A DNA stretch of 64,000 nt, taken from the NCBI RefSeq assembly GCF_001677885.1, contig NZ_LOCQ01000055.1, positions 186,001-250,000 of the forward strand, in the 5' to 3' direction. The DNA comes from Janthinobacterium psychrotolerans. GTDB lineage: Bacteria; Pseudomonadota; Gammaproteobacteria; Burkholderiales; Burkholderiaceae_D. The translations under genes and the position numbers were made by a program. This document shows, in pieces, positions 1 through 64,000 of this stretch. Numbering within the stretch: position 1 is the first letter of the stretch; each line of letters opens with the position of its first letter. The notes under the pieces are model-generated. The model was not told the origin of the DNA. It saw only the letters and a program-made list of their open reading frames with translations, and ran no database searches.

Positions 1-296
1 AAACGGCCGGCAGCGGCCAACTGGCGGTATCCGGTTTTGGCGCCATGTCCGAACTGGACGTGTTGCCTGGCAAGGACGTGGTGATCGATAACGCCCATGT
101 CGTGTGCTGGGACAACCGCCTGCAATACGAAATTTCCATTACGACCGGCAGCAGCGGAGGGTTCCTGGGCAACCTGATCAACAGCCAGACCAGCGGCGAA
201 GGCATGGTGCTCAAATTTTCGGGCACCGGCAAGATCCTGATCTGCTCGCGCAACCGCGCGGCCTTCCTGGCCTGGACCCAGAGCAAGCCGGCGTAA
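1..296 (+). CDS. AIM24-family protein, C-terminal part (runs in from left edge)
   Basis: The reading frame is open from base 3 and ends at TAA 294-296; the start lies outside the window. The visible ~97 residues are beta-rich and glycine-rich with a pattern typical of the AIM24/TIGR00266 family (segments such as SGFGAMSELDVLPG and MVLKFSGTGKILICSR). Members of this family are small beta-structured proteins often found beside TerD genes; their biochemical role is not established. It lies 30 bases before a terD gene on the same strand and is probably co-transcribed with it. Family assignment is from remembered pattern on a fragment, so moderately sure. Confidence 0.6.
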   Translation, partial: TAGSGQLAVSGFGAMSELDVLPGKDVVIDNAHVVCWDNRLQYEISITTGSSGGFLGNLINSQTSGEGMVLKFSGTGKILICSRNRAAFLAWTQSKPA

Positions 297-326
297 TCAC
301 ACACTAACCAAACAGGAGCAATGCGT

Positions 327-908
327 ATGTCTGTCAATTTGAGCAAAGGCCAGAAGATTTCTCTGGACAAGGAAGCTGGCACCAGCCTGACCCGCATCAC
401 CATGGGCCTGGGCTGGGATTCGGTCAAGACCAAGGGTTTCCTCGGTTTCGGTTCGAAAACCGAATCGGTCGACCTCGATGCCTCGTGCGTGCTGTTTGAC
501 GACAGCAACAAGGTGTCCGATATCGTCTGGTTCCGCCAGTTGAAAAGCCGTGACGGCAGCATCGTTCACACCGGCGACAACCGTACCGGCGCGGGCGATG
601 GCGACGACGAGCAGATCAATGTCGACCTGGCCAACGTGCCGGCCGGCGTGAAAAGCCTGGTGTTTACCGTCAACAGCTTCACGGGCCAGAACTTCTCGCA
701 GGTGGAAAACGCCTATTGCCGCATTTTGAATGCCAGCAATAACCAGGAAATCGCGCGTTTCAACCTGTCGGTCCAGGGCGCCCACACGGCGCAGATCATG
801 GCCAAGCTGTACCGCCATAACGGCGAATGGAAAATGCACGCGATCGGCGAAAACGGCAATGGCCGTACATTTGATGATTTAATGCCGCAGATTACCGTGC
901 ATTTATAA
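327..908 (+). CDS. terD: TerD-family calcium-binding stress protein
   Basis: A 193-residue TerD-domain protein. The family binds Ca2+ and belongs to tellurite/stress-response (ter) clusters. Visible signatures are the N-terminal MSVNLSKGQKISL strand, the acidic loop SVDLDASCVLFD and the second acidic stretch GDDEQINVDLANVP, which supply the metal ligands in the family. Two in-frame ATGs exist at 321 and 327; the AGGAG at 314-318 is 8 bases from the second but only 2 from the first, so 327 is chosen, and it also gives the usual family start. Follows the AIM24-like gene with a short gap. A GC-rich inverted repeat lies just downstream. Confidence 0.9.
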   Translation: MSVNLSKGQKISLDKEAGTSLTRITMGLGWDSVKTKGFLGFGSKTESVDLDASCVLFDDSNKVSDIVWFRQLKSRDGSIVHTGDNRTGAGDGDDEQINVDLANVPAGVKSLVFTVNSFTGQNFSQVENAYCRILNASNNQEIARFNLSVQGAHTAQIMAKLYRHNGEWKMHAIGENGNGRTFDDLMPQITVHL

Positions 909-918
909 GGAGCAGTAC

Positions 919-962
919 GCAGCGGGCGGGGGACGGACCGGATACCGGATCCTGCCCGCTGC
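919..962. repeat. Inverted repeat after terD, possible transcription attenuator
   Basis: GCAGCGGGC at 919-927 pairs with GCCCGCTGC at 954-962, and an inner CCGG-ATA-CCGG hairpin sits at 938-948. There is no T-run after it, so a classic intrinsic terminator is not supported; it may stabilise the 3' end of the terD transcript. Confidence 0.4.
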
Positions 963-984
963 TCTTGATTGAGGAGAGTATGTC

Positions 985-1206
985 GTGACGCGACTGCTGA
1001 TAGCCTTGCTACTTCCGTGTCTCACGTTTTTCATGTTGCGCCGGCCACTGGCTGGCGCCGCCACCCTGGTCATGCAGTGCACTGTGATCGGCTGGGTGCC
1101 AGCGGCCCTGTGGGCCCTGTACACGGTGAACCAGCATAAAACGGAGCGGGAACTCGAAGGCGCATTAAGCCGCAGCTACTTACGCAGGCGCAGCCGGGTG
1201 ATCTGA
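985..1206 (+). CDS. Small YqaE/Pmp3-like membrane protein
   Basis: A 73-residue protein with two hydrophobic segments (about residues 4-20 and 24-45) separated by a short arginine turn, followed by a basic tail. Arrangement and motifs (LIALLLPCLTFFMLRRP and IGWVPAALWALYTVNQHKTERE) resemble the YqaE/Pmp3 (UPF0057) family of tiny stress-associated membrane proteins, although conservation is partial. The start is GTG 985, placed 8 bases after GAGGAG 971-976; an ATG at 980 is out of frame and stops after two codons. It ends before a convergent transporter gene. Family membership is an inference; a two-helix membrane protein is certain. Confidence 0.6.
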   Translation: MTRLLIALLLPCLTFFMLRRPLAGAATLVMQCTVIGWVPAALWALYTVNQHKTERELEGALSRSYLRRRSRVI

Positions 1207-1232
1207 TCCCGCAAGCGCCGTCATCCTGGACC

Positions 1233-1270
1233 ATGGCCCCACGAGCAATCGTGCGGGCCATTTTCTTTTC
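1233..1270 (+). terminator. Intrinsic terminator after the YqaE-like gene
   Basis: ATGGCCC 1233-1239 pairs with GGGCCAT 1255-1261, with an inner ACGA/TCGT pairing, followed by TTTTCTTTT. It separates the plus-strand small gene from the convergent permease. Confidence 0.65.
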
Positions 1271-1273
1271 AGT

Positions 1274-3585
1274 TCAAAACAGCGCGAACTGGCAGGCCAG
1301 CATGGCCGCGTTATAACTTGCGTGCACCAGCATCGGCGCCAGCAGCGCGCCACTCTTTTCATAGGTCCAGCCGGTGCACAGGCCCAGCACGAACACGGGC
1401 AGCATGGCCGCCGGCGGATGGACGATGGCAAAGATCGCCGCGCCGATGATGAGCGCTTGCCAGGCCGGCAATGAGCGGCGCAGGCCGCCCTGGATCAGGC
1501 CGCGGAAGATGAATTCCTCGCACAGGGGCGCGGCCAGCACCGCCAGCGCGCTCAGCCACAGCCAGCTCCACTGGCCGTCGGGCAGCGGCGAGGCCGGTGG
1601 CGCCACACCGTAGGCATGCAGCAGCATGGTGTGGCCGACGCCGAACACGGCGGCCAGCGCGGCGCCGCCCGGCACTACTCGCCAGGCCGGGCGGCCGTGC
1701 CGAATGTGCGGCACACCAGTGGCCTTGCTGCGCCAGTAGGCCAGCCGCGTCAGGGCGTAGCTCAGCGCGCCGGCAATGCCGAAAGCCAGCGCACTGTGCT
1801 GCAAGCTGGCCTGTCCCTGGTCCTTGAGCAGCAGCAAGGCCAGCACCTGCAGCACGAAAAACAGCATGGCGGCCATCAGGCCGTCGGCGCCCGAGACGCG
1901 CGCCGGCGGCGAGGCGGCCGGGTCCAGCAGATACGGCACCTCGTCGCGCGCCTTTTGCCACAGGGCCACGGCCAGCGCGCCGGTGAGCACCACGAACACC
2001 AGTTGCTGCACCACGCTGCCGGCGGCCAGCGCGGCGATATACAGGCCGGTCAGCAGCAAATACAGATACATATAGGTCGGGCGCATTTTCGCCGACGCTT
2101 CGGTGGCCAGCGGGTCGCTGGCAAACACGCCCAGCGCCACGCCGATCAGCGCGTACAGGGCAATGCCGGCCAGCGCCAGCAGCATCAGGCCCACCATGTC
2201 CCAGCGCCAGGCAGGCATCCAGGCCAGCGCCACGCCAAACATAATGAGCGGATACACCATCGCCAGTGCGGCCCACAGCTGCGCTTTTTCGCGCAAGGCC
2301 TGCTCCACGCCGGCGGGGAAAGTGTACAGCAGCCACAGCGCGCCGCCTTCCTTGTTCAGGTTCTGGAAGGCCGACATCATCAGGGTATAGGTGCCGAGGA
2401 AAAAACCGGTCGAGGCCAGCAGGGCCGGGCTGTCGAGCAGGCCGTGCAGATCCTTGAGGCGGCCCGTGAAGACCACCTGGCCGCCCAGTATCAGCAGCGG
2501 CAGGACCATGGTCTGCACCAGGAAATTGCGGTCGCGTGCCAGCAAGGTCAGCTCGCGCCGCTGGATCACGCTGCCGAGCTGCCAGCGTCCAGGCGCCGCC
2601 GCCCTGGCGGCCTTGCGCCCGCTGGCGTGCTGGCCTGAACCGACCACGCCGTGGCGCAACTGGCGCCGCAGCACCGCCATGCCCAGCGCCAGCAAGAGCA
2701 GCAACTGCGCCAGCAAGGCGCCAGCGGCCAGCAGGGCGGCGCCGGCATCTTGCGCGTTGAGCATGTTGACGATCAGGCCGGGCGGCGTCCACGCGCTCCA
2801 GGCCGGCATGGCGGCGGCCCAGGCAAACGCAAAGCCCTCGCTGCCCATGCCGAACGACATGCCGATATACATGGGCAGGATGCAGAGGAGGGAAATCATC
2901 GCTTGCAGATTGGCCAGCCGTGATGGTGCCAGCGACAGGCGCAAGCCCGTGTCGACCAGGGTGCGCAGCATGGCGGCCAGCAACAGCAGCACCAGGCTGG
3001 CCGCCAGCGCCAGCACGGGCGAGTACCAGCCTAGTCCGGAATACCAGGCGACCATGGTGGTGGTGGGCAGCACGGCCAGCAGGCCGGCCGGATTGGCCAC
3101 GCTGCGCTCGAACACGCGCGCCCACAGCACGGTGCTGATGGGCGAGGGCAGGGTGGCCAGCCACTCCAGGTCCCAGTCGGGGCGCGCCAGGTCGCCGGCG
3201 CCCAGCGGCACCAGCACGCTGACCAGCCACATCAGGCTCAGCTGGAACGTCAGTCCGGCCAGCAGCGCCGTGCTGAAGGGCGTGGCCATCATCTGCGCGA
3301 TCACCGCCGGCATGGCGTCCTGCCGGGCGCAGGCGGCGACGGCGTCGAGCTGGCAATGCAGATTGAGCACGCTGTTGCGCGCGATCGAGCCAAATGAAAA
3401 CAGCATGGGCGCAGCCAGCAGCGCGCCGATCAGCCAGCGGCCGCGCCGCTTGCCCGGCGTGCCCGCACGGCGCTTGCCGCGCTGGCCGCGCCGGAACAGC
3501 AAGGCCGTGCCGCTCATATTGAGCAGGCGCCGCAGCCGCAGCCGGGTCAGCAGCCAGATCGCCTGCCAGGCCGATGGCGGCGCGA

Positions 3586-3589
<4 letters not shown>
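1274..3589 (-). CDS. ABC-2 type permease fused to CPBP intramembrane protease domain
   Basis: A 771-residue multi-spanning membrane protein. The N-terminal two thirds have the hydrophobic layout of an ABC-2/NatB-like export permease. The C-terminal region is a CPBP (Abi/CAAX-like) intramembrane metalloprotease domain: E691-E692xxxR696 (EEFIFRG), AIVH with H724, and HASYN with H756 and N760, so all the usual metal/catalytic positions are present. Its ATG overlaps the stop of the upstream ATPase gene (ATGA), so the two subunits are translationally coupled. Fusions of an ABC permease with a CPBP domain are known in annotation but their substrate is not; processing of an exported peptide or membrane protein is a guess. 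Confidence 0.85.
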
Positions 3590-4329
<740 letters not shown>

Positions 4330-4374
4330 GCTGCGCCTTGCTGGTGAAATCAATGCAAGATCATAACGCCCTGT

Positions 4375-5073
4375 TCAGCTGGCGCCAAATGCGGCCAGCA
4401 GCCGCTGCTGGCCGGCGGGCGACACTTTCAGCGCGCGGCTGTCGAGTTCGCGTTCTGCCCAGCCCTGGCGCAGCGCAAGCTGCAGCACGGCCGCGCCGAG
4501 CGCGCCACCGAGGTGAAAGCGCCGCTCGCTCCAGTCCAGGCAGGCACAGGCAAAGCGGCGCCGCTGGCCGGCCAGCGGCGCCACGGCCATGCCGATCGCC
4601 GCCATGCCGATCGCGCCTGCCTCGCTCAGGCGGTAGTTGCCGTCGTCGCCAAGCAGCCAATGCTGAGCCAACAGTTGATCGTGCAGGGCGACGGCCACCG
4701 TGCCGGCCATATGGTCGTAGCAGGTGCGCGCATGGCGCAACCGGTCCGGCGTGCTTGGCGTAAACAAAGGACGTGGCACACCGGCCACCACCAGCAGTGC
4801 TTCGAGCGCCTGCGCCACCTCAACGCTGGCCAGCCGGAAATAGCGATGCTTGCCCTGCGCCACCACCGTCAGCAAGCCGTCCTTGCATAAGCGCGTCAAG
4901 TGGGCGCTGGCGGTCGACGCGCCAACCTCGGCCAGCACGGAGAGCTCGGTTGCCGTGCGCGCATGGCCGTCGAGCAGGCTGCACAGCATGCGCGCGCGGG
5001 CTGGCTCGGCAATGGCGCCGGCCAGCTGCGCCAGGCCGGTATCGGCAGTGTTGACGTTATTGCCAGCATCCAT
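4375..5073 (-). CDS. ArsR-family winged-helix transcriptional regulator
   Basis: A 232-residue regulator. Residues ~15-95 form an ArsR-type winged helix (AEPARARMLCSLLDGHARTATELS, then recognition helix STASAHLTRLCKDGLL and wing GKHRYFRL). No cysteine pair of the classical metal-sensing ArsR type is seen in the recognition helix, so the inducer is unknown; a ~130-residue C-terminal region follows. The start at 5073 has GGGAG 7-8 bases upstream. It is divergent from the P450 gene with 76 bases between start codons, so it probably controls that operon and itself. Confidence 0.85.
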   Translation of the reverse strand: MDAGNNVNTADTGLAQLAGAIAEPARARMLCSLLDGHARTATELSVLAEVGASTASAHLTRLCKDGLLTVVAQGKHRYFRLASVEVAQALEALLVVAGVPRPLFTPSTPDRLRHARTCYDHMAGTVAVALHDQLLAQHWLLGDDGNYRLSEAGAIGMAAIGMAVAPLAGQRRRFACACLDWSERRFHLGGALGAAVLQLALRQGWAERELDSRALKVSPAGQQRLLAAFGAS

Positions 5074-5149
5074 GGTTCGCTCCCGGACGAAGTGTTGGGG
5101 TAAAAGGGCCAGCATACTCGCCTCCATTCATCACCGCAATGGAGTTGCC

Positions 5150-6124
5150 ATGTTTCCCCACGATCCAGACCATCTGCTGGCCGCCGTCACCCACGCCGCG
5201 CCTTTTGATTACTACCGCCGCCAGGCCGACGGGCCGCCCTTGCGCTTTGATGCCGCCCTGGACTGCTGGCTGGCAACCGGCGCCGGAGTCGCCGCCGTGC
5301 TGGAGCATGTTGACTTGCGCGTGCGGCCAGCCGGCCAGCCGGTGCCGGCGCACCTGATCGGTACGGCATGCGGCGCGCTCTTTGCGGAACTGGCGCGCAT
5401 GAATGACGGCGCGCGCCATGCCGCAGCGAAGCGCAAGTTGATGAAACAACTGGCAGGCGTTGACCTGGCCGGTCTGCATGCCGATACCGCCCGCCTGGCG
5501 CGCGACCATCTGCCGGGCAGCGCGCAGCAATTGAACGCCCTGATCTTTGACGTCCCTTTGCTGGCCGTGGCCCAGTTGCTGGGCTTTGCGCCGGCCGATG
5601 GGCCACGGATTGCCCAGTGGACGCAGGACGTTGTCGCCGCCCTGCCAGTGACGGCCGAGCGCGCCAGCGTCGCGCGCGCCGAACTGGCGGCCAGCGCTTT
5701 GCAAGCGGCGTTCAGTGGCTTGCGGCCCGATGCCGACGCCAGTCAAACGGCCAACCTGATCGGTTTGCTGATACAGACCTGCGAAGCGACGGCGGCGCTG
5801 CTGGGCAACAGCGTGCTGGCGCTGCGCACCTGCCAGGGACCCACGCTGGCGATCCACAATACGCGCCGCTTTGCCGCCTGCGACGTGCAGATCGACAAGG
5901 TGACGATACGCCAGGGGCAAATGGTGCTGGTGCTGCTGGCCGGCGCAGGGCTGGCCTATGGCCATGGCGTGCATCGCTGCCCGGGGCAGGCGGTGGCGCA
6001 GACCATCGTCGCCGCCATCCTGCCGGCCTGGTCCGAAGCGCTGCGCTCACTGGGGCTGGACTGGCATTACCGGCCTTCGCCGAATGCCCGCATTCCGGTG
6101 TTTACAACAGCGGGTATCGCATGA
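5150..6124 (+). CDS. Minimal cytochrome P450-like protein
   Basis: Only 324 residues, against about 400 for a bacterial P450. The heme-thiolate loop is intact: AYGHGVHRCPGQ with Cys277. The I-helix region reads QTCEATAALLG, keeping the acidic residue but replacing the usual AGxxT threonine-glycine pattern. The K-helix ExxR motif expected between the I-helix and the RRFAACDVQIDKVTIRQG beta region cannot be found, and the meander between that region and the heme loop is almost absent. The start ATG 5150 has GGAG at 5141-5144. The stop overlaps the next gene (ATGA). Heme binding is likely; monooxygenase activity is uncertain given the missing motifs. No ferredoxin or reductase gene lies nearby. 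Confidence 0.75.
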   Translation: MFPHDPDHLLAAVTHAAPFDYYRRQADGPPLRFDAALDCWLATGAGVAAVLEHVDLRVRPAGQPVPAHLIGTACGALFAELARMNDGARHAAAKRKLMKQLAGVDLAGLHADTARLARDHLPGSAQQLNALIFDVPLLAVAQLLGFAPADGPRIAQWTQDVVAALPVTAERASVARAELAASALQAAFSGLRPDADASQTANLIGLLIQTCEATAALLGNSVLALRTCQGPTLAIHNTRRFAACDVQIDKVTIRQGQMVLVLLAGAGLAYGHGVHRCPGQAVAQTIVAAILPAWSEALRSLGLDWHYRPSPNARIPVFTTAGIA

Positions 6125-6474
6125 TCGCCGTGATTTTCGAGGTGTGGCCCAGTGCGCAAGGGCGCGCACATTATTTGGAACTGGCGGGCGCGCTGCGGCC
6201 GCTGCTGGACCAGGTCGACGGTTTTATTTCCATCGAGCGTTTCAGCAGCCTCAGCGATCCTGGCAAATTGTTGTCGCTCTCGTTTTTTCGCGATGAGGCG
6301 GCGCTGGCGCAATGGCGGCGGCTCGAAGCGCACCGTGCGGCGCAGGCCGAAGGCCGGCAGGGCGTATTCGACGATTACCGGCTGCGCATCGCCGGCGTGG
6401 TGCGCGACTATGGCTTGCACCAACGGGAACAGGCGCCGGCCGACAGCCGCTGCCGCCACGATGCTAGCGCTTGA
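6121..6474 (+). CDS. Antibiotic biosynthesis monooxygenase (ABM) family protein
   Basis: A 117-residue dimeric alpha/beta-barrel protein of the ABM family, recognised by GFISIERFSSL, LSLSFFRDEAALAQWR and EAHRAAQAEGR. ABM-fold proteins include quinone-forming oxygenases and heme-degrading enzymes that need no added cofactor. Its ATG is inside the P450 stop (ATGA overlap), which argues for a joint role with that heme protein, under the divergent ArsR regulator. The 3' end overlaps the convergent lipoprotein gene by 11 bases. The substrate cannot be deduced. Confidence 0.8.
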   Translation: MIAVIFEVWPSAQGRAHYLELAGALRPLLDQVDGFISIERFSSLSDPGKLLSLSFFRDEAALAQWRRLEAHRAAQAEGRQGVFDDYRLRIAGVVRDYGLHQREQAPADSRCRHDASA

Positions 6475-6913
6475 GCGCGCCTTGCGTGATCTTGACCTTG
6501 ACGCGGTACGTCGGGATGGGCGCGTCCATCGGCGGCGGCGTGGCCGGGTCGACGTCGAGCAGGGTAAACGTCAGGTGATTGATGGTGATGGAACTGGCGC
6601 CGTTGGGCATGGAATCGGACAATACCAGGTCGGTGGCGCCGCCGCTGTGCAGCAGGGTAAAGCTGTAGCTGACGTAACCTTTCCAGACGCACACGGCGCC
6701 GGCCCGGCAGCGGCTGTCGTTGACACGCTCCAGTTTCAGGGTGTCGGTGGCGGTGATGGCCACCTGTTCGCCGGGCGACAGTACATGGGTGACGCTGCGC
6801 GGCGTATTGTGGGCCTCGCCGGTGCTGGTGGCGGCGCCGCAGCCGGCCAGCATCGCCAGACACAGCCAGAATGGCCAGAATAAAGTGCGTAAGGAGTGAC
6901 TCGGGTAATGCAT
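6464..6913 (-). CDS. Putative lipoprotein of unknown function
   Basis: A 149-residue exported protein. The hydrophobic signal ends in the lipobox LAGC, so it should be lipidated and membrane anchored. The mature part has a two-cysteine segment (DSRCRAGAVCVWKGYVSYSF) seen in small periplasmic proteins of unknown role, and is otherwise beta-rich. The start at 6913 is preferred to one 39 bases upstream because AAAGGA lies 6 bases before it. It converges on the ABM gene with an 11-base tail overlap. Function unknown. Confidence 0.7.
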   Translation of the reverse strand: MHYPSHSLRTLFWPFWLCLAMLAGCGAATSTGEAHNTPRSVTHVLSPGEQVAITATDTLKLERVNDSRCRAGAVCVWKGYVSYSFTLLHSGGATDLVLSDSMPNGASSITINHLTFTLLDVDPATPPPMDAPIPTYRVKVKITQGALKR

Positions 6914-7028
6914 GCTTTTCCTTTCAGATTGCGTCCTCTGTGTGGTATTCACGGATGAGATTGTTGATCATAGCAAAATGCTATTCTTGCGGCGCACGCC
7001 TGGCAGGCGGCGATGGCGTGAAATGGCT

Positions 7029-7053
7029 GTTTTGAAAATCAGGAAACAACCAT
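7029..7053 (+). repeat. Left attachment-site repeat (attL)
   Basis: Twenty-five bases beginning GTTTTGAAAATCAGG and ending CAACCAT, repeated at 10085-10109 with one A/C difference. The left copy is followed by TAAAG, so it no longer carries the ATG found at the right copy. It is interpreted as the recombination product of element and chromosome. Confidence 0.85.
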
Positions 7054-7128
7054 TAAAGAAATTTACTTTTTTACATTTTTAAGTCATTGATTTTAAATGA
7101 TTTTAAGTTCTATGTTGTTTCTTAAAGC

Positions 7129-7157
7129 TTGTCAAAAAACGATTTTCAGCCTAGAAT
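7129..7157 (+). promoter_or_regulatory. Sigma-70-type promoter of the recombinase gene
   Basis: TTGTCA 7129-7134 and TAGAAT 7152-7157 are separated by exactly 17 bases, giving a start near 7164 and a ~28-base leader to the recombinase ATG. It lies inside the element, so the recombinase has its own promoter. Confidence 0.7.
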
Positions 7158-7191
7158 ATTTCCATAAAATTGTCAAATTTTGGGGAAATAT

Positions 7192-8514
7192 ATGGCTACT
7201 TTACCGCGTGGAATCACAGCAGTAAGTTGGAAAAATAGCACTAAGTCAAAAGAGAAGATTGTCAAGTACAGAGTACGAGTGCAGAAAAAAGTTGATGACC
7301 AGCAAGTCAAGCTTGACAGCCTTTTTGACACACTTCAACAAGCTGTGGACGAATTGAATAATTTCAAGTCAAAAGCGGGTAGCTATTTTTTAAGCACAAT
7401 TGACAAGCTTAAAGAAGAAGAAAGAAAAAAAGTAAATGAGTTCTTGGTCGCTCCCCCGATCTCTGTATATATTAGTAAATATATTACAGAAAAAATTGAC
7501 ACAAGAAAAAATGAAACTCAAACACAACAAAGAAACACAGCAGTAATAAAGTCTTTTTTTAAAACAATCCTTAAAACAAAAATTCCGAACCGTCACTACT
7601 CAACAACAGAACCACTTTTGCAAGCAGGCGGTATGCTTGCTTTGATAGCGAACAATACACTTTCACAGGCAGAAGAAAAAAAAGAGTTTGGAGCATTTAA
7701 AGTTCAAGAAATTTCATACATTGAAATTAATGACTACATAAAAGAACGCCTAAAAACAGTCAAAAAAATATCTGTCACAAGAGAACTTTCTTTCATTAAA
7801 AAAGTATTTAATGAACTGAAATATTATGATAAGTCCTTTTTCAGCCTTAAAAACCCTGTTTTATTTTATGATAAAGGCTTATTAGCCAATAGTGACATTT
7901 CTTCAAAAAATAGCTATCGCTTATCAACAGAAGACAAAGATATTTTGTTCGGTGCTCTCCACAAATACAGCAATTGGGAATTGAAAGCTATCTCGTTACT
8001 TTCATATTACTGTGGTTTTAGTAGAAGTGAGATTGTCCCATTGACTTGGGAACAAGTTAATTTAGCTGAGAATTATGTTCAGCTTTATCAAAAAAAATCA
8101 GGCCAACCAAGAAAAGTTTACATTTTAAAAGAGGCAAAAGAAATATTTGAAAATATGCCAAAGACCAACGGCGACAGGCTCTTTAGCTATGGGGTCTTAG
8201 GATTTTCGGGCTCATTTGATAAGCTTGTTGAAAAGTTGGGTTTGAGAAAAAAAGGTTTTCGTTTTCACTTTTTTAGAAGGGAAGCCATATCAAATTTAGT
8301 ATTCAATTTAAGTCAAGCGACTGGAAGCACTGGACAAGATTTTTCTATTCTTATTAGTGAAATTCTGGGCATTGAGAATATAGCTTCACTTGAAAGAAAT
8401 CATATAAATCAATTGTCACCAACAGAAATAGCATCACAAAATCAGGTTATGAAGTCTGTAGGACACAGCAACAAAAAAACAACAAAACGATACTCTAGAA
8501 TAAAAATTCGATAA
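7192..8514 (+). CDS. Tyrosine recombinase / integrase of the element
   Basis: A 440-residue site-specific recombinase with the full tyrosine-recombinase active site: Arg278 in GFSRSEIVPLTW, a lysine in the QKKSGQPRK hairpin, His359xxArg362 in FHFFRREA, His425 in SVGHS and nucleophile Tyr434 in KRYSR. The N-terminal ~230 residues would be the arm- and core-binding domains; they are lysine-rich and do not match a subfamily I recognise. ATG 7192 is chosen because GGGGAA (7182-7187) lies just upstream; a TTG at 7180 precedes that site. It is adjacent to attL, the normal position for such an enzyme. Codon use is strongly AT-biased, unlike flanking genes. Likely functional. Confidence 0.9.
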   Translation: MATLPRGITAVSWKNSTKSKEKIVKYRVRVQKKVDDQQVKLDSLFDTLQQAVDELNNFKSKAGSYFLSTIDKLKEEERKKVNEFLVAPPISVYISKYITEKIDTRKNETQTQQRNTAVIKSFFKTILKTKIPNRHYSTTEPLLQAGGMLALIANNTLSQAEEKKEFGAFKVQEISYIEINDYIKERLKTVKKISVTRELSFIKKVFNELKYYDKSFFSLKNPVLFYDKGLLANSDISSKNSYRLSTEDKDILFGALHKYSNWELKAISLLSYYCGFSRSEIVPLTWEQVNLAENYVQLYQKKSGQPRKVYILKEAKEIFENMPKTNGDRLFSYGVLGFSGSFDKLVEKLGLRKKGFRFHFFRREAISNLVFNLSQATGSTGQDFSILISEILGIENIASLERNHINQLSPTEIASQNQVMKSVGHSNKKTTKRYSRIKIR

Positions 8515-8596
8515 AAATAAAACAATATAATATTGATTTTTAAAAGATATGGGATAAAAAAATTTGTATTTTTTGTTGCAATATAGAACAAAAAAG

Positions 8597-8626
8597 TTTA
8601 CTAGACAGTTAAAAATAGAATATAAT
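8597..8626 (+). promoter_or_regulatory. Putative promoter of the small membrane-protein gene
   Basis: TTTACT 8597-8602 and TATAAT 8621-8626 with 18-base spacing, in AT-rich DNA, upstream of the ATG at 8666. The perfect -10 is persuasive; the -35 is weak. Confidence 0.45.
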
Positions 8627-8665
8627 TTCATTTTAGCATTATTTTTTAATTCTTAAGGAATTGCA

Positions 8666-9121
8666 ATGAAGCAAGTAAGTGGCGTTTTGAAAAAACTTGG
8701 ATCGGCAAATTTGACACATGGAAATGTTGGGTCTTCTACCATTAAATATAATACAATTCAAATTGGTAATAACGTTCTTCAGAAGATAGTAACGGCTCAG
8801 AGCTTAGACGATTTTTTGACACAGGGCTTGGGTCAAGAAGTAACCTTATTTTTGAATAAAAATATGCTTATCGGAATAAAACTTCAGGACGGTCAAATTT
8901 ATTATTGGAAAAGAAGTTTTAGTTTATTTTTATTTGCTATTATTTTATCAATTGCTCAGTTGGGTTTTGCTTACGCAATCGGTGGATTAGCAAATAATTT
9001 CGTCATTCCAATGATTGTTATGTTTGCAGTCATATTTTTCACGTCTGGCTCAATTTTTATGCAGAGATTAATTTATGAGCCAAAATTATCCTCCGCGGGT
9101 GGCGTGCCACTTAGGGGATAA
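8666..9121 (+). CDS. Two-helix membrane protein of unknown function (element cargo)
   Basis: A 151-residue protein. Residues 1-80 form a soluble, beta-rich domain (TIQIGNNVLQKIV, LDDFLTQGLGQEVTLFLNKNMLIGIKLQDGQIYYW), followed by two transmembrane helices at about 88-108 and 113-133 and a short tail. AAGGA precedes the ATG. It has its own promoter and terminator, so it is a single-gene unit. I do not recognise the family. In a small mobile element, a two-helix protein with a soluble domain could be an exclusion, toxin or immunity protein, but nothing in the sequence decides this. Confidence 0.7.
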   Translation: MKQVSGVLKKLGSANLTHGNVGSSTIKYNTIQIGNNVLQKIVTAQSLDDFLTQGLGQEVTLFLNKNMLIGIKLQDGQIYYWKRSFSLFLFAIILSIAQLGFAYAIGGLANNFVIPMIVMFAVIFFTSGSIFMQRLIYEPKLSSAGGVPLRG

Positions 9122-9134
9122 GAAACTAACAATG

Positions 9135-9163
9135 AAAAAGGAACTCGACGAGTTCCTTTTTTT
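9135..9163 (+). terminator. Intrinsic terminator after the membrane-protein gene
   Basis: A run of A, then GGAACTCG-A-CGAGTTCC, then seven T. The A- and T-runs pair as well, so it could work in both directions. Confidence 0.8.
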
Positions 9164-9255
9164 CGTCCAAAAAAAAGCTCCATTGCTGGGGCTTGATTTT
9201 TTAAGATTATCTTTTTTAATGATTAGTGCTAACTATAAAATTAAAAGGAAATCTT

Positions 9256-9537
9256 ATGTCTTTAAATATAAATAATAAATCTGTTGTTGTCAATAACTCA
9301 AATGAAGAATCTAATTATTTTTCATTAAATAAAAAAGTCATCAAAGAACTCATTCAAATACCTCGCCCTAAAAACACACTACTTAATATAATGATTTTAT
9401 TGGCTTGTAAAGTGACTTATAAGAATGGTCTTGTCGGTGTTCATAGTGAAATTTCAAAAACGGGATTAGCTAAAGATCTAGGAATAAACAAATTAATTCA
9501 ATCTTGTTTTCAAAATTCAATCTTGAAATGCAAATGA
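9256..9537 (+). CDS. Small protein, possible winged-helix DNA-binding (element cargo)
   Basis: A 93-residue protein; AAGGA at 9245-9249 fits the ATG at 9256. The segment around residues 36-75 (LLNIMILLACKV...HSEISKTGLAKDLGI) looks like a winged-helix DNA-binding fold of the kind found at the front of plasmid or phage replication/regulatory proteins (helix, short beta turn, then AKDLGI-type recognition region). That is a weak, pattern-based suggestion. Its TGA overlaps the ATG of the next gene, so the two are coupled. It may be a truncated relic of a longer protein: coding changes frame just where a recognition helix would continue. Confidence 0.55.
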   Translation: MSLNINNKSVVVNNSNEESNYFSLNKKVIKELIQIPRPKNTLLNIMILLACKVTYKNGLVGVHSEISKTGLAKDLGINKLIQSCFQNSILKCK

Positions 9538-9722
9538 GTCAATTGAGTCATTTCAAAGAAAGTGATATTAAGAAAATTTTTGAGCTAAAACAGAAAATTG
9601 CAGAACTTCAACAGCAAATTGAAACATTGAAAGCAAAGCAAGAACAATCAGCAGAGTCTGCATTGATTGCTAAACGATTTACACCGTTTCCAACACAAAA
9701 AAACGGTCTAGAACGACCGTAG
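9534..9722 (+). CDS. 62-residue coiled-coil protein (element cargo)
   Basis: Starts at ATG 9534, which overlaps the previous stop (ATGA). In-frame ATG 9528 and TTG 9504 are alternatives with no good ribosome-binding site. Residues ~8-43 are a clear heptad-type coiled coil (KKIFELKQKIAELQQQIETL). The last ~12 codons lie inside the left arm of a 33-bp inverted repeat, so coding sequence and DNA/RNA structure are superimposed. It could be an oligomerising partner of the 93-residue protein, an excision factor, or the out-of-frame tail of that protein after a frameshift. Unknown function. Confidence 0.5.
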   Translation: MSQLSHFKESDIKKIFELKQKIAELQQQIETLKAKQEQSAESALIAKRFTPFPTQKNGLERP

Positions 9723-9806
9723 AGCGATTTTTGGCATTGAGTGCTACCCATCACTAGAATGCTGAGAAAGTGCCTCTATGGTCGTTTTAGACCGTTTTTT
9801 GTGTTG
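9691..9806. repeat. Long imperfect inverted repeat (33 bp arms, 49-base loop)
   Basis: Left arm 9691-9724 (CAACAC, A7, CGGTCTAGAACGACC...) pairs with right arm 9774-9806. Only three deviations exist: one extra A in the A-run and two positions that would be G-U pairs in plus-strand RNA. The 49-base loop can itself fold (GCATT...AATGC enclosing AGTG...CACT). The left arm contains the stop codon of the coiled-coil gene. G-U rather than disruptive mismatches hint at selection on RNA folding, but a DNA role (recombinase or nicking site) is equally possible. It is not followed by a strong T-run. Confidence 0.75.
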
Positions 9807-9931
9807 CTTTTAAACCAACTCGTCTGGTTCTCTAATTAGGGGTTCCTGTTGCTGTTGCCGTTGATTTTGTTGTACTGAATTCTGCACAAACTGCCTCGCG
9901 TTAACACCTTTAAAAAACCCTGGCTAGGACC

Positions 9932-9950
9932 GTGGGACCTACTTTCCCAC
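9932..9950. repeat. Short hairpin near the right end of the element
   Basis: GTGGGA 9932-9937 and TCCCAC 9945-9950 flank a 7-base loop. It lies 9 bases before a larger hairpin, giving a tandem pair of structures in noncoding DNA. Confidence 0.5.
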
Positions 9951-9959
9951 AACCTTGTA

Positions 9960-10008
9960 GTTCTTGTGTTACAAGTCTTCACGTTGTGAGGACTTGCAAC
10001 ACAAAAAC
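9960..10008. repeat. 49-base stem-loop next to the right attachment site
   Basis: A 22-position stem with two mismatches: outer GTTCTTGTGTT/AACACAAAAAC and inner CAAGTCTTCAC/GTGAGGACTTG around a GTT loop; one inner pair would be G-U in plus-strand RNA. The outer arm repeats the CAACACAAAAA motif found in both arms of the 9691-9806 repeat. No T-run follows on the plus strand, so a terminator is not supported. Between 9807 and 10084 there is no credible gene; the stretch holds this and the preceding hairpin. Confidence 0.65.
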
Positions 10009-10072
10009 TTTGACAAAAAACTGTCATAAATAGATTTGATAAAATATTTTTGTCTTATTTATCAATGACTTA

Positions 10073-10081
10073 TGCTAATAT
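10073..10081 (+). promoter_or_regulatory. Extended -10 promoter reading out of the element
   Basis: TGC-TAATAT is an extended -10 element with a predicted start at about 10088, roughly 20 bases before the ATG at 10108. It lies four bases outside the right repeat, on the element side, so the downstream chromosomal gene appears to be driven by element DNA. Confidence 0.5.
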
Positions 10082-10084
10082 GTA

Positions 10085-10109
10085 GTTTTGAAACTCAGGA
10101 AACAACCAT
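10085..10109 (+). repeat. Right attachment-site repeat (attR), overlaps a start codon
   Basis: Second copy of the 25-bp repeat. It contains the ribosome-binding site (AGGAAA, 10097-10102) and the first two bases of the ATG of the 87-residue gene. Integration therefore rebuilds the translation start while replacing everything upstream. Confidence 0.85.
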
Positions 10110-10371
10110 GAAAAAGACCGACCTGGCGAAAAGCGATGCCAAGAAGTTGATGGGAAAGATGAATGTTCCCGGCGCCGGCGCCTTCGGCAAGGACGCGGTG
10201 GTCGTTGACCGCCGCGAACAGCGCAAGCGCGACCAGGCCCTGGGCCTGGTGCCGTTCGCCGTCAAGCTCAACAGCGACTTGGTGTTGCAGTTGCAAACCC
10301 TGGCCAGGGAGCGTGGCGCGGATTTGAACGAAGTTGTAGCCGACGTGCTCGCCAAGGGCCTGGCGGCTTAA
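10108..10371 (+). CDS. Small ribbon-helix-helix-like protein at the insertion site
   Basis: An 87-residue protein with chromosomal (GC-rich) codon use, unlike the element before it. The C-terminal half fits an RHH (Arc/CopG) pattern: strand VPFAVKL, helix NSDLVLQLQTLARERG, helix DLNEVVADVLAKGL. The basic N-terminus may also touch DNA. The start ATG 10108 has AGGAAA upstream within the repeat. No toxin partner is adjacent. The gene is followed by a bidirectional terminator shared with rpoH. RHH fold is an inference; function unknown. Confidence 0.65.
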   Translation: MKKTDLAKSDAKKLMGKMNVPGAGAFGKDAVVVDRREQRKRDQALGLVPFAVKLNSDLVLQLQTLARERGADLNEVVADVLAKGLAA

Positions 10372-10374
10372 AGC

Positions 10375-10399
10375 AAAAGGCGCCTTGCGGCGCCTTTTT
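10375..10399. terminator. Bidirectional terminator between RHH-like gene and rpoH
   Basis: AAAAGGCGCC and GGCGCCTTTT flank a TTGC loop, giving a T-run on either strand. It ends the plus-strand small gene and the minus-strand rpoH, whose stop is at 10419. Confidence 0.85.
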
Positions 10400-10418
10400 G
10401 TTGCGTGCTATGAATAAC

Positions 10419-11309
<891 letters not shown>

Positions 11310-11460
11310 GTTTACTCCTCGTAGTCTTGCTTGTTCCATACGGCCTTGCCACGCGGCAGGGACCAGTTTCGTTCTTTTTGCTGTATCCGGTCTTGCGGTT
11401 TGCAACTGGCGGCGCCATCTTTATCTGGCGGCCATGGCCTTGTTGCAAACGCTATGACAT

Positions 11461-11490
11461 ATATTAGCACTCTCTGATGGAGAGTGCCAA
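11461..11490 (-). promoter_or_regulatory. rpoH promoter (extended -10) overlaid by CIRCE
   Basis: On the minus strand TTGGCA (11490-11485) and TAATAT (11466-11461) are 18 bases apart, with TGC before the -10. It overlaps the CIRCE palindrome completely, so bound HrcA would exclude polymerase. The remaining bases to 11782 (end of ftsX) hold no gene I can support. Confidence 0.75.
11464..11490. promoter_or_regulatory. CIRCE operator (HrcA binding site)
   Basis: TTAGCACTC-N9-GAGTGCCAA matches the CIRCE consensus TTAGCACTC-N9-GAGTGCTAA at 17 of 18 positions with the exact 9-base spacer. CIRCE is the target of the HrcA repressor, typically at groESL and dnaK promoters. Here it covers the rpoH promoter. 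No hrcA gene lies in the window. Confidence 0.9.
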
Positions 11491-11782
11491 TCAGCTGATC
11501 CAATCGCTCCGATAGCCAAAATACTATGACGTTCGAAAGGCTGATGGTGTCTGGGCAATGCGGTCTTGCATGGGGATGACGCCAGTGTGCGCCGATTGTG
11601 GCTGACGTGAAAGCGCCGCACAGTAGCCTATGGCAACTATGGCAGAACTGCATATCATTCCCTATGGCAATGTCAATATTCTACGCAGGCTAACTGAAGT
11701 GGGCCTTAAGAATCCTTGTCAAAAATCAAGGGTATTAGGCGGGTGCATGGGACGGCGCCGGCAGCGCCGCCCCGGCAGGATG

Positions 11783-12703
11783 CTAGTTGACGCGCGCCAG
11801 GTGGCGCTGCACGCACAGGAAGGCGCCGATCAGGCCCAGCCCGGCGCTGACGGCCAGCAGGCCCGCCATCGGCAGCGGCGCCAGCGGCGTCATCTGGAAT
11901 TCCGAGGCGTACAGGCGGGCAAATTCGGCAATTGCCGTATTGAGCGGCTGCAAGGCCAGTGCCACGCCACCCAAGGCCAGTGCACCCGCGCACAGGCCCA
12001 GCAGCGCACCCGTATAGTAAAACGGCCGGTGGATAAAGGTGTCGGTGGCGCCGATCAGTTTCGAGATGGTGATTTCGTCGCGCTGCGTCATCACCTGCAG
12101 GCGAATGGTGTTGAACACCACCGCGATCACGGCCACGCCCAGGGTAATGGCCAGCAGCAGCAGTACCAGGCGCAGTACGCCCAGCAATGCGGCCAGGCGC
12201 TTGACCCAGGCCGAATCGACCTGTGCCGATTCCACGCCCGGCAACTGGCGCAGCAGCTCGGCCACCGCATCGACATCCTGCGCTTCGGTGGCGGTATTGA
12301 AGGCGTTCAGTTTCAGCACGTAGCTGTCGGGCAGCGGATTGTCGCCCAGGGTGTTGAGCACGTCGGCCAGGCCGCTCTTGCTTTTCAGCGATTCAAGCGC
12401 TTCCTCGCGTGGAATAAAGACGATTTTCGCCTTCGGGTCGTGCACGATCTTGCGCATTTCGCCGGCCAGGCCGCTGGCCTGCGCGCGCGGCGTATCGGTC
12501 TTCATGAAGACGCTGATTTCCGGATCGACCGACATCTGCTCGGACATCGGCCGCACATTGTCGAGCATGGTCAGGCCGGCAAACGGCAGCGACAGTGCGA
12601 TCGCCACCACCAGTACGTTGAGCAGGAAGCCGCTCGGCGACTTGCGCAAATGAATCAGCGCCGAGCCGAGCGCGAAGCGGTGTTGGCGGAACCAGCCTCT
12701 CAT
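11783..12703 (-). CDS. ftsX: Cell division protein FtsX
   Basis: A 306-residue membrane subunit of the FtsEX complex, which links ATP use to septal peptidoglycan hydrolase activation. One N-terminal TM helix (LLNVLVVAIALSLPFAGLTML), a periplasmic loop of ~110 residues, and three C-terminal TM helices match the family (MacB/FtsX layout). Its ATG overlaps the ftsE stop (ATGA). It is last in the ftsY-ftsE-ftsX unit. Confidence 0.93.
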   Translation of the reverse strand: MRGWFRQHRFALGSALIHLRKSPSGFLLNVLVVAIALSLPFAGLTMLDNVRPMSEQMSVDPEISVFMKTDTPRAQASGLAGEMRKIVHDPKAKIVFIPREEALESLKSKSGLADVLNTLGDNPLPDSYVLKLNAFNTATEAQDVDAVAELLRQLPGVESAQVDSAWVKRLAALLGVLRLVLLLLAITLGVAVIAVVFNTIRLQVMTQRDEITISKLIGATDTFIHRPFYYTGALLGLCAGALALGGVALALQPLNTAIAEFARLYASEFQMTPLAPLPMAGLLAVSAGLGLIGAFLCVQRHLARVN

Positions 12704-13449
12704 GCGTCTTCTCCTTCGGCATCGTCCGCGTCCGCATCGGGCTTGGGTGCGAAATCGGGATCGGGCGCGGCAAACACGGGCGCTTCGGTGGCCTTGTCGA
12801 TGGCCACCAGCTGGCCGTTTTTCAAATGGATCACGCGGGCGGCGGCGTCGAGCATCTGTTCGTCATGGCTGGAAATAAGGCAGGTCACGCCCACCGAATG
12901 AAACGCTTTCAGGGCGTCGAGCACCTTGTTGGCGCTGGCGCGGTCGAGGTTGGCTGTCGGCTCGTCGGCCAGGATGATTTGCGGGCGGTTGACGATGGCG
13001 CGCGCGATCGACACGCGCTGCTGCTCGCCGCCAGACAGCGACAGCGGGCGCGCCAGTGCGCGGTCGAGCAGGCCGACCTTGTCGAGCGCGCGGCGGGCGC
13101 GTTGCTCGGCGGCCACCTTGTGCGCACCGACCACCAGCAGCGGCAGCATCACATTGGCCAGGATGGAGCGGTCGTTGAGCAGCTTTTGCTGCTGGAAGAT
13201 CAGGCCCATGTTACGGCGCAGAAAAGGTACGCCGGCCGGTTTCAGCTTGGCCATGTCCTGGCCATTGACGATCAACTTGCCCGAAGTGGGGCGTTCCATG
13301 GCGGCGATCATTTTCAGCAGGGTGGACTTGCCGGCGCCCGATGGCCCGGCCAGGAACACCAGCTCGCCTTTGGCGATGCTCAGTGAAATGTCGCTCAGGG
13401 CGACGGCATCGGAAGAGTATTGCTTGGAGACGTGCTGAAATTCAATCAT
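12700..13449 (-). CDS. ftsE: Cell division ATP-binding protein FtsE
   Basis: A 249-residue ABC ATPase. Walker A GPSGAGKST (about residue 36), signature LSGGEQQR, Walker B IILADEPT and H-switch SSHDEQ are all canonical. It is longer than the usual ~220 residues because of a C-terminal tail rich in proline and acidic residues (PDPDFAPKPDADADDAEGEDA region), which is not part of the nucleotide-binding fold. The start is ATG 13449, 14 bases after the ftsY stop with no strong ribosome-binding site, suggesting coupling to ftsY translation. Confidence 0.93.
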   Translation of the reverse strand: MIEFQHVSKQYSSDAVALSDISLSIAKGELVFLAGPSGAGKSTLLKMIAAMERPTSGKLIVNGQDMAKLKPAGVPFLRRNMGLIFQQQKLLNDRSILANVMLPLLVVGAHKVAAEQRARRALDKVGLLDRALARPLSLSGGEQQRVSIARAIVNRPQIILADEPTANLDRASANKVLDALKAFHSVGVTCLISSHDEQMLDAAARVIHLKNGQLVAIDKATEAPVFAAPDPDFAPKPDADADDAEGEDA

Positions 13450-13462
13450 GTGATAGTGGGGC

Positions 13463-14521
13463 TTATCCGAGCAGGGCTTCGACAAATTCGGCAGCCACGA
13501 ACGGCTGCAAGTCTTCAATTTTTTCACCGATGCCGATGAAATACACGGGCACCGGACGCACGCGGGCAATCGCCGCCAGCACGCCGCCCTTGGCGGTACC
13601 GTCGAGCTTGGTGATTACCAGGCCGCTCAGCTGCAAGGCGTCGTCAAACGCTTTGACTTGCGTCAGCGCATTCTGGCCCGTATTGCCGTCAATCACCAGC
13701 AAGGTTTCATGCGGTGCGCCTTCCATGCCCTTGCCGATCACGCGCTTGATCTTTTTCAGCTCTTCCATCAGGTGCAGCTGGGTCGGCAGGCGGCCGGCCG
13801 TGTCGACCATTACCACGTCGATTGCGCGCGCCTTGGCCGATTGCACCGAGTCGTAGGCGACGGCGGCCGGATCGCCCGATTCCTGCGAGATCACGGTAAT
13901 GTTGTTGCGCTCGCCCCAGACCATCAGCTGTTCGCGCGCGGCGGCGCGGAAGGTGTCGCCGGCGGCCAGCAGCACCGATTGCCGGTTCGACTGCATGTGC
14001 TTGGCCAGCTTGCCGATGGTGGTGGTCTTGCCGGCGCCGTTGACGCCCGAGATCATCATCACCAGCGGCTTGTGGCGGCCCAGTTCGAAGCGTTTTTCCA
14101 GCGGGCTCAACAGATCAATCAGCAGCACTTTCAGGGCGGCCTTGACGGCGGCGGCGTCGAGCAGCTTGTCGTCCTTGACCTTTTTCTTCAACGCCGTCAG
14201 CAGATAGTCGGTGGCGTCGATGCCGGCGTCGGACATCAGCAGCGCCGCTTCGAGCTCTTCATACAGGGCGTCGTCGATCCTGGCGCCGACAAACAGCACC
14301 GACAGCGTGTTCGAGGTCTTGGACAGGCCGGCCTTCAGGCGTGTCATCCATGATTTCTTTTCCGGCTCGGCGGCCACGATCACGGGCACCAGTTCGGCCG
14401 GCGCGCCGGACAGGGCGCCAGACTGCGGCGACGGCGCGACAGGTGCGGCAGGGATGACAGGCTCGACAGTGACTGGCGCGGCCTCGGGGACGGCAGGTTT
14501 TTTCTTGAAGAAACTAAACAT
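13463..14521 (-). CDS. ftsY: Signal recognition particle receptor FtsY
   Basis: A 352-residue SRP-type GTPase that docks ribosome-SRP complexes at the inner membrane. The order is an acidic/proline/alanine-rich A domain (~1-60), N domain helices, then the G domain with [34 protein letters not shown] and [10 protein letters not shown]. The A domain is short relative to E. coli. First gene of the ftsY-ftsE-ftsX string. Confidence 0.95.
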
Positions 14522-14634
14522 GGGTATGTGATGGCGGGTGCTTGCGCTTGGCCCGGCGGCGCCGGACGCTATGATCGGCCTATTCTACCAGAGCGTGTCC
14601 GCCGCCTCACGGATTGGCAACATTGTATGCGCCC

Positions 14635-15579
14635 TCAGTGCGCCGGTCGCAGTTGCCCCTGGTGGCGGCGGCGCCAGTCGTCCATCGTCTGCGCCACCTG
14701 GCGCAAGTCCAGTACATGCAGGAATGCGGGAGGGCGTTTGTACAGCACCGGGCTGCGTCCGCCAGCCCACACTTCCACCTGCGGCGGCAGGCTGGCCTGC
14801 AATTGCTGCAGGCTGTCGCGCGTCTGCTTCTCCTTGCTGGCGCTGGAAAACGACAGCGCCACGATATCGGCCCGTTGCGCACGCGCTGCGGCGGCGATGT
14901 CGGCCAGCGGCGTTTCCACGCCCAGCGAGATGCACTCGGCACCGGCCGCCACGCACAGTGCTTCTGCCATCAGCAGGCCCAGGCCGTGGCGTTCGTTGGG
15001 CAGGGTGGTGAGCACGATGCGCGGCGTGCGGGTGCTGGGCAGGCTCGGCTGCGGCATGGAAAAGATGGCGTGACGCATCACCGTTTGCATGGTTTCGCTA
15101 TAGACATGCTCTTCATGGACGGCCAGGTCGCCGCAGGCCCATGCTTCGCCGACCAGGCTGGTCAGTGGTGCGATCACCTCGATGGTGAACTTTCTCAGGC
15201 CCAGCACGGCCAGCGCCTGGCGCAGCGCCGCGCCCAGTTCGGACAGGTGATGGCCGCGGCACAGGGCCAGATAGTGTTCGAGCTGGGGCTGTACCGGTTG
15301 CGACGCGGCCATGCCGGCGGCGGCCAGCGCGCGCAGCTGCGAGGTGCTGTGCTGCATGATCTTGCCAGGCCGGTAACCCATGTCCAGCAAACGTTTCACC
15401 ATGCGCAGTTTTTGTACCTGCTCCGTGGAATAGCTGCGTTCGCCGTGGGCGTCGCGCTGCGGCTGCGGAAAGGCATAGCGGCGCTCCCATACGCGCAGGG
15501 TTTCCTTGGCCAGGCCCGTATCGCGTTCGACATCGCTGATGCTGAAGGCGGCGGGCAGGGGGTGCTGGTCTGTATACAT
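14635..15579 (-). CDS. CarH/LitR-like MerR regulator with cobalamin-binding domain
   Basis: A 314-residue regulator: MerR winged helix at 12-80 (SISDVERDTGLAKETLRVWERRY), a helical bundle at ~95-165 and a Rossmann B12-binding domain at ~185-300. Trp147-x9-Glu157-His158 is the W-x9-EH light-sensing signature of CarH, and E196xH198xxG201 is the B12 lower-ligand motif, so adenosylcobalamin binding is expected. In Thermus CarH the residue right after this Trp is the His that ligates cobalt after illumination; here it is Ala148. Such regulators repress in the dark and release DNA in light. It is divergent from a peptide-SDR operon. Confidence 0.85.
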   Translation of the reverse strand: MYTDQHPLPAAFSISDVERDTGLAKETLRVWERRYAFPQPQRDAHGERSYSTEQVQKLRMVKRLLDMGYRPGKIMQHSTSQLRALAAAGMAASQPVQPQLEHYLALCRGHHLSELGAALRQALAVLGLRKFTIEVIAPLTSLVGEAWACGDLAVHEEHVYSETMQTVMRHAIFSMPQPSLPSTRTPRIVLTTLPNERHGLGLLMAEALCVAAGAECISLGVETPLADIAAAARAQRADIVALSFSSASKEKQTRDSLQQLQASLPPQVEVWAGGRSPVLYKRPPAFLHVLDLRQVAQTMDDWRRRHQGQLRPAH

Positions 15580-15703
15580 ACGGGTGGGCTTGCTTGATAC
15601 CTGGAAGAACGTCTTGCCATTTTACGCCCTCCGTCAACCCCGGCAAATGCCTGAATCCGATTCAATATGGCTGGCGTACAAGTTTGCGAACCCGATAACA
15701 GTT

Positions 15704-15732
15704 ATTGACACATATCAATATTTAATTGACAC
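15704..15732. promoter_or_regulatory. Candidate operator between carH-like gene and SDR operon
   Basis: ATTGACAC occurs twice, at 15704-15711 and 15725-15732, i.e. 21 bases (two helical turns) apart, each containing a consensus -35 TTGACA. The first copy is also half of TTGACACATATCAA (15705-15718), nearly the same palindrome as TTGATACGTATCAA at 16763. CarH-type repressors bind repeats overlapping a -35 element, so this is a reasonable operator candidate. No convincing -10 was located. Confidence 0.4.
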
Positions 15733-15809
15733 TCCCCTGGATTTTTTGTCCAGGACAGCCTGCAGGGCAGCCTGCTGGTTCACCGCGTCCGCCGTTAAAG
15801 GATAGCCTC

Positions 15810-15935
15810 ATGCCTCGCCTGCTTGCCCTGTCCCTGTTTTCGCTGAGCCTGCTTGCAATCGCCGCGCCCGGCGCCACGGCCACGCCACAGTGTTCCGCCA
15901 GCGCGTCCAGGTGCGGTCATGAATGGCAAGATTGA
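15810..15935 (+). CDS. 41-residue secreted peptide, overlaps the SDR gene
   Basis: ATG 15810 has AAAGGA at 15797-15802 with a 7-base gap, an excellent site. The product has a signal peptide (LLALSLFSLSLLAIAAPGATA) and a ~16-residue mature part with two cysteines. Its last 17 bases overlap the SDR gene in another frame, so it may serve as a translational leader as well as a product. Short reading frames can be accidental; the signal peptide plus ribosome site support it. Confidence 0.5.
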   Translation: MPRLLALSLFSLSLLAIAAPGATATPQCSASASRCGHEWQD

Positions 15936-16686
15936 TCACTGGGTCGGCAAGCGCGTGTGGATCATCGGCGCGTCGAGCGGCATCGGCGCCGCCTGTGCCC
16001 TGCAACTGCTGGAGCAGGGCGCCTGCGTGGCGTTGTCGGCGCGCAGGCGCGACAGCCTGGAGCAGCTGTGCCAGGGCCAGCCGCTGGCGTTGGCCTTGCC
16101 GCTCGATATCACCCGGCATGAACAGGTGAGGGCGGCCAGCGAAGAACTGTTGCGCCATTGGTCGCGCATCGACCTGGTGCTGGTGGTGGCCGGCGGCTAT
16201 CAGGCCACGCGCGCCGACAGTTTCGATCACGAAGCGGCCAGCAGCCTGCTGGCGCTGAACGTGGGCGGCGTATTGAACTGCCTCGACCATGTGCGGCCCG
16301 TGCTGCTCAGGCAGGGCGCGGGCGGTATCGGCATCGTCGCCTCGGCGGCTGGCTACGGCGGCTGGTCCGGCACGCTCGCCTACGGCGCCGGCAAGGCCGC
16401 ACTGATCAACCTGACCGAATCGCTGTACCTGGACTTGCATCCGCATGGCATCGACGTGTACCAGATCAATCCGGGCCTGGTCGGCACGCCTGCAGCTGCA
16501 GGCCATGATGTCAGGATGCCGGCGCGGATGACAGCGTCCGATGCCGCCGGCGCCATGCTGGACGGTATCGAACGTGGCCAGTTCCATATCCATTTTCCGA
16601 AACGCTTCACCAATGCCTTGCGCCTGGCGCGGCTGCTGCCTTACCGCGCCTATTTCTGGTTGATCAGGAAGATCATCGGGAGATGA
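15919..16686 (+). CDS. Short-chain dehydrogenase/reductase
   Basis: A 255-residue classical SDR. The cofactor motif is GASSGIGAACAL at about residue 18; the active site has a serine in VASAAGYGG and YGAGK (Tyr-x3-Lys). The C-terminus ends in a basic, hydrophobic helix (RAYFWLIRKIIGR) that could associate with membrane. SDR genes of this kind sit beside B12-dependent light regulators in many proteobacteria together with FAD, cfa-like and DUF genes; here those partners are absent and only the SDR remains. Substrate unknown. Confidence 0.85.
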   Translation: MNGKIDHWVGKRVWIIGASSGIGAACALQLLEQGACVALSARRRDSLEQLCQGQPLALALPLDITRHEQVRAASEELLRHWSRIDLVLVVAGGYQATRADSFDHEAASSLLALNVGGVLNCLDHVRPVLLRQGAGGIGIVASAAGYGGWSGTLAYGAGKAALINLTESLYLDLHPHGIDVYQINPGLVGTPAAAGHDVRMPARMTASDAAGAMLDGIERGQFHIHFPKRFTNALRLARLLPYRAYFWLIRKIIGR

Positions 16687-16762
16687 TCGCCTGGCGCTGG
16701 CAAATGGTTGGGAAATTTTTGAAAAGAAAAAGAAGATATTGCAGGCCAGAACGATAATTCGA

Positions 16763-16776
16763 TTGATACGTATCAA
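16763..16776. repeat. Perfect 14-bp palindrome downstream of the SDR gene
   Basis: TTGATACGTATCAA is a perfect palindrome and matches the candidate operator at 15705-15718 at 12 of 14 positions. It could be a second binding site for the CarH-like regulator. Confidence 0.45.
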
Positions 16777-17640
16777 ATCGTCGTTTTTAAACAACAAAAT
16801 ATGCGAAATATTCAGGAGTTAACATTGTAAGAAATTGTTTCAATTGTGTTGAAATTTGCAAGCAAAAGTCGCAACTCGGCAGGCTGCGGTTTTGCTTACC
16901 ACAGCCGCCTGGGGACCTGGAAAAGTTTTCAGTAACTTAATTTAAATTACCCGAGGGTCAGTAATTTATTTGCTGTTCAGGCTATTTTTCCCGCAGGTCA
17001 AGCAAGCACGACAATTTCATCTACGCCCCTCAAACAGGCGTCATTGCACCAAAATGACGCACCATTTTGTCCACTTTTGGGCCTGCGCCAGCAGACTTTC
17101 ACAGGGCGGTGTATGCTTCGTCCCGTTCATCCATTATCACCTTACAAATTGTCTGCTTTGTCGCGTAAATATGTAACGGTGTTGATGGCTGCAGCATGTT
17201 GATGTTTTAATCATGCGCCTGCTACTGTTGCGCTAATACAACGGCTTCCAGAGAGGCATGCGCTATGATGAAATGGTCAATCAGGCCAATGCATTGATTG
17301 GCAAGGGGCAGTGGCTCTGTCGCATAGTACGGTTGGCGACGGTCGGGGTGCCACAAAAAGGCCCCTGGCCTGGTACCGGAAGTAACATGTTGGAACTTGA
17401 TGGAATGCGCAACGATCGTTATAGTGCCGCTTCCGGTGCCACCTGAGCACCCGAACTGGCGCACGAAATACGGTCTTTATGCAGCCTTCAAGCTAATCGG
17501 TGCAATAGCGTGCCGAATCCGATATGACTGTTCCCCTGACCGGAACAGCAGTGGCAGGTGGAGACCTTGCCCTCACTCATAAAAAGCGCTCTGCTAGAGC
17601 GCAGCTCGAGATGCATAGGCTGTATTACTTTTTGCTTCAA
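16777..17640. other. Long noncoding stretch before the porin gene
   Basis: About 970 bases from 16687 to 17660 contain no reading frame with a credible start, signal or family match. The first third is AT-rich and holds a TAATTTAAATTA palindrome near 16940. At 17371-17381/17429-17439 the arms GGTACCGGAAG and CTTCCGGTGCC can form a stem with a 47-base loop, and GCGCTCT-GCT-AGAGCGC at 17586-17602 forms a perfect hairpin in what must be the porin leader. It may contain an unannotated small RNA or a decayed gene; nothing decides. Confidence 0.4.
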
Positions 17641-17660
17641 AAAATTAAAGGAAACATGCA

Positions 17661-18725
17661 ATGAAAAAAACTCTGATCACCCTGGCAGTCCTGGCAGCAG
17701 CCACCGGCGTAGCCCAAGCTCAATCGAGCGTCGTCATCTACGGTACCGTTGACGCTGGTTTCGTCAGCGAGCGCGGCGGCAAAGACGGCAACGTCAACAA
17801 GCTGGACAGCGGTATTGCTTCGGCTTCGCGTCTGGGTTTCAAAGGCACCGAAGATCTGGGCAGCGGCCTGTCGGCTCTGTTCCTGCTGGAATCGGGTTTC
17901 AATGTTGATACCGGCGCGCAAGGTACCGGCGAAGCGCTGTTTGGCCGTCAAGCCTATGTTGGCCTGAGCAGCAAAACCACCGGTACCCTGACCCTGGGTC
18001 GCCAGTACACCCCGATCTACAACACGCTGTCGAAAGTTGCTGATCCATTCGCAGCCGGCTACTCGGGTTCCGCAAAGAACCTGTTCCCAGCGAACACCCG
18101 CACCAGCAACACCGTGCTGTACACCTCGCCTAGCTACAACGGCTTCGACGGCGACGTTGCTTACACCTTCGGCGAAAACGCTGCTTCGAACAAAATCGGC
18201 CGCAAAATCGGCGCGTCGGTTGGCTACGCAAATGGTCCTCTGAACGCTCGCGTTGCTTACAGCAACACCCAGAACGACACAGCTACCACCGAAACCGGCA
18301 GCGCCCGCAACTGGTTGGCTGCCGCCAACTACGATTTCGCAGTGGCGAAAGCTTACGTCGCTTACGGCGTGAACAAAGGCCTGAACAGCGCCCTGCGTAA
18401 CAACGGCAATGCTGATTCGTTCAGCTACGTCGAAGCGCTGCCTAGCACCGACAGCACCACCGCACTGCTGGGCGTGACCGTACCAGCGGGTCCAGCTGGC
18501 ACCGTGATGGCTTCGTACATCCACGTGAACGACAAGAACGCCGCCAACGCCGATGCGAACCAGTTCGCACTGGGCTACTCGTACGCTCTGTCGAAGCGCA
18601 CCAGCACCTACGCTTCGTACGCCAAGATCTCGAACAAAAACAACGCCGGCTACACCGTTGGTAACAACAGCAATGTTGGTACCGGTGATAAAGCTTTCAG
18701 CCTTGGCGTTCGTCACTCGTTCTAA
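17661..18725 (+). CDS. General porin (OmpC/Omp32 type)
   Basis: A 354-residue outer-membrane beta-barrel porin for diffusion of small solutes. It has a signal peptide ending VAQA|QSSVV, the typical first strand SVVIYGTVDAG, RLGFKGTEDLGSGL and LFGRQAYVGL, and the C-terminal phenylalanine (GVRHSF) needed for BAM assembly. AAAGGA precedes the ATG, and codon use is strongly optimised, suggesting high expression. A long leader with hairpins precedes it, and a strong terminator follows. Confidence 0.93.
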   Translation: MKKTLITLAVLAAATGVAQAQSSVVIYGTVDAGFVSERGGKDGNVNKLDSGIASASRLGFKGTEDLGSGLSALFLLESGFNVDTGAQGTGEALFGRQAYVGLSSKTTGTLTLGRQYTPIYNTLSKVADPFAAGYSGSAKNLFPANTRTSNTVLYTSPSYNGFDGDVAYTFGENAASNKIGRKIGASVGYANGPLNARVAYSNTQNDTATTETGSARNWLAAANYDFAVAKAYVAYGVNKGLNSALRNNGNADSFSYVEALPSTDSTTALLGVTVPAGPAGTVMASYIHVNDKNAANADANQFALGYSYALSKRTSTYASYAKISNKNNAGYTVGNNSNVGTGDKAFSLGVRHSF

Positions 18726-18789
18726 GCTGAACTACGCGCAAGCGTAGCTCATGACACCAGGCCGCCGTCAGCGGATGGCCTGATGTGAT

Positions 18790-18829
18790 AAAAACGCGCT
18801 GTCAGACCTGGGTCTGGCGGCGCGTTTTT
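18790..18829 (+). terminator. Intrinsic terminator of the porin gene
   Basis: AAAAACGCGC and GCGCGTTTTT pair, enclosing TCAGACC/GGTCTGG, with a T-run at the end. Being symmetric, it might act in both directions. Confidence 0.85.
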
Positions 18830-18881
18830 GCATTGGCGGCATCAGTTACAATATTGCTGTTAATAAAGTAGGGGAACCGTC

Positions 18882-19451
18882 ATGTACCAAAGAAAATCGC
18901 TGCGCCTGGGCGCCTTGCTGCTGGCCCTGACGATGGCCGGCGCCGCCGGCGCCACGTTCGCGGCCGCCAAGGACAGGAAGCCAGCCGGGCTGGAGCGCTA
19001 TGGCGTCAGTGTGTATTCCGATCTGTGCCTGCAAAAGGACAGCGGCGAAATCGGCGGCCAGCGCGTGACCCTGCATCGCTTTGCCGAGGCCGACACCGTC
19101 ATCTATGAGTTCACGGCCGGTTCGCTGAGCTGGCCCATCGTCGCCAATGATGTCAACCTCGACGACGCCACCGGCGCATTCGATTTCACCATCGCCGGCG
19201 CCGACAATGAAGAACGCACGATTGCCGGCAAGTTTTCCAAAGACGGCAAGACCCTGGTCCTGGAAGGCGATTACTGTGGCGGCAACGTGCGCATGCCGAT
19301 GAAACTGTCGCGCATCAGCGACTTTGGCCGCCCGCTGAAAAACTGTACGCCATGCCCTGCCGTGAAGCCGGCGCCCGAGGTGCCGGCCGAGCCGGCCACT
19401 CCCGCCGCACCTGCCGCACCGGCGGGCAATACGGAAATGCCGGTGGCCTGA
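18882..19451 (+). CDS. Exported protein of unknown function
   Basis: A 189-residue protein with a signal peptide (LGALLLALTMAGAAGATFAAA) and a compact domain rich in Asp/Gly turns (residues ~45-140), four cysteines, and a C-terminal proline-alanine-rich tail (PAPEVPAEPATPAAPAAPAG) as in surface or periplasm-spanning proteins. TACAAT at 18846-18851 could be its -10. No family recognised. Confidence 0.65.
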   Translation: MYQRKSLRLGALLLALTMAGAAGATFAAAKDRKPAGLERYGVSVYSDLCLQKDSGEIGGQRVTLHRFAEADTVIYEFTAGSLSWPIVANDVNLDDATGAFDFTIAGADNEERTIAGKFSKDGKTLVLEGDYCGGNVRMPMKLSRISDFGRPLKNCTPCPAVKPAPEVPAEPATPAAPAAPAGNTEMPVA

Positions 19452-19461
19452 TCCCGGTTCT

Positions 19462-21159
19462 TTACCGTTTCGCTTTTTCAGCCTGCGCGCGGATGGTGTC
19501 CAGGGTGGCGTTCGGTGTGATCAGGTTGCCGTCATAGCGCAACTCGATCAGGGCCGGCAGCTGTTGCTCGCTGGCGTGCGCCAGTGCCCGCCGCAGCGCA
19601 GGAGCGAACTCCGGCGTCGTATTGACCACTTCGCCATGCGCGCCATACGCGTGCGCCAGCGCCGCAAAATCCGGGTTGTGCAAGGTGGTGCCCGAGACGC
19701 GGCCCGGGTAGTCGCGCTCCTGGTGCATGCGGATGGTGCCGAACATCTGGTTATTGAACACGATGATCACCACGCCGGCGCGGTATTGCACGGCCGTGGC
19801 CAGTTCCTGGCCGTTCATCAGGTATTCGCCGTCGCCGGCAAAGGTGATCACGGTGCGTTCGGGGTGCACGATTTTGGCGGCAATGCCGGCCGGCACGCCA
19901 TAGCCCATGGCGCCATTGGTCGGCGCCAGCTGCGTGCGCAGACCGCCGTAACGGTAGAAGCGGTGCGCCCAGGACGCATAGTTGCCGGCGCCATTTGTGA
20001 CGATGGTGTCGCGCGGCGCCTGCGCCATGATGTCCTGCGTCACTTGCCACAGGTCCAGCGGCGCCTGGTCATCCTGGAAAACCGGCGGGCGCTGCTGGTA
20101 ACTGGCCAGTTCGGCCTTCGCCTCGGCCACGCTGCCCTGCCACGGCGCCGCAGCGACCGGCGCCAGCGCCGCCAGCATGGCACACATCTGTGCCATGCCG
20201 CTATTGATCATCAGCTCGGCCTGGTAGACGCTGCCCAGTTCTTCCGCATCGGCATGCACATGCACCAGGCGCTGGCGCGGCACGGGCGCGTCGAACAGCG
20301 TATAGCCGCCGGTGGTCATTTCGCCCAGGCGCGGTCCCAGCGCGATCACCAGGTCAGCCTGTTTGACGCGCGCGGCCAGCTTCGGGTTGATGCCGATGCC
20401 GACGTCGCCTATATAGTTGGGGTGTGCATTGTCGAGCAGGTCCTGGAAGCGGAAGGCGCAGGCCACCGGCAAGTGGTTCGCTTCGGCAAAGCGCTGCAGA
20501 TCAAGACAGGCTTGCGGCGTCCAGGTGGCGCCACCCAGCAGCAGCAGCGGGCGTTTTGCCTGTGCCAGCATGCTGCGCAATTGATCGACCTGGCTGGCGG
20601 CCGGCGACGCCTGCACCGGCTGATAGGCGCCGGTGTCGGCCACGGTTGCCAGCGATACCAGCATATCTTCCGGCAAGGCCAGCACCACCGGGCCGGGCCG
20701 GCCGCTGGTGGCGACCTGGAAGGCGCGCGCCAGGTATTCGGGGATACGTTCGGCACGGTCGATCTGCGCCACCCACTTGGCCATCTGGCCGTACATGCGG
20801 CGGTAGTCGATTTCCTGGAACGCTTCGCGGTCGATAAAGTCATTGCCGACCTGGCCGATGAACAGGATCAGCGGGGTCGAATCCTGGTAGGCCGTGTGCA
20901 CGCCGATCGCGGCATTGGTGGCGCCCGGGCCGCGCGTGACGAAGCAGATGCCGGGCTTGCCCGTCAGCTTGCCGTAGGCTTCGGCCATGAAGGCGGCGCC
21001 GCCTTCCTGGCGGTTGATGATGAAGCGGATGCTGGACTCGTGCAGGGCGTCGAGCACGTCGAGGTAGCTTTCGCCAGGCACGCCAAAGGCGGTGTCGACG
21101 CCGTGGATCTGCAGGGCGTCGACCAGGATCTGGCCGCCGGTACGGGAGGATTGCGTCAT
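19462..21159 (-). CDS. Thiamine-pyrophosphate enzyme, acetolactate synthase-like
   Basis: A 565-residue TPP-dependent enzyme of the POX/ALS group. The N-terminal PYR domain has the catalytic glutamate in NRQEGGAAFMAEAYG and TRGPGATNA; the C-terminal domain has the TPP/Mg motif GDGEYLMNGQE...FNN. It resembles large-subunit acetolactate synthases and related decarboxylases, but stands alone without an ilvN regulatory subunit or other ilv genes, so isoleucine/valine synthesis is not assured; oxalyl-CoA, sulfoacetaldehyde or other 2-keto acid chemistry is possible. Single gene, minus strand. Confidence 0.85.
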   Translation of the reverse strand: MTQSSRTGGQILVDALQIHGVDTAFGVPGESYLDVLDALHESSIRFIINRQEGGAAFMAEAYGKLTGKPGICFVTRGPGATNAAIGVHTAYQDSTPLILFIGQVGNDFIDREAFQEIDYRRMYGQMAKWVAQIDRAERIPEYLARAFQVATSGRPGPVVLALPEDMLVSLATVADTGAYQPVQASPAASQVDQLRSMLAQAKRPLLLLGGATWTPQACLDLQRFAEANHLPVACAFRFQDLLDNAHPNYIGDVGIGINPKLAARVKQADLVIALGPRLGEMTTGGYTLFDAPVPRQRLVHVHADAEELGSVYQAELMINSGMAQMCAMLAALAPVAAAPWQGSVAEAKAELASYQQRPPVFQDDQAPLDLWQVTQDIMAQAPRDTIVTNGAGNYASWAHRFYRYGGLRTQLAPTNGAMGYGVPAGIAAKIVHPERTVITFAGDGEYLMNGQELATAVQYRAGVVIIVFNNQMFGTIRMHQERDYPGRVSGTTLHNPDFAALAHAYGAHGEVVNTTPEFAPALRRALAHASEQQLPALIELRYDGNLITPNATLDTIRAQAEKAKR

Positions 21160-21296
21160 GTTCGGCTCTTTATGGCAAGTGGGATGAAAAAAGCGGGCAA
21201 GCGTGCAGCTTGCGCCATTTTAGGGGAGCCGTTTTCAGCCGGCTTTTGAAATGGCGACACCGAATTTCACAATTGCCCGAACTGCGCCACGGCTTT

Positions 21297-21325
21297 TTGC
21301 GTATCGTGCCGGGGCGCGGTACAAT
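21297..21325 (+). promoter_or_regulatory. rnpB promoter
   Basis: TTGCGT 21297-21302 and TACAAT 21320-21325 are 17 bases apart; the predicted start near 21331 coincides with the 5' end of the RNase P RNA helix. Confidence 0.75.
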
Positions 21326-21330
21326 GGCGG

Positions 21331-21670
21331 GTGAAGCAGGCCAGACAGTCGCTGGCTGGTGCAGCAATGCACCGGCGGGAGGAAGGTCCGGACTCCATAG
21401 AGCGGGGTGACGGTTAACGGCCGTCCGCTGAAAGCTGCAAAGTATAAGGCGAGGAACAGGGCCACAGAGACGAGCGTATTAAGTTACGGTGAAACGCGGT
21501 AACCTCCACCTGGTGCAATTTCAAATAGGCACGCGATGATGCTGCTCGCGGAGCGTGCGGGTAGAAAGCTTGAGCGCCGGAGTAATCCGGCGCCTAGAGG
21601 AATGACTGTCATAGCGCCAGACCGCAAGGCGAGGCGCCGTAACAAAATCCGGCCTATCGGCCTGCTTCAC
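21331..21670 (+). ncRNA. rnpB: RNase P RNA (type A)
   Basis: The catalytic RNA that matures tRNA 5' ends. It begins GTGAAGCAGG, which pairs with CCTGCTTCAC at the 3' end (helix P1). Conserved core blocks are present: GGAGGAAGGTCCGGACTCC near 21379, the internal AGGGCCACAGAGACGAG-type segment, GGTGAAACGCGGTAACCTCC near 21488, and GCAAGGCGAGGCGCCGTAACAAAATCCGGCCTA near the end by position 21625-21655. Length (~340) fits. Promoter and terminator flank it. Confidence 0.95.
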
Positions 21671-21707
21671 TTGAATTCGCGTTTCCGGCCTGTCCGGCAA
21701 CGTTCAG

Positions 21708-21732
21708 AAAGCCTCCGCAAGGAGGCTTTTTT
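21708..21732 (+). terminator. Intrinsic terminator of rnpB
   Basis: AAAGCCTCC-GCAA-GGAGGCTTTTTT, just after the RNA's 3' helix. From here to 22173 there is AT-rich DNA in which I see no gene; it ends in the promoter of the division cluster. Confidence 0.9.
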
Positions 21733-22173
21733 GTTTCTTATCAGACAAATTTTATAAAAAGTTGTCTATACAATTTGAAGTATTTTGTTGATCAAAATTG
21801 CTGATTACTAATTATTTGCTGCAATGCAAAATATATGGCCTGCGTGGGCTGCGGCCTTGAAACTCCTTGTTTGTAGACGAAAATAGAATAAATTTTGCCT
21901 TAAAACAAGACAATCGTGATTGTGTGCGTTTTTGATGCCTGCATCGTGAAACTATTGTTGTGTGTCAACTACCTGCAAAAATTCCAATTTTTCCATTTCG
22001 TAATTTTCGATTTTTACGGTAGGAAAACACATGTGCGCAGATGAGGTAGCACATTCACTATCTGTCATAAGTATCTAATTTATCGATATATTTTTATTTG
22101 AAGCTGCTTCAACGATCTGCGCTAAGTCCTTAATTTCATTAATAAAATTCAAGTTTTACCAATCGGAAACCGC

Positions 22174-22202
22174 TTGACCACCCTCAGTGCTTACTCTAAA
22201 GT
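22174..22202 (+). promoter_or_regulatory. Promoter of the dcw (division/cell wall) cluster
   Basis: TTGACC 22174-22179 and TAAAGT 22197-22202, 17 bases apart; the -10 runs into the first MraZ repeat, so MraZ binding would cover the transcription start. Confidence 0.65.
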
Positions 22203-22235
22203 GGTCAACTGTGTGAAAAAGTGTGTTTTTGTGGG
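22201..22235 (+). promoter_or_regulatory. MraZ operator: four direct repeats at 10-bp period
   Basis: GTGGT, GTGTG, GTGTG and GTGGG begin at 22201, 22211, 22221 and 22231, each followed by a 5-base spacer. MraZ of E. coli binds tandem TGGG-N5 repeats upstream of its own gene to repress the dcw promoter; the arrangement here fits and has four units. Confidence 0.85.
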
Positions 22236-22297
22236 AAATTTTCCCTCGCCAAGGCGATCCCGAAGTCGTTGCCGCCCCAGCTCAAAAAAGGTCTTAC

Positions 22298-22726
22298 GTG
22301 TTTCAAGGCGCGTCCGCTATCAGTCTCGATGCCAAGGGCAGGATGTCTATTCCTGCCAAGCACCGTGACGCGCTTGCCATCCAATGCGAAGGCCGCATGA
22401 CCCTGACCCGCCACCCCGATGGCTGCCTGCTGTTTTTCCCCCGTTCCGTGTGGGAAAGCCACCGCCAGCAGATCGCCGCCTGGCCGATGTCGGCGCGCGC
22501 CTGGCAGCGCATCTTTCTCGGCAACGCTGTCGACGTCGAGCTGGACTCGGCGGGGCGCGTGCTGATCTCGCCTGAATTGCGCAGCGCCGCCGGCCTGTCG
22601 CGTGAAGTGATGCTGATGGGTATGGGCAGCCACTTTGAAATATGGAACGCCGCCACCCTGGCCGAGCAGGAACAGCAGGCCATCGCTGGCGGTACTCCCG
22701 ATGTACTCTCCCATTTTTCTTTCTAA
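22298..22726 (+). CDS. mraZ: Transcriptional regulator MraZ
   Basis: A 142-residue AbrB-like protein with two SpoVT-type repeats ([22 protein letters not shown] and [21 protein letters not shown]), which forms rings and represses the dcw cluster. The start is GTG 22298, with AAGG at 22288-22291; this yields the usual family N-terminus (M/V)FQG. Longer in-frame starts would run into the operator. First gene of the cluster. Confidence 0.93.
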
Positions 22727-22735
22727 GGCTCCGTA

Positions 22736-23713
22736 ATGACACTACTCACGGTGCCGGAATTTCAGCATCGCACGGTGCTGCTTGATGAGGCGGTCGACGC
22801 GCTCGACCTCGCGGGCGATCGCGCGCACGGCATTTATGTCGATGGCACGTTTGGACGTGGCGGCCACAGCCGCTTGATCCTGTCGCGCCTGGCCGCTGAC
22901 GCGCGCCTGATCGGCTTCGACAAGGACTTGCAGGCGATCGCCACCGCCGAACAGATCGGCGACCCACGTTTTGACATCGTTCACGACAGTTTCGCCACCA
23001 TGACGGCCAGCCTGGCCGCGCGTGGCGTGCGGCAGGTGGACGGCATCCTGCTCGACCTGGGCATTTCGTCGCCGCAGGTCGACGACGCGGCGCGCGGTTT
23101 CAGCTTCCGCAACGACGGACCGCTGGACATGCGCATGGATACCACGCGCGGCATCTCCGCAGCCGACTGGCTGGCGGTGGAAACCGAGCAGAATTTAGAG
23201 AAAGTGATACGCAATTATGGGGAAGAACGGTTTGCTTTTCAGATTGCAAAGGCGATTGTTGCTGGCCGGGCAGTGCAGCCAATTTCAAGCACACGACAGC
23301 TTGCCGGCATCGTGGCAGGGGCCGTCAAAACCCGCGAGAAGGGTAAGGACCCCGCTACCCGCACCTTTCAGGCAATCCGTATTTTCATTAACAAGGAACT
23401 CGAGGATCTCGAGACTGGCCTGAACCAGGCCTATGCCTGCCTGGCGCCCGGCGCGCGCATGGCCGTGATCAGCTTTCATTCGCTGGAAGACCGCATGGTC
23501 AAGCGCTTTTTCGCGTCCAAGGCCAATGTCGAGCAGCCCGACCGCCGCCTGCCGATCCGCGCGGTGGACCTGCCGCAGCCGGAAATGAAGCTGATTGCGA
23601 AGATGAAGCCGTCGGACGCCGAGATCGAAGGCAATCCGCGTTCGCGCTCGGCCGTGATGCGCGTGGCGCAGCGTTTGCCGATCCCCCTTGCCACCACGGG
23701 CGGCGCGCGATGA
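22736..23713 (+). CDS. rsmH: 16S rRNA m4C1402 methyltransferase RsmH
   Basis: A 325-residue SAM-dependent methyltransferase acting on 16S rRNA C1402. SAM motif [16 protein letters not shown], then [20 protein letters not shown] and the C-terminal [13 protein letters not shown] motif, all typical of RsmH/MraW. Nine bases after mraZ; its stop overlaps the ftsL ATG. Confidence 0.95.
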
Positions 23714-23982
23714 CCGGCAAGCTCAGTATCGTGCTGTCGGCCCTGCTGGTCGCCTGCGGCCTGTCGCTGGTCAACGCGCAGTACCAGGCGCGCCATCTGC
23801 TGATCGACCTCGAGCGCGCGCAGGCCTTGTCGCGCCAGCTCGACATCGACTGGGCCCAGCTGCAGCTCGATCAGTCGACCTTGGGCAAGCATGAACGGAT
23901 CGAAGCGATCGCGCGGCGCGACCTGAGCATGACGCCGCTGACGGCGGCGCGCACGCAATACCTGACGGAGGGCGGCCAATGA
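23710..23982 (+). CDS. ftsL: Cell division protein FtsL
   Basis: A 90-residue bitopic protein: one TM helix (residues ~4-22) and a periplasmic coiled coil ([27 protein letters not shown]) ending in [13 protein letters not shown], as in betaproteobacterial FtsL. Forms the FtsQLB complex that activates FtsWI. Overlaps both neighbours by four bases. Confidence 0.9.
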
Positions 23983-25760
23983 AGCTGGGCGGCAACGGCA
24001 GTGGCGGCCGCGTGGCGGCCTCGAAGGGCGTGCCTTTTTCGAAAAACCCGGTACTGGCCGTGCGCCTGCCGGTATGGCGTTCGCGCGTGGTGCTGTTCCT
24101 GCTGTTCTTCGCTTTTGCCGGCCTGGGCGCACGCGCCATGTGGCTGCAGGGCGTGTCGACCCAGTTCCTGCAAAAGCAGGGCAAGGCGCGCTATGAGCGC
24201 ACCTTGGAACTGCCGGCCACGCGCGGCAAGATCACCGACCGCAACGGCCAGGTGCTGGCCTCGTCCGTGCCCGTGAAAGCCATCTGGGCGATTCCGGACG
24301 ACGTGCTGCAGGCACCACCGGAAAAAATCAATGCGCTGGCCAACCTGCTGGAAATGAACGTCACCGAACTGCGCAAGAAGCTCGATTCGGACCGCAGCTT
24401 TGTCTACCTGAAACGCCAGGTCGAGATGGACGTGGCTGACAAGATCAACAAGCTGGGCATCGACGGCATCGACGAACGCAAGGAATACAAGCGCTTCTAT
24501 CCGCAGGGCGAAGTGATGACCCATGTGGTCGGCTTTACCAACGTCGAAGACGTGGGCCAGGAAAGCATGGAGCTGGCGCAGCAAAAGACCCTGGTCGGCA
24601 CCACCGGCAGCCGCCGCGTGATCAAGGACCGTCTGGGCCATATCGTCGAAGACATCGGCTTCATTCACGAGCCGCACGACGGCAAGGACCTGACCCTGTC
24701 GGTCGACAGCAAGATCCAGTACATCGCGTTTACCCAGCTGAAGGAAGCGGTGGAGAAATTCAACGCCAAGGCCGGCGGCGCGGTAGTGCTCGACGTGCAC
24801 ACGGGCGAAGTGCTGGCCCTGGCCAACTATCCGAGCTACGATCCGAACGACCGCCGCAAGCTGACCGGCCAGCAGCTGCGCAACCGCGTCATGACCGATA
24901 CCTTCGAGCCCGGTTCGACCTTGAAACCGATCACGGTCTCGCTGGCGCTCGACACGGGCCGGGTCAAGCCGGGCACCCTGATCGACACGGGGCCGGGCCG
25001 CTATACCATCGCCGACCGCACGATTACCGACACCAAGCCGCACGGCGTGATCAGCGTGGCCGAAATCATCGAGATGTCGTCCAATATCGGCACCTCGAAA
25101 ATCGCGTTGGGCATGCCGTCGCAGGAAATGTGGGAGATGTTTACCAAGGTGGGCTTCGGCCAGCAGCCGAAATGGGGCTTCCCCGGCGCCGTCGCCGGCC
25201 GCGTGCGTCCGTACAAATCGTGGCGTCCGGTGGAACAGGCGACCATGAGCTACGGTAACGGCATTTCGGTGTCGCTGATCCAGCTGGCCCGTTCCTACAT
25301 GATGTTCGCGCGTGACGGCGACACGATTCCGCTGTCGTTCCAGAAGGTCACCGAGCTGCCCGTCGGCCAGCAGGTGATCAAGCCGAAGACGGCGGCCGAC
25401 ATGCGCGCCATGCTCGAACTGGTGGTGTCGGGTGCGCACGGTTCGGCCAAGCGCGCCCAGGTCGCCGGCTACCGCGTCGGCGGCAAGACCGGTACTGCCT
25501 ATAAAGTGGAAAACGGCCGCTATGCGATGCCGCGCAAATACATCGGCTCTTTCGTCGGCATGGTGCCGATGTCGGCGCCGCGCTTCATCATTGCAGTGAT
25601 GATCGATGAACCGACCGGCCTGTATCACTACGGCGGCCAGGTCGCCGCTCCCGCTTTCGCCGCGATCGCCACCAATGCGCTGCGCGCGATGAACGTACCG
25701 CCCGATTCCTCCGTTACCGAAATCGTGGTTCCGGCCAATGCCGGCCCGGAGGCCATGTGA
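23979..25760 (+). CDS. ftsI: Septal transpeptidase FtsI (PBP3)
   Basis: A 593-residue class B penicillin-binding protein that crosslinks septal peptidoglycan. N-terminal TM helix (~35-55), pedestal domain beginning TRGKITDRNGQVLASS, then the transpeptidase domain with STLK (Ser313 nucleophile), SSN at 367-369 and KTG at 503-505. Works with FtsW downstream. It ends with ATGTGA, in which the murE GTG start is embedded. Confidence 0.96.
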   Translation: MKLGGNGSGGRVAASKGVPFSKNPVLAVRLPVWRSRVVLFLLFFAFAGLGARAMWLQGVSTQFLQKQGKARYERTLELPATRGKITDRNGQVLASSVPVKAIWAIPDDVLQAPPEKINALANLLEMNVTELRKKLDSDRSFVYLKRQVEMDVADKINKLGIDGIDERKEYKRFYPQGEVMTHVVGFTNVEDVGQESMELAQQKTLVGTTGSRRVIKDRLGHIVEDIGFIHEPHDGKDLTLSVDSKIQYIAFTQLKEAVEKFNAKAGGAVVLDVHTGEVLALANYPSYDPNDRRKLTGQQLRNRVMTDTFEPGSTLKPITVSLALDTGRVKPGTLIDTGPGRYTIADRTITDTKPHGVISVAEIIEMSSNIGTSKIALGMPSQEMWEMFTKVGFGQQPKWGFPGAVAGRVRPYKSWRPVEQATMSYGNGISVSLIQLARSYMMFARDGDTIPLSFQKVTELPVGQQVIKPKTAADMRAMLELVVSGAHGSAKRAQVAGYRVGGKTGTAYKVENGRYAMPRKYIGSFVGMVPMSAPRFIIAVMIDEPTGLYHYGGQVAAPAFAAIATNALRAMNVPPDSSVTEIVVPANAGPEAM

Positions 25761-27277
25761 AGCTGCTCATGACCATACAAGACATCAGTTCGTGGATCAA
25801 GGCTGCCGCCCCGGGCGCGCAGCTGACCTCCGATTCCCGCCGCGTGCAGCGCGGCGATGTGTTTTTCGCCTATGCCGGCGCCGGCCGCTTTATCGCCGCC
25901 GCCATCAAGCTGGGCGCGGCCGCCATCGTGCATGACGAGGCCGAAGGCGATATTTCTTCGGGCGTGCCACACCTGGCCGTGCCTGACTTGAAACGCCAGG
26001 CCGGCCCGATTGCGCACGCCTGTTACGGCATGCCCGACCGCGCCATGTTCAGCGCCGGCGTGACCGGCACCAATGGCAAGACCTCGTGCGCGCTGTGGCT
26101 GGCGCAAGCCCTGGCGCGCCTCGGTGAAACGTCGTCCGTGATCGGCACCCTGGGCGTGGGCCTGTGCAAGGCGCGCGGCGAGATCGACTTCGACGTCACC
26201 GGCTACACCACGCCCGACGCCGTGCTGCTGGCCCGTAAGCTGGCGGTGCTGCGCGACGGCGGCGCGCAGGCGGTGGCGATCGAAGTGTCTTCGATCGGCC
26301 TGGACCAGGACCGCGCGGCCGGCATGCATTTCGATGTCGCCATGTTTACCAACCTCACGCGCGACCACCTCGACTACCATGGCGACATGGCGGCCTACGA
26401 GGCGGCGAAAGTGAAATTGTTCGACTGGCCCGGCCTGAAAACGGCCGTGATCAACCTCGACGACGCCATGGGCCTGCGCCTGGCCGCGCACGTGGCCGGC
26501 AAACCAAAGGGCGAGATTCCCGTCATCGGCTACACCTTGCAGGACGCGGCCAGCGTGCCGGACCTGCCGGGCGTGCTGATGCTGCGTGCCAGCCAGTTCC
26601 GCAGCCGTAACGCCGGCACCGACTTCCAGCTCGAATCGAGCATGGGCACGGCGCCGGTGAAAACCCGTCTGGTGGGCCACTTCAATATCAGCAATGCGCT
26701 GGCCGTGCTGGGCGCCTTGCTGGCCCATGGCGCGCCGCTGCGCGCTGCGCTCGACGCGATCGAGGCCTTGCAGCCGGCGCCGGGGCGCATGCAGCAGGTG
26801 GGCGGCCAGGAAGCGCCGATGATCGTCATCGATTATGCGCACACGCCCGACGCTTTGGAAAAGACCCTGGCCGCCCTGCGCCAGGTGGCGCAGGACCGTG
26901 GTGGCCAGCTGTGGTGCGTGTTCGGCTGCGGCGGCGACCGCGATCCGGGCAAGCGTCCGCAGATGGGCGCCATCGCCCAGCAGGCCGACCATGTGCTGGT
27001 TACCAGCGACAATCCGCGCAGCGAAGATCCGCACGCCATCATCGAGCAGATCGTCGCCGGCATGCGCGAGGACGGTCCGCAGCCGCAGGCGATCGAAGAC
27101 CGCGCCGCCGCCATTCTGTCGGCCATCAAGCATGCCGCCAAGCCGGACGTGATCCTGCTGGCCGGCAAAGGCCATGAGCCGTACCAGGAAATCAAGGGCA
27201 AGAAACTGCCGTTTTCCGACGCCGACCATGCGCAGCTGGCGCTGTCGGCGCGCCTGACCATGATGAGGACCAATTGA
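25757..27277 (+). CDS. murE: UDP-MurNAc-tripeptide synthetase MurE (meso-DAP adding)
   Basis: A 506-residue Mur ligase. ATP loop GVTGTNGKTSCALW, and the DNPRSEDP motif that recognises meso-diaminopimelate rather than lysine, so the wall is DAP-type. GTG 25757 is taken as start because GGAGG is at 25748-25752; the ATG at 25769 is too far from it. Overlaps the ftsI stop (GTGA). Confidence 0.94.
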   Translation: MKLLMTIQDISSWIKAAAPGAQLTSDSRRVQRGDVFFAYAGAGRFIAAAIKLGAAAIVHDEAEGDISSGVPHLAVPDLKRQAGPIAHACYGMPDRAMFSAGVTGTNGKTSCALWLAQALARLGETSSVIGTLGVGLCKARGEIDFDVTGYTTPDAVLLARKLAVLRDGGAQAVAIEVSSIGLDQDRAAGMHFDVAMFTNLTRDHLDYHGDMAAYEAAKVKLFDWPGLKTAVINLDDAMGLRLAAHVAGKPKGEIPVIGYTLQDAASVPDLPGVLMLRASQFRSRNAGTDFQLESSMGTAPVKTRLVGHFNISNALAVLGALLAHGAPLRAALDAIEALQPAPGRMQQVGGQEAPMIVIDYAHTPDALEKTLAALRQVAQDRGGQLWCVFGCGGDRDPGKRPQMGAIAQQADHVLVTSDNPRSEDPHAIIEQIVAGMREDGPQPQAIEDRAAAILSAIKHAAKPDVILLAGKGHEPYQEIKGKKLPFSDADHAQLALSARLTMMRTN

Positions 27278-28719
27278 TGGAGCAGACCGTGCACGCCACA
27301 CTCGCACAAGTGCTGCCAGTATTGGCCTCGGCCGGTACGCGCCTGGCCGGCCGTTCCGACACGCCGTTTGCCGGCGTGACCACCGACAGCCGCCAGGCCG
27401 GCGCCGGCGCGCTGTTCGTCGCCCTGCGCGGCGAGCGTTTCGACGCCCATGATTTCCTGCTTGACGTGGCGCGCCAGGGCGTGGCGGCGGTGATCGTCGA
27501 AGACCTGCCCGAGGGCTGGGACGACAGCAAGGTCGCCGCCATTGTCGTGCCCGACACCCTGGTGGCGCTGGGCCGCATCGCCAACTTCTGGCGCCGCCAG
27601 TTCGACCTGCCGGTGATCGGCGTGACCGGCAGCAACGGCAAGACCACCGTCAAGGAAATGCTGTCGTCCATCCTGGCCGCCGCCTTCGGCGAGCAGGACC
27701 GCCTGGCCACGCGCGGCAACCTGAATAATGAAATCGGCGTGCCGCTGACCCTGTTCCGCCTGGCCGCCCACCATGACGCGGCCGTGATCGAGATGGGCAT
27801 GAACCATCCCGGTGAAATCGCGCGCCTGGCGGCGATTGCCGAGCCGACCGTGGCGATGGTCAACAACGCCCAGCGCGAACACCAGGAATTCATGCACACG
27901 GTGGAGGCGGTGGCGCGCGAGAACGGCGCCGCGCTGGCCGCCTTGCCGCAAGACGGCGTGGCCGTGTTCCCGCACGGCGACGAATTCACGCCCTTGTGGC
28001 AGGAACTCGCGGGCACGCGCCGCGCGATCCTCTTCGGCCTGTCGAAAGACGCCGAAGTGAGCTGCACCCACCGCGCCGCCGAGGACTTCGGCAGCGACCT
28101 GTTCGTCAGCGTGCGAGACGAGCAGGGCGGCGTGCAGCAGTTTTTTGTCGGCCTGCAGGCGGCCGGCGAGCATAACGTGAAAAACGCGCTGGCCGCCGTT
28201 GCCTGCGCGTTCGGCGCCGGCGTCAGGCTGGACGCCATCAAACAGGGCCTCGAAGCGTTCGCGCCGGTGGCCGGGCGATTGCAGCACAAGCGGGCGATGA
28301 ACGGCGCGACCGTCATCGACGACAGCTACAACGCCAACCCCGATTCGGCGCGCGCGGCCATCGACGTGCTGGCGCAAGCCGGCGCGCCGCGCATCCTGGT
28401 GCTGGGCGAAATGGGGGAAGTGGGCTCGCAAGGGCAGCAGTTCCACGAAGAGATCGGCGCCTACGCCGCCGCCAAAGGCATCGAGCACGTGCTGGCGACG
28501 GGCGGCCTGGCGCGCCATATGGTCGCCTCCGGCAACGGCGCGGGGACAGGCACGGTCGTGGAGTATTTCGAACAATTCGACGGTTTGCTGGCGGCGCTCG
28601 ACGCGCTGCTGGCGGCCCGTTCGGATGCAACAGTATTGATCAAGGGCTCCCGCTTCATGAAAATGGAACGGGCCGTGCAGCATTTGATTGGTTCAAACAA
28701 TAACAAGGAAGCTCACTAA
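27277..28719 (+). CDS. murF: UDP-MurNAc-pentapeptide synthetase MurF
   Basis: A 480-residue ligase adding D-Ala-D-Ala. ATP loop [24 protein letters not shown] and the [10 protein letters not shown] motif are diagnostic. ATG 27277 shares one base with the murE stop; GAGGA is 7 bases upstream. A TTG at 27274 is a less likely start. Confidence 0.95.
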
Positions 28720-28721
28720 TC

Positions 28722-29897
28722 ATGCTGCTCTGGCTCGCTCATTATTTCCAGGACGACATTGGCCCACTGCGGGTCTTTAACTTCATCACCTTTCGCGCCG
28801 TCTTCGCCACCCTGACCGCCATCCTGATCGGCCTGGTCGCCGGCCCGGCCGTCATCCGCATGCTCACGCGCCTGAAAGTTGGCCAGGCCGTGCGCACCGA
28901 CGGTCCGCAAACGCACCTGAAAAAACACGGCACGCCCACCATGGGCGGCGTGCTGATCCTGATCGCCATCGGCATTTCCACTTTGCTGTGGTGCGACCTG
29001 TCGAACCGCTTTATCTGGCCGGTGCTGATCGTCACCCTGGGCTTTGGCGCCATCGGCTGGGCCGACGACTACCGCAAGGTGGTGCACCAGGACCCGGAAG
29101 GCATGCGCTCGCGCGAAAAATATTTCTGGCAGTCGCTGATCGGCCTGGCCGCGGCCTTCTACCTGGCGTTCTCGGTGTCGATTTCCGAACCGAACGCGGG
29201 CCAGGTGTGGAACCTGATCTACGCCTGGGTGCAGTCCGGTTTTGCGATGGACCTGCCACCGAAGGCCGACCTGATCGTACCGTTCTTCAAGACCATCAGC
29301 TATCCGCTGGGCGTGTGGGGCTTTATCGCGCTGACGTATTGCGTGATCGTCGGCACCAGCAACGCCGTCAATTTCACCGATGGCCTCGATGGCCTGGCCA
29401 TCATGCCGACCGTGATGGTGGGCACGGCCCTGGGCCTGTTCGCCTACCTGACCGGCAACGCCACCTATGCGCGCTACCTGTTCATCCCGCATATTCCGGG
29501 CGCCGGCGAACTGGTGATCTTCTGCGGCGCGCTGGCCGGCTCCGGCCTGGCCTTCCTATGGTATAACACGCACCCCGCCAAGGTATTCATGGGCGACGTC
29601 GGCGCGCTGGCACTGGGCGGCGCGCTCGGCACCATCGCCGTCATCGTGCGCCAGGAAATCGTGCTGTTCATCATGGGCGGCATCTTCGTGGTCGAAACGC
29701 TGTCGGTGATCATCCAGGTGGCGTGGTTCAAATATACCAAGAAGCGCTATGGCGTGGGCCGCCGCGTATTTTTGATGGCACCGCTGCACCACCATTTTGA
29801 ACAAAAAGGCTGGAAAGAGACGCAGGTTGTCGTGCGTTTCTGGATCATCACCATGATGCTGGTGCTGCTCGGCCTGACCACCCTGAAGCTGCGCTGA
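28722..29897 (+). CDS. mraY: Phospho-MurNAc-pentapeptide transferase MraY
   Basis: A 391-residue, ten-helix inner-membrane enzyme making lipid I from UDP-MurNAc-pentapeptide and undecaprenyl phosphate. Signatures: [18 protein letters not shown] (catalytic Asp pair), [10 protein letters not shown] and the cytoplasmic loop MAPLHHHFE. Its stop overlaps the murD ATG by one base. Confidence 0.96.
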
Positions 29898-31453
29898 TGA
29901 TGTACGCCAATCAAACCGCACTGGTACTGGGGCTCGGCGAGTCCGGCCTGGCGATGGCCCTGTGGCTGGCCCGCAGCGGCGCAGCGGTGCGCGTGGCCGA
30001 CACGCGCGAAGCGCCCGAGCGCCTGGCCGCCTTGCGCGAAGCAGTGCCAAACGCGCAGTTCGTCGCCGGTGCATTTAATGCTGAACTGCTCGATGGTGTC
30101 GACTTTGTCGCCGTCAGCCCGGGCCTGGCGCCGCAGCGCGAACTGGCGTCCATCGCGCCGGCGGCGGCTGACAGCAATATCCCCGTCTGGGGCGAGATCG
30201 AACTGTTTGCCCAGGCGCTGGCCGCGCTGAAAACAGAACGCGGCTATGCACCGAAAGTCATCGCCATTACCGGCACCAACGGCAAAACCACCGTCACCAG
30301 CCTGGTGGGCCTGCTGTGCGAACGGGCCGGCCTGGCCTCGCGCGTGGCCGGCAATATCAGCCCGGCCGCGCTTGACGTGCTGCGCGAAGTGCTCGACGCG
30401 CAGCCGGTACCGGCAGTGCCGGAAGAAGGCGCGGAAGTGCTGGAGCCGCTTGCCGGCAGCCTGCCGCAGGCGTGGATACTCGAATTGTCGAGCTTCCAGC
30501 TGCACACCACCTTCAGCCTGCAGGCCGATGCGGCCACGGTATTGAATCTGTCGCAGGATCACCTGGACTGGCATGGCGACATGGCCGCCTATGCTGCTGA
30601 CAAGGCGCGCATCTTTGGCGAGCACACGGTGCGCGTGCTGAACCGCGACGACGCGGCGGTGATGCGCATGCGGCATGCCATGGTCGAGACCGTCACCTTT
30701 GGCACCAGCGAACCACAGGAAGCCGACAGCTTTGGCCTGGTCAACGAGCGCGGCGTGTACTGGCTGGCGCAGGCCGTGCCGAGCGAAGAAGTGATCGAGA
30801 AAAAGCGCAGGAAAAACGATCCGGCGCCCGAAGCCGTGCCGACCATGGCGAAAAAACTGATGCCGGCCGACGCCCTGAAAATCCGCGGCCAGCACAATGC
30901 TTCGAACGCGCTGGCGGCGCTGGCGCTGTGCCGCGCCATCGGCCTGCCGTTCGCGCCGCTGCTGCATGGCTTGCGCGAATACCAGGGCGAGCCGCACCGC
31001 GTGGAACTGGTCACGGCCGTCAATGAAGTCGAATACTACGACGACAGCAAGGGCACCAACGTGGGCGCCACGGTGGCAGCCATCAATGGCCTGGGCAAGG
31101 CCTTTGGCGGTGCGGATCAACGCCTGGTGCTGATCGCCGGCGGCGACGGCAAGGGCCAGGATTTCTCGCCCCTGGCCGAACCGGTGTCGCGCCATGTGCG
31201 CGCCGTGCTGCTGATCGGGCGCGATGCGCCGGCGCTGCGCGCCGCGCTCGAACCATCGGGCGTGGAGCTGCTCGACTGCGCCAGCTTGGCCGAAGCGGTG
31301 CAGCAGGCGTCAAGCCTGGCCCAACCTGGTGACGCGGTGCTGCTGTCGCCGGCCTGCGCCAGCCTGGACATGTTCAAGAACTATGCGCACCGCGCGCAGG
31401 TGTTTGTCGACGCCGTGCGCGACATCGCGCTGGATAACGGACAGGATCTCTGA
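29897..31453 (+). CDS. murD: UDP-MurNAc-L-Ala-D-Glu synthetase MurD
   Basis: A 518-residue ligase adding D-glutamate; longer than the usual ~440-450 because of extra sequence around residues 165-190 and 285-320 ([16 protein letters not shown] region). ATP loop [15 protein letters not shown] and C-terminal YYDDSKGTN and [10 protein letters not shown] motifs are clear. Two adjacent ATGs at 29897 and 29900 are possible starts. Confidence 0.94.
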
Positions 31454-32664
31454 TGGCCTTCCAGCTGCCTTTCGGTTTCGGTTCCGGCTCGGCTGCCAAG
31501 CCGCTGGACGGCCGCGCGCGGCAGTCGAAGATGATGGACTACGACCAGCCGCTGATCTGGGTGGTGCTGCTGCTGATGCTGCTGGGCATGGTGATGGTGT
31601 ATTCGGCCTCGATTTCGCTGTCGGACGCGCGCAAGTTCGCCGCCTACACCAACAATTATTTCGTCGTGCGCCAGGCGCTGTTCATCGGCGTGTCGATCAT
31701 CGCCAGCGCGCTGGTGTTCCGCATCCGCGTCGCCACCTGGCAGAAGATCGCGCCGTGGCTGTTCATCGGCACCCTGGTGCTGCTGGTGATGGTGCTCATT
31801 CCCGGCCTGGGCGTGTCGGTCAATGGCGGCCGCCGCTGGCTGAACCTGCCGGGCCTGCGTCCGCAGCCTTCCGAGCTGATGAAGGTGGTGATGGTGCTGT
31901 ACGCGGCCGACTACACGGTGCGCAAGCAGGAATACATGCACAAGCTGACCAAGGGCTTCATGCCGATGGCGCTGGCCGTCAGTTTCGTTGGCCTCTTGCT
32001 GCTGATGGAGCCCGACCTGGGCGCCTTTGGCGTGATCGTCTGCATCGCCATGGGCATCCTGTTTTTGGGTGGCGTCAACGCCATCTGGTTCGGTGGCATC
32101 GGCGCCATGCTGACGGCCATTTTCGTTACCATCATCGCGCTGTCGAAATTTCGCCGCGAGCGCTTCTTTGCCTATTTGGACCCGTGGCAGGAAGACAATG
32201 CGCTGAACAAGGCCTACCAGCTGACGCACTCGCTGATCGCGTTCGGGCGCGGCGAACTGTTTGGCGTGGGCCTGGGCGGCAGCGTGGAAAAACTCCATTA
32301 CCTGCCTGAAGCACATACCGACTTCCTGCTGGCCGTGATCGGCGAGGAACTGGGCCTGGTGGGCGTGCTGATCGTGATCGGCATGTTCTACTGGATTATC
32401 AAGCGCGCCTTCGATATCGGCCGCCAGGCGATCGCCATCGACCAGACCTTTGCCGGCCTGACGGCCAAGGGCATCGCCATCTGGATCGGCGTGCAGACCT
32501 TCATCAACATGGGCGTGAACCTGGGCCTGCTGCCGACCAAGGGGCTGACCCTGCCTTTGATGAGCTATGGCGGCACGGGCGTACTGATCAACTGTATCGG
32601 CCTGGCGATCCTGCTGCGCATCGATTATGAAAACCGGATCCTGATGCGCGGGGGCCGGCTATGA
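31453..32664 (+). CDS. ftsW: Lipid II polymerase FtsW (SEDS family)
   Basis: A 403-residue SEDS glycosyltransferase polymerising septal glycan strands with FtsI. Ten TM segments; motifs [21 protein letters not shown] and GGTGVLINC near the end are typical. Cytoplasmic N-terminus of ~35 residues. One-base overlap with murD; stop overlaps murG. Confidence 0.95.
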
Positions 32665-33752
32665 GCACTGTAAAGAACTTGAAGACGAAAAAACTGATGA
32701 TCATGGCGGCCGGCACCGGCGGCCATATTTTCCCTGGCCTGGCGATCGCGCAAACCATGATCGCGCGCGGCTGGGAAGTGAGCTGGCTGGGCACGACCCA
32801 CGGCATGGAGCAGGAACTGGTGCCGAAAAGCGGCATCGCCATGGACGCCATCGCATTTTCGGGCATGCGCGGCAAGGGCCTGGGCCACACGGTCAAGGGC
32901 GGCTTCAAGATGATCGCCAGCCTGTTCGCGATCCGCGGCTTTATTGCGCGCCGCAAGCCCGACGTGGTGATGGGCATGGGAGGTTATGTGACGGTGCCTG
33001 GCGGCCTGGTGGCGCGCCTGTCCGGCGTGCCGCTGGTGCTGGTCAATGCCGATGCGGCATTACTGTTGTCGAACAAGACACTGCTTCCGCTGGCACAGCA
33101 GGTATGCTTCGGCTTCCCTGCGGAGTTTGGCGATGCGGCCAGCAAGGCGGTCGTCACCGGCAACCCGGTGCGCGCGGAAATCCTGGCGATGGCGCCGCCG
33201 GCGGCGCGCTTCGAACACCGCGCTGGTCCCTTGCGCATTCTGGTGGTGGGCGGCAGCCTGGGCGCGAAGGCGCTCAACGACAGCCTGCCGGCCGCGCTGG
33301 CCTTGATGCCCGAGGGCGAGCGGCCTTTGGTGACGCACCAGTCGGGCAAGAAGAATATCGACGCCCTGCGCGCCTCGTACGGCGCGGCGGGCGTGACGGC
33401 CCATGTGGTCGACTTTATCGACGACATGGCCGAGGCCTATGCGGCGGCCGACCTGGTGATCTGCCGCGCTGGCGCCATCACCTTGTCGGAGCTGACGGCG
33501 GCCGGCGTGGCCAGCGTGCTGGTACCGCTGGTGGCGTCGACCACCAGCCACCAGCGCAATAACGCGCAATGGATGGCGCAGCAGGGCGCGGCGATACACC
33601 TGCCGCAAACGGAAATGAATCCGGCGGCGCTGGCGGCGATGCTGGCGTCGTTGACGCGCGAGAGCTGCCAGCAGATGGCGCAGGCGGCGCTGGCGGCAGG
33701 CAAGCGCGACGCCAATGAGGCGATCGCACACGTATTGGAACAATTGGCATGA
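32661..33752 (+). CDS. murG: Lipid II synthase MurG
   Basis: A 363-residue GT-B N-acetylglucosaminyltransferase converting lipid I to lipid [18 protein letters not shown] (donor/lipid loop), [12 protein letters not shown] and the C-terminal [16 protein letters not shown] and [10 protein letters not shown] motifs. ATGA overlap with ftsW. Confidence 0.95.
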
Positions 33753-33762
33753 GGTTAGTTCT

Positions 33763-35166
33763 GTGAAGCATAAAGTAAACAATATCCACTTTGTCGGCAT
33801 CGGCGGCAGCGGCATGAGCGGCATCGCCGAAGTGCTGGTCAATCTCGGCTACAAGGTGTCGGGCTCGGACTTGGGCAGCAATGCGGCCACGCAGCGCCTG
33901 GCCAGCCTGGGCGCGACCATCATGCTCGGCCACGCGGCCGAACACGTCGGCGACGCCGATGCGGTGGTGACCTCGGGCGCCGTGCCGCAAGACAATCCGG
34001 AAGTGGCGGCCGCGCGCGCGCGCAAGATCCCCCTGGTGCCGCGCGCCGTGATGCTGGGCGAATTGATGCGCCTCAAACGCGGCATCGCGATTGCCGGCAC
34101 CCACGGCAAGACCACCACCACCAGCCTGGTCGCCTCCGTGCTGGCACAGGGCGGACTCGATCCGACCTTTGTGATCGGTGGCCGGCTGACCAGCGCCGGC
34201 GCCAACGCCAAGCTCGGCTCGGGCGACTACCTGGTGGCCGAAGCGGACGAATCGGACGCCTCGTTCCTGAACCTGACGCCGATGATCGAAGTGATCACCA
34301 ATATCGACGCCGATCACATGGACACCTACGAGCACGATTTTGAAAAGCTCAAGCAGGCCTTCGTGCAGTTCACGCACCGCCTGCCGTTCTATGGCCGCGC
34401 CATGCTGTGCGTCGACGATCCGCACGTGCGCGCCATCATCCCGTTCGTCACCAAGCCGGTCACCACCTACGGCTTTGCCGAAGACGCCGAAGTGCGCGCC
34501 ATCAATGCGCGCGCCGTCGGCCTGGAAATGCATTTCACGGTGCTGCAGGAAGGCTATCCGGCACTGGACGTGGTGCTGAACCAGCCCGGCATGCACAATG
34601 TGCAGAACGCCTGTTCGGCGATTGCGATTGCGCGCGAGATCGGCATCGCCGACAGCGCCACCCAGCAGGGCCTGGCCGAGTTTTCCGGCGTGGGCCGCCG
34701 CTTCACGCGCTATGGCGAGGTGGCGCTGCCGAACGGCGGCAGCTTTGCGCTGGTCGACGATTTCGGCCACCACCCGGTGGAAACCGAAGTCACGCTGGCC
34801 GCCGCGCGCGCCGCGTATCCGGGCCGGCGCCTGGTGCTGGCGTTCCAGCCGCACCGCTACAGCCGCACGCGCGACCTGTTCGAAGACTTCGTCAAGGTGC
34901 TCGGCGCGCCCGACGTGCTGCTGCTGTCGGAAGTGTATGCGGCCGGCGAAGCGCCGATTGTGGCTGCCGATGGCCGTTCGCTGGCACATGCGTTGCGCGC
35001 GCGCGGCAAGATCGAACCGATTTTCGTCGAATCGATGACCGACATGGCCGACACCATCATGAGCGTGGCGCGCGACGGCGACGTCGTGCTGACCATGGGC
35101 GCGGGCTCGATCAGCGGCATTCCGCAACAACTGACCACATTTCCATCCAACACCGCAAAGGCCTGA
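33763..35166 (+). CDS. murC: UDP-MurNAc:L-alanine ligase MurC
   Basis: A 467-residue ligase starting the peptide stem. [17 protein letters not shown] at the N-terminus, ATP loop [12 protein letters not shown], and [10 protein letters not shown]. Starts at GTG 33763, with GAGG at 33751-33754; extending further upstream would cut into murG. Confidence 0.95.
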
Positions 35167-35167
35167 C

Positions 35168-36136
35168 GTGAACGCAGCTTCAGCTATCGATGTAAAACAA
35201 TTGGGCAAGGTCGGCGTGCTGTTCGGCGGCCGCTCGGCCGAGCGCGAAGTGTCGCTGATGTCGGGCGCCGGCGTGCTGGCCGCCTTGCAAAGCCAGGGCG
35301 TCGACGCGCACGGTTTCGACACGGGCGAGCGGTCGCTGGCCGAGCTGGCAGCCGAGAAATTTGACCGCGTCTTTATCGCGCTGCACGGCCGCTTCGGCGA
35401 AGACGGCAGCCTGCAAGGCGCACTGGAACAGCTGGGCATTCCGTACACGGGCAGTGGCGTGATGGCCTGCTCGGTCGGCATGGACAAGGTCTATACCAAG
35501 ATGATCTGGCTGATGCACAAGCTGCCGACGCCGCAATACGCGGTGCTGGACGATGCGTCGGATCTGGCGCAGGTGGCCGGGCAACTGGGCCTGCCGCTGA
35601 TCGTCAAGCCGCCGCACGAGGGGTCGAGCATCGGCATCACCACCGTGCACGAAGTGTCGGCGTTCCAGGGCGCGTATGACATCGCCGCCGGCCTGGACGA
35701 CTCGGTGCTGGCCGAGCAGTTCATTACCGGCCGTGAATTTACCGTGGCGATCCTGGGCCAGGGCGCCACCGCGCGCGCGCTGCCGCCGATCGAAATCGTC
35801 GCGCCGCAAGGCAATTACGACTACCAGAACAAGTATTTTACGGATGTGACCCAGTATTTCTGTCCGCCGCAGCTGGACGCGGCCATCATCGCCGAGATGG
35901 AGCGCATCGCGCTGGCCGCCTATCGCGCGCTGGGCTGCGAAGGCTGGGGACGGGTCGATGTGTTGATGCGCAATGCCGACAGCGCGCTGTTCCTGCTGGA
36001 AGTGAACACCTCGCCCGGCATGACGGGCCATTCGCTGGTGCCGATGGCGGCGCGCGCGGTGGGCATCAGCTATGAAGACCTGTGCCTTGAAATTGTCGCT
36101 TCGGCACGCCTGAAGATCAACAAGGGACAGCACTGA
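35168..36136 (+). CDS. ddl: D-alanine-D-alanine ligase
   Basis: A 322-residue ATP-grasp enzyme supplying the D-Ala-D-Ala dipeptide for Mur[33 protein letters not shown] and [15 protein letters not shown] are diagnostic of DdlB. GTG start at 35168, one base after the murC stop, with AAGG 35158-35161. Confidence 0.95.
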
Positions 36137-36137
36137 T

Positions 36138-36956
36138 ATGTGGCACGACGCTAGAAGCCTCAATACGACCGCCAACGGCCTGATGGCCTTTGTCCTTGTC
36201 GTGTGCGTGGCCGCCGGCGTGTGGTGGGTGTCGCAGCGCCCGATGTTCGACCTGCGCACCATCAAGGTGGAAAGCGCCGATGCGAAGGGGCTGCGCCATG
36301 TGAATTACCTGACCCTGCGCGCCGGCACGCAGAACCGCATCAAGGGCAATTTCTTCACCAGCAATCTGGAGAGCGTGCGCGGGGTGTTCGAATCGGTGCC
36401 CTGGGTGCGCCGCGCCAGCGTGCGCCGCGAGTGGCCGAACCAGCTGATCGTGGCGCTGGAAGAACACGAGGCGCTCGGCACCTGGGGCGAGGACGGCCGC
36501 CTGCTGTCGGTCAAGGGCGATGTGTTTACGGCCAACGTGGCCGAAGCCGAGGACGACCATGAATTGCCCGCGTTTTCGGGGCCGGACGGCAGCGAGAAGG
36601 ACGTGCTGGCGACCTATGTGAACCTGGCAAAATGGTTCGCGCCGTTGAAGATGGCGCCCGAATCGCTGTCGCTGTCGAGCCGCTATGCGTGGACCGTCAA
36701 ACTGAACAACGGCATGAGCGTGGCGCTGGGGCGCGAACAGAATCACACGACATTGAAGGCGCGCGTCGACCGGCTGGTGGGGATTTACCCGCAGCTGGCC
36801 AGCCGCCTGGACAATATCGACACCATCGACATGCGTTACCAGAATGGCCTGGCCCTGAGTTCGGCCGGTCTGGTGATACCGGCCGAAGGCAAGGATGGCA
36901 GGCCGGTGCCGGCCATCAAGAAGAAAAACAGCAGTCCAATCAAGAAGCCGGCTTGA
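36138..36956 (+). CDS. ftsQ: Cell division protein FtsQ
   Basis: A 272-residue bitopic protein: short cytoplasmic tail, TM helix ~15-33, POTRA-like region (FDLRTIKVESAD...LTLRAGTQ), then the FtsQ domain (PWVRRASVRREWPNQLIVALEEHEALG...). The C-terminus is lysine-rich. Recruits FtsL/B to the septum. Confidence 0.93.
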   Translation: MWHDARSLNTTANGLMAFVLVVCVAAGVWWVSQRPMFDLRTIKVESADAKGLRHVNYLTLRAGTQNRIKGNFFTSNLESVRGVFESVPWVRRASVRREWPNQLIVALEEHEALGTWGEDGRLLSVKGDVFTANVAEAEDDHELPAFSGPDGSEKDVLATYVNLAKWFAPLKMAPESLSLSSRYAWTVKLNNGMSVALGREQNHTTLKARVDRLVGIYPQLASRLDNIDTIDMRYQNGLALSSAGLVIPAEGKDGRPVPAIKKKNSSPIKKPA

Positions 36957-37011
36957 CCTCCGGCATGACCAGATACTTACCAACAATAGCCCAAAAAACT
37001 AGGCGACAGAA

Positions 37012-38244
37012 ATGACAAAAGACGCGAAAAACCTGATCGTCGGCCTCGACATCGGCACCTCGAAAGTGGTGGCGGTGGTTGCCGAAGTGATGTCCGACGG
37101 ACGCCACGAAGTGATCGGGCTGGGCCAGCACGAATCGAAGGGCCTGAAAAAAGGCGTGGTGGTCAATATCGAGGCGACGGTGGAATCGATACAGCGCGCG
37201 CTCGAAGAGGCCGAGCTGATGGCCGACTGCAAGATCCGCAATGTGTATGCCGGCATCGCGGGCAGCCATATCCGCAGTTTCAATTCGAGCGGCATGGTGG
37301 CCATCAAGGACAAGGAGGTGACGGCCACTGACGTGGCGCGCGTCATCGAGACGGCAAAAGCGGTTAACATTCCGACCGACCAGCAGTTGCTGCATACGGT
37401 GCCGCAGGAATTCATCGTCGACAGCCAGGAAGATGTGCGCGAGCCGATCGGCATGAGCGGCATCCGCCTCGAAGTCAAGGTGCATATCGTGACCGGCGCC
37501 GTGTCGGCGGTGCAGAACATCGTCAAGTGCGTGCGCCGCTGCGGCCTGGAAGTGTCGGACCTGATCCTGCAGCCGATGGCCTCGGCCGACGCGGTGCTGA
37601 CGCCCGATGAAAAAGAGCTGGGCGTGGTCCTGATCGACATCGGCGGCGGCACTACCGACGTGGCGGTGTTTTCCGATGGCGCGATCCGCCATACGGCAGT
37701 GATCCCGATCGCCGGCGACCAGATTACCAACGACATCGCGATGGCGCTGCGTACGCCGACCGCTGAAGCGGAAGAGATCAAGATCCGCTACGGCGTGGCC
37801 AAGCAGGTGCTGGCCGATCCGGGCGAATCGCTGGAGGTGCCGGGCCTGGGCGACCGTGGTCCGCGCAACCTGTCGCGCCAGGCGCTGGCGGCGGTGATCG
37901 AGCCGCGGGTGGAAGAACTGTTTGCGATGGTGCACCAGGTGGTGCGCGAGTCGGGCTACGAAGGTGTGCTGTCGTCGGGCATCGTGCTCACGGGCGGCAC
38001 CTCCATCATGCCCGGCATGGTGGAAATGGCGGAAGACATCTTTTTGAAACCGGCGCGCCTCGGCACGCCGGAGTATCGCGGTCAGCTGGCCGACGTGGTG
38101 CGCAGTCCGCGCTACGCGACCGTGCTGGGACTACTGCTGGAAGCGAAAAAGCAATACCTGCGCGGGCATATCGTGACGCGCCAGGATGGCTCGGTGAAGG
38201 CAGTCTGGCAGCGCATGAAGGAATGGTTTTTAGGGAATTTTTAA
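37012..38244 (+). CDS. ftsA: Cell division protein FtsA
   Basis: A 410-residue actin-like ATPase tethering FtsZ to the membrane. VGLDIGTSKVVAVV (phosphate 1), the SHUT-like 1C domain ~85-160, IDIGGGTTDVAVF (phosphate 2), and a C-terminal amphipathic helix (VWQRMKEWFLGNF) for membrane binding. Confidence 0.96.
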   Translation: MTKDAKNLIVGLDIGTSKVVAVVAEVMSDGRHEVIGLGQHESKGLKKGVVVNIEATVESIQRALEEAELMADCKIRNVYAGIAGSHIRSFNSSGMVAIKDKEVTATDVARVIETAKAVNIPTDQQLLHTVPQEFIVDSQEDVREPIGMSGIRLEVKVHIVTGAVSAVQNIVKCVRRCGLEVSDLILQPMASADAVLTPDEKELGVVLIDIGGGTTDVAVFSDGAIRHTAVIPIAGDQITNDIAMALRTPTAEAEEIKIRYGVAKQVLADPGESLEVPGLGDRGPRNLSRQALAAVIEPRVEELFAMVHQVVRESGYEGVLSSGIVLTGGTSIMPGMVEMAEDIFLKPARLGTPEYRGQLADVVRSPRYATVLGLLLEAKKQYLRGHIVTRQDGSVKAVWQRMKEWFLGNF

Positions 38245-38394
38245 GGGCCTGCGGTTCGCCCGGCAAGACAGGTTTTTTTGCAGCAGCGCAGGTACACACA
38301 ACTTATTTTATATTTAACCGCAGTTTTCAATCTCCAGCTCTCCTACCGATATGAGGCCTGGCGCTTGGAAACCGCATTCTGATAGGAGCACATC

Positions 38395-39603
38395 ATGGAG
38401 TTCGATATGGTCGATAACACAGCTTTAGGTACCGTCATCAAGGTAGTCGGCGTCGGCGGTGCGGGTGGCAATGCAGTTCAACACATGATCAACAAAGGCA
38501 TGTCGGGCGTGGAGTTCATTGCCGCCAACACCGACGCTCAAGCGCTGTCGACGTCCAAGGCGCACAACATCATCCAGATCGGCGATACCGGCCTGGGCGC
38601 CGGGATGAAGCCGGCCGTCGGCCGCCAGCTGGCCGAGGAGTCGCGCGCGCGCATCGCCGATTCGCTGCGCGGCGCGCACATGGTGTTCATCGCCGCCGGC
38701 ATGGGCGGCGGTACCGGCACGGGCGCGGCGCCCATCGTGGCCGAAGTGGCCAAGGAACTGGGCGCGCTGACGGTGGCCGTGGTCTCCAAGCCTTTCTCGT
38801 ATGAAGGCCAGAAGTGCATGGACATCGCCGACGAAGGCCTGGAGCAGCTGTCCCTGCACGTCGATTCCCTGATCATCATCCTCAACGAAAAACTGGAAGA
38901 GATCTACGAAGACGAAAGCATGCTCGAATGGATGCAGCACGCCGATGATGTGCTCAACAACGCGGTGGCCGGCATTGCCGAGATCATCAATGTGCCGGGC
39001 CATATCAACGTCGACTTCAACGACGTGAAAACCATCATGGGCGAGCAGGGCAAGGCGATGATGGGCACCGCCACCGCTTCGGGCGTGGACCGTGCGCGCA
39101 TCGCGGCCGAACAGGCGGTCGCTTCGCCGCTGCTCGACGGCATCGACCTGTCCGGCGCGCGCGGCGTGCTGGTCAACGTCACGGCCAGCCGTGGCCTGAA
39201 AGGCAAGGAGATCAAGGAAGTCATGGCGGCCGTGCGCGCCTTTGCCGCACCCGATGCGTCGATCGCGCAAGGTATCGCCTACGACGACGCCATGGGCGAC
39301 GATATCCGCGTCACCGTGGTGGCGACCGGCCTGGGCCGCGCCAAGAAAAACATCCAGCTGGTACCGCAGCAAGTGCTGCGCACGGGTACCCACAACAGCC
39401 CATTGACCCCATCGGCTGCCATGGGCGCGGCGCAAACGGTGGCCACCACCGTCGGCGCGGCCACGCCGGCGCCAGGCTTTGACGGCATGAAGGCGCCAGC
39501 CGTATGGCGCCGTGAAACCGCTTCCGAGCAGGTGCGCGCGATGGAAAAGAACGGCATGGAGACGTACGATATCCCTGCGTTTTTGCGCAAACAGGCTGAT
39601 TGA
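38395..39603 (+). CDS. ftsZ: Cell division GTPase FtsZ
   Basis: A 402-residue tubulin-like GTPase forming the Z-ring. Tubulin motif GGGTGTG at 104-110, synergy loop NVDFNDV, and the conserved C-terminal peptide YDIPAFLRKQ that binds FtsA, ZapD and others. AGGAG 6 bases before ATG 38395; an ATG at 38407 is an alternative. A 150-base gap separates it from ftsA, enough for its own promoter, but none was confidently identified. Terminator downstream closes the cluster. Confidence 0.97.
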   Translation: MEFDMVDNTALGTVIKVVGVGGAGGNAVQHMINKGMSGVEFIAANTDAQALSTSKAHNIIQIGDTGLGAGMKPAVGRQLAEESRARIADSLRGAHMVFIAAGMGGGTGTGAAPIVAEVAKELGALTVAVVSKPFSYEGQKCMDIADEGLEQLSLHVDSLIIILNEKLEEIYEDESMLEWMQHADDVLNNAVAGIAEIINVPGHINVDFNDVKTIMGEQGKAMMGTATASGVDRARIAAEQAVASPLLDGIDLSGARGVLVNVTASRGLKGKEIKEVMAAVRAFAAPDASIAQGIAYDDAMGDDIRVTVVATGLGRAKKNIQLVPQQVLRTGTHNSPLTPSAAMGAAQTVATTVGAATPAPGFDGMKAPAVWRRETASEQVRAMEKNGMETYDIPAFLRKQAD

Positions 39604-39628
39604 TTTCAACCTGCATGGAGAGTGACTG

Positions 39629-39655
39629 CGGCGGCCTTCGGGCCGCCGTTTTTTT
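39629..39655 (+). terminator. Terminator of the dcw cluster
   Basis: CGGCGGCC-TTCG-GGCCGCCG followed by seven T, 25 bases after the ftsZ stop. Confidence 0.9.
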
Positions 39656-39774
39656 GATGCAAACCTTTGCTTTCTCCGGGGCTTTCTGCACAAATGCGGC
39701 AAGTCAGGCATACTGTCGCGCAGCACCGGCCGACGGCCGGTTTCCCCTGATACCCTATAAAAGAAGGAGTCACC

Positions 39775-40281
39775 ATGACGATCAAGATCGGCGATACCCT
39801 GCCGGAAGGCACCCTGGCTGAATTCATCGAAACCGAAACCGAAGGCTGCGCGCTGGGACCGAACACGTTCAACGTGCAGGACCTGGCCAAGGGCAAGAAG
39901 ATCGCCATTTTCGGCCTGCCAGGCGCGTTCACGCCAACCTGCTCGGCACAGCACGTGCCTGGTTACGTGCAGCACGCGGACGCGTTGAAAGCGGCCGGCG
40001 TCGATGAAATCTGGTGCATCTCCGTCAACGACGCCTTCGTCATGGGCGCCTGGGGCCGTGACCAGAAGGCCACCGGCATCGTGCGCATGATGGGCGACGG
40101 CAATGCCGCCTACAGCAAGGCCCTGGGCCTGGACGCCGATTTCTCCAAGCACGGCATGGGCACGCGCTCGCAGCGCTACTCGCTGCTGGCCGACAATGGC
40201 GTGGTGACGCAGCTGAACATCGAGCAGGGCGGCAAGTTTGAAGTGTCGAATGCCGAGACCTTGCTGGGCCAGCTGAAATAA
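39775..40281 (+). CDS. Peroxiredoxin, Prx5/hybrid glutaredoxin type
   Basis: A 168-residue thiol peroxidase. The active site PGAFTPTCSAQHVPGY holds the peroxidatic cysteine; R in GTRSQRYSLL completes the Prx5 catalytic set. Reduces H2O2 and alkyl hydroperoxides using glutathione/glutaredoxin or thioredoxin. It stands between terminators, so is a single-gene unit; AAGGAG at 39766-39771 precedes ATG. It sits where lpxC usually follows ftsZ. Confidence 0.93.
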   Translation: MTIKIGDTLPEGTLAEFIETETEGCALGPNTFNVQDLAKGKKIAIFGLPGAFTPTCSAQHVPGYVQHADALKAAGVDEIWCISVNDAFVMGAWGRDQKATGIVRMMGDGNAAYSKALGLDADFSKHGMGTRSQRYSLLADNGVVTQLNIEQGGKFEVSNAETLLGQLK

Positions 40282-40297
40282 TATCGACGACCCTTTG

Positions 40298-40328
40298 AAA
40301 ACGGCGCCTTTGCAGGCGCCGTTTTTTT
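40298..40328. terminator. Bidirectional terminator between peroxiredoxin and methyltransferase
   Basis: AAAACGGCGCCT-TTGC-AGGCGCCGTTTT with T-runs on both strands; its right end touches the stop codon of the convergent methyltransferase. Confidence 0.9.
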
Positions 40329-41094
40329 ATTGCACCACCGGTTTGGTCGCCTCGAACATGGCCGCGTCGATATCGAACGAGTAATCGTCCTGCAGCGCGA
40401 AATACTGGCGCGCTTCCTCGGGCGCGGCATCGAACAGGTTGCGGATGGCGGCGATGCGCTGGCCTGGCGTGCGCATGCGCGCCACCCAGTCGTCAAATTG
40501 CATGGTCAGCTTCCACGCGCTGCGCAGGCTGTGCGTGAAACCGGCCTGGTCGAACTTGGCGCCCCATTCGCAGCTGCGATAGTCGCGCACGTGCGAGCCG
40601 TCGCGCAGCAGTTCCACCGCCTGCAAGGTGGTATCGTACAGCGCGGTTTTCGGCGCCACGATATCGACCACCAGTAAAGTGCCGTTCGGGCGCAGCACGC
40701 GCCAGGCCTCGGCCAGCGCGCCGGCCACGTCGTTCCAGTGGTGGGCCGAAAAGCGCGTGACGACCATGTCGAAGCTGGCGTCGGCAAACGGCAGGCGGGC
40801 CACGTCGCCCTGGCGCGTGCTGATATTGTCCAGGCCGCGCTGCGCTTTCGCATGTTCGACCACGTCCAGCATCGGCTGCGCCAGGTCGTAGGCGACCACC
40901 GATGCGGCCACCGGCGCGACGGCAAAGCTGGCGTGGCCGGCGCCGCAGCCCAGGTCCAGCACTGCGGGGCGGCCATGGCGGCGCGCCGCTTCCTGCATCA
41001 GCACCAGGTCCGCGCCCTGGGCGTGGATGGCGCTGCTCAGGTAGGCATTGGCGGTCTTGCCGAATTGCTCGGTAATGACATCGTGCTGTTGCAT
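40327..41094 (-). CDS. SAM-dependent methyltransferase (UbiE-like class I)
   Basis: A 255-residue class I methyltransferase: VLDLGCGAGHASFAVA (SAM loop), VVAYDLAQPML, GDVARLPFADASFDMV and FSAHHW. Similar enzymes act on small acceptors; no partner genes tell which. The start at 41094 has GGGAG 7 bases upstream; divergent from an XRE regulator with 117 bases between. Confidence 0.88.
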   Translation of the reverse strand: MQQHDVITEQFGKTANAYLSSAIHAQGADLVLMQEAARRHGRPAVLDLGCGAGHASFAVAPVAASVVAYDLAQPMLDVVEHAKAQRGLDNISTRQGDVARLPFADASFDMVVTRFSAHHWNDVAGALAEAWRVLRPNGTLLVVDIVAPKTALYDTTLQAVELLRDGSHVRDYRSCEWGAKFDQAGFTHSLRSAWKLTMQFDDWVARMRTPGQRIAAIRNLFDAAPEEARQYFALQDDYSFDIDAAMFEATKPVVQ

Positions 41095-41211
41095 GGTTTG
41101 CTCCCGTAAGTGTTGGTGTACAGCTAGAATAGTCTTCGTTTTATCCTGTAACAAGACAACAACTTATACTGGTATATTTACTACCATGCGCCACTACCAC
41201 GAAAGAATGCC

Positions 41212-42003
41212 ATGTCGCACAAGCTTGCCGAATTCATCCGTGCCCGGCGTGAAGCCGTCACCCCCGCCATGGCCGGCTTGCCCGGTGGCGGGCGGCGCCG
41301 CACGCCGGGCCTGCGCCGTGAAGAGCTGGCCCAGTTGTGCGACGTCAGTCCCACCTGGCTGACCTGGCTGGAGCAGGGCCGGCCCGTGTCGGCATCCAGC
41401 AGGATGCTGGCACGCCTGGCGCAGGTGCTGCAGCTGAGCGCGGCCGAACGCGGCTATCTGTTCGACATGGCCGACAAGGCCGACCCCGAGCATGGCGAAG
41501 CCGCTGGCGGCGGCGCGGCCTCAAACGAGCTGGCGGCCATCGTGGCGGCCATCGAGGCGCCGGCCTATATGCTGGACCGGCAGTGGAATGCCGTAGCCTG
41601 GAATGCGCAGGCTTGCGCGCTGTTTGCGGGCTGGCTCGATGCGCCGCAGGCCGGTGACGAGACATGCAAGCAGCTGCCGAATTTACTGCACTTCATGTTT
41701 TTGTCGCCGCAGGCGCGCACGCTGATCGCCGGCTGGCCCGAGCGCGCGCAGCGCCTGGTGGCCGAGTTTCGCGCCGACGTCGGGCGCCATGCCGACCAGG
41801 CGCCGCTGGCCGGCCTGATCGCCGACCTGTCCGGTGCCAGTGTGGAGTTTCGCCAGTGGTGGGGCGCGCAGCAGGTGCTGGGGCGCGATGGCGGACTGCG
41901 CCGCTTCCAGCATCCCGTGCAAGGGTTGCTCAACTTCAACCAGGTGACCTTGCACCTGGCGCGCCAGCACGAGGTGAAGCTGGTCATGTTGCTGCCAGCC
42001 TGA
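41212..42003 (+). CDS. XRE-family regulator with MmyB-like ligand domain
   Basis: A 263-residue regulator. N-terminal helix-turn-helix (GGRRRTPGLRREELAQLCDVSPTWLTWLEQGR) is the hallmark of the MmyB-type XRE group; residues ~105-255 form the PAS-like ligand-binding domain (YMLDRQWNAVAWNAQACALF). Known members bind fatty-acid-like ligands. Divergent to the methyltransferase, which it probably controls. The 117-base gap holds AT-rich partial palindromes near 41165-41190. Confidence 0.88.
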   Translation: MSHKLAEFIRARREAVTPAMAGLPGGGRRRTPGLRREELAQLCDVSPTWLTWLEQGRPVSASSRMLARLAQVLQLSAAERGYLFDMADKADPEHGEAAGGGAASNELAAIVAAIEAPAYMLDRQWNAVAWNAQACALFAGWLDAPQAGDETCKQLPNLLHFMFLSPQARTLIAGWPERAQRLVAEFRADVGRHADQAPLAGLIADLSGASVEFRQWWGAQQVLGRDGGLRRFQHPVQGLLNFNQVTLHLARQHEVKLVMLLPA

Positions 42004-42013
42004 CAAGTGCGCT

Positions 42014-42022
42014 TGCTATAAT
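42014..42022 (+). promoter_or_regulatory. Extended -10 promoter before the EamA transporter
   Basis: TGC-TATAAT, a perfect extended -10, 90 bases before the proposed TTG start. No clear -35 is needed for this class. Confidence 0.55.
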
Positions 42023-42111
42023 CCGGGCGACCGCGCGCTGTCTTGCATGCGCCGCCGGTCCTGGCTCCGGCCGTCGCCATGATGACGGTTTCTCTCCCGC
42101 CAGGAGTTGAC

Positions 42112-42993
42112 TTGCCTTCCCATCATCCCAATCTGCGCAGTATCTACGCCATGCTGGCCGCCGCCGGCCTGTTTTCGCTGATGGATACAGCGATGAAGCT
42201 GTTGTCGGCAACCTATCCCGCGATGCAGGTGACGGCCTTGCGCGCCTTGTCGTCGCTGCCGCTGGTGTGCCTGTATCTGCTGTACCGCGGCGCTTTCAGG
42301 AACCTGCTGAAAGTGCGCTGGCCGCTGCACTGTTTGCGCGGCGCGCTGGGCGTGGCCATGATTACCCTGTTCGCCTATGGCCTGAAGCGCCTGTCGCTGG
42401 CCGAAGCGTATTCGCTGTTCTTTATCGCGCCGCTGCTGATCACGGCGCTGTCGGTCTTCGTTTTGAAGGAGCGGGTCGACCTGGCGCGCTGGTGCGCGAT
42501 CGCCGTCGGCCTCGGTGGCGTGCTGGTGGTGCTGCGCCCGCAAGGCGGCGAATTTTTGTCGCTGGCGGGACTGGCCGTGCTGGGCGCGGCCGCCTGCTAT
42601 GCCGTCTCGGCCATCACCGGACGCATCCTCAGCCGCAGCGACGCCAGCGAAAGCATGGTGTTCTGGCTGATGGTCATGATGGCCGCCGGCGGCGTGGCGC
42701 TGTCCTGGCATGAATGGGTGGCGATCCGGCGCGAGGACTGGCTGCTGCTGGCAGGCTTGTCGGTCAGCGGCTTCCTGGGGCAGTTGGCGATCACCGAAGC
42801 GTTTCGCAGCGGCAAGGCGTCCAGCGTGGCGCCATTCGAGTATTCCGCCCTGGCCTGGGGCATGGGCCTGGACTGGCTGCTGTGGCGCACCTTGCCGGAC
42901 GAATACACCATGCTGGGCGCGGCGATTATCATTGCCAGCGGCATCTATCTGGTGCGCCGTGAGGCGGTGCATGTGGAAAGCGAGCATCCGTAA
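42112..42993 (+). CDS. EamA/DMT-family membrane transporter
   Basis: About 293 residues, ten TM helices in two EamA repeats (e.g. ALRALSSLPLVCLYLLYRG and AEAYSLFFIAPLLITALSVFVLKERV). Drug/metabolite exporter family; substrate unknown. The start is taken as TTG 42112, 5 bases after AGGAG 42102-42106; ATGs at 42079 and 42082 in the same frame have no ribosome-binding site and would add unconserved residues. Confidence 0.85.
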   Translation: MPSHHPNLRSIYAMLAAAGLFSLMDTAMKLLSATYPAMQVTALRALSSLPLVCLYLLYRGAFRNLLKVRWPLHCLRGALGVAMITLFAYGLKRLSLAEAYSLFFIAPLLITALSVFVLKERVDLARWCAIAVGLGGVLVVLRPQGGEFLSLAGLAVLGAAACYAVSAITGRILSRSDASESMVFWLMVMMAAGGVALSWHEWVAIRREDWLLLAGLSVSGFLGQLAITEAFRSGKASSVAPFEYSALAWGMGLDWLLWRTLPDEYTMLGAAIIIASGIYLVRREAVHVESEHP

Positions 42994-43034
42994 CGCCGTA
43001 GCAACGCCAGCCAGCATTCCGCGCCGCAACTGGC

Positions 43035-43040
43035 TATAAT
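43035..43040 (+). promoter_or_regulatory. Perfect -10 box seven bases before the lpxC start
   Basis: TATAAT at 43035-43040 predicts transcription starting at or next to the ATG (43047), i.e. a nearly leaderless lpxC mRNA. No -35 is evident at the right distance, so this is tentative. Confidence 0.4.
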
Positions 43041-43046
43041 CGGGGG

Positions 43047-43982
43047 ATGTTAAAACAACGCACCATCAAACAATCGGTCCGCACCATCGGTGTCGGCTTG
43101 CACTCCGGAACCAAGGTCGAACTGACCCTGAGCCCGGCCGCCATCGACACGGGCATCGTGTTTCGCCGCACCGACCTGTTGCCGGTGGTGGAGTTTCCCG
43201 CCAGCGCGATGGCGGTGGGCGACACGCGCATGGCATCCGTGCTGATCAAGGACGGCGCGCGCGTCTCGACCGTGGAACACCTGATGTCGGCCGCGGCCGG
43301 CCTGGGCATCGACAATATGGTGATCGACGTGAATGCGGAAGAAATTCCCATCATGGACGGCTCGGCCTCGTCGTTTGTATTCCTGTTGCAGCAAGCCGGC
43401 GTGGAAGAGCAGGCGGCGGCCAAGAAATTCATCAAGGTCATCAAGCCTGTCGAAGTGCGCCATGGCACCGGCGCGGCCGAGAAATGGGCGCGCCTGTCGC
43501 CGTATGACGGCTTCAAGCTGGACTTTTTCATCGAATTCAATCACCCGGCCGTCGACGGCACCATGCAGCGCGCCTCGGTCGATTTTGGCGACGTGTCGTA
43601 TATCCATGATGTGGCGCGCGCGCGCACCTTCGGCTTCATGCAGGATGTGGAAAGCCTGCGCGGCATGGGCCTGGCCCGTGGCGGCTCGCTGGAAAACGCC
43701 ATCGTGATGGACGAATACCGCATCCTGAACGCCGATGGCCTGCGCTACGACGACGAATTCGTGCGCCACAAGATCCTCGACGCGATTGGCGACCTGTACC
43801 TGGTGGGCCATCCGCTGCTGGCGTATTACACGGCGCATAAATCGGGCCATGCGCTCAACAACCAGCTGCTGCTGGCGCTGCTGGAACAGCCCGATTCGTA
43901 TGAGATCGTGTCGTTTGACACCAATGCGGCGGCGCCGCAATCGTATTTGCGCCAGATGGAGCGGGAGTGGTCGCTGACGTAG
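43047..43982 (+). CDS. lpxC: UDP-3-O-acyl-N-acetylglucosamine deacetylase LpxC
   Basis: A 311-residue zinc deacetylase, the committed step of lipid A synthesis. Zinc ligands are in VEHLMSA and HKILDAIGD (His/Asp), and the catalytic His is in HKSGHALNN. Normally directly after ftsZ in this bacterial group; here 3.4 kb away. The stop TAG is formed by the first bases of a REP-type repeat. Confidence 0.96.
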
Positions 43983-44078
43983 GTCGGATTAGGCCCTTCG
44001 GGCCGTAATCCGACAACATTGTTGGCGCCGACGGTGTTGTCGGATTACGCGAGGCAAAGCCTCGCTAATCCGACCTAC
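43979..44078. repeat. REP-type double hairpin (REPIN) after lpxC
   Basis: Two hairpins with the same ends, GTCGGATTA...TAATCCGAC: 43983-44014 (inner GGCCC-TTC-GGGCC) and 44039-44074 (inner GAGGC-AAA-GCCTC), separated by 24 bases and enclosed by GTAGG/CCTAC. A second copy in opposite orientation is at 60257-60346. It lies between convergent genes, the usual place for REP sequences. Confidence 0.85.
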
Positions 44079-44097
44079 GTGCTGGCGCCCGGCGTTC

Positions 44098-44607
44098 CTA
44101 ATCTTTAGCGTCGCGGTGATGGCGCACCAGCTTGCGCAGTGCCGCGATCAGCTGATCGTTCTGTTTCGAGGCCGGCAGCGCCGTGCTCAGTTCTTCCAGG
44201 GCCGACATGGCTTTTTCGGGCAGCGCCAGGGCGCGCGTGTGGACGATGGGTGCGATGCTCTTGATCACTTGCACCTTGAGCTTGATGCCGGCAATCTGCC
44301 AGCCTTTTCTTTCCAGCTCCCCCTGCAGTTTCGGCAGTTGCTGCTTGAGCTTGGCCGCCAGCGCCGCGTTCGGCGTGGCCAGCACCAGCTGGCCCGCTTC
44401 GAATTGCAGGATATCGCAGTGTTCGAACATGGCGGGCAGGGCCTTGGCGCAATCTTTTTGCAGGGCGGCCAGGCGCTTGACGGTGGGCATCAAGGACGCC
44501 ATCGTCGCGTTGCCGCGCAAGAAATCGGTAGCGCCCGTGACTGGCGGGCCCGAGCGGGCAAAGCCGTAGCTGCGGCGCGGGGCCGGTGAGTAAGTGGGAT
44601 TTCGCAT
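44098..44607 (-). CDS. dciA: DUF721 protein (DciA-like)
   Basis: A 169-residue protein with a DUF721 domain at about residues 45-125 (LPAMFEHCDILQFEAGQLVLATPNAALAAKLKQQLPKLQ). DciA loads the replicative helicase in bacteria lacking DnaC. Its position between lpxC and secA, divergent from secA, is usual for betaproteobacteria. Start 44607 gives a typical N-terminus; the ribosome-binding site is weak, and a start at residue 36 (MASLMPTVKRL) is possible. Confidence 0.8.
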   Translation of the reverse strand: MRNPTYSPAPRRSYGFARSGPPVTGATDFLRGNATMASLMPTVKRLAALQKDCAKALPAMFEHCDILQFEAGQLVLATPNAALAAKLKQQLPKLQGELERKGWQIAGIKLKVQVIKSIAPIVHTRALALPEKAMSALEELSTALPASKQNDQLIAALRKLVRHHRDAKD

Positions 44608-44702
44608 GGCCGAAACATAGCACACTCGCTCGCGCATGGCGAGGGCGGCCGCCGCCGCGCATGGCGTCCTGCCCGGCGCAAAATGTCGGCGATTTCCCTT
44701 GA

Positions 44703-44730
44703 TTGTTTGTCTTAAAGCTATTGTTATATA
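44703..44730 (+). promoter_or_regulatory. Candidate secA promoter
   Basis: TTGTTT 44703-44708 and TATATA 44725-44730, spacing 16, in the AT-rich part of the dciA-secA gap, 140 bases before the secA ATG. Moderate match. Confidence 0.4.
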
Positions 44731-44870
44731 GTGCATGATCCCAACCTTGGGGGGAACGCATGATAAAATCATCGTCTTTTGCCATAGTCGAACTCCGTGC
44801 GGTCATGCGATTGTTACTTCGCTGTCAGCTACCGAGCTTTTTTTAACGGCGTTTTTTCAAGAATTCAAGC

Positions 44871-47645
<2,775 letters not shown>

Positions 47646-47666
47646 AGGCGGTTTGACAGCCTGAAC

Positions 47667-47697
47667 AAAAACGGAGACCGCGGTCTCCGTTTTTTTT
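47667..47697. terminator. Terminator after secA
   Basis: AAAACGGAGACCG directly joined to CGGTCTCCGTTTT, then more T. Perfectly palindromic, possibly bidirectional. Confidence 0.85.
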
Positions 47698-47783
47698 GCC
47701 CGTCCGTCCCATGCCTCGCATGCTCACCGGCGCCGCGAAGGCGCTACAATAGCGCTTCCTTTTCCCCTCGCAGAAGAACTCAT

Positions 47784-49022
47784 ATGGCCGTCAATTCTCC
47801 CAAGCCCGTCGCCGCCGACCTGAAAGCCGTCGCCGGTATTGAAATCGGTGTTGCCGAAGCCGGCATCAAGAAGCCGAACCGCAAGGATTTGCTGGTATTG
47901 AAACTGGCGCCGACCGCCACCGTGGCCGGCGTGTTCACCCTGAACCGCTTCTGCGCCGCGCCGGTGCAAATCTCGAAAGCCAACCTGGCGGCCGTCACCG
48001 CCGGCGCCGCGCCGATCCGCGCGCTGCTGGTCAATACCGGCAACGCCAATGCGGGCACGGGCGAATCGGGCCTGGCCGCCGCGCAAGAAAGTTGCGCCGC
48101 GCTGGCCGAACTGCTGGGCTGCACGCCGCAGCAGATCCTGCCGTTTTCCACCGGCGTGATCCTCGAACCGCTGCCGGTGCAGCGCCTGGTCGCCGGCCTG
48201 CCGCAGGCTGTCGCCGCGCTCACGCAAGATAACTGGTTCTCGGCGGCCGAAGCCATCATGACCACCGACACGCAGCCGAAAGCCGGCTCGCGCACCGTCA
48301 CCATCGACGGCCATGCGGTCACCCTGACGGGCATCAGCAAGGGCGCCGGCATGATCAAGCCGAACATGGCCACCATGCTCGGTTTCCTGGCGTTCGACGC
48401 CACCGTGGCCCAGCCGGTGCTCGATCAACTGGTGAAACAGGCGGCCGACAAGTCGTTCAACTGCATCACCATCGATGGCGACACCTCGACCAATGACTCC
48501 TTCATGCTGGTCGCTACCGGCGCCGGCAGCCTGGTGATCGATTCGGTCGACGCGCCCGGCTACGCCGCACTGGCCGCCGCCGTCACCGAACTGTCGACGT
48601 TCCTCGCGCAAGCGATCGTGCGCGACGGCGAAGGCGCGACCAAGTTCATGACCGTCACCGTGGAAGACGGCCGCAGCATGGAAGAGTGCCGCAAGATCGC
48701 CTATTCGATCGCCCACTCGCCGCTGGTGAAAACCGCGTTCTTTGCGTCGGACCCGAACCTGGGCCGCATCCTGGCCGCCATCGGCTACGCCGGCGTGGAG
48801 GACCTCGACGTCAGCCTGCTGAATCTGTATCTGGACGACGTGTGGGTGGCCAAGAATGGCGGGCGCAATCCCGACTACCAGGAGCAGGACGGTCAGCGCG
48901 TGATGCAGCAAAGCGAAATCACCATCCGCGTGAAACTGGCGCGCGGCGACGCTGCGGCCACTGTCTGGACTTGCGACCTGTCGCACGACTACGTATCGAT
49001 CAACGCCGACTACCGTTCATGA
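47784..49022 (+). CDS. argJ: Glutamate N-acetyltransferase ArgJ
   Basis: A 412-residue bifunctional ornithine acetyltransferase/N-acetylglutamate synthase of arginine synthesis. [13 protein letters not shown] contains the self-cleavage site before Thr197, which becomes the nucleophile of the beta chain. First gene of a three-gene overlapping unit with an ATPase and mutT. TACAAT at 47745-47750 may be its -10. Confidence 0.95.
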
Positions 49023-49900
49023 CCGGCCTCGAACAATTCCTGCTGCGCGCGGAAAGTCTGCTCGCGCGCGTGGAGGCGATCCTGCCGGCCGCGCTGCCTG
49101 CCGTCGACTGGCGCAGCTTTGCCTTTCGCTGGCGCCGCCGGCAGGGCGCCGCCAGTTACCTGCAGGCGGTGGCCCATGTGTCGAACATCGCCCTGGATGA
49201 CCTGCACAATATCGGCACGCAAAAAGCCCAGATCGAGCAGAACACGCGCCAGTTCGTCGCTGGCCGTCCCGCCAACAACGTGCTGCTGACGGGCGCACGC
49301 GGCACCGGCAAGTCGTCCCTGATCAAGGCTTGTTTGAACCAGTTTTCCGGTCAGGGCCTGCGCCTGATCGAGGTCGACAAGGCCGATCTGGCCGAGCTGC
49401 CCGATATCGTCGACCTGGTGGCGGCGCGCCCCGAGCGCTTCATCATCTTTTGCGACGACCTGTCGTTCGAAGAAGGCGAGAGCGGCTACAAGGCGCTGAA
49501 GGTGGCGCTCGACGGCAGCATCGCCGCGCAGTCGGACAATGTGCTGATCTATGCCACCTCGAACCGGCGCCATCTGATGCCGGAACGCATGTCGGACAAC
49601 AGCAGCTACAAGACCGACGACGATGGCGACCTGCATCCGGGCGAAACGGTCGAGGAAAAAATTTCCCTGTCCGAACGCTTCGGCCTGTGGCTGTCGTTCT
49701 ATCCGTTCAAGCAGGACGACTACCTCGACATCGCGGCGCACTGGCTCGCTTCGTTCGGCTGCACGCCGGAGCAGATCGCGCAGGCGCGCGGCGACGCCCT
49801 GCGCTGGGCCTTGCAGCGCGGCTCGCGCTCGGGCCGGGTGGCGTGGCAGTTCGCGCGCGATTATGCGGGGAAACTTCCCGCCGGAAAGCTGCCGCAATGA
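49019..49900 (+). CDS. DUF815-type ATP-binding protein
   Basis: A 293-residue AAA+-like ATPase: Walker [12 protein letters not shown], Walker [15 protein letters not shown], and sensor-type [16 protein letters not shown]815 family, role not established; conserved between argJ and mutT in this bacterial group. ATG inside the argJ stop (ATGA), and likewise coupled to mutT. Confidence 0.88.
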
Positions 49901-50319
49901 GCGAGGTGAAACCAAAACCGGTCGATGTGGCCGTCGGCATCCTGATGAAACCGAATGGCGACGTGCTGCTGGGCCAGCGTCCGGCCGGCAAACCGTATGA
50001 CGGCTACTGGGAGTTTCCTGGTGGTAAAGTCGAGCCGGGCGAAGCCATCCTCGACGCATTGAAACGCGAGTTCGTCGAGGAGCTGGGCCTGCAGATCGAC
50101 AGCGCAGAAGCCTGGTGCGGCGTGGAATATGTCTATCCGCACGCCCATGTGCGCCTGCATTTCTATATCAGCCGCCACTGGCGCGGCGAGCCGCAAAGCC
50201 TGGAAGGCCAGGCTTTTGCGTGGCAGGGTGCGGTCGGCGTGGAACCCTTGCTGCCGGCCACGATTCCCCTGCTGGAATGGCTGGATGTGGTGCGCCGGGA
50301 AAGTGCCACCGCGGCTTGA
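49897..50319 (+). CDS. mutT: Nudix hydrolase MutT (8-oxo-dGTP diphosphatase)
   Basis: A 140-residue Nudix protein with a perfect box (GGKVEPGEAILDALKREF plus VEELGL). Removes oxidised guanine nucleotides from the pool. ATGA overlap with the ATPase gene. Confidence 0.9.
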   Translation: MSEVKPKPVDVAVGILMKPNGDVLLGQRPAGKPYDGYWEFPGGKVEPGEAILDALKREFVEELGLQIDSAEAWCGVEYVYPHAHVRLHFYISRHWRGEPQSLEGQAFAWQGAVGVEPLLPATIPLLEWLDVVRRESATAA

Positions 50320-50402
50320 CCGCCAGCGCCTGATTGCCCCTCTCGCCTTGCATTACAGGGTCTTTCCGCTAAAGTCATTGATGACGATAGCGGGAGACCC
50401 GC

Positions 50403-50618
50403 ATGGCGCTGACCCTGACCCTGACCTTCAACGACGCCGATGAACTGCTGCTGGCGGCGCTGCACAAGCGCGCCCGCGCCCATGGCCGCAGCATCGAGGA
50501 AGAGCACCGCGATATCCTGCGCAGCGTGCTGCGTCCCTTGCCCAAGCGCGTCCTCGACGATATCCTGCGCGGCATGCCCGACGTCGGCAGCGACGCCGAT
50601 TTTGGCCGCGACCATTGA
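50403..50618 (+). CDS. FitA-type antitoxin (ribbon-helix-helix)
   Basis: A 71-residue protein: N-terminal beta strand LTLTLTF, helices with AALHKRARAHGRSIEEEHRDILRS as in FitA/VapB antitoxins, and a C-terminal toxin-binding tail ending MPDVGSDADFGRD. Probably represses its own operon and inhibits the PIN protein whose ATG follows its stop by two bases. Confidence 0.85.
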   Translation: MALTLTLTFNDADELLLAALHKRARAHGRSIEEEHRDILRSVLRPLPKRVLDDILRGMPDVGSDADFGRDH

Positions 50619-50620
50619 TC

Positions 50621-51031
50621 ATGTCCGGCTATCTGCTCGACGCCGACGTGGTCCATGCCGCGCGCAAGGGCGCCAAGGCGCCGCCCGGCGTGCGATCCTG
50701 GTTCGAGCGCGTGGCGCCCGAAGAGCGTTACCTGCCGGTGCAGGTGGTGGCGCAGTGGCACGCCGGCATCCGCCGGCTATGGCTGCGCGGCGCCAGCATG
50801 GAAGCGCTGGCGATGGAAAGCTGGCTGGAGGTGGTATTGCGCGATTACGCGGCGCGGCTGCTGGAATTCGACCTCGATTGCGCGGTGGTGTGGTCCCGCT
50901 TGCCGCAGCACGGCTCGGCCATCGATGGCCAGATCGCGGCGATGGGTATCGCCCATGGCCTGACGGTGGTCAGCGGAAGGCTGGACCGCTATGCGGCGAC
51001 AGGCCTGCGGCTGGAAAACCCATTCGCTTAG
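50621..51031 (+). CDS. FitB/VapC-type PIN-domain toxin, atypical active site
   Basis: A 136-residue PIN-domain protein recognised by LLDADVV, the helix [19 protein letters not shown] and its pairing with a FitA-like antitoxin. PIN toxins are Mg-dependent RNases with four acidic/polar ligands. Asp7 and Asp102 are in place, but the second-helix Glu (VAEL in relatives) is Gln45 (VAQW), and the usual TRNxxDF is SGRLDRY, so Asn is Arg120 and the Asp is shifted by one. It may be inactive or altered. ATG 50621 is used; TTG 50615 overlaps the antitoxin stop. The 3' end overlaps yacG by four bases. Confidence 0.8.
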
Positions 51032-51219
51032 TGCTGCTGTTTTTTCTCGTCTTCATCGAGCGGATCATCGAGCGGGTTGGCGGCCGGTATCGTGTATTTC
51101 TCTTCGGCCCAGGCGCCCAGGTCGATCTGCTTGCAGCGATTCGAGCAGAAGGGGCGGAAGGTATTGGCCTCGGTCCATTCGACTTTGGCGGCGCAGGTGG
51201 GGCAGTTAACAACGGTCAT
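51028..51219 (-). CDS. yacG: DNA gyrase inhibitor YacG
   Basis: A 63-residue zinc protein: CPTC...FCSNRC (CxxC and CxxxC) and an acidic C-terminal tail ([13 protein letters not shown]). YacG binds GyrB and blocks DNA access. Standard neighbour of zapD and coaE, here facing the toxin gene. Confidence 0.92.
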
Positions 51220-51230
51220 GGCAAGAACAA

Positions 51231-51986
51231 TTAAAAATTACACAGCGTAAGCTCGAAGGGGACATCCTCTTCGAGCGGCTTGGGTTTCAGGTCGCCGCCC
51301 TGGGTGGTAAAGCGCACCCACAGCATGTATTTATTGGCGGAGATTTCGGGAATCGCGCCGCTGGCCTCGTCGAGGCTCAGGCGCAGCATCTGGTAGACCT
51401 TGCCTTGCAGCATTTGCTGGAAGCTGCCGGCGTTGGCGATCAGCTTGACCGGGCCGCCCGAATCGCGCAGCAGGCGCAACACCAGCGCCAGCGCATCGAA
51501 CAGCGGCGCCAATGGCGCGAACCAGGCGTGGATATCGGCCAGGCGCTGCTCCGAGCTGCGCTGCTGCCAGGCATGGTAGGACGGCAGGTCGAATTCACAG
51601 GCGCCGCCGGGAATAATGGTGCGGCCGCGGATGCTCATCAGCCACTCATTGTCGCGGATATTCTGGCCGGTCTTGCCTTGCGCCGCCACCAGCGCGCCGC
51701 TGACACTGTCGAGTTCGGCGAGGATGGCGTCCAGGGTTTCCGGTTCCACGTTCGGGTTGCTGCGGTAGCCAAGCAGGCTCTGGCGCTGGCGTTCAAGTTC
51801 CTGCAACAGATCGGACTTCAGGTCGGCGCGGCCGGCCACTTCCAGCATGTCGAAGATAGTTGCCAGGGCAACATGGTGCTGCATCGCATGCTCTTGCTGG
51901 ATAAAGAACTTGAATTTGTCGTACAGATCTTCCAGCCGCAACAGCGTACGTATGCGTTCGTTGAAAGGGTATTCGTAGACAATCAA
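51231..51986 (-). CDS. zapD: Z-ring associated protein ZapD
   Basis: A 251-residue protein that crosslinks FtsZ filaments through the FtsZ C-terminal peptide. [23 protein letters not shown] is the family N-terminus. The start is TTG at 51986, with AAGGGA 6 bases upstream; an ATG further upstream lacks a ribosome site and adds unconserved residues. Confidence 0.93.
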
Positions 51987-52049
51987 AATAATTCCCTTAA
52001 GTATGGACCTGCAAAGCAATCCCGTGATTCTGAACCAAGCGTCGACAAA

Positions 52050-52706
52050 TTACAAATGCTGCGAGGCCATTCCCGCCATTCTTTTTGAAAATGCCAGATA
52101 TACCTCGTGCAACAGGGCAATCTGCGGCTCCAGGGCCGCCAGGTCGCCATTGTTATCGATCACATCATCGGCCGCCGCCAGGCGCATGCTGCGTGTCGCC
52201 TGCGTCGCCATGATGGCCTTCACTTGCGCTTCCGACAGGCCGTTGCGCTGCATCACGCGCACCACCTGCAGGCTTTCCTGGCAGTCGATCACCAGCACGC
52301 GATTGACCCGTTCCACCCAGCCGCCCGATTCGACCAGCAGCGGCACGGCGAAGATCACGTAGCTGCCGGTGGCGCTGGCGGCGGCGGCCAGGGTGGCGGC
52401 GCGGATGCGCGGATGCAGGATCGCTTCCAGCCTGGCCTTGGCCTGTGGATCGGAAAAGACCAGCTCGCGCATTTTGGCGCGGTCCATCGCACCGCGCGCA
52501 TCGGCGGCGCCATCGCCAAACTGCGCCAGCAGGGCCGGCATGGCGGCGCCACCGGGCGCCGTCAGGCTGTGGGCGATCTCGTCGGTATCGACGATGGTGG
52601 CGCCGCGCGCGGCAAACAGATTGGCCACCGTGCTTTTGCCGCAGCCGATGCCGCCGGTCAGGCCGATGCTGAAATAAGGTGTTGCAGCTTGCGTCATGGC
52701 TTCCAT
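52050..52706 (-). CDS. coaE: Dephospho-CoA kinase
   Basis: A 218-residue P-loop kinase, last step of CoA synthesis: [28 protein letters not shown], and HPRIRA. The start may be 52706 or ATG 52697. Closely follows pilD on the same strand (4-base gap). Confidence 0.94.
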
Positions 52707-52710
52707 TTCA

Positions 52711-53580
52711 TCAGCCCACCAGGCCCAGCGTCAGTTGCGACAGCGGCGCGCCGTACAGCAAAGCGATCACGCCGGCGGCGGCCAGATAGGGACCGAAGGG
52801 GATGGGTTTGTCGCGCCCGCGTTTGGCCAACACGATCAGAACGATACCGACCAGCGCGCCGACCACGGACGACAATAAAATAATCGTCGGCAGCATGGTC
52901 CAGCCCAGCCAGGCGCCCAGCGCCGCCAGCAATTTGAAGTCACCATAGCCCATTCCTTCCTTGCCTGTCGCCAGCTTGAAGGCCCAGTAGACGCTCCACA
53001 GGGCCAGGTAGCCGGCGGCCGCGCCGATCACGGCATCGTGCAAGGGCACGAAAGTGCCGTTGATATTGACCAGCAAGCCCGCCCACAGCAGCGGAAACGT
53101 CAGGTCGTCGGGCAGCATCTGTGTGTCGGCGTCGATAAACGTCATGGCGATCAGCAAAAAGGCAAACAGCAGGCTGGCCAGCCCGGCCCAGCCGCTGCCG
53201 AAATGCCAGACCAGCAGCGCCGACAGCGCGCCCGTCAATATTTCCACCAGCGGGTAGCGCGCTGAAATCGGCGCCTTGCAGGCGCTGCATTTGCCGCGCA
53301 AGGCCAGGTAGCTGATGACGGGAATGTTTTCCAGCGCCGTGATGCGGTGGCCGCAGGCGGTGCAGTGCGAATGCGGCAGCATCAGGTTGTATTTGTCGGT
53401 GTGCGGTGGCGGCTTGCCGCTTTCGGCGGCCACGTAATTGTCGGACTCGCGCTGCATCATCTTCGGGATGCGGTGGATCACGACATTGAGAAAGCTGCCC
53501 ACGATCAGGCCGAACAGGGCGGCGACCAGGGTGACGAACAGATTGCCGGGCGCGGCGAACAACAGGGTATCTTGCGGCAT
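52711..53580 (-). CDS. pilD: Type IV prepilin peptidase/methylase PilD
   Basis: A 289-residue membrane aspartic protease that cleaves and N-methylates type IV prepilins. Methylase-domain Cys pairs CTAC and CSAC, catalytic Asp in [11 protein letters not shown] and the second in GMGYGDFK, with about eight TM helices. pilC lies on the same strand but is cut off by an inserted gene pair; pilB is absent from the window. From 53581 to 53832 there is no gene. Confidence 0.94.
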
Positions 53581-53832
53581 GGTGGTCTAGTCAGGGTGGG
53601 ATATTGCCGTACAAACAGATGCCGGCACAGCGCAGTGTAAAACATCCTCACCCTTCCGGGGAACTTTCGGCAGGCCACGCGTTCTCCGACATGCCCCTGT
53701 CAGATTAACTTGCCAGGCTGATGGCGGCACAGGATAGCGGCCAAGGCATGGACCTGTATCTCCGCATTGAACAAACTCAGCGGTAGAGGCAAGCAAGGAG
53801 AAAGAGCAAGCAATAGCCTGCAGCCTCAGCTT

Positions 53833-55302
53833 TCAGTGTTCCGGCTTGACGATGCTGGCTGCGCCACTGGCACGTGCCAGGCTGGAGCGCGCGCCGGCCA
53901 CCGCGCGCAGGCGTTCTTCAAGGTAGGCACTCACGCGGGGATGCTGGCTGAAGGCGACGTTGAAGCGGATGTGCTGGTCGGGCGTGTCGTTGGCCGAGAA
54001 TGCGGCGCCGCGCATCAGCAGGATCTTGTTGCGGTAGGCGTCCTGCACCAGCAAGTCCACGTCCAGCCCTGCGGGCATGCTGCCCCACAAGAAAATTCCT
54101 GCGTCGCCGGGCTGTTCGAACAGCACGCCGGCCGCGCTCAGGTGCCGCGTGCTGGCGTTGCGCGCCACCATGATCTTGCGTTGCAGCCGCTCCAGGTGCT
54201 TGCGCAGGTTGCCGGCCTTGAGCACTTCGAGCAGCACGTATTCGTTTAGCGCCGGCAACGTCATGATGGCGTGGATCTTGGTGCGCATCAGCAGCTTGAG
54301 CAGGGCCGGCGCCGCGGCCAGGTAGCCCATGCGCAGGGCCGGGCTGAGCGCCTTGCACAGGCTGGAGTAGTAGATCACGCCATCGAGCCCGGACAGCGAT
54401 GCCAGTCGCGTGCTGTGCCCCTGCTGGAAGTGGCCGTGCACATCGTCTTCGGCGATCAGGAAGCCATATTGCTGCGCCATGATCAGCACCTTGTGCAGGT
54501 TGGCGGCACTGCTGCTCCAGCCGGTGGGATTGTGCAAGGCCGTTTGCACGAACAGCAGGCGCGGACGGTGCGCGCGGCAGGCCGCTTCCAGCTCGTCCAG
54601 GTCGAGGCCATCGGGGCGGCGCTTGATGGGCACCAGGCGCACGCCATCCTGGCGCAGCCTGCCGAACATCAGGAAGTAGCCGGGGTCTTCCACCAGCACC
54701 GTATCGCCGGGCTGCAGAAACGTGCGGCAGATCAGATCGATGGCATGGGTGCCGCCGAAAGTGGTGAGGATGTGGCTGGCGTCCGCAGCAATGCCGATGC
54801 CGCGCAACAGCAGCGCGATCTGCTCGCGCAGTTCGGCCAGTCCTTGCGGCGGACAGCGCGAGGCCATGCCGGCCGCGCTGCGCGCCAGCCCACGTTGCAC
54901 GGCGGCCGCCGGCAGCGCGTCCTGCAGCCAGGTGGGCGGCAAGGCGCCGCTGCTGGCCAGCAGCACGCCCGGCCGCTGGTCGTTCACTTGCTGGCTCAGC
55001 CAGACCGGCTCCTGCTCCTGGCCCGCTTCCAGCGCCACCTCGTCGGGAATGGCGCGGCTGGCGTCGCTTGCCGTGCAGACGAAGAAGCCCGCCGTGCCGT
55101 GCGTATCGATGACGCCTGCGGCCACCAGCCTGTCATACGCCATCACCACGGTGTTGGTGCTCACGGCGAGCTGGGTGGCAAGCTGGCGGATCGACGGCAG
55201 CCTGGTCCCGCCAGGCAGGACGCGCTGCGCGATCTGCTGGCGCAATGCGGCCTCGATCTGCTTGAACAGGGCAATGGGTGAAGAGCGGTCGATGGAGAAC
55301 AT
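53833..55302 (-). CDS. MocR/PdxR-type regulator (GntR HTH fused to aminotransferase)
   Basis: A 489-residue regulator: GntR winged helix (PLP-independent part) at ~5-75 (FKQIEAALRQQIAQRVLPGGTRLPSIRQLATQL...TVVMAYDRL) joined to a fold-type I aminotransferase domain with the PLP lysine in SSLCKALSPALRMGY. Such proteins sense PLP or amino-derivatives and do not usually act as enzymes. It follows a lysE gene by 10 bases and is probably co-transcribed; regulation of that exporter is likely. Confidence 0.9.
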   Translation of the reverse strand: MFSIDRSSPIALFKQIEAALRQQIAQRVLPGGTRLPSIRQLATQLAVSTNTVVMAYDRLVAAGVIDTHGTAGFFVCTASDASRAIPDEVALEAGQEQEPVWLSQQVNDQRPGVLLASSGALPPTWLQDALPAAAVQRGLARSAAGMASRCPPQGLAELREQIALLLRGIGIAADASHILTTFGGTHAIDLICRTFLQPGDTVLVEDPGYFLMFGRLRQDGVRLVPIKRRPDGLDLDELEAACRAHRPRLLFVQTALHNPTGWSSSAANLHKVLIMAQQYGFLIAEDDVHGHFQQGHSTRLASLSGLDGVIYYSSLCKALSPALRMGYLAAAPALLKLLMRTKIHAIMTLPALNEYVLLEVLKAGNLRKHLERLQRKIMVARNASTRHLSAAGVLFEQPGDAGIFLWGSMPAGLDVDLLVQDAYRNKILLMRGAAFSANDTPDQHIRFNVAFSQHPRVSAYLEERLRAVAGARSSLARASGAASIVKPEH

Positions 55303-55312
55303 GGCTGGCAGT

Positions 55313-55897
55313 CTAGCGTAAAAACACCAAGGCGAGCACCAGCAGCATGCCACCCATTGCCAGATTGAACAGGCGCTGGTTGCGCGGCGCTTTGAGCACG
55401 CTGCGGATCGAAACACCGAACAGCGCCCACATGGCGTTGCATGGCATGCCGACCACGGTGCCGATCACGGACACCAGCAGCGCGCTGGCTGGCATATTGC
55501 CCTGTGCAGGCATGAAAACCGACGCCATGGTGATCGCCTTGAGCCAGCTCTTCGGGTTCAGCGCCTGAAACAGCGCCGCCTGCGCCAACGACACGGCCTT
55601 CGGTGCGCTGCTTCCCGCCACCGAGGCGCCGGCAAGCTTCCAGGCCAAGAACAGCAGGTACAGCGCGCCCGCGATCCGCAGTACCTGCTGTGTCATCGGA
55701 TACGCGACGAACACGCTGCCCAGCCCCACGCACATGAGCATGGTCTGCACAAAGATGCCGAGCTGGATGCCGAGGATAAGCGGCAGCGCGCCGCGATAGC
55801 CGAAATTGGCGCCGGTGGTGGCCAGCATGACGTTGTTCGGCCCGGGCGTGGCGGACATCACGAAGCAATAGCTGATCAGGGGCAGGAGTTCGGTCAT
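55313..55897 (-). CDS. LysE-family amino acid exporter
   Basis: A 194-residue membrane protein with about six TM helices; SATPGPNNVMLATTGANFGYRGALPLILG is the LysE/RhtB signature. Exports amino acids or homoserine-like compounds. Start ATG 55897; AGGAG is at the expected distance. Co-directional with the MocR gene. Confidence 0.9.
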   Translation of the reverse strand: MTELLPLISYCFVMSATPGPNNVMLATTGANFGYRGALPLILGIQLGIFVQTMLMCVGLGSVFVAYPMTQQVLRIAGALYLLFLAWKLAGASVAGSSAPKAVSLAQAALFQALNPKSWLKAITMASVFMPAQGNMPASALLVSVIGTVVGMPCNAMWALFGVSIRSVLKAPRNQRLFNLAMGGMLLVLALVFLR

Positions 55898-56075
55898 GGC
55901 AGGCAGTCGCAGGGTGGAGAAGCCTCCAGTCTGGAAGCTTGGCACGGCAGGGACAAGGCACAAGGCGCGGCGCACAGGCACATGCTGTATCAGTCGAAGC
56001 ACTGCTACAGCGGCGATCAGGCCGCCCGGCCCGACCTGCATGCAGCGGCTATTCCGAGAACCTGCACCCGGCTCG

Positions 56076-57272
56076 TCACATCACCGCGCCCAGCCTGAAA
56101 ATCGGCAAATACAGGGCGATCACCAGGCCGCCCACCAGCACCCCCAGCACCACCATCAGCGCCGGCTCCAGCAGGGAGGTGAGGACGGTGACGGTGGCGT
56201 CGATCTCCGCTTCGATGATGTCGGCCGCGCGCGCGAGCATGGCGTCGAGCGCGCCGGATTCTTCGCCGATCAGGGCCAGTTGCGTGAGCAACTCGGGAAA
56301 CACGCCGCTGTGTCCCATGGCCAGCGCCAGGCTGCCGCCGGCGCGGATCTCGCGTTCGATACGGCTCGTCGCTTCCTGGTAGGCGATATTGCCGGCGGCG
56401 GCGCCGACCAGGGCCAGCGCATCGAGCAGCGGCACGCCGGCGGCGTACATGGCGGCCAGGGTGCGGGTCCAGCGGGCGATCGCCGCGCGCCGCAGCAGCG
56501 GGCCGAACAGGGGAATGCGCAGCGCTTGCAACTGTACTGCACGGCGCAAGCGTGGCCAGCGGCGCCAGGCCAGGCGCAGCAGCAGCGTGCAAGCCGCCAG
56601 CGCGGCCAGCAGCCAGTACCACGACTGCACCAGCAGGCGCGACAGTTCCATCACCAGCAAGGTCGGCAGGGGCAGCGGCGCGGCGAAGCTGTCGAATACT
56701 TGCCGGAAGGCCGGCACCACCACGGCGAGGATAATCGACGTGACGACGATGGCGACGGCCACGATGGCCGAGGGATACATCAGCGCGCCGCGCAGCTGGC
56801 GGCGCAGGGCGATGGCTTTTTCCTGGTGCGTGGCCAGCCGCGCCAGCAATTGCTGCACGATGCCGGCCTGTTCGCCGGCTGCGACCAGGTTGCAATACAG
56901 TTCGTCAAACAGGTGGGGGAACTGGCGGAACGCTTGCTGCAGGCTGCCGCCCGCTTCGATATCGTGGCGCAAATCCTGCATCAGCTGGGTCATGGCCGGC
57001 TTGGCGTGGCCCTTGCCGGCGATCTCGAAAGCGGTCAGCAGCGGCACGCCGGCGCCCATCATGGTGGCCAGCTGGCGTGTAAACAGGGCAATATCTTTTT
57101 GCGTGAGGGCTTTGCCGGGCGCGGCGCGCCGATGTTGCACGCGCGTGGCCAGGATGCCCTGGCGGCGCAAGGCCAGGGTGGCGGCTGCCGCATCGGTGGC
57201 GCGCAGCATGCCTGCCACCGGCTTGCCGTGGCGATCCTTGCCTTCCCATGCGAACCGCCGCTCGACTGCCAT
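56076..57272 (-). CDS. pilC: Type IV pilus assembly platform protein PilC
   Basis: A 398-residue inner-membrane protein (GspF family) with two homologous cytoplasmic domains (FTRQLATMMGAGVPLL and WTRTLAAMYAAGVPLLDAL) and three TM helices. Start 57272 has GGGAGG 6 bases upstream. Its usual partner genes are not adjacent: pilB is missing upstream, and pilD follows only after the lysE-mocR insertion. Confidence 0.93.
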   Translation of the reverse strand: MAVERRFAWEGKDRHGKPVAGMLRATDAAAATLALRRQGILATRVQHRRAAPGKALTQKDIALFTRQLATMMGAGVPLLTAFEIAGKGHAKPAMTQLMQDLRHDIEAGGSLQQAFRQFPHLFDELYCNLVAAGEQAGIVQQLLARLATHQEKAIALRRQLRGALMYPSAIVAVAIVVTSIILAVVVPAFRQVFDSFAAPLPLPTLLVMELSRLLVQSWYWLLAALAACTLLLRLAWRRWPRLRRAVQLQALRIPLFGPLLRRAAIARWTRTLAAMYAAGVPLLDALALVGAAAGNIAYQEATSRIEREIRAGGSLALAMGHSGVFPELLTQLALIGEESGALDAMLARAADIIEAEIDATVTVLTSLLEPALMVVLGVLVGGLVIALYLPIFRLGAVM

Positions 57273-57346
57273 GTGCGCCTCCCGGAACACAGTAGCACTG
57301 GTGCACTTGGCGCCGCCAGCGCGGCGCTACAAAGGCTTGAGGCCGC

Positions 57347-58837
57347 TCAGTGCCTGCCGGTTTGCGCCGCCGTCTGCACTTCCGTCTGGACCACGGCCTT
57401 GGCCTGGACCTCTTCCGCGTCCGCGTCGTCCTCATCGCTATCGCTGCCCTTGCTGATGCTTTCGCCATCGCTGCGGCGCAAGGTCCAGAAGGTCAGCGAC
57501 GACAGGATCGTTACCACCGCCAGGGTCAGAAACGCATGGTGCAGGGCGCTGGTCAGCATGACGCGGTTCGACTGCGGCATGTCGCCCAGATACCAGCCGG
57601 TGATCAGCGAGCCGAACGCGAGGCCAAAGCTCATCGACAGTTGCTGCATCGAACTGGCAATCGTGCTGGCCATGCTCGAATCGCTCTTGTCGACATCGGC
57701 GTAGGCGATGGTGTTCATGCTGGAAAACTGCAGCGAATTGAAAAAGCCCAGGCACAGGCTGATGGCGACGATCACGTACAAGGGCGTGCCGGCGCTCACC
57801 AGTGAAAACATGGCGATGGTCACGCCGATCAGCACTGTGTTGACGATCAGCACCTGGCGGTAGCCGAAGCGCGCCAGCACGCGCGCGGAAATGAATTTCA
57901 TGCCCATCGCGGCGGCCGCCGACGGCATCATCAGCAGGCCCGACTGCCAGGCCGGCAAGCCCAGGCCCAGCTGGTACAGCAGCGGCAGCAAAAAGGGCAG
58001 GCCGCCGACGCCGAGCCGCGTGACAAAGCCGCCCAGCACCGAGACGCGGAAGGTGCGTACCTTGAACAGCGCCAGGCGCAGCAGCGGGTGCAGCACTTCG
58101 CTTGCATGCCAGGCATAGGCCGCCAGCAGGCTGATGGAAATAAACAGCAGCACGGCAAACGAGGTGGGGTCGATACGGTGTTCGCCAAACACTTCCAGCA
58201 GCCACGACAGCAGTGCGATGCCGGTGCCGAACAGCACCAGGCCGATCAGGTCCAGCGGGCGCGGTTTGTCGCCATAGTAGTCGGGCATGTAGCGGTGCGC
58301 CAGGTACAGCGCCATCAGGCCGACCGGCACGTTGACGAAGAAAATCTCGCGCCACGACAGCCAGTACACGATCAGCCCGCCCACGGTGGGTCCGAGCAAG
58401 GGGCCGATCAGGGCCGGGATAATCACGAAATTCATTGCCGCCAGCAATTGCGACTTGGGAAAGGTGCGGATAATGGTCAGCCGGCCGACCGGCATCATCA
58501 TCGCCGCACCCACCCCTTGCAGCAGGCGCGAGGCCACCAGCATCGGTGCGTTGACGGACAGGCCGCACAGGATGGAGGCGATCGTGAAAATGGCGACGGC
58601 GGCGGAAAACACGCGCCGCGTGCCGAAGCGGTCGGCCATCCAGCCGCTGATCGGGATGCACACGGCCAGGCTCAGAATATAGCTGGTGACGACCGCTTTC
58701 AGGCTCAGCGGAGTCACATTGAGGCTGGCGGCCATGCTGGGAATGGCGGTATTGACGATGGTGGAGTCGAGCTGCTCCATGAAGAGGGCGGTGGCGACGA
58801 CCCACGGAAGATAGCTTTTAACGGCGGATGTGGACAT
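57347..58837 (-). CDS. DHA2-family MFS drug exporter (EmrB/QacA type)
   Basis: A 496-residue transporter with 14 predicted TM helices. MEQLDSTIVNTAIPSMAASL at the N-terminus and GWMADRFGTRR (loop 2-3 motif A) are typical of EmrB-type proton-driven exporters. The C-terminal ~50 residues are acidic and then glutamine/alanine-rich. No emrA membrane-fusion partner is next to it. Substrate unknown. Confidence 0.9.
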   Translation of the reverse strand: MSTSAVKSYLPWVVATALFMEQLDSTIVNTAIPSMAASLNVTPLSLKAVVTSYILSLAVCIPISGWMADRFGTRRVFSAAVAIFTIASILCGLSVNAPMLVASRLLQGVGAAMMMPVGRLTIIRTFPKSQLLAAMNFVIIPALIGPLLGPTVGGLIVYWLSWREIFFVNVPVGLMALYLAHRYMPDYYGDKPRPLDLIGLVLFGTGIALLSWLLEVFGEHRIDPTSFAVLLFISISLLAAYAWHASEVLHPLLRLALFKVRTFRVSVLGGFVTRLGVGGLPFLLPLLYQLGLGLPAWQSGLLMMPSAAAAMGMKFISARVLARFGYRQVLIVNTVLIGVTIAMFSLVSAGTPLYVIVAISLCLGFFNSLQFSSMNTIAYADVDKSDSSMASTIASSMQQLSMSFGLAFGSLITGWYLGDMPQSNRVMLTSALHHAFLTLAVVTILSSLTFWTLRRSDGESISKGSDSDEDDADAEEVQAKAVVQTEVQTAAQTGRH

Positions 58838-59052
58838 GGATGCAAAACCTGAGGAGGGTGTGGAACGGAGCCGGCAGTATGCAGATTGTCACATAAATGG
58901 CGCAGGCGCGCCCGCAGCTTGCATGCCCTGCCATGGCCGCCGTTTCAAGTCCATGGAACATTTGTTCCATGGTAATCGTTGCTCGCCTTGGCTAGCATGG
59001 CCGTTGCCATCGCGGCCATTGCATGCCGCGTCACCCTCTCCTGGAAAACACT

Positions 59053-60246
59053 ATGAAAAATGCCATCTCCATCGTCCTGCTGGGCGCGGCCTTGTCCGCG
59101 TGCGGCGGCGGCAGCGATCACGACAATACGCCTGCCGCACCAGTCACACCACCGGTGGTGGTGACGCCGCCCGTGGTTACCCCACCCGTCGTTACCCCAC
59201 CGGTCACGACACCGGCCACCGATGCCGTGACACTGGCGTCGCAAGCGGTCGCCGCCCAGGCCGGCCTGGCCGTGATCGCCGGCGCCAATGCCGACGAGAC
59301 GGTCTACGACGTGGCCGCCGATATCGGCGACACCTGGCGCATCACGTTTGACAACGCCAGGAAAACCTTCAGCGTCAAGGTCCTGTCGACGCAGTTCGGC
59401 CTGGTCGATCGCAGCGGCAGCTATACCGCCGTTAGCAGCGGCAATATCACCAGCTATACCGGAACCGACCTGAACCTCACCGTCGATGCGCGCACGCGCT
59501 TGCTGACGGGCACGGTGAAGTTGGGCAGCATGAGCTCGAACGTCAGCGGCAGCGGCTATGCCGCCACCGATGTCGCCAAGCTGGCCGGCAACTACATCTT
59601 CCTGGGCGCCATGCGCAACGCCTCGAACGGCGGCAGCCGCTTCAACCCGAAGGGCAGCCTGAAGGTGGCAGCCGATGGCAGCGCGCAACTGTGCAATGGC
59701 GGCGTGTTCAATACCCAGGGCGTGTGCACGGCGGTCTCGCCGCAGCTGGCGGCGGAAAACGCCAGCCTGACCTTGGTGCGTGACGCGGCGCGCGGTTTGA
59801 TCATCGCCCGCCAGGGCCAGCAGGATTTCGGCATCGTCCACGTGCATGCGGGCGACCGGGGGCTGGCGCTGTTCATCGACCGCTACGGCCGCAACGACGA
59901 GAACGTGCTGCGCGTGGGCACCATCGTGGCGGCCAAGCAGCAAAAGATCGGCACCGAAATCGCCGGCAGCTACGCCTGCGCGGCGTCCGGCATCAGCGGC
60001 AAAATCGTGGTGGCCGGCAGCACTGCGACCATCACCAACAACACCGCCGGCAAGACGCACCTTGAGACCATCACCATCAACAAGCTGGGCCTGGGCGCGC
60101 AAGCGGCCGACTTCGATGGCATCGCCGTGTTCAAGGACCCGGCCGACGTGCCCGCCGATTATTCGATGTTCATGCCGGTGTCGTCGAGCATGGCGGTCGA
60201 GTATTCCACCGACCGCACGTACATGGGGACGTGCCTCAAGAATTGA
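59053..60246 (+). CDS. Lipoprotein with TPPVV repeat linker
   Basis: A 397-residue exported protein. The lipobox is LSAC, followed by GGGSDHDN and a Thr-Pro-Pro-Val linker of about 30 residues, then a beta-rich domain of ~330 residues with regularly spaced Gly-Ser turns. Two cysteine pairs in the C-terminal half. It may be a surface lipoprotein; no known domain recognised. Start ATG 59053 gives the signal peptide directly. Confidence 0.75.
   Translation: MKNAISIVLLGAALSACGGGSDHDNTPAAPVTPPVVVTPPVVTPPVVTPPVTTPATDAVTLASQAVAAQAGLAVIAGANADETVYDVAADIGDTWRITFDNARKTFSVKVLSTQFGLVDRSGSYTAVSSGNITSYTGTDLNLTVDARTRLLTGTVKLGSMSSNVSGSGYAATDVAKLAGNYIFLGAMRNASNGGSRFNPKGSLKVAADGSAQLCNGGVFNTQGVCTAVSPQLAAENASLTLVRDAARGLIIARQGQQDFGIVHVHAGDRGLALFIDRYGRNDENVLRVGTIVAAKQQKIGTEIAGSYACAASGISGKIVVAGSTATITNNTAGKTHLETITINKLGLGAQAADFDGIAVFKDPADVPADYSMFMPVSSSMAVEYSTDRTYMGTCLKN
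59144..59219 (+). repeat. Tandem 15-base repeats encoding TPPVV
   Basis: About five degenerate copies of ACC-CCA-CCC-GTC-GTT type codons, giving the flexible linker behind the lipidation site. Tandem in-frame copies can change number by slippage. Confidence 0.7.
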
Positions 60247-60256
60247 GTGGCAGCTT

Positions 60257-60346
60257 GTCGGATTACGCGGCTTCGCCGCTAATCCGACCTGCGGCGCCTA
60301 CGCGTTTTACGCAGGTCGGGTTAGGTCCGAAGGACCGTAACCCGAC
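60257..60346. repeat. REP-type double hairpin, second copy (inverted order)
   Basis: Hairpin 60257-60288 (GTCGGATTA, CGCGGC-TTC-GCCGC, TAATCCGAC) and hairpin 60315-60346 (GTCGGGTTA, GGTCC-GAA-GGACC, TAACCCGAC). The order of inner stems is reversed relative to 43979-44078, so the whole unit is in opposite orientation. Lies between convergent genes. Confidence 0.85.
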
Positions 60347-60353
60347 AACACCA

Positions 60354-61808
60354 TCAGCGTGGCAACCTTTCCAGCGCGGCCATCAAAGGGATGGCCGCGT
60401 CGGCAATGCGTTCCAGGCTCGCTTCGCGCAGCGCAGCGGTATCGACCACATGGCCAGACTCCAGCCCGGCCCAGCGCAGCAGCGCCGAGCAGGCATCGGG
60501 CGTGTCGAACATGCCGTGCAAATAGCTGCCCAGGATTTGCCCGTCGCCGGACACCGCCCCTTCCGGCCTGCCATCGATCACAAAGGCTGGCGCATCGAGC
60601 GCCGCGCCGTGCGATACGCCCATATGGATTTCATAGCCGGCCACGCCGGCGTTGCCGGCGCCGGCAAACGCGCACTGGCCTGCCACTTGCACCAGCCGCT
60701 TGTCCGCCGTCAGTTCGGTCGTCATGTCGAGCAGGCCCAGTGCGGCGGACTCGCCCGCCGCGCCCTCCACGCCGAGCGGATCATTCACGCTGACGCCCAG
60801 CATCTGGAAGCCGCCGCAGATGCCGATCACCTTGCCGCCATAGCGCAGATGCTTTGCCAGGTAGGCGGGCCAGCCTTGGTGCCGCAGCCATGCCAGGTCG
60901 CCGCGCGTGTTCTTGCTGCCGGGCAGTATCACCAGGTCGGCCGGCGGTATCGGCTGGCCCTGTTTGATAAAGCGCAGGTCGACGCCCGGATGGGCGCGCA
61001 GGGCATCGAAATCCGTATGGTTGCTGATGCGCGGCAGTTGCGGCACCACCACGGTAAAGGCGCCGCGTTCGGCCTGCATCGATTCCACCGCGTCTTCCGC
61101 GTCGAGGAACAATCCTTGCAAGTAGGGCAGCACGGCCAGCACCGGTTTGCCGGTCTGCCGCTCCAGCCAGTCCACCCCCGGTTGCAGCAGCGAGATATCG
61201 CCGCGAAAACGGTTGATGACGAAGCCGGCGATGCGCGCGCGTTCGCTGTCCGACAAACATGCCAGCGTGCCGATGATGTGGGCGAACACGCCGCCGCGGT
61301 CGATATCGGCGACCAGGATCACCGGGCAGTCGACGGCTTCGGCAAACCCCATGTTGGCGATATCGCGCGCGCGCAGATTGACTTCGGCCGGGCTGCCCGC
61401 GCCTTCGACGATCACGGCCTGGTACTGCTGGCGCAATCTGCCATACGATTCGAGCACCGCGCCCATGGCGATGGTCTTGTATTGCTGGTAGTCGCGTGCG
61501 TCCATCTCGGCGCGTACCTTGCCGTGGATAATCACTTGTGCGCCCGTGTTCGACGACGGTTTGAGGAGCACCGGATTCATGTCCGTATGCGGCGCGATGC
61601 CGCAAGCCATGGCCTGCAGCGCCTGCGCGCGGCCGATCTCGCCGCCGTCGGCAGTCACGGCGCTATTGAGCGCCATATTCTGCGGCTTGAACGGGGCGAC
61701 GGTGACGCCGCGCCGTTTCAGCAGCCGGCACAGGGCGGCGACGATGGTGCTCTTGCCGGCGTCCGAGGTCGTGCCCTGCACCATCAATGTGTGGAAGGAG
61801 ACCGTCAT
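60354..61808 (-). CDS. cobQ: Cobyric acid synthase CobQ
   Basis: A 484-residue enzyme that amidates adenosylcobyrinic acid. N-terminal DTBS-like ATPase ([20 protein letters not shown]), and C-terminal glutamine amidotransferase with [10 protein letters not shown] (nucleophile Cys) and GSYLHGMFD (His). Last gene of the minus-strand B12 unit; ATGA overlap with the preceding gene. Confidence 0.95.
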
Positions 61809-62602
61809 GCCTGCGCCGCCTGCCACAGTGCGACGATATCGCTGATCTGGCGCAGCCCTTCGGTAATCGCCGCCGGGCCTGGCGACAGAATATCGGGCGA
61901 CTTGATCTCGAACAGCATGCCGTTTTGCACGGCGGGAATCGTGTCCCACTGCGGACGCGCCGCCAACTGCGCGGGCTGGAATTTCTTGCCGCACCAGCTG
62001 GCGACGATGATGTCGGGCGCGCGCCGTACCACCGCCAAAGGGTCGGCGAGTATGCGTTCCTTGGCACCGGGCTGTGCGGACAATTCAGGAAATGCGTCGA
62101 CGCCGCCGGCCAGTTCGATCAGTTCCGCCGCCCAGCCGATGCCGCTCATCAGGGGATCGTTCCATTCTTCGAAATAGATCACGGGTTTGCGCGTCCAGGC
62201 CGCCGCACGCTGCTGCGCCCGCGCGATATCGTCGCGCAGGCTGGCGATCAGGGCGCGGCCGGCTTCCTCGCGTTGCACCAGCGCGGCCAGCACGGCGATC
62301 ATGCGCAAGATGCCCTCGACCGTGCGCTGGTTGAACTGGTGCACTTCCACGCCGGCCTTGACCAGGTCGCGGCAGATATCGGCCTGCATGTCGCAAAAGC
62401 CGATCACCAGGTCCGGCCGCACGGCCAGGATGCGCTCCAGGCTGGACGAGGAAAAGCCGCTGATCTTGGTTTTTTCGTCGCGCGCGCGCGGCGGGCGCAC
62501 GGTGAAGCCCGAGATGCCGGCGACGTACGCTTCGGCGCCGAGCGCATACAGGGTTTCCACCGCCTCCGTCGACAGGCAGGCGATGCGCTGGTAGTGACTC
62601 AC
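61805..62602 (-). CDS. Cytoplasmic BtuF-like cobalamin-binding protein
   Basis: A 265-residue protein with the periplasmic-binding-protein fold of BtuF ([58 protein letters not shown]) but no signal peptide: the GTG start at 62602 leads straight into the fold. The GTG is inside the previous stop (GTGA). It therefore probably works in the cytoplasm or has lost export; binding of cobinamide or a late intermediate is an inference. Confidence 0.8.
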
Positions 62603-63507
62603 TTCGCCGCCTTCACCGCCGGGGCAGCGCGGTGCTGGCGGGCCAGCTCGAGCTTTTCGCACAGGGCGGCGGCGCCGTCGACCATGCGCGGGCCGGCCCG
62701 GTTCAGCAGGTCGCCATTGAGGCGGAACAGGTTGTTGCCGCGCACCGCCGCCAAGGACGGAAACGCGCGCCACATGGCCAGGCCCCCTTCGCTGTCGGCG
62801 TCGCTCTTTTCGCTGGTGGCAAAAATCGCTTCCGGATTTTCCTGCAGCACGCCTTCGGGGGTGACGACCGGCGCCACGATCTTCATCGCCGCAAACACAT
62901 TCTGGCCGCCGCACACGCGCATGGCGTCGCTGATGATGCTGGCGCCACTGATGGTGTACAGCGGCTTGTCCCACACCTGGTAGAACAGGCGCACGGGCGG
63001 GCGCTGCGCATACCGGGCCGTCAAACTGGCCAGTTTTGCGCGCAATTGCGCGGCGGCCGGCGCGGCCACTTTTTCGGTACCCATCAGCTGGCCCAGGCGT
63101 TCCATGTTATTCGGGATATCGGCCAGTTTTTTCGGATCGCTGTGATAGATCGGCACCTTCAGCTGGCGCAGCATGGCGATCTGGCGCTCGGCGCTGCCAT
63201 GCATCCAGATCACGATCAGGTCCGGCTTCATGGCGATAATGCGTTCCATGTCGTACTGGCGGTTGTCGCCCACTTGCGCAATTTTTTTTGCCGCTTCCGG
63301 ATAGTCGCTGTAGCTGACCACGCCGGCAATCCTGTCGCCGCCGCCGGCCGCAAACAGCAGCTCGGTGATATGCGGCGCCAGCGCCAGGATGCGCTGCGCC
63401 GGCCTGGCGACGGTGACGGCATTGCCATCGTCGTCGCGCACGGTGATGGCGGCGTGCGCCGGCAAGGCCAGCAGGGTGGCCAGCAGTGTCGTCGTAACGT
63501 GTTTCAT
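62599..63507 (-). CDS. btuF: Periplasmic cobalamin-binding protein BtuF-like
   Basis: A 302-residue exported substrate-binding protein. Signal peptide HVTTTLLATLLALPAHA, then ALAPHITELLFAAGGGDRIAGVVSYSDYP, typical of BtuF. Start 63507 with AAGGA 7 bases upstream; it overlaps the stop of the previous gene (ATGA). The BtuC/D transporter parts are outside the window. Confidence 0.9.
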   Translation of the reverse strand: MKHVTTTLLATLLALPAHAAITVRDDDGNAVTVARPAQRILALAPHITELLFAAGGGDRIAGVVSYSDYPEAAKKIAQVGDNRQYDMERIIAMKPDLIVIWMHGSAERQIAMLRQLKVPIYHSDPKKLADIPNNMERLGQLMGTEKVAAPAAAQLRAKLASLTARYAQRPPVRLFYQVWDKPLYTISGASIISDAMRVCGGQNVFAAMKIVAPVVTPEGVLQENPEAIFATSEKSDADSEGGLAMWRAFPSLAAVRGNNLFRLNGDLLNRAGPRMVDGAAALCEKLELARQHRAAPAVKAAK

Positions 63508-64000
63508 GTGTTTTCCTTGTTCCATGCAATCAGTGCCTGTTCCAGCTGTCGCCAGGCCGGTTCATCGGGCGGCAGTCCCAGGCGGATGCCGCGCGCCGCG
63601 TGGCGAAACAGCCGCACCCAGATGCCGCGTGCGGCCATATGGCGGTGAAAGTCTTCGGCGCGTGCTGCCGGCCACCATTGAAACAGCGCGCAGCCACTGC
63701 TGTCCATGCCGTGCGACGCCAGCAACTGGCGCAGCCGCGCGCCTTCGGTTTGCAGGCGCGCGCGCATGGCCTGCTGCCACGGCGTATCGCGCAAGGCCGC
63801 CAGCGCCACCTGCTGCGCCGGACCGCTGACGGTCCACGGTCCCAGCATGGCGGCCAGCTTGGCCAGCAGCGCGGGATGGGCGGCCACGAAACCGAGGCGC
63901 AAGCCGGCCAGGCCAAAGAACTTGCCGACCGAGCGCAGGACGATCAGGCCGGCCTGACCGGTATGGATGCCGAGGCTGGCCGCATCCTCGGTATCGCCAA
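63504..64000 (-). CDS. cobD: CobD-like threonine-phosphate decarboxylase (runs off right edge)
   Basis: The C-terminal ~165 residues of a fold-type I PLP enzyme. The PLP-lysine motif LRSVGKFFGLAGLRLGFV and the C-terminal arrangement match L-threonine-O-3-phosphate decarboxylase CobD, which makes the aminopropanol arm of cobalamin. Histidinol-phosphate aminotransferase is the close alternative; the B12 operon context favours CobD. The start is beyond the window. Confidence 0.85.
   Translation of the reverse strand, partial: GDTEDAASLGIHTGQAGLIVLRSVGKFFGLAGLRLGFVAAHPALLAKLAAMLGPWTVSGPAQQVALAALRDTPWQQAMRARLQTEGARLRQLLASHGMDSSGCALFQWWPAARAEDFHRHMAARGIWVRLFRHAARGIRLGLPPDEPAWRQLEQALIAWNKENT

Follow-up and report, generated by a model that had tools for sequence, protein, structure and literature searches.

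Bidirectional intrinsic (Rho-independent) terminators carry an A-tract, a G+C-containing stem and a T-tract on both strands, and follow the final gene of an operon. Long, imperfect hairpins within mobilization modules also characterize priming sites and promoters of the Frpo/ssi type. Frpo and ssi have been described as folded single-strand promoters that occur in leading regions (PMC11541004). Integrative mobilizable elements with a ColE1/MbeA-like relaxase (MOBP, HEN-type) combine a recombinase, att repeats, MobC and the relaxase, with a nic-like motif upstream of mobC that we find in relatives of the element described here. We analysed a 64,000-nucleotide stretch of the Janthinobacterium psychrotolerans genome (the window), in which a cluster of three hairpins shares features with each of these systems. 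With a probability of about one half, we read the longest, hairpin 1, as a long-stem putative bidirectional terminator of a mobilization operon.

A mobilizable element that has lost its transfer genes

The cluster lies at the right end of an integrated element, 3 kb long and bounded by 29-nt direct repeats with 93% identity (Table 1), in agreement with the placement given in an earlier note on this DNA. The element is AT-rich: most of it has about 27-35% G+C, versus roughly 60-69% outside. Both flanks align with uninterrupted sites in other members of the genus and overlap by the 29-nt repeat; its own recombinase, the direct repeats at its borders and the unoccupied sites in these relatives together identify it as an integrated element.

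Two related elements retain what the window copy has lost. That of Janthinobacterium sp. FT58W (G237) has a recombinase 93% identical to that of the window and an identical target, and its longer interior encodes MobC (Pfam NikA-like/MobC_2) and a 517-aa relaxase. The G303 element has the same mobilization module with a different recombinase and a different target site, which we take, from reading the translations, to be the start of trpG, beside trpE. Relaxase and MobC are complete in both copies (relaxases of relatives span 517-521 aa); with a tyrosine recombinase, MobC and a ColE1/MbeA-like relaxase, these copies have the make-up predicted for an integrative mobilizable element. Similarity of the relaxase to MbeA is weak (E 0.002 in G237; 2.4e-22 in the G069 relative). 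It is 33% identical to the G403 relaxase and has H119, E126 and N128 arranged as H-x6-E-x-N, presumably the HEN relaxase pattern; it appears to be distantly MbeA-like.

The window keeps only a C-terminal relaxase remnant. Because the 72-aa frame is the C terminus of the relaxase, MobC is gone from this copy, together with the bulk of the relaxase and the sequence that separated the two; the putative oriT is also deleted. These losses set it apart from the integrative mobilizable elements described above, as does its target, the start of a small gene. A 12-nt repeat, AATTCAATCTTG, occurs near the deletion junction. Neither the relaxase nor the G303 recombinase had a match among viral contigs, and the G303 recombinase was absent from 294 sampled genomes of the family, a sample that excluded G303 and so contained no positive control. 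Further along the window, positions 21333-21672 correspond to Bacterial RNase P RNA class A.

Table 1. Features of the integrated element and its target in the window
Feature	Position	Strand	Remarks
attL, core GTTTTGAAAATCAGGAAACAACCATTAAA	7029-7057	+	29-nt repeat; left flank matches empty sites to about 7060
Probable recombinase promoter, TTGTCA-17-TAGAAT	7129-7157	+	Putative, read from sequence; overlaps TGTCAAA at 7130
Tyrosine recombinase	7180-8514	+	ATG at 7192; Pfam Phage_integrase, E 2.5e-10
151-aa protein	8666-9121	+	Family not assigned; cargo; absent from ORF lists of G237 and G303
5' part of a gene (187 aa in G237)	9256-9537	+	Cut by internal deletion; compared with L045:4414-4977
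Relaxase C-terminal remnant, 72-aa frame	9504-9722	+	89% identical to relaxase residues 441-508; profile match
Hairpin 1	9691-9807	.	Long inverted repeat behind the relaxase gene
Q-rich reading frame, GVNARQFVQNSVQQNQ...	9813-9911	-	Similar in all three copies; putative coding
Hairpin 2	9932-9950	.	GTGGGA-7-TCCCAC, 19 nt
Hairpin 3	9959-10009	.	Near-perfect stem, 3-nt loop; just within the right end of the element
TTTGACA...TGTCA	10009-10026	.	Matches left-end TGTCAAA at 7130 and 7171; possible arm-type sites
attR	10085-10113	+	Spans the host gene's RBS and start codon
Interrupted host gene	10108-10371	+	87 aa; weakly similar to 'LexA regulated protein'

Three hairpins at the right end

The three hairpins are present where the earlier note had placed them, and jointly they stand well above chance; the region folds strongly (z -9.4 plus and -7.2 minus for the 341 nt as a whole). 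Hairpin 1 is the top inverted repeat in the element, with a score of 19 where 60 Markov shuffles gave at most 13. Its 34-nt arms (9698-9731/9767-9800, 85% complementary) are lengthened by an exact CAACACAAAAAA/TTTTTTGTGTTG pair at 9691-9702/9795-9806, and its fold reaches z = -12.1 on the plus strand and -8.7 on the minus strand. Hairpin 3 folds with z -6.1. Hairpin 2 is weak on its own (z -1.5; 17 of 200 shuffles are equally good), and its stem is identical in the window, G237 and G303 elements.

Two further claims of that note hold for the window copy and fail among its relatives. The CAACACAAAAA motif, said to be shared by the hairpins, does recur in the window, but G237 has one copy, in hairpin 3, and G303 none; the motif is not conserved across copies. 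Likewise, the mismatches of hairpin 1 suit G-U pairing on the plus strand in the window (-64.4 kcal/mol plus versus -50.3 minus), and this is reversed in G237 (-49.3 plus versus -53.6 minus), so that there is no consistent strand for G-U pairing.

The minus-strand Q-rich frame reads GVNARQ(F/Y)VQNSVQQ... in all three elements. An in-frame TAA lies upstream in G237 and G303, a GTG preceded by GAGG could start a short peptide, and a third-position excess appears only in the two comparisons with G237. A conserved protein downstream of the relaxase was considered and rejected, as the candidate amounts to this frame, limited to the three known copies.

Conservation of hairpin 1 behind the relaxase gene

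Hairpin 1 occupies the same place in each element: behind the relaxase gene in G237 and G303, where its arms begin +46 and +47 from the relaxase stop, respectively, and behind the relaxase remnant in the window. Over the three copies 95.8% of pairs are standard, compared with 34-52% when the pairing is slid. The covariation check proposed earlier gave a mixed answer: pairing is kept in both homologues, with two double compensatory changes, both in G237, but 61 of 500 shuffles reach the observed level, so that with three rows only the covariation of hairpin 1 is suggestive. G237 and G303 diverge by 15-29% in the 100-column blocks that cover or flank hairpin 1 and by 23% at relaxase fourfold sites; apart from the pairing, hairpin 1 shows no strong constraint. 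The apical sequence GCATTGAGTGCTAC is conserved, and the ends of the hairpin vary by copy (CAACAC, CAAGCAC and CACACAC).

A 5-bp hairpin at 9813-9829 was tried as additional covariation. Its G237 version equals the region after a neighbouring small gene, and it was left out because conversion is possible. In L045, TGACTGACTCGCTCAGTCTTCTAA is present twice (about 3985-4011 and 953-969), once where a small gene ends and once, in inverse orientation, at the G237 element's right end, possibly through conversion.

A dispersed repeat or MITE was rejected, as hairpin 1 is single-copy in the genome. Plasmids, phages and viral contigs showed no match to the cluster, and hairpin 1 gave only short, weak matches there (E 1 or more). 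When 300 genomes of the order were searched with a covariance model of hairpin 1, there was one outside match only, and it looks like an ordinary terminator (AGAACGGCCTA...TAGGCCGTTTTTTTT).

A putative bidirectional terminator

An A-tract precedes the stem of hairpin 1 and a T-tract follows it on both strands, the stem-then-T-run arrangement of an intrinsic terminator. A terminator scan marks the hairpin on both strands of the window and G303 copies, and in G237 only for leftward (element minus-strand) transcription. We also scanned for inverted repeats behind 13 relaxase genes, over 1500 nt each. Simple hairpins with an A-tract and a T-tract follow distant relaxases at +1 (G273), +163 (G292) and +439 and +409 (two G242 elements); the remaining relatives have other kinds of hairpin or none nearby. 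Because these hairpins lie at varied distances and none is of the size of hairpin 1, they support the terminator role weakly. As an aside, L110 has three consecutive perfect palindromic hairpins, each with the centre gaagta-TATA-tacttc, 988-1129 nt downstream of its relaxase.

Several properties count against a terminator. The stem of about 24-33 bp and the apical part of 33-49 nt, partly conserved and itself folded, are oversized in comparison with described bidirectional terminators, and the plus-strand T-run is just 4 in G303. In G237 local mini-hairpin terminators are partly broken and the long-range pairing is intact. No hairpin of this size stands behind the more distant relaxase genes, and neither strand of hairpin 3 carries a T-run.

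The cluster is the right end, mostly non-coding, of a predicted integrative mobilizable element from which the bulk of the mobilization genes has been deleted in the window. On the terminator reading, hairpin 1 would close the MobC-relaxase operon as an intrinsic terminator on both strands, and would also halt leftward transcription entering the operon. Hairpin 3, and perhaps hairpin 2, belongs with the integration end; it stands between the probable arm sites of the recombinase and the mobilization module, and may insulate the interrupted host gene.

Single-strand sites and small RNAs

Hairpin 1 might instead act during conjugation, folding on the transferred strand in the recipient as a priming site or promoter of the ssi/Frpo type. 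It travels with the mobilization module and not with the recombinase, it is long and imperfect, and the switching G-U bias is what would be expected if a DNA strand folds; nevertheless, we consider this role unlikely. Hairpin 1 differs from Frpo/ssi in having no recognised usable -35/-10 duplex and no sequence match, which leaves such a function putative: the loop hexamers TTGGCA-18-TAGAAT (window; TAGATT in G303) would mostly pair together and not form a duplex promoter, and the scan finds no promoter-like hexamers in the G237 loop. The cluster gave no plasmid or phage match, and either strand may be the transferred one, since the nic-like motif discussed below is oriented opposite to mobC in a ColE1-type plasmid. 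We give still less credence to the idea that hairpin 1 represents a novel type of single-strand site in mobilizable elements, one that would fold on the transferred strand to start complementary-strand synthesis or early transcription.

We similarly doubt that hairpin 1 acts as a small regulatory RNA, such as one that controls expression of the relaxase. Its strong folding (z -8 to -12), its compensatory changes and the conserved apical GCATTGAGTGCTAC would suit such an RNA, and against it stand the G-U bias, which changes strand between copies, and the failure to find a conserved promoter. An Rfam search returned no family at gathering score; two eukaryotic sub-threshold matches (E 0.095 and 0.55) were taken as chance.

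Hairpin 3 and the integration end

The position of hairpin 3 is taken in G303 by an unrelated hairpin. As G303 has another recombinase and another site, this swap places hairpin 3 with the integration end. The replacement hairpin adjoins a repeated TTTGTCCAA-type motif of the G303 element itself; an TTTGTCCAAATTTTTGTCCAA-type motif lies at both ends of that element (L083, 2653-2678 and 9364-9389), probably as recombinase arm sites. Hairpin 3 sits directly inside the probable arm sites of the window element and is exchanged along with the recombinase, as would be expected of an accessory att site. Even so, a folded, attC-like single-strand recombination site, or such an accessory role for hairpin 3, is improbable: the 29-nt direct repeats, and not the hairpins, provide the recombination cores, contrary to what had been suggested for the cluster, the ends of hairpin 1 differ among copies and we saw no conserved paired attC boxes by eye.

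An oriT candidate outside the cluster

That the cluster is itself an origin of transfer or nick site, as was also proposed, is very improbable: the hairpins adjoin the relaxase gene and CCTGGCTAGG at 9919-9928 resembles the ColE1-type CTGGCTTA, but this string is lost in G303, leaving no nic motif conserved within the interval, and a better match, ATACGGGCTAAA, occurs upstream of mobC in G237 and one of the two G242 elements. Near versions of ATACGGGCTAAA are ACACGGGCTAAA in G303 and ATACGGGCCTAA in an Acinetobacter plasmid, and CTGGCTTA appears as TATACTGGCTTAA in a ColE1-type plasmid. Downstream of the relaxase, neither G237 nor G303 yielded a motif of the ATACGGGCTAAA kind. We regard ATACGGGCTAAA upstream of mobC as a candidate oriT, judged from its sequence, outside the hairpin cluster and in the part deleted from the window copy. 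In L104 (537 nt ahead of the relaxase ORF) and L123 (about 1418), mobC is preceded by an ATACGGGC(T/C)TAA-type motif, a candidate nic region for these relaxases. We take CTGG/CTTA to be the ColE1 nic. The main text of PMC9282650 has no occurrence of CTGG.

Implications

Should hairpin 1 turn out to work on single strands, it would offer a compact model of how mobilizable elements undergo strand conversion. The comparison documents a small Janthinobacterium family of mobilizable elements with exchangeable recombination ends, in which the window copy is an element caught after the loss of its transfer genes, its striking fold in an ordinary setting.

Follow-up and report, generated by a model that had tools for sequence, protein, structure and literature searches.

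The window, by which we mean the whole 64-kb stretch of DNA that was analysed, carries on its minus strand the genes ftsY, ftsE, ftsX, and rpoH in that order, and rpoH lies downstream of ftsYEX in Escherichia coli as well. A gap of 473 bp separates ftsX from rpoH, and since ftsX is upstream on the same strand, rpoH is the gene that an element in this gap can drive. The initial annotation had placed a sigma-32 gene here, and this proved correct, as the product passes the RpoH model at 405 bits over a cut-off of 323, compared with 155.7 bits for the RpoS model, and RpoH ranks ahead of both RpoD and RpoS as its best family. The nearest named RpoH is found in a Janthinobacterium metagenome genome and shares 94% identity. 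The start codon of rpoH is an ATG at 11309. The features of the gene and its upstream region are as follows:

10419 to 11309, minus strand: rpoH, encoding sigma-32, 296 aa (TIGR02392, 405.2 bits; NF005143, 416.4 bits)
11315 to 11320, minus strand: Shine-Dalgarno sequence of rpoH, GAGGAG, read from the sequence
11342 to 11364, minus strand: predicted stem-loop 2 in the 5' UTR of the rpoH transcript (helix 4, with four pairs changed on both sides)
11402 to 11446, minus strand: predicted stem-loop 1 in the 5' UTR of the rpoH transcript (helix 1, with three pairs changed on both sides among 15 genus sequences)
11452 to 11455, minus strand: predicted transcription start region, from the promoter geometry, about 7 bases past the -10
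11461 to 11469, minus strand: extended -10 TGCTAATAT, with TG at 11469-11468 and the hexamer TAATAT at 11466-11461, mostly in one operator arm
11464 to 11490, minus strand: CIRCE operator, a predicted HrcA site, TTGGCACTC-N9-GAGTGCTAA, matching in 17 of 18 positions
11485 to 11490, minus strand: -35 hexamer TTGGCA, at the outer end of the other operator arm

Two other regions of the window may be mentioned. The minus-strand gene at 14635-15579 encodes a MerR-type regulator, for which the best model is the B12-binding CarH at 130 bits, far below the cut-off of 400. On the plus strand, 7180-9540 contains an ORF of 444 aa that by eye resembles a tyrosine recombinase, with short ORFs behind it, and this region, which is near the conserved ftsYEX-rpoH block, is possibly the edge of a mobile element.

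The window was scanned with the CIRCE consensus TTAGCACTC-N9-GAGTGCTAA, allowing up to three mismatches. The operator at 11464-11490 was the single match in the 64 kb, with one mismatch and a spacer of nine bases, and no match was found in 100 dinucleotide shuffles of the window, so the 17/18 CIRCE with a 9-base spacer reported earlier is confirmed. Its assignment to the CIRCE family rests on the palindrome with spacer 9, on the presence of hrcA in the same genome, and on the position over the predicted rpoH promoter. The operator lies upstream of rpoH at a distance of 154 bp, and read toward the gene the order of bases is TTGGCACTC, the 9-base spacer, GAGTGCTAA, and TAT. The span 11461-11490 originally given to the element thus holds as operator for 11464-11490, the three bases at 11461-11463 being merely the end of a -10 hexamer.

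This hexamer belongs to a putative promoter embedded in the operator. On the minus strand it reads TTGGCA (11490-11485), 18 bases, and TAATAT (11466-11461), with TG ahead of the -10, and the last three bases of the -10 fall outside the operator. The coincidence of TTGGCA-18-TAATAT with CIRCE, which had been claimed for this locus, was borne out, and the promoter is of the extended -10 type and directed at rpoH. It is the only sigma-70-like match on the minus strand in 10500-12500. The call is weak by itself, because 9 of 12 bases are matched and 0.8 such matches are expected per shuffle with both strands taken together; its support is conservation. The -35 is imperfect, and the one CIRCE mismatch (TTGGCA for TTAGCA) brings it nearer to TTGACA. 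From this geometry, transcription of rpoH would start near 11454 and give a leader of about 145 bases. Further promoters independent of HrcA are possible in the 473-bp gap.

The predicted leader appears to be structured. In an alignment of 15 genus sequences, 7 of 22 pairs were changed on both sides yet still paired, and 95.7% of the cells pair; the covariation score was reached by none of 500 shuffles. The fold of the window's own leader is better than those of its shuffles by 2.1 standard deviations. The 15 sequences were taken from a pool of 27, made up of the window, 20 loci fetched by CIRCE coordinates, and six found via RpoH. Two loci present in the first alignment were left out, namely L271, which stops before the gene, and L272, which is divergent. 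A search of 10900-11800 against Rfam gave no match, hence the rpoH 5' UTR does not belong to the RNA thermometers catalogued there.

Absence of hrcA from the genome had been named as an observation that would speak against HrcA control. The host genome (5.84 Mb in 62 contigs) encodes one full-length copy, which scores 302.4 bits against TIGR00331 (cut-off 197). Of the Pfam models, the C-terminal domain of HrcA is matched with 213 bits, and the DNA-binding domain with 20.4 bits, slightly below its cut-off of 21. The whole genome contains two CIRCE sites within three mismatches, at groES and at rpoH, and the reversed control pattern gave no match; the HrcA regulon detected is thus one of two sites. 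The second site, at locus L002, is perfect and is found upstream of groES immediately after CTTGAA...CCCTATAAT, which resembles a sigma-32 promoter.

The initial annotation had proposed conservation in related genomes as a check, and the site was found before rpoH in 25 of the 36 other genomes of the genus, in 21 of the 23 other families of the order with an RpoH, and throughout most families of the class that carry hrcA. Each of these 36 genus members has two or more CIRCE sites. The rpoH loci of the genus that were read number 26, six obtained via RpoH hits and 20 fetched by the coordinates of the sites not at groES. The site is followed by an RpoH start in 25 of these, and the stretch of the remaining one, L271, ends ahead of the gene. 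L041 has TAAACT as its -10 hexamer and the other 25 have TAATAT, so that the final T is present throughout.

The order was sampled with 30 genomes, six of the genus and 24 of other families. RpoH scored above the cut-off in all except G042, which is 68% complete and was not counted. The two families with RpoH that have no CIRCE at rpoH within three mismatches are represented by G044, with four mismatches, and G054, with none. The gene hrcA is present in 29 of the 30 genomes, and G054 is the single genome that does not have it.

The position of the promoter relative to the operator differs between the two kinds of CIRCE sites. An alignment on CIRCE combined 87 rpoH sites, each from a different family, with 31 groES sites, the latter from the 30 of 37 genomes that were returned as loci and from L002 of the window genome. 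Counting the first operator base as position 1 and the last as 27, a T stands at position 30, three bases past the operator, in 82 of 87 rpoH sites and in 6 of 31 groES sites (Fisher 3e-15), and TANNNT occupies positions 25-30 in 81/87 and 5/31, respectively. The commonest rpoH hexamers here are TAAAAT (35 of the 87), TAATAT (14), and TAAACT (13). The -35 hexamer at rpoH is TTAGCA in 54/87 and TTGGCA in 22/87, and a G at the mismatch position of the window is commoner at rpoH (25/87) than at groES (3/31). At groES a TATTAT-like -10 extends into the first operator bases. It was considered whether the sigma-70 match might be a by-product of the palindrome; this was rejected, as the decisive base, position 30, is outside the operator and is not kept at groES. 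Given the differing placement of the -10, HrcA would cover the start region at groES and the promoter itself at rpoH. The T that closes the embedded -10 is kept at rpoH only, which means that operator and promoter coincide and that HrcA should compete with RNA polymerase. In one locus, L121 (G068), a second right arm and its -10 (GAGTGCTAAAAT) are found upstream of the rpoH CIRCE, as though the promoter half had been duplicated.

In the class sample, RpoH was found in 94 of 104 genomes, 93 besides that of the window, with upstream stretches from 30 returned and 64 fetched loci. Among the 93, 63 have both hrcA and the site, 23 have neither, five have only hrcA, and two only the site. A site was found in 1 of 1880 shuffled upstream stretches (mononucleotide shuffles, which are a crude control). 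Of 22 further genomes of the class, two have hrcA and the site, one of them in a variant form, and 20 have neither. Over the 138 rpoH-bearing class genomes examined, the numbers are 86 with both, 44 with neither, six with hrcA only, and two with the site only, so that eight disagree. The hrcA-bearing genomes that have no site within three mismatches are G071, G084, G094, G122, and G157, together with G044 mentioned above. The two sites for which no hrcA was detected are those of G074 (L145, one mismatch), where the assembly may lack hrcA, and G125 (L081, three mismatches), where the CIRCE may be decaying. Only one of the two rpoH loci of G090 has the site, and this genome was scored as having it.

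Fisher values overstate the evidence as the genomes are related, and phylogenetically independent contrasts are the fairer test. The RpoH tree used for these took the 76 of 138 genomes for which the complete rpoH gene had been retrieved and gave seven pairs, of which six are concordant, none is discordant, and one is a tie. The closest pair, G252 with both and G248 with neither, consists of two species of one genus.

Among 80 named rpoH loci, which were scanned for the site only, 46 have it within three mismatches. Among the misses are L204 and L267, which contain no upstream DNA, and many loci from gamma genera, including Vibrio and those of the Enterobacterales; none of the named rpoH loci from Enterobacterales carries a CIRCE. 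Outside the class, 42 rpoH loci were taken, one per genome. There hrcA is present in 33 of the 42 genomes, and a site within three mismatches in three, all of family f140; two of the 42 loci contain no CIRCE even within four mismatches. In f140, the site is present in the three hrcA-bearing genomes tested and absent from the two that lack hrcA, and the T at position 30 is missing after these sites. With 3 of 33 hrcA-bearing outsiders having the site at the rpoH locus read, the presence of hrcA is not enough to produce the link, which belongs to this class and to scattered outsiders, Geobacter sulfurreducens, with its published CIRCE at rpoH, being one of them.

A variant operator, TTAGCAGTC-N9-GACTGCTAA, was seen at rpoH in L306 (G252) and L228, with both arms changed together, and in partial form in L076 (G070) and L221. 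Its range is the family of G070 and G252 and named Lysobacteraceae-type genomes. It may be the target of an HrcA with shifted specificity.

The initial annotation had suggested that rpoH is under HrcA and that the two heat-shock circuits are thereby joined, and the sequence comparisons support this reading. We consider it highly probable that the element is a combined operator-promoter from which HrcA represses rpoH directly and is released on heat. The housekeeping RNA polymerase would use TTGGCA-18-TAATAT, with the extended -10 and with the two hexamers in the two CIRCE arms, and an active HrcA dimer would span the region from -35 to -10, shut out the polymerase, and keep rpoH low. HrcA requires GroEL to remain active, as known from work on Bacillus. 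Heat or unfolding stress would occupy GroEL, HrcA would leave, and rpoH and groESL would be transcribed, giving more sigma-32. The other HrcA site found in the genome is that of groESL, which has a sigma-32-like promoter in addition; HrcA would therefore control groESL both directly and via sigma-32, in a coherent feed-forward loop, and GroEL would close a feedback on HrcA. In this organism the binding, repression, heat release, and GroEL feedback are presumed from the arrangement of sites and genes. In a resistant Caballeronia symbiont, RpoH and GroEL are both reported to be up at 36 compared with 30°C (PMC12617022). This is a faint indication that fits the mechanism without testing it.

HrcA might also bind the operator and yet serve chiefly to tune basal rpoH expression to the amount of free GroEL, in which case the heat-induced rise of sigma-32 would be due mainly to translation and to the stability of the protein, as in E. 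coli. The structured and compensating 5' UTR of the genus leaves room for such post-transcriptional control. Set against it are the identity of the co-conserved second target, groESL, and the fact that HrcA is, as far as is known, a heat-released repressor wherever it has been tested, and we find this alternative unlikely, if deserving of serious attention.

It is less probable still, and in our judgement rather doubtful, that rpoH is transcribed mainly from other promoters, sigma-E or distal sigma-70, with the CIRCE-embedded promoter playing a minor part. In E. coli, rpoH is controlled through several promoters including the sigma-E-dependent P3, through an mRNA thermosensor, and through chaperone-mediated turnover, and such a multiplicity of promoters would be in keeping with this alternative. 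So would a sigma-E-like box seen in relatives. Counting the base before the operator as position 0, GAAC starts at -14 in 47 of the 87 rpoH loci and at -15 to -13 in 56, other offsets accounting for at most four. The favoured spacer bases are T at 10 and A at 12, and with the TC of the operator this gives GGAACTT-16-TCTAA, a sigma-E-type promoter with its -10 inside the operator. L073, L074, and L153 are examples of loci where the box overlaps CIRCE. In 22 further loci, 21 without hrcA and that of G252, a like pattern is present in 11, all of them without hrcA and without CIRCE. The window, however, lacks GAAC throughout the 30 bases that precede the operator, and a sigma-E promoter for the window (P3-type consensus GGAACTT-16-TCTRA) was rejected, the pattern being absent from the ftsX-rpoH gap. 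Outside the operator, moreover, nothing is conserved as well as the embedded -10. That the palindrome is a product of chance or a relic to which HrcA does not bind is very improbable indeed, considering that shuffles gave no match, that the site is lost with hrcA in six of the seven contrasts, and that the variant operator has both arms changed together.

Direct repression of rpoH by HrcA may be part of a larger arrangement. For Gammaproteobacteria in the wide sense, with the beta group included, we give equal weight to the arguments for and against an ancestral rpoH promoter that was a nested three-input switch of about 50 bases, from which the control in E. coli would be derived. The sigma-E -10 would be shared between the spacer and one arm of CIRCE, the housekeeping extended -10 promoter in both arms, and HrcA over both promoters, so that sigma-32 would receive a cytoplasmic input from GroEL and HrcA, an envelope input from sigma-E, and a basal input. 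Vibrio and Enterobacterales would have lost HrcA and the operator together, and the window would have kept the HrcA part without the sigma-E box. Given such a joint loss, the heat-shock regulation that textbooks describe for E. coli would be a derived state.

CIRCE, HrcA, and a CIRCE at rpoH are all of known kinds. The last of these was predicted upstream of rpoH in Geobacter sulfurreducens, with the perfect consensus and at position -51 (Table 8 in PMC545781). The two systems are alike in having an HrcA operator ahead of the sigma-32 gene; however, G. sulfurreducens belongs to another phylum, and among the genomes of that study it is the only one listed for rpoH (PMC545781). With groESL the rpoH locus shares the same repressor and the same operator in the same genome, but at rpoH the operator itself holds the -35 and most of the -10, while the -10 of groES runs into the operator start. 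The locus also resembles that of E. coli, in that the gene is the same and a sigma-E-type box is retained at rpoH in many relatives, although no hrcA was matched in the control genome of E. coli. A search of the open literature by titles and the beginnings of abstracts, with subscription journals mostly outside its range, returned no CIRCE at rpoH in beta- or gamma-proteobacteria and pointed to the Geobacter case alone. An article by Permina and Gelfand from 2003, the title of which names beta-, gamma-, and epsilon-proteobacteria, may well list rpoH, and a CIRCE at beta-proteobacterial rpoH may already be in print. The class-wide spread, and the overlap of a sigma-E-type promoter with the operator in many relatives, were not found in print in the open literature.

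Textbooks generally present the bacterial heat-shock response as two circuits that operate apart, HrcA/CIRCE and sigma-32. At this locus a site for the repressor of the HrcA circuit lies on the predicted promoter of the sigma-32 gene, and this link is kept in most of the hrcA-bearing families examined in the class. This suggests that the heat-shock scheme of E. coli is a simplified descendant, and if the reading is true, many beta- and gamma-proteobacteria, environmental and clinical ones alike, would have HrcA at the head of their heat-shock cascade.
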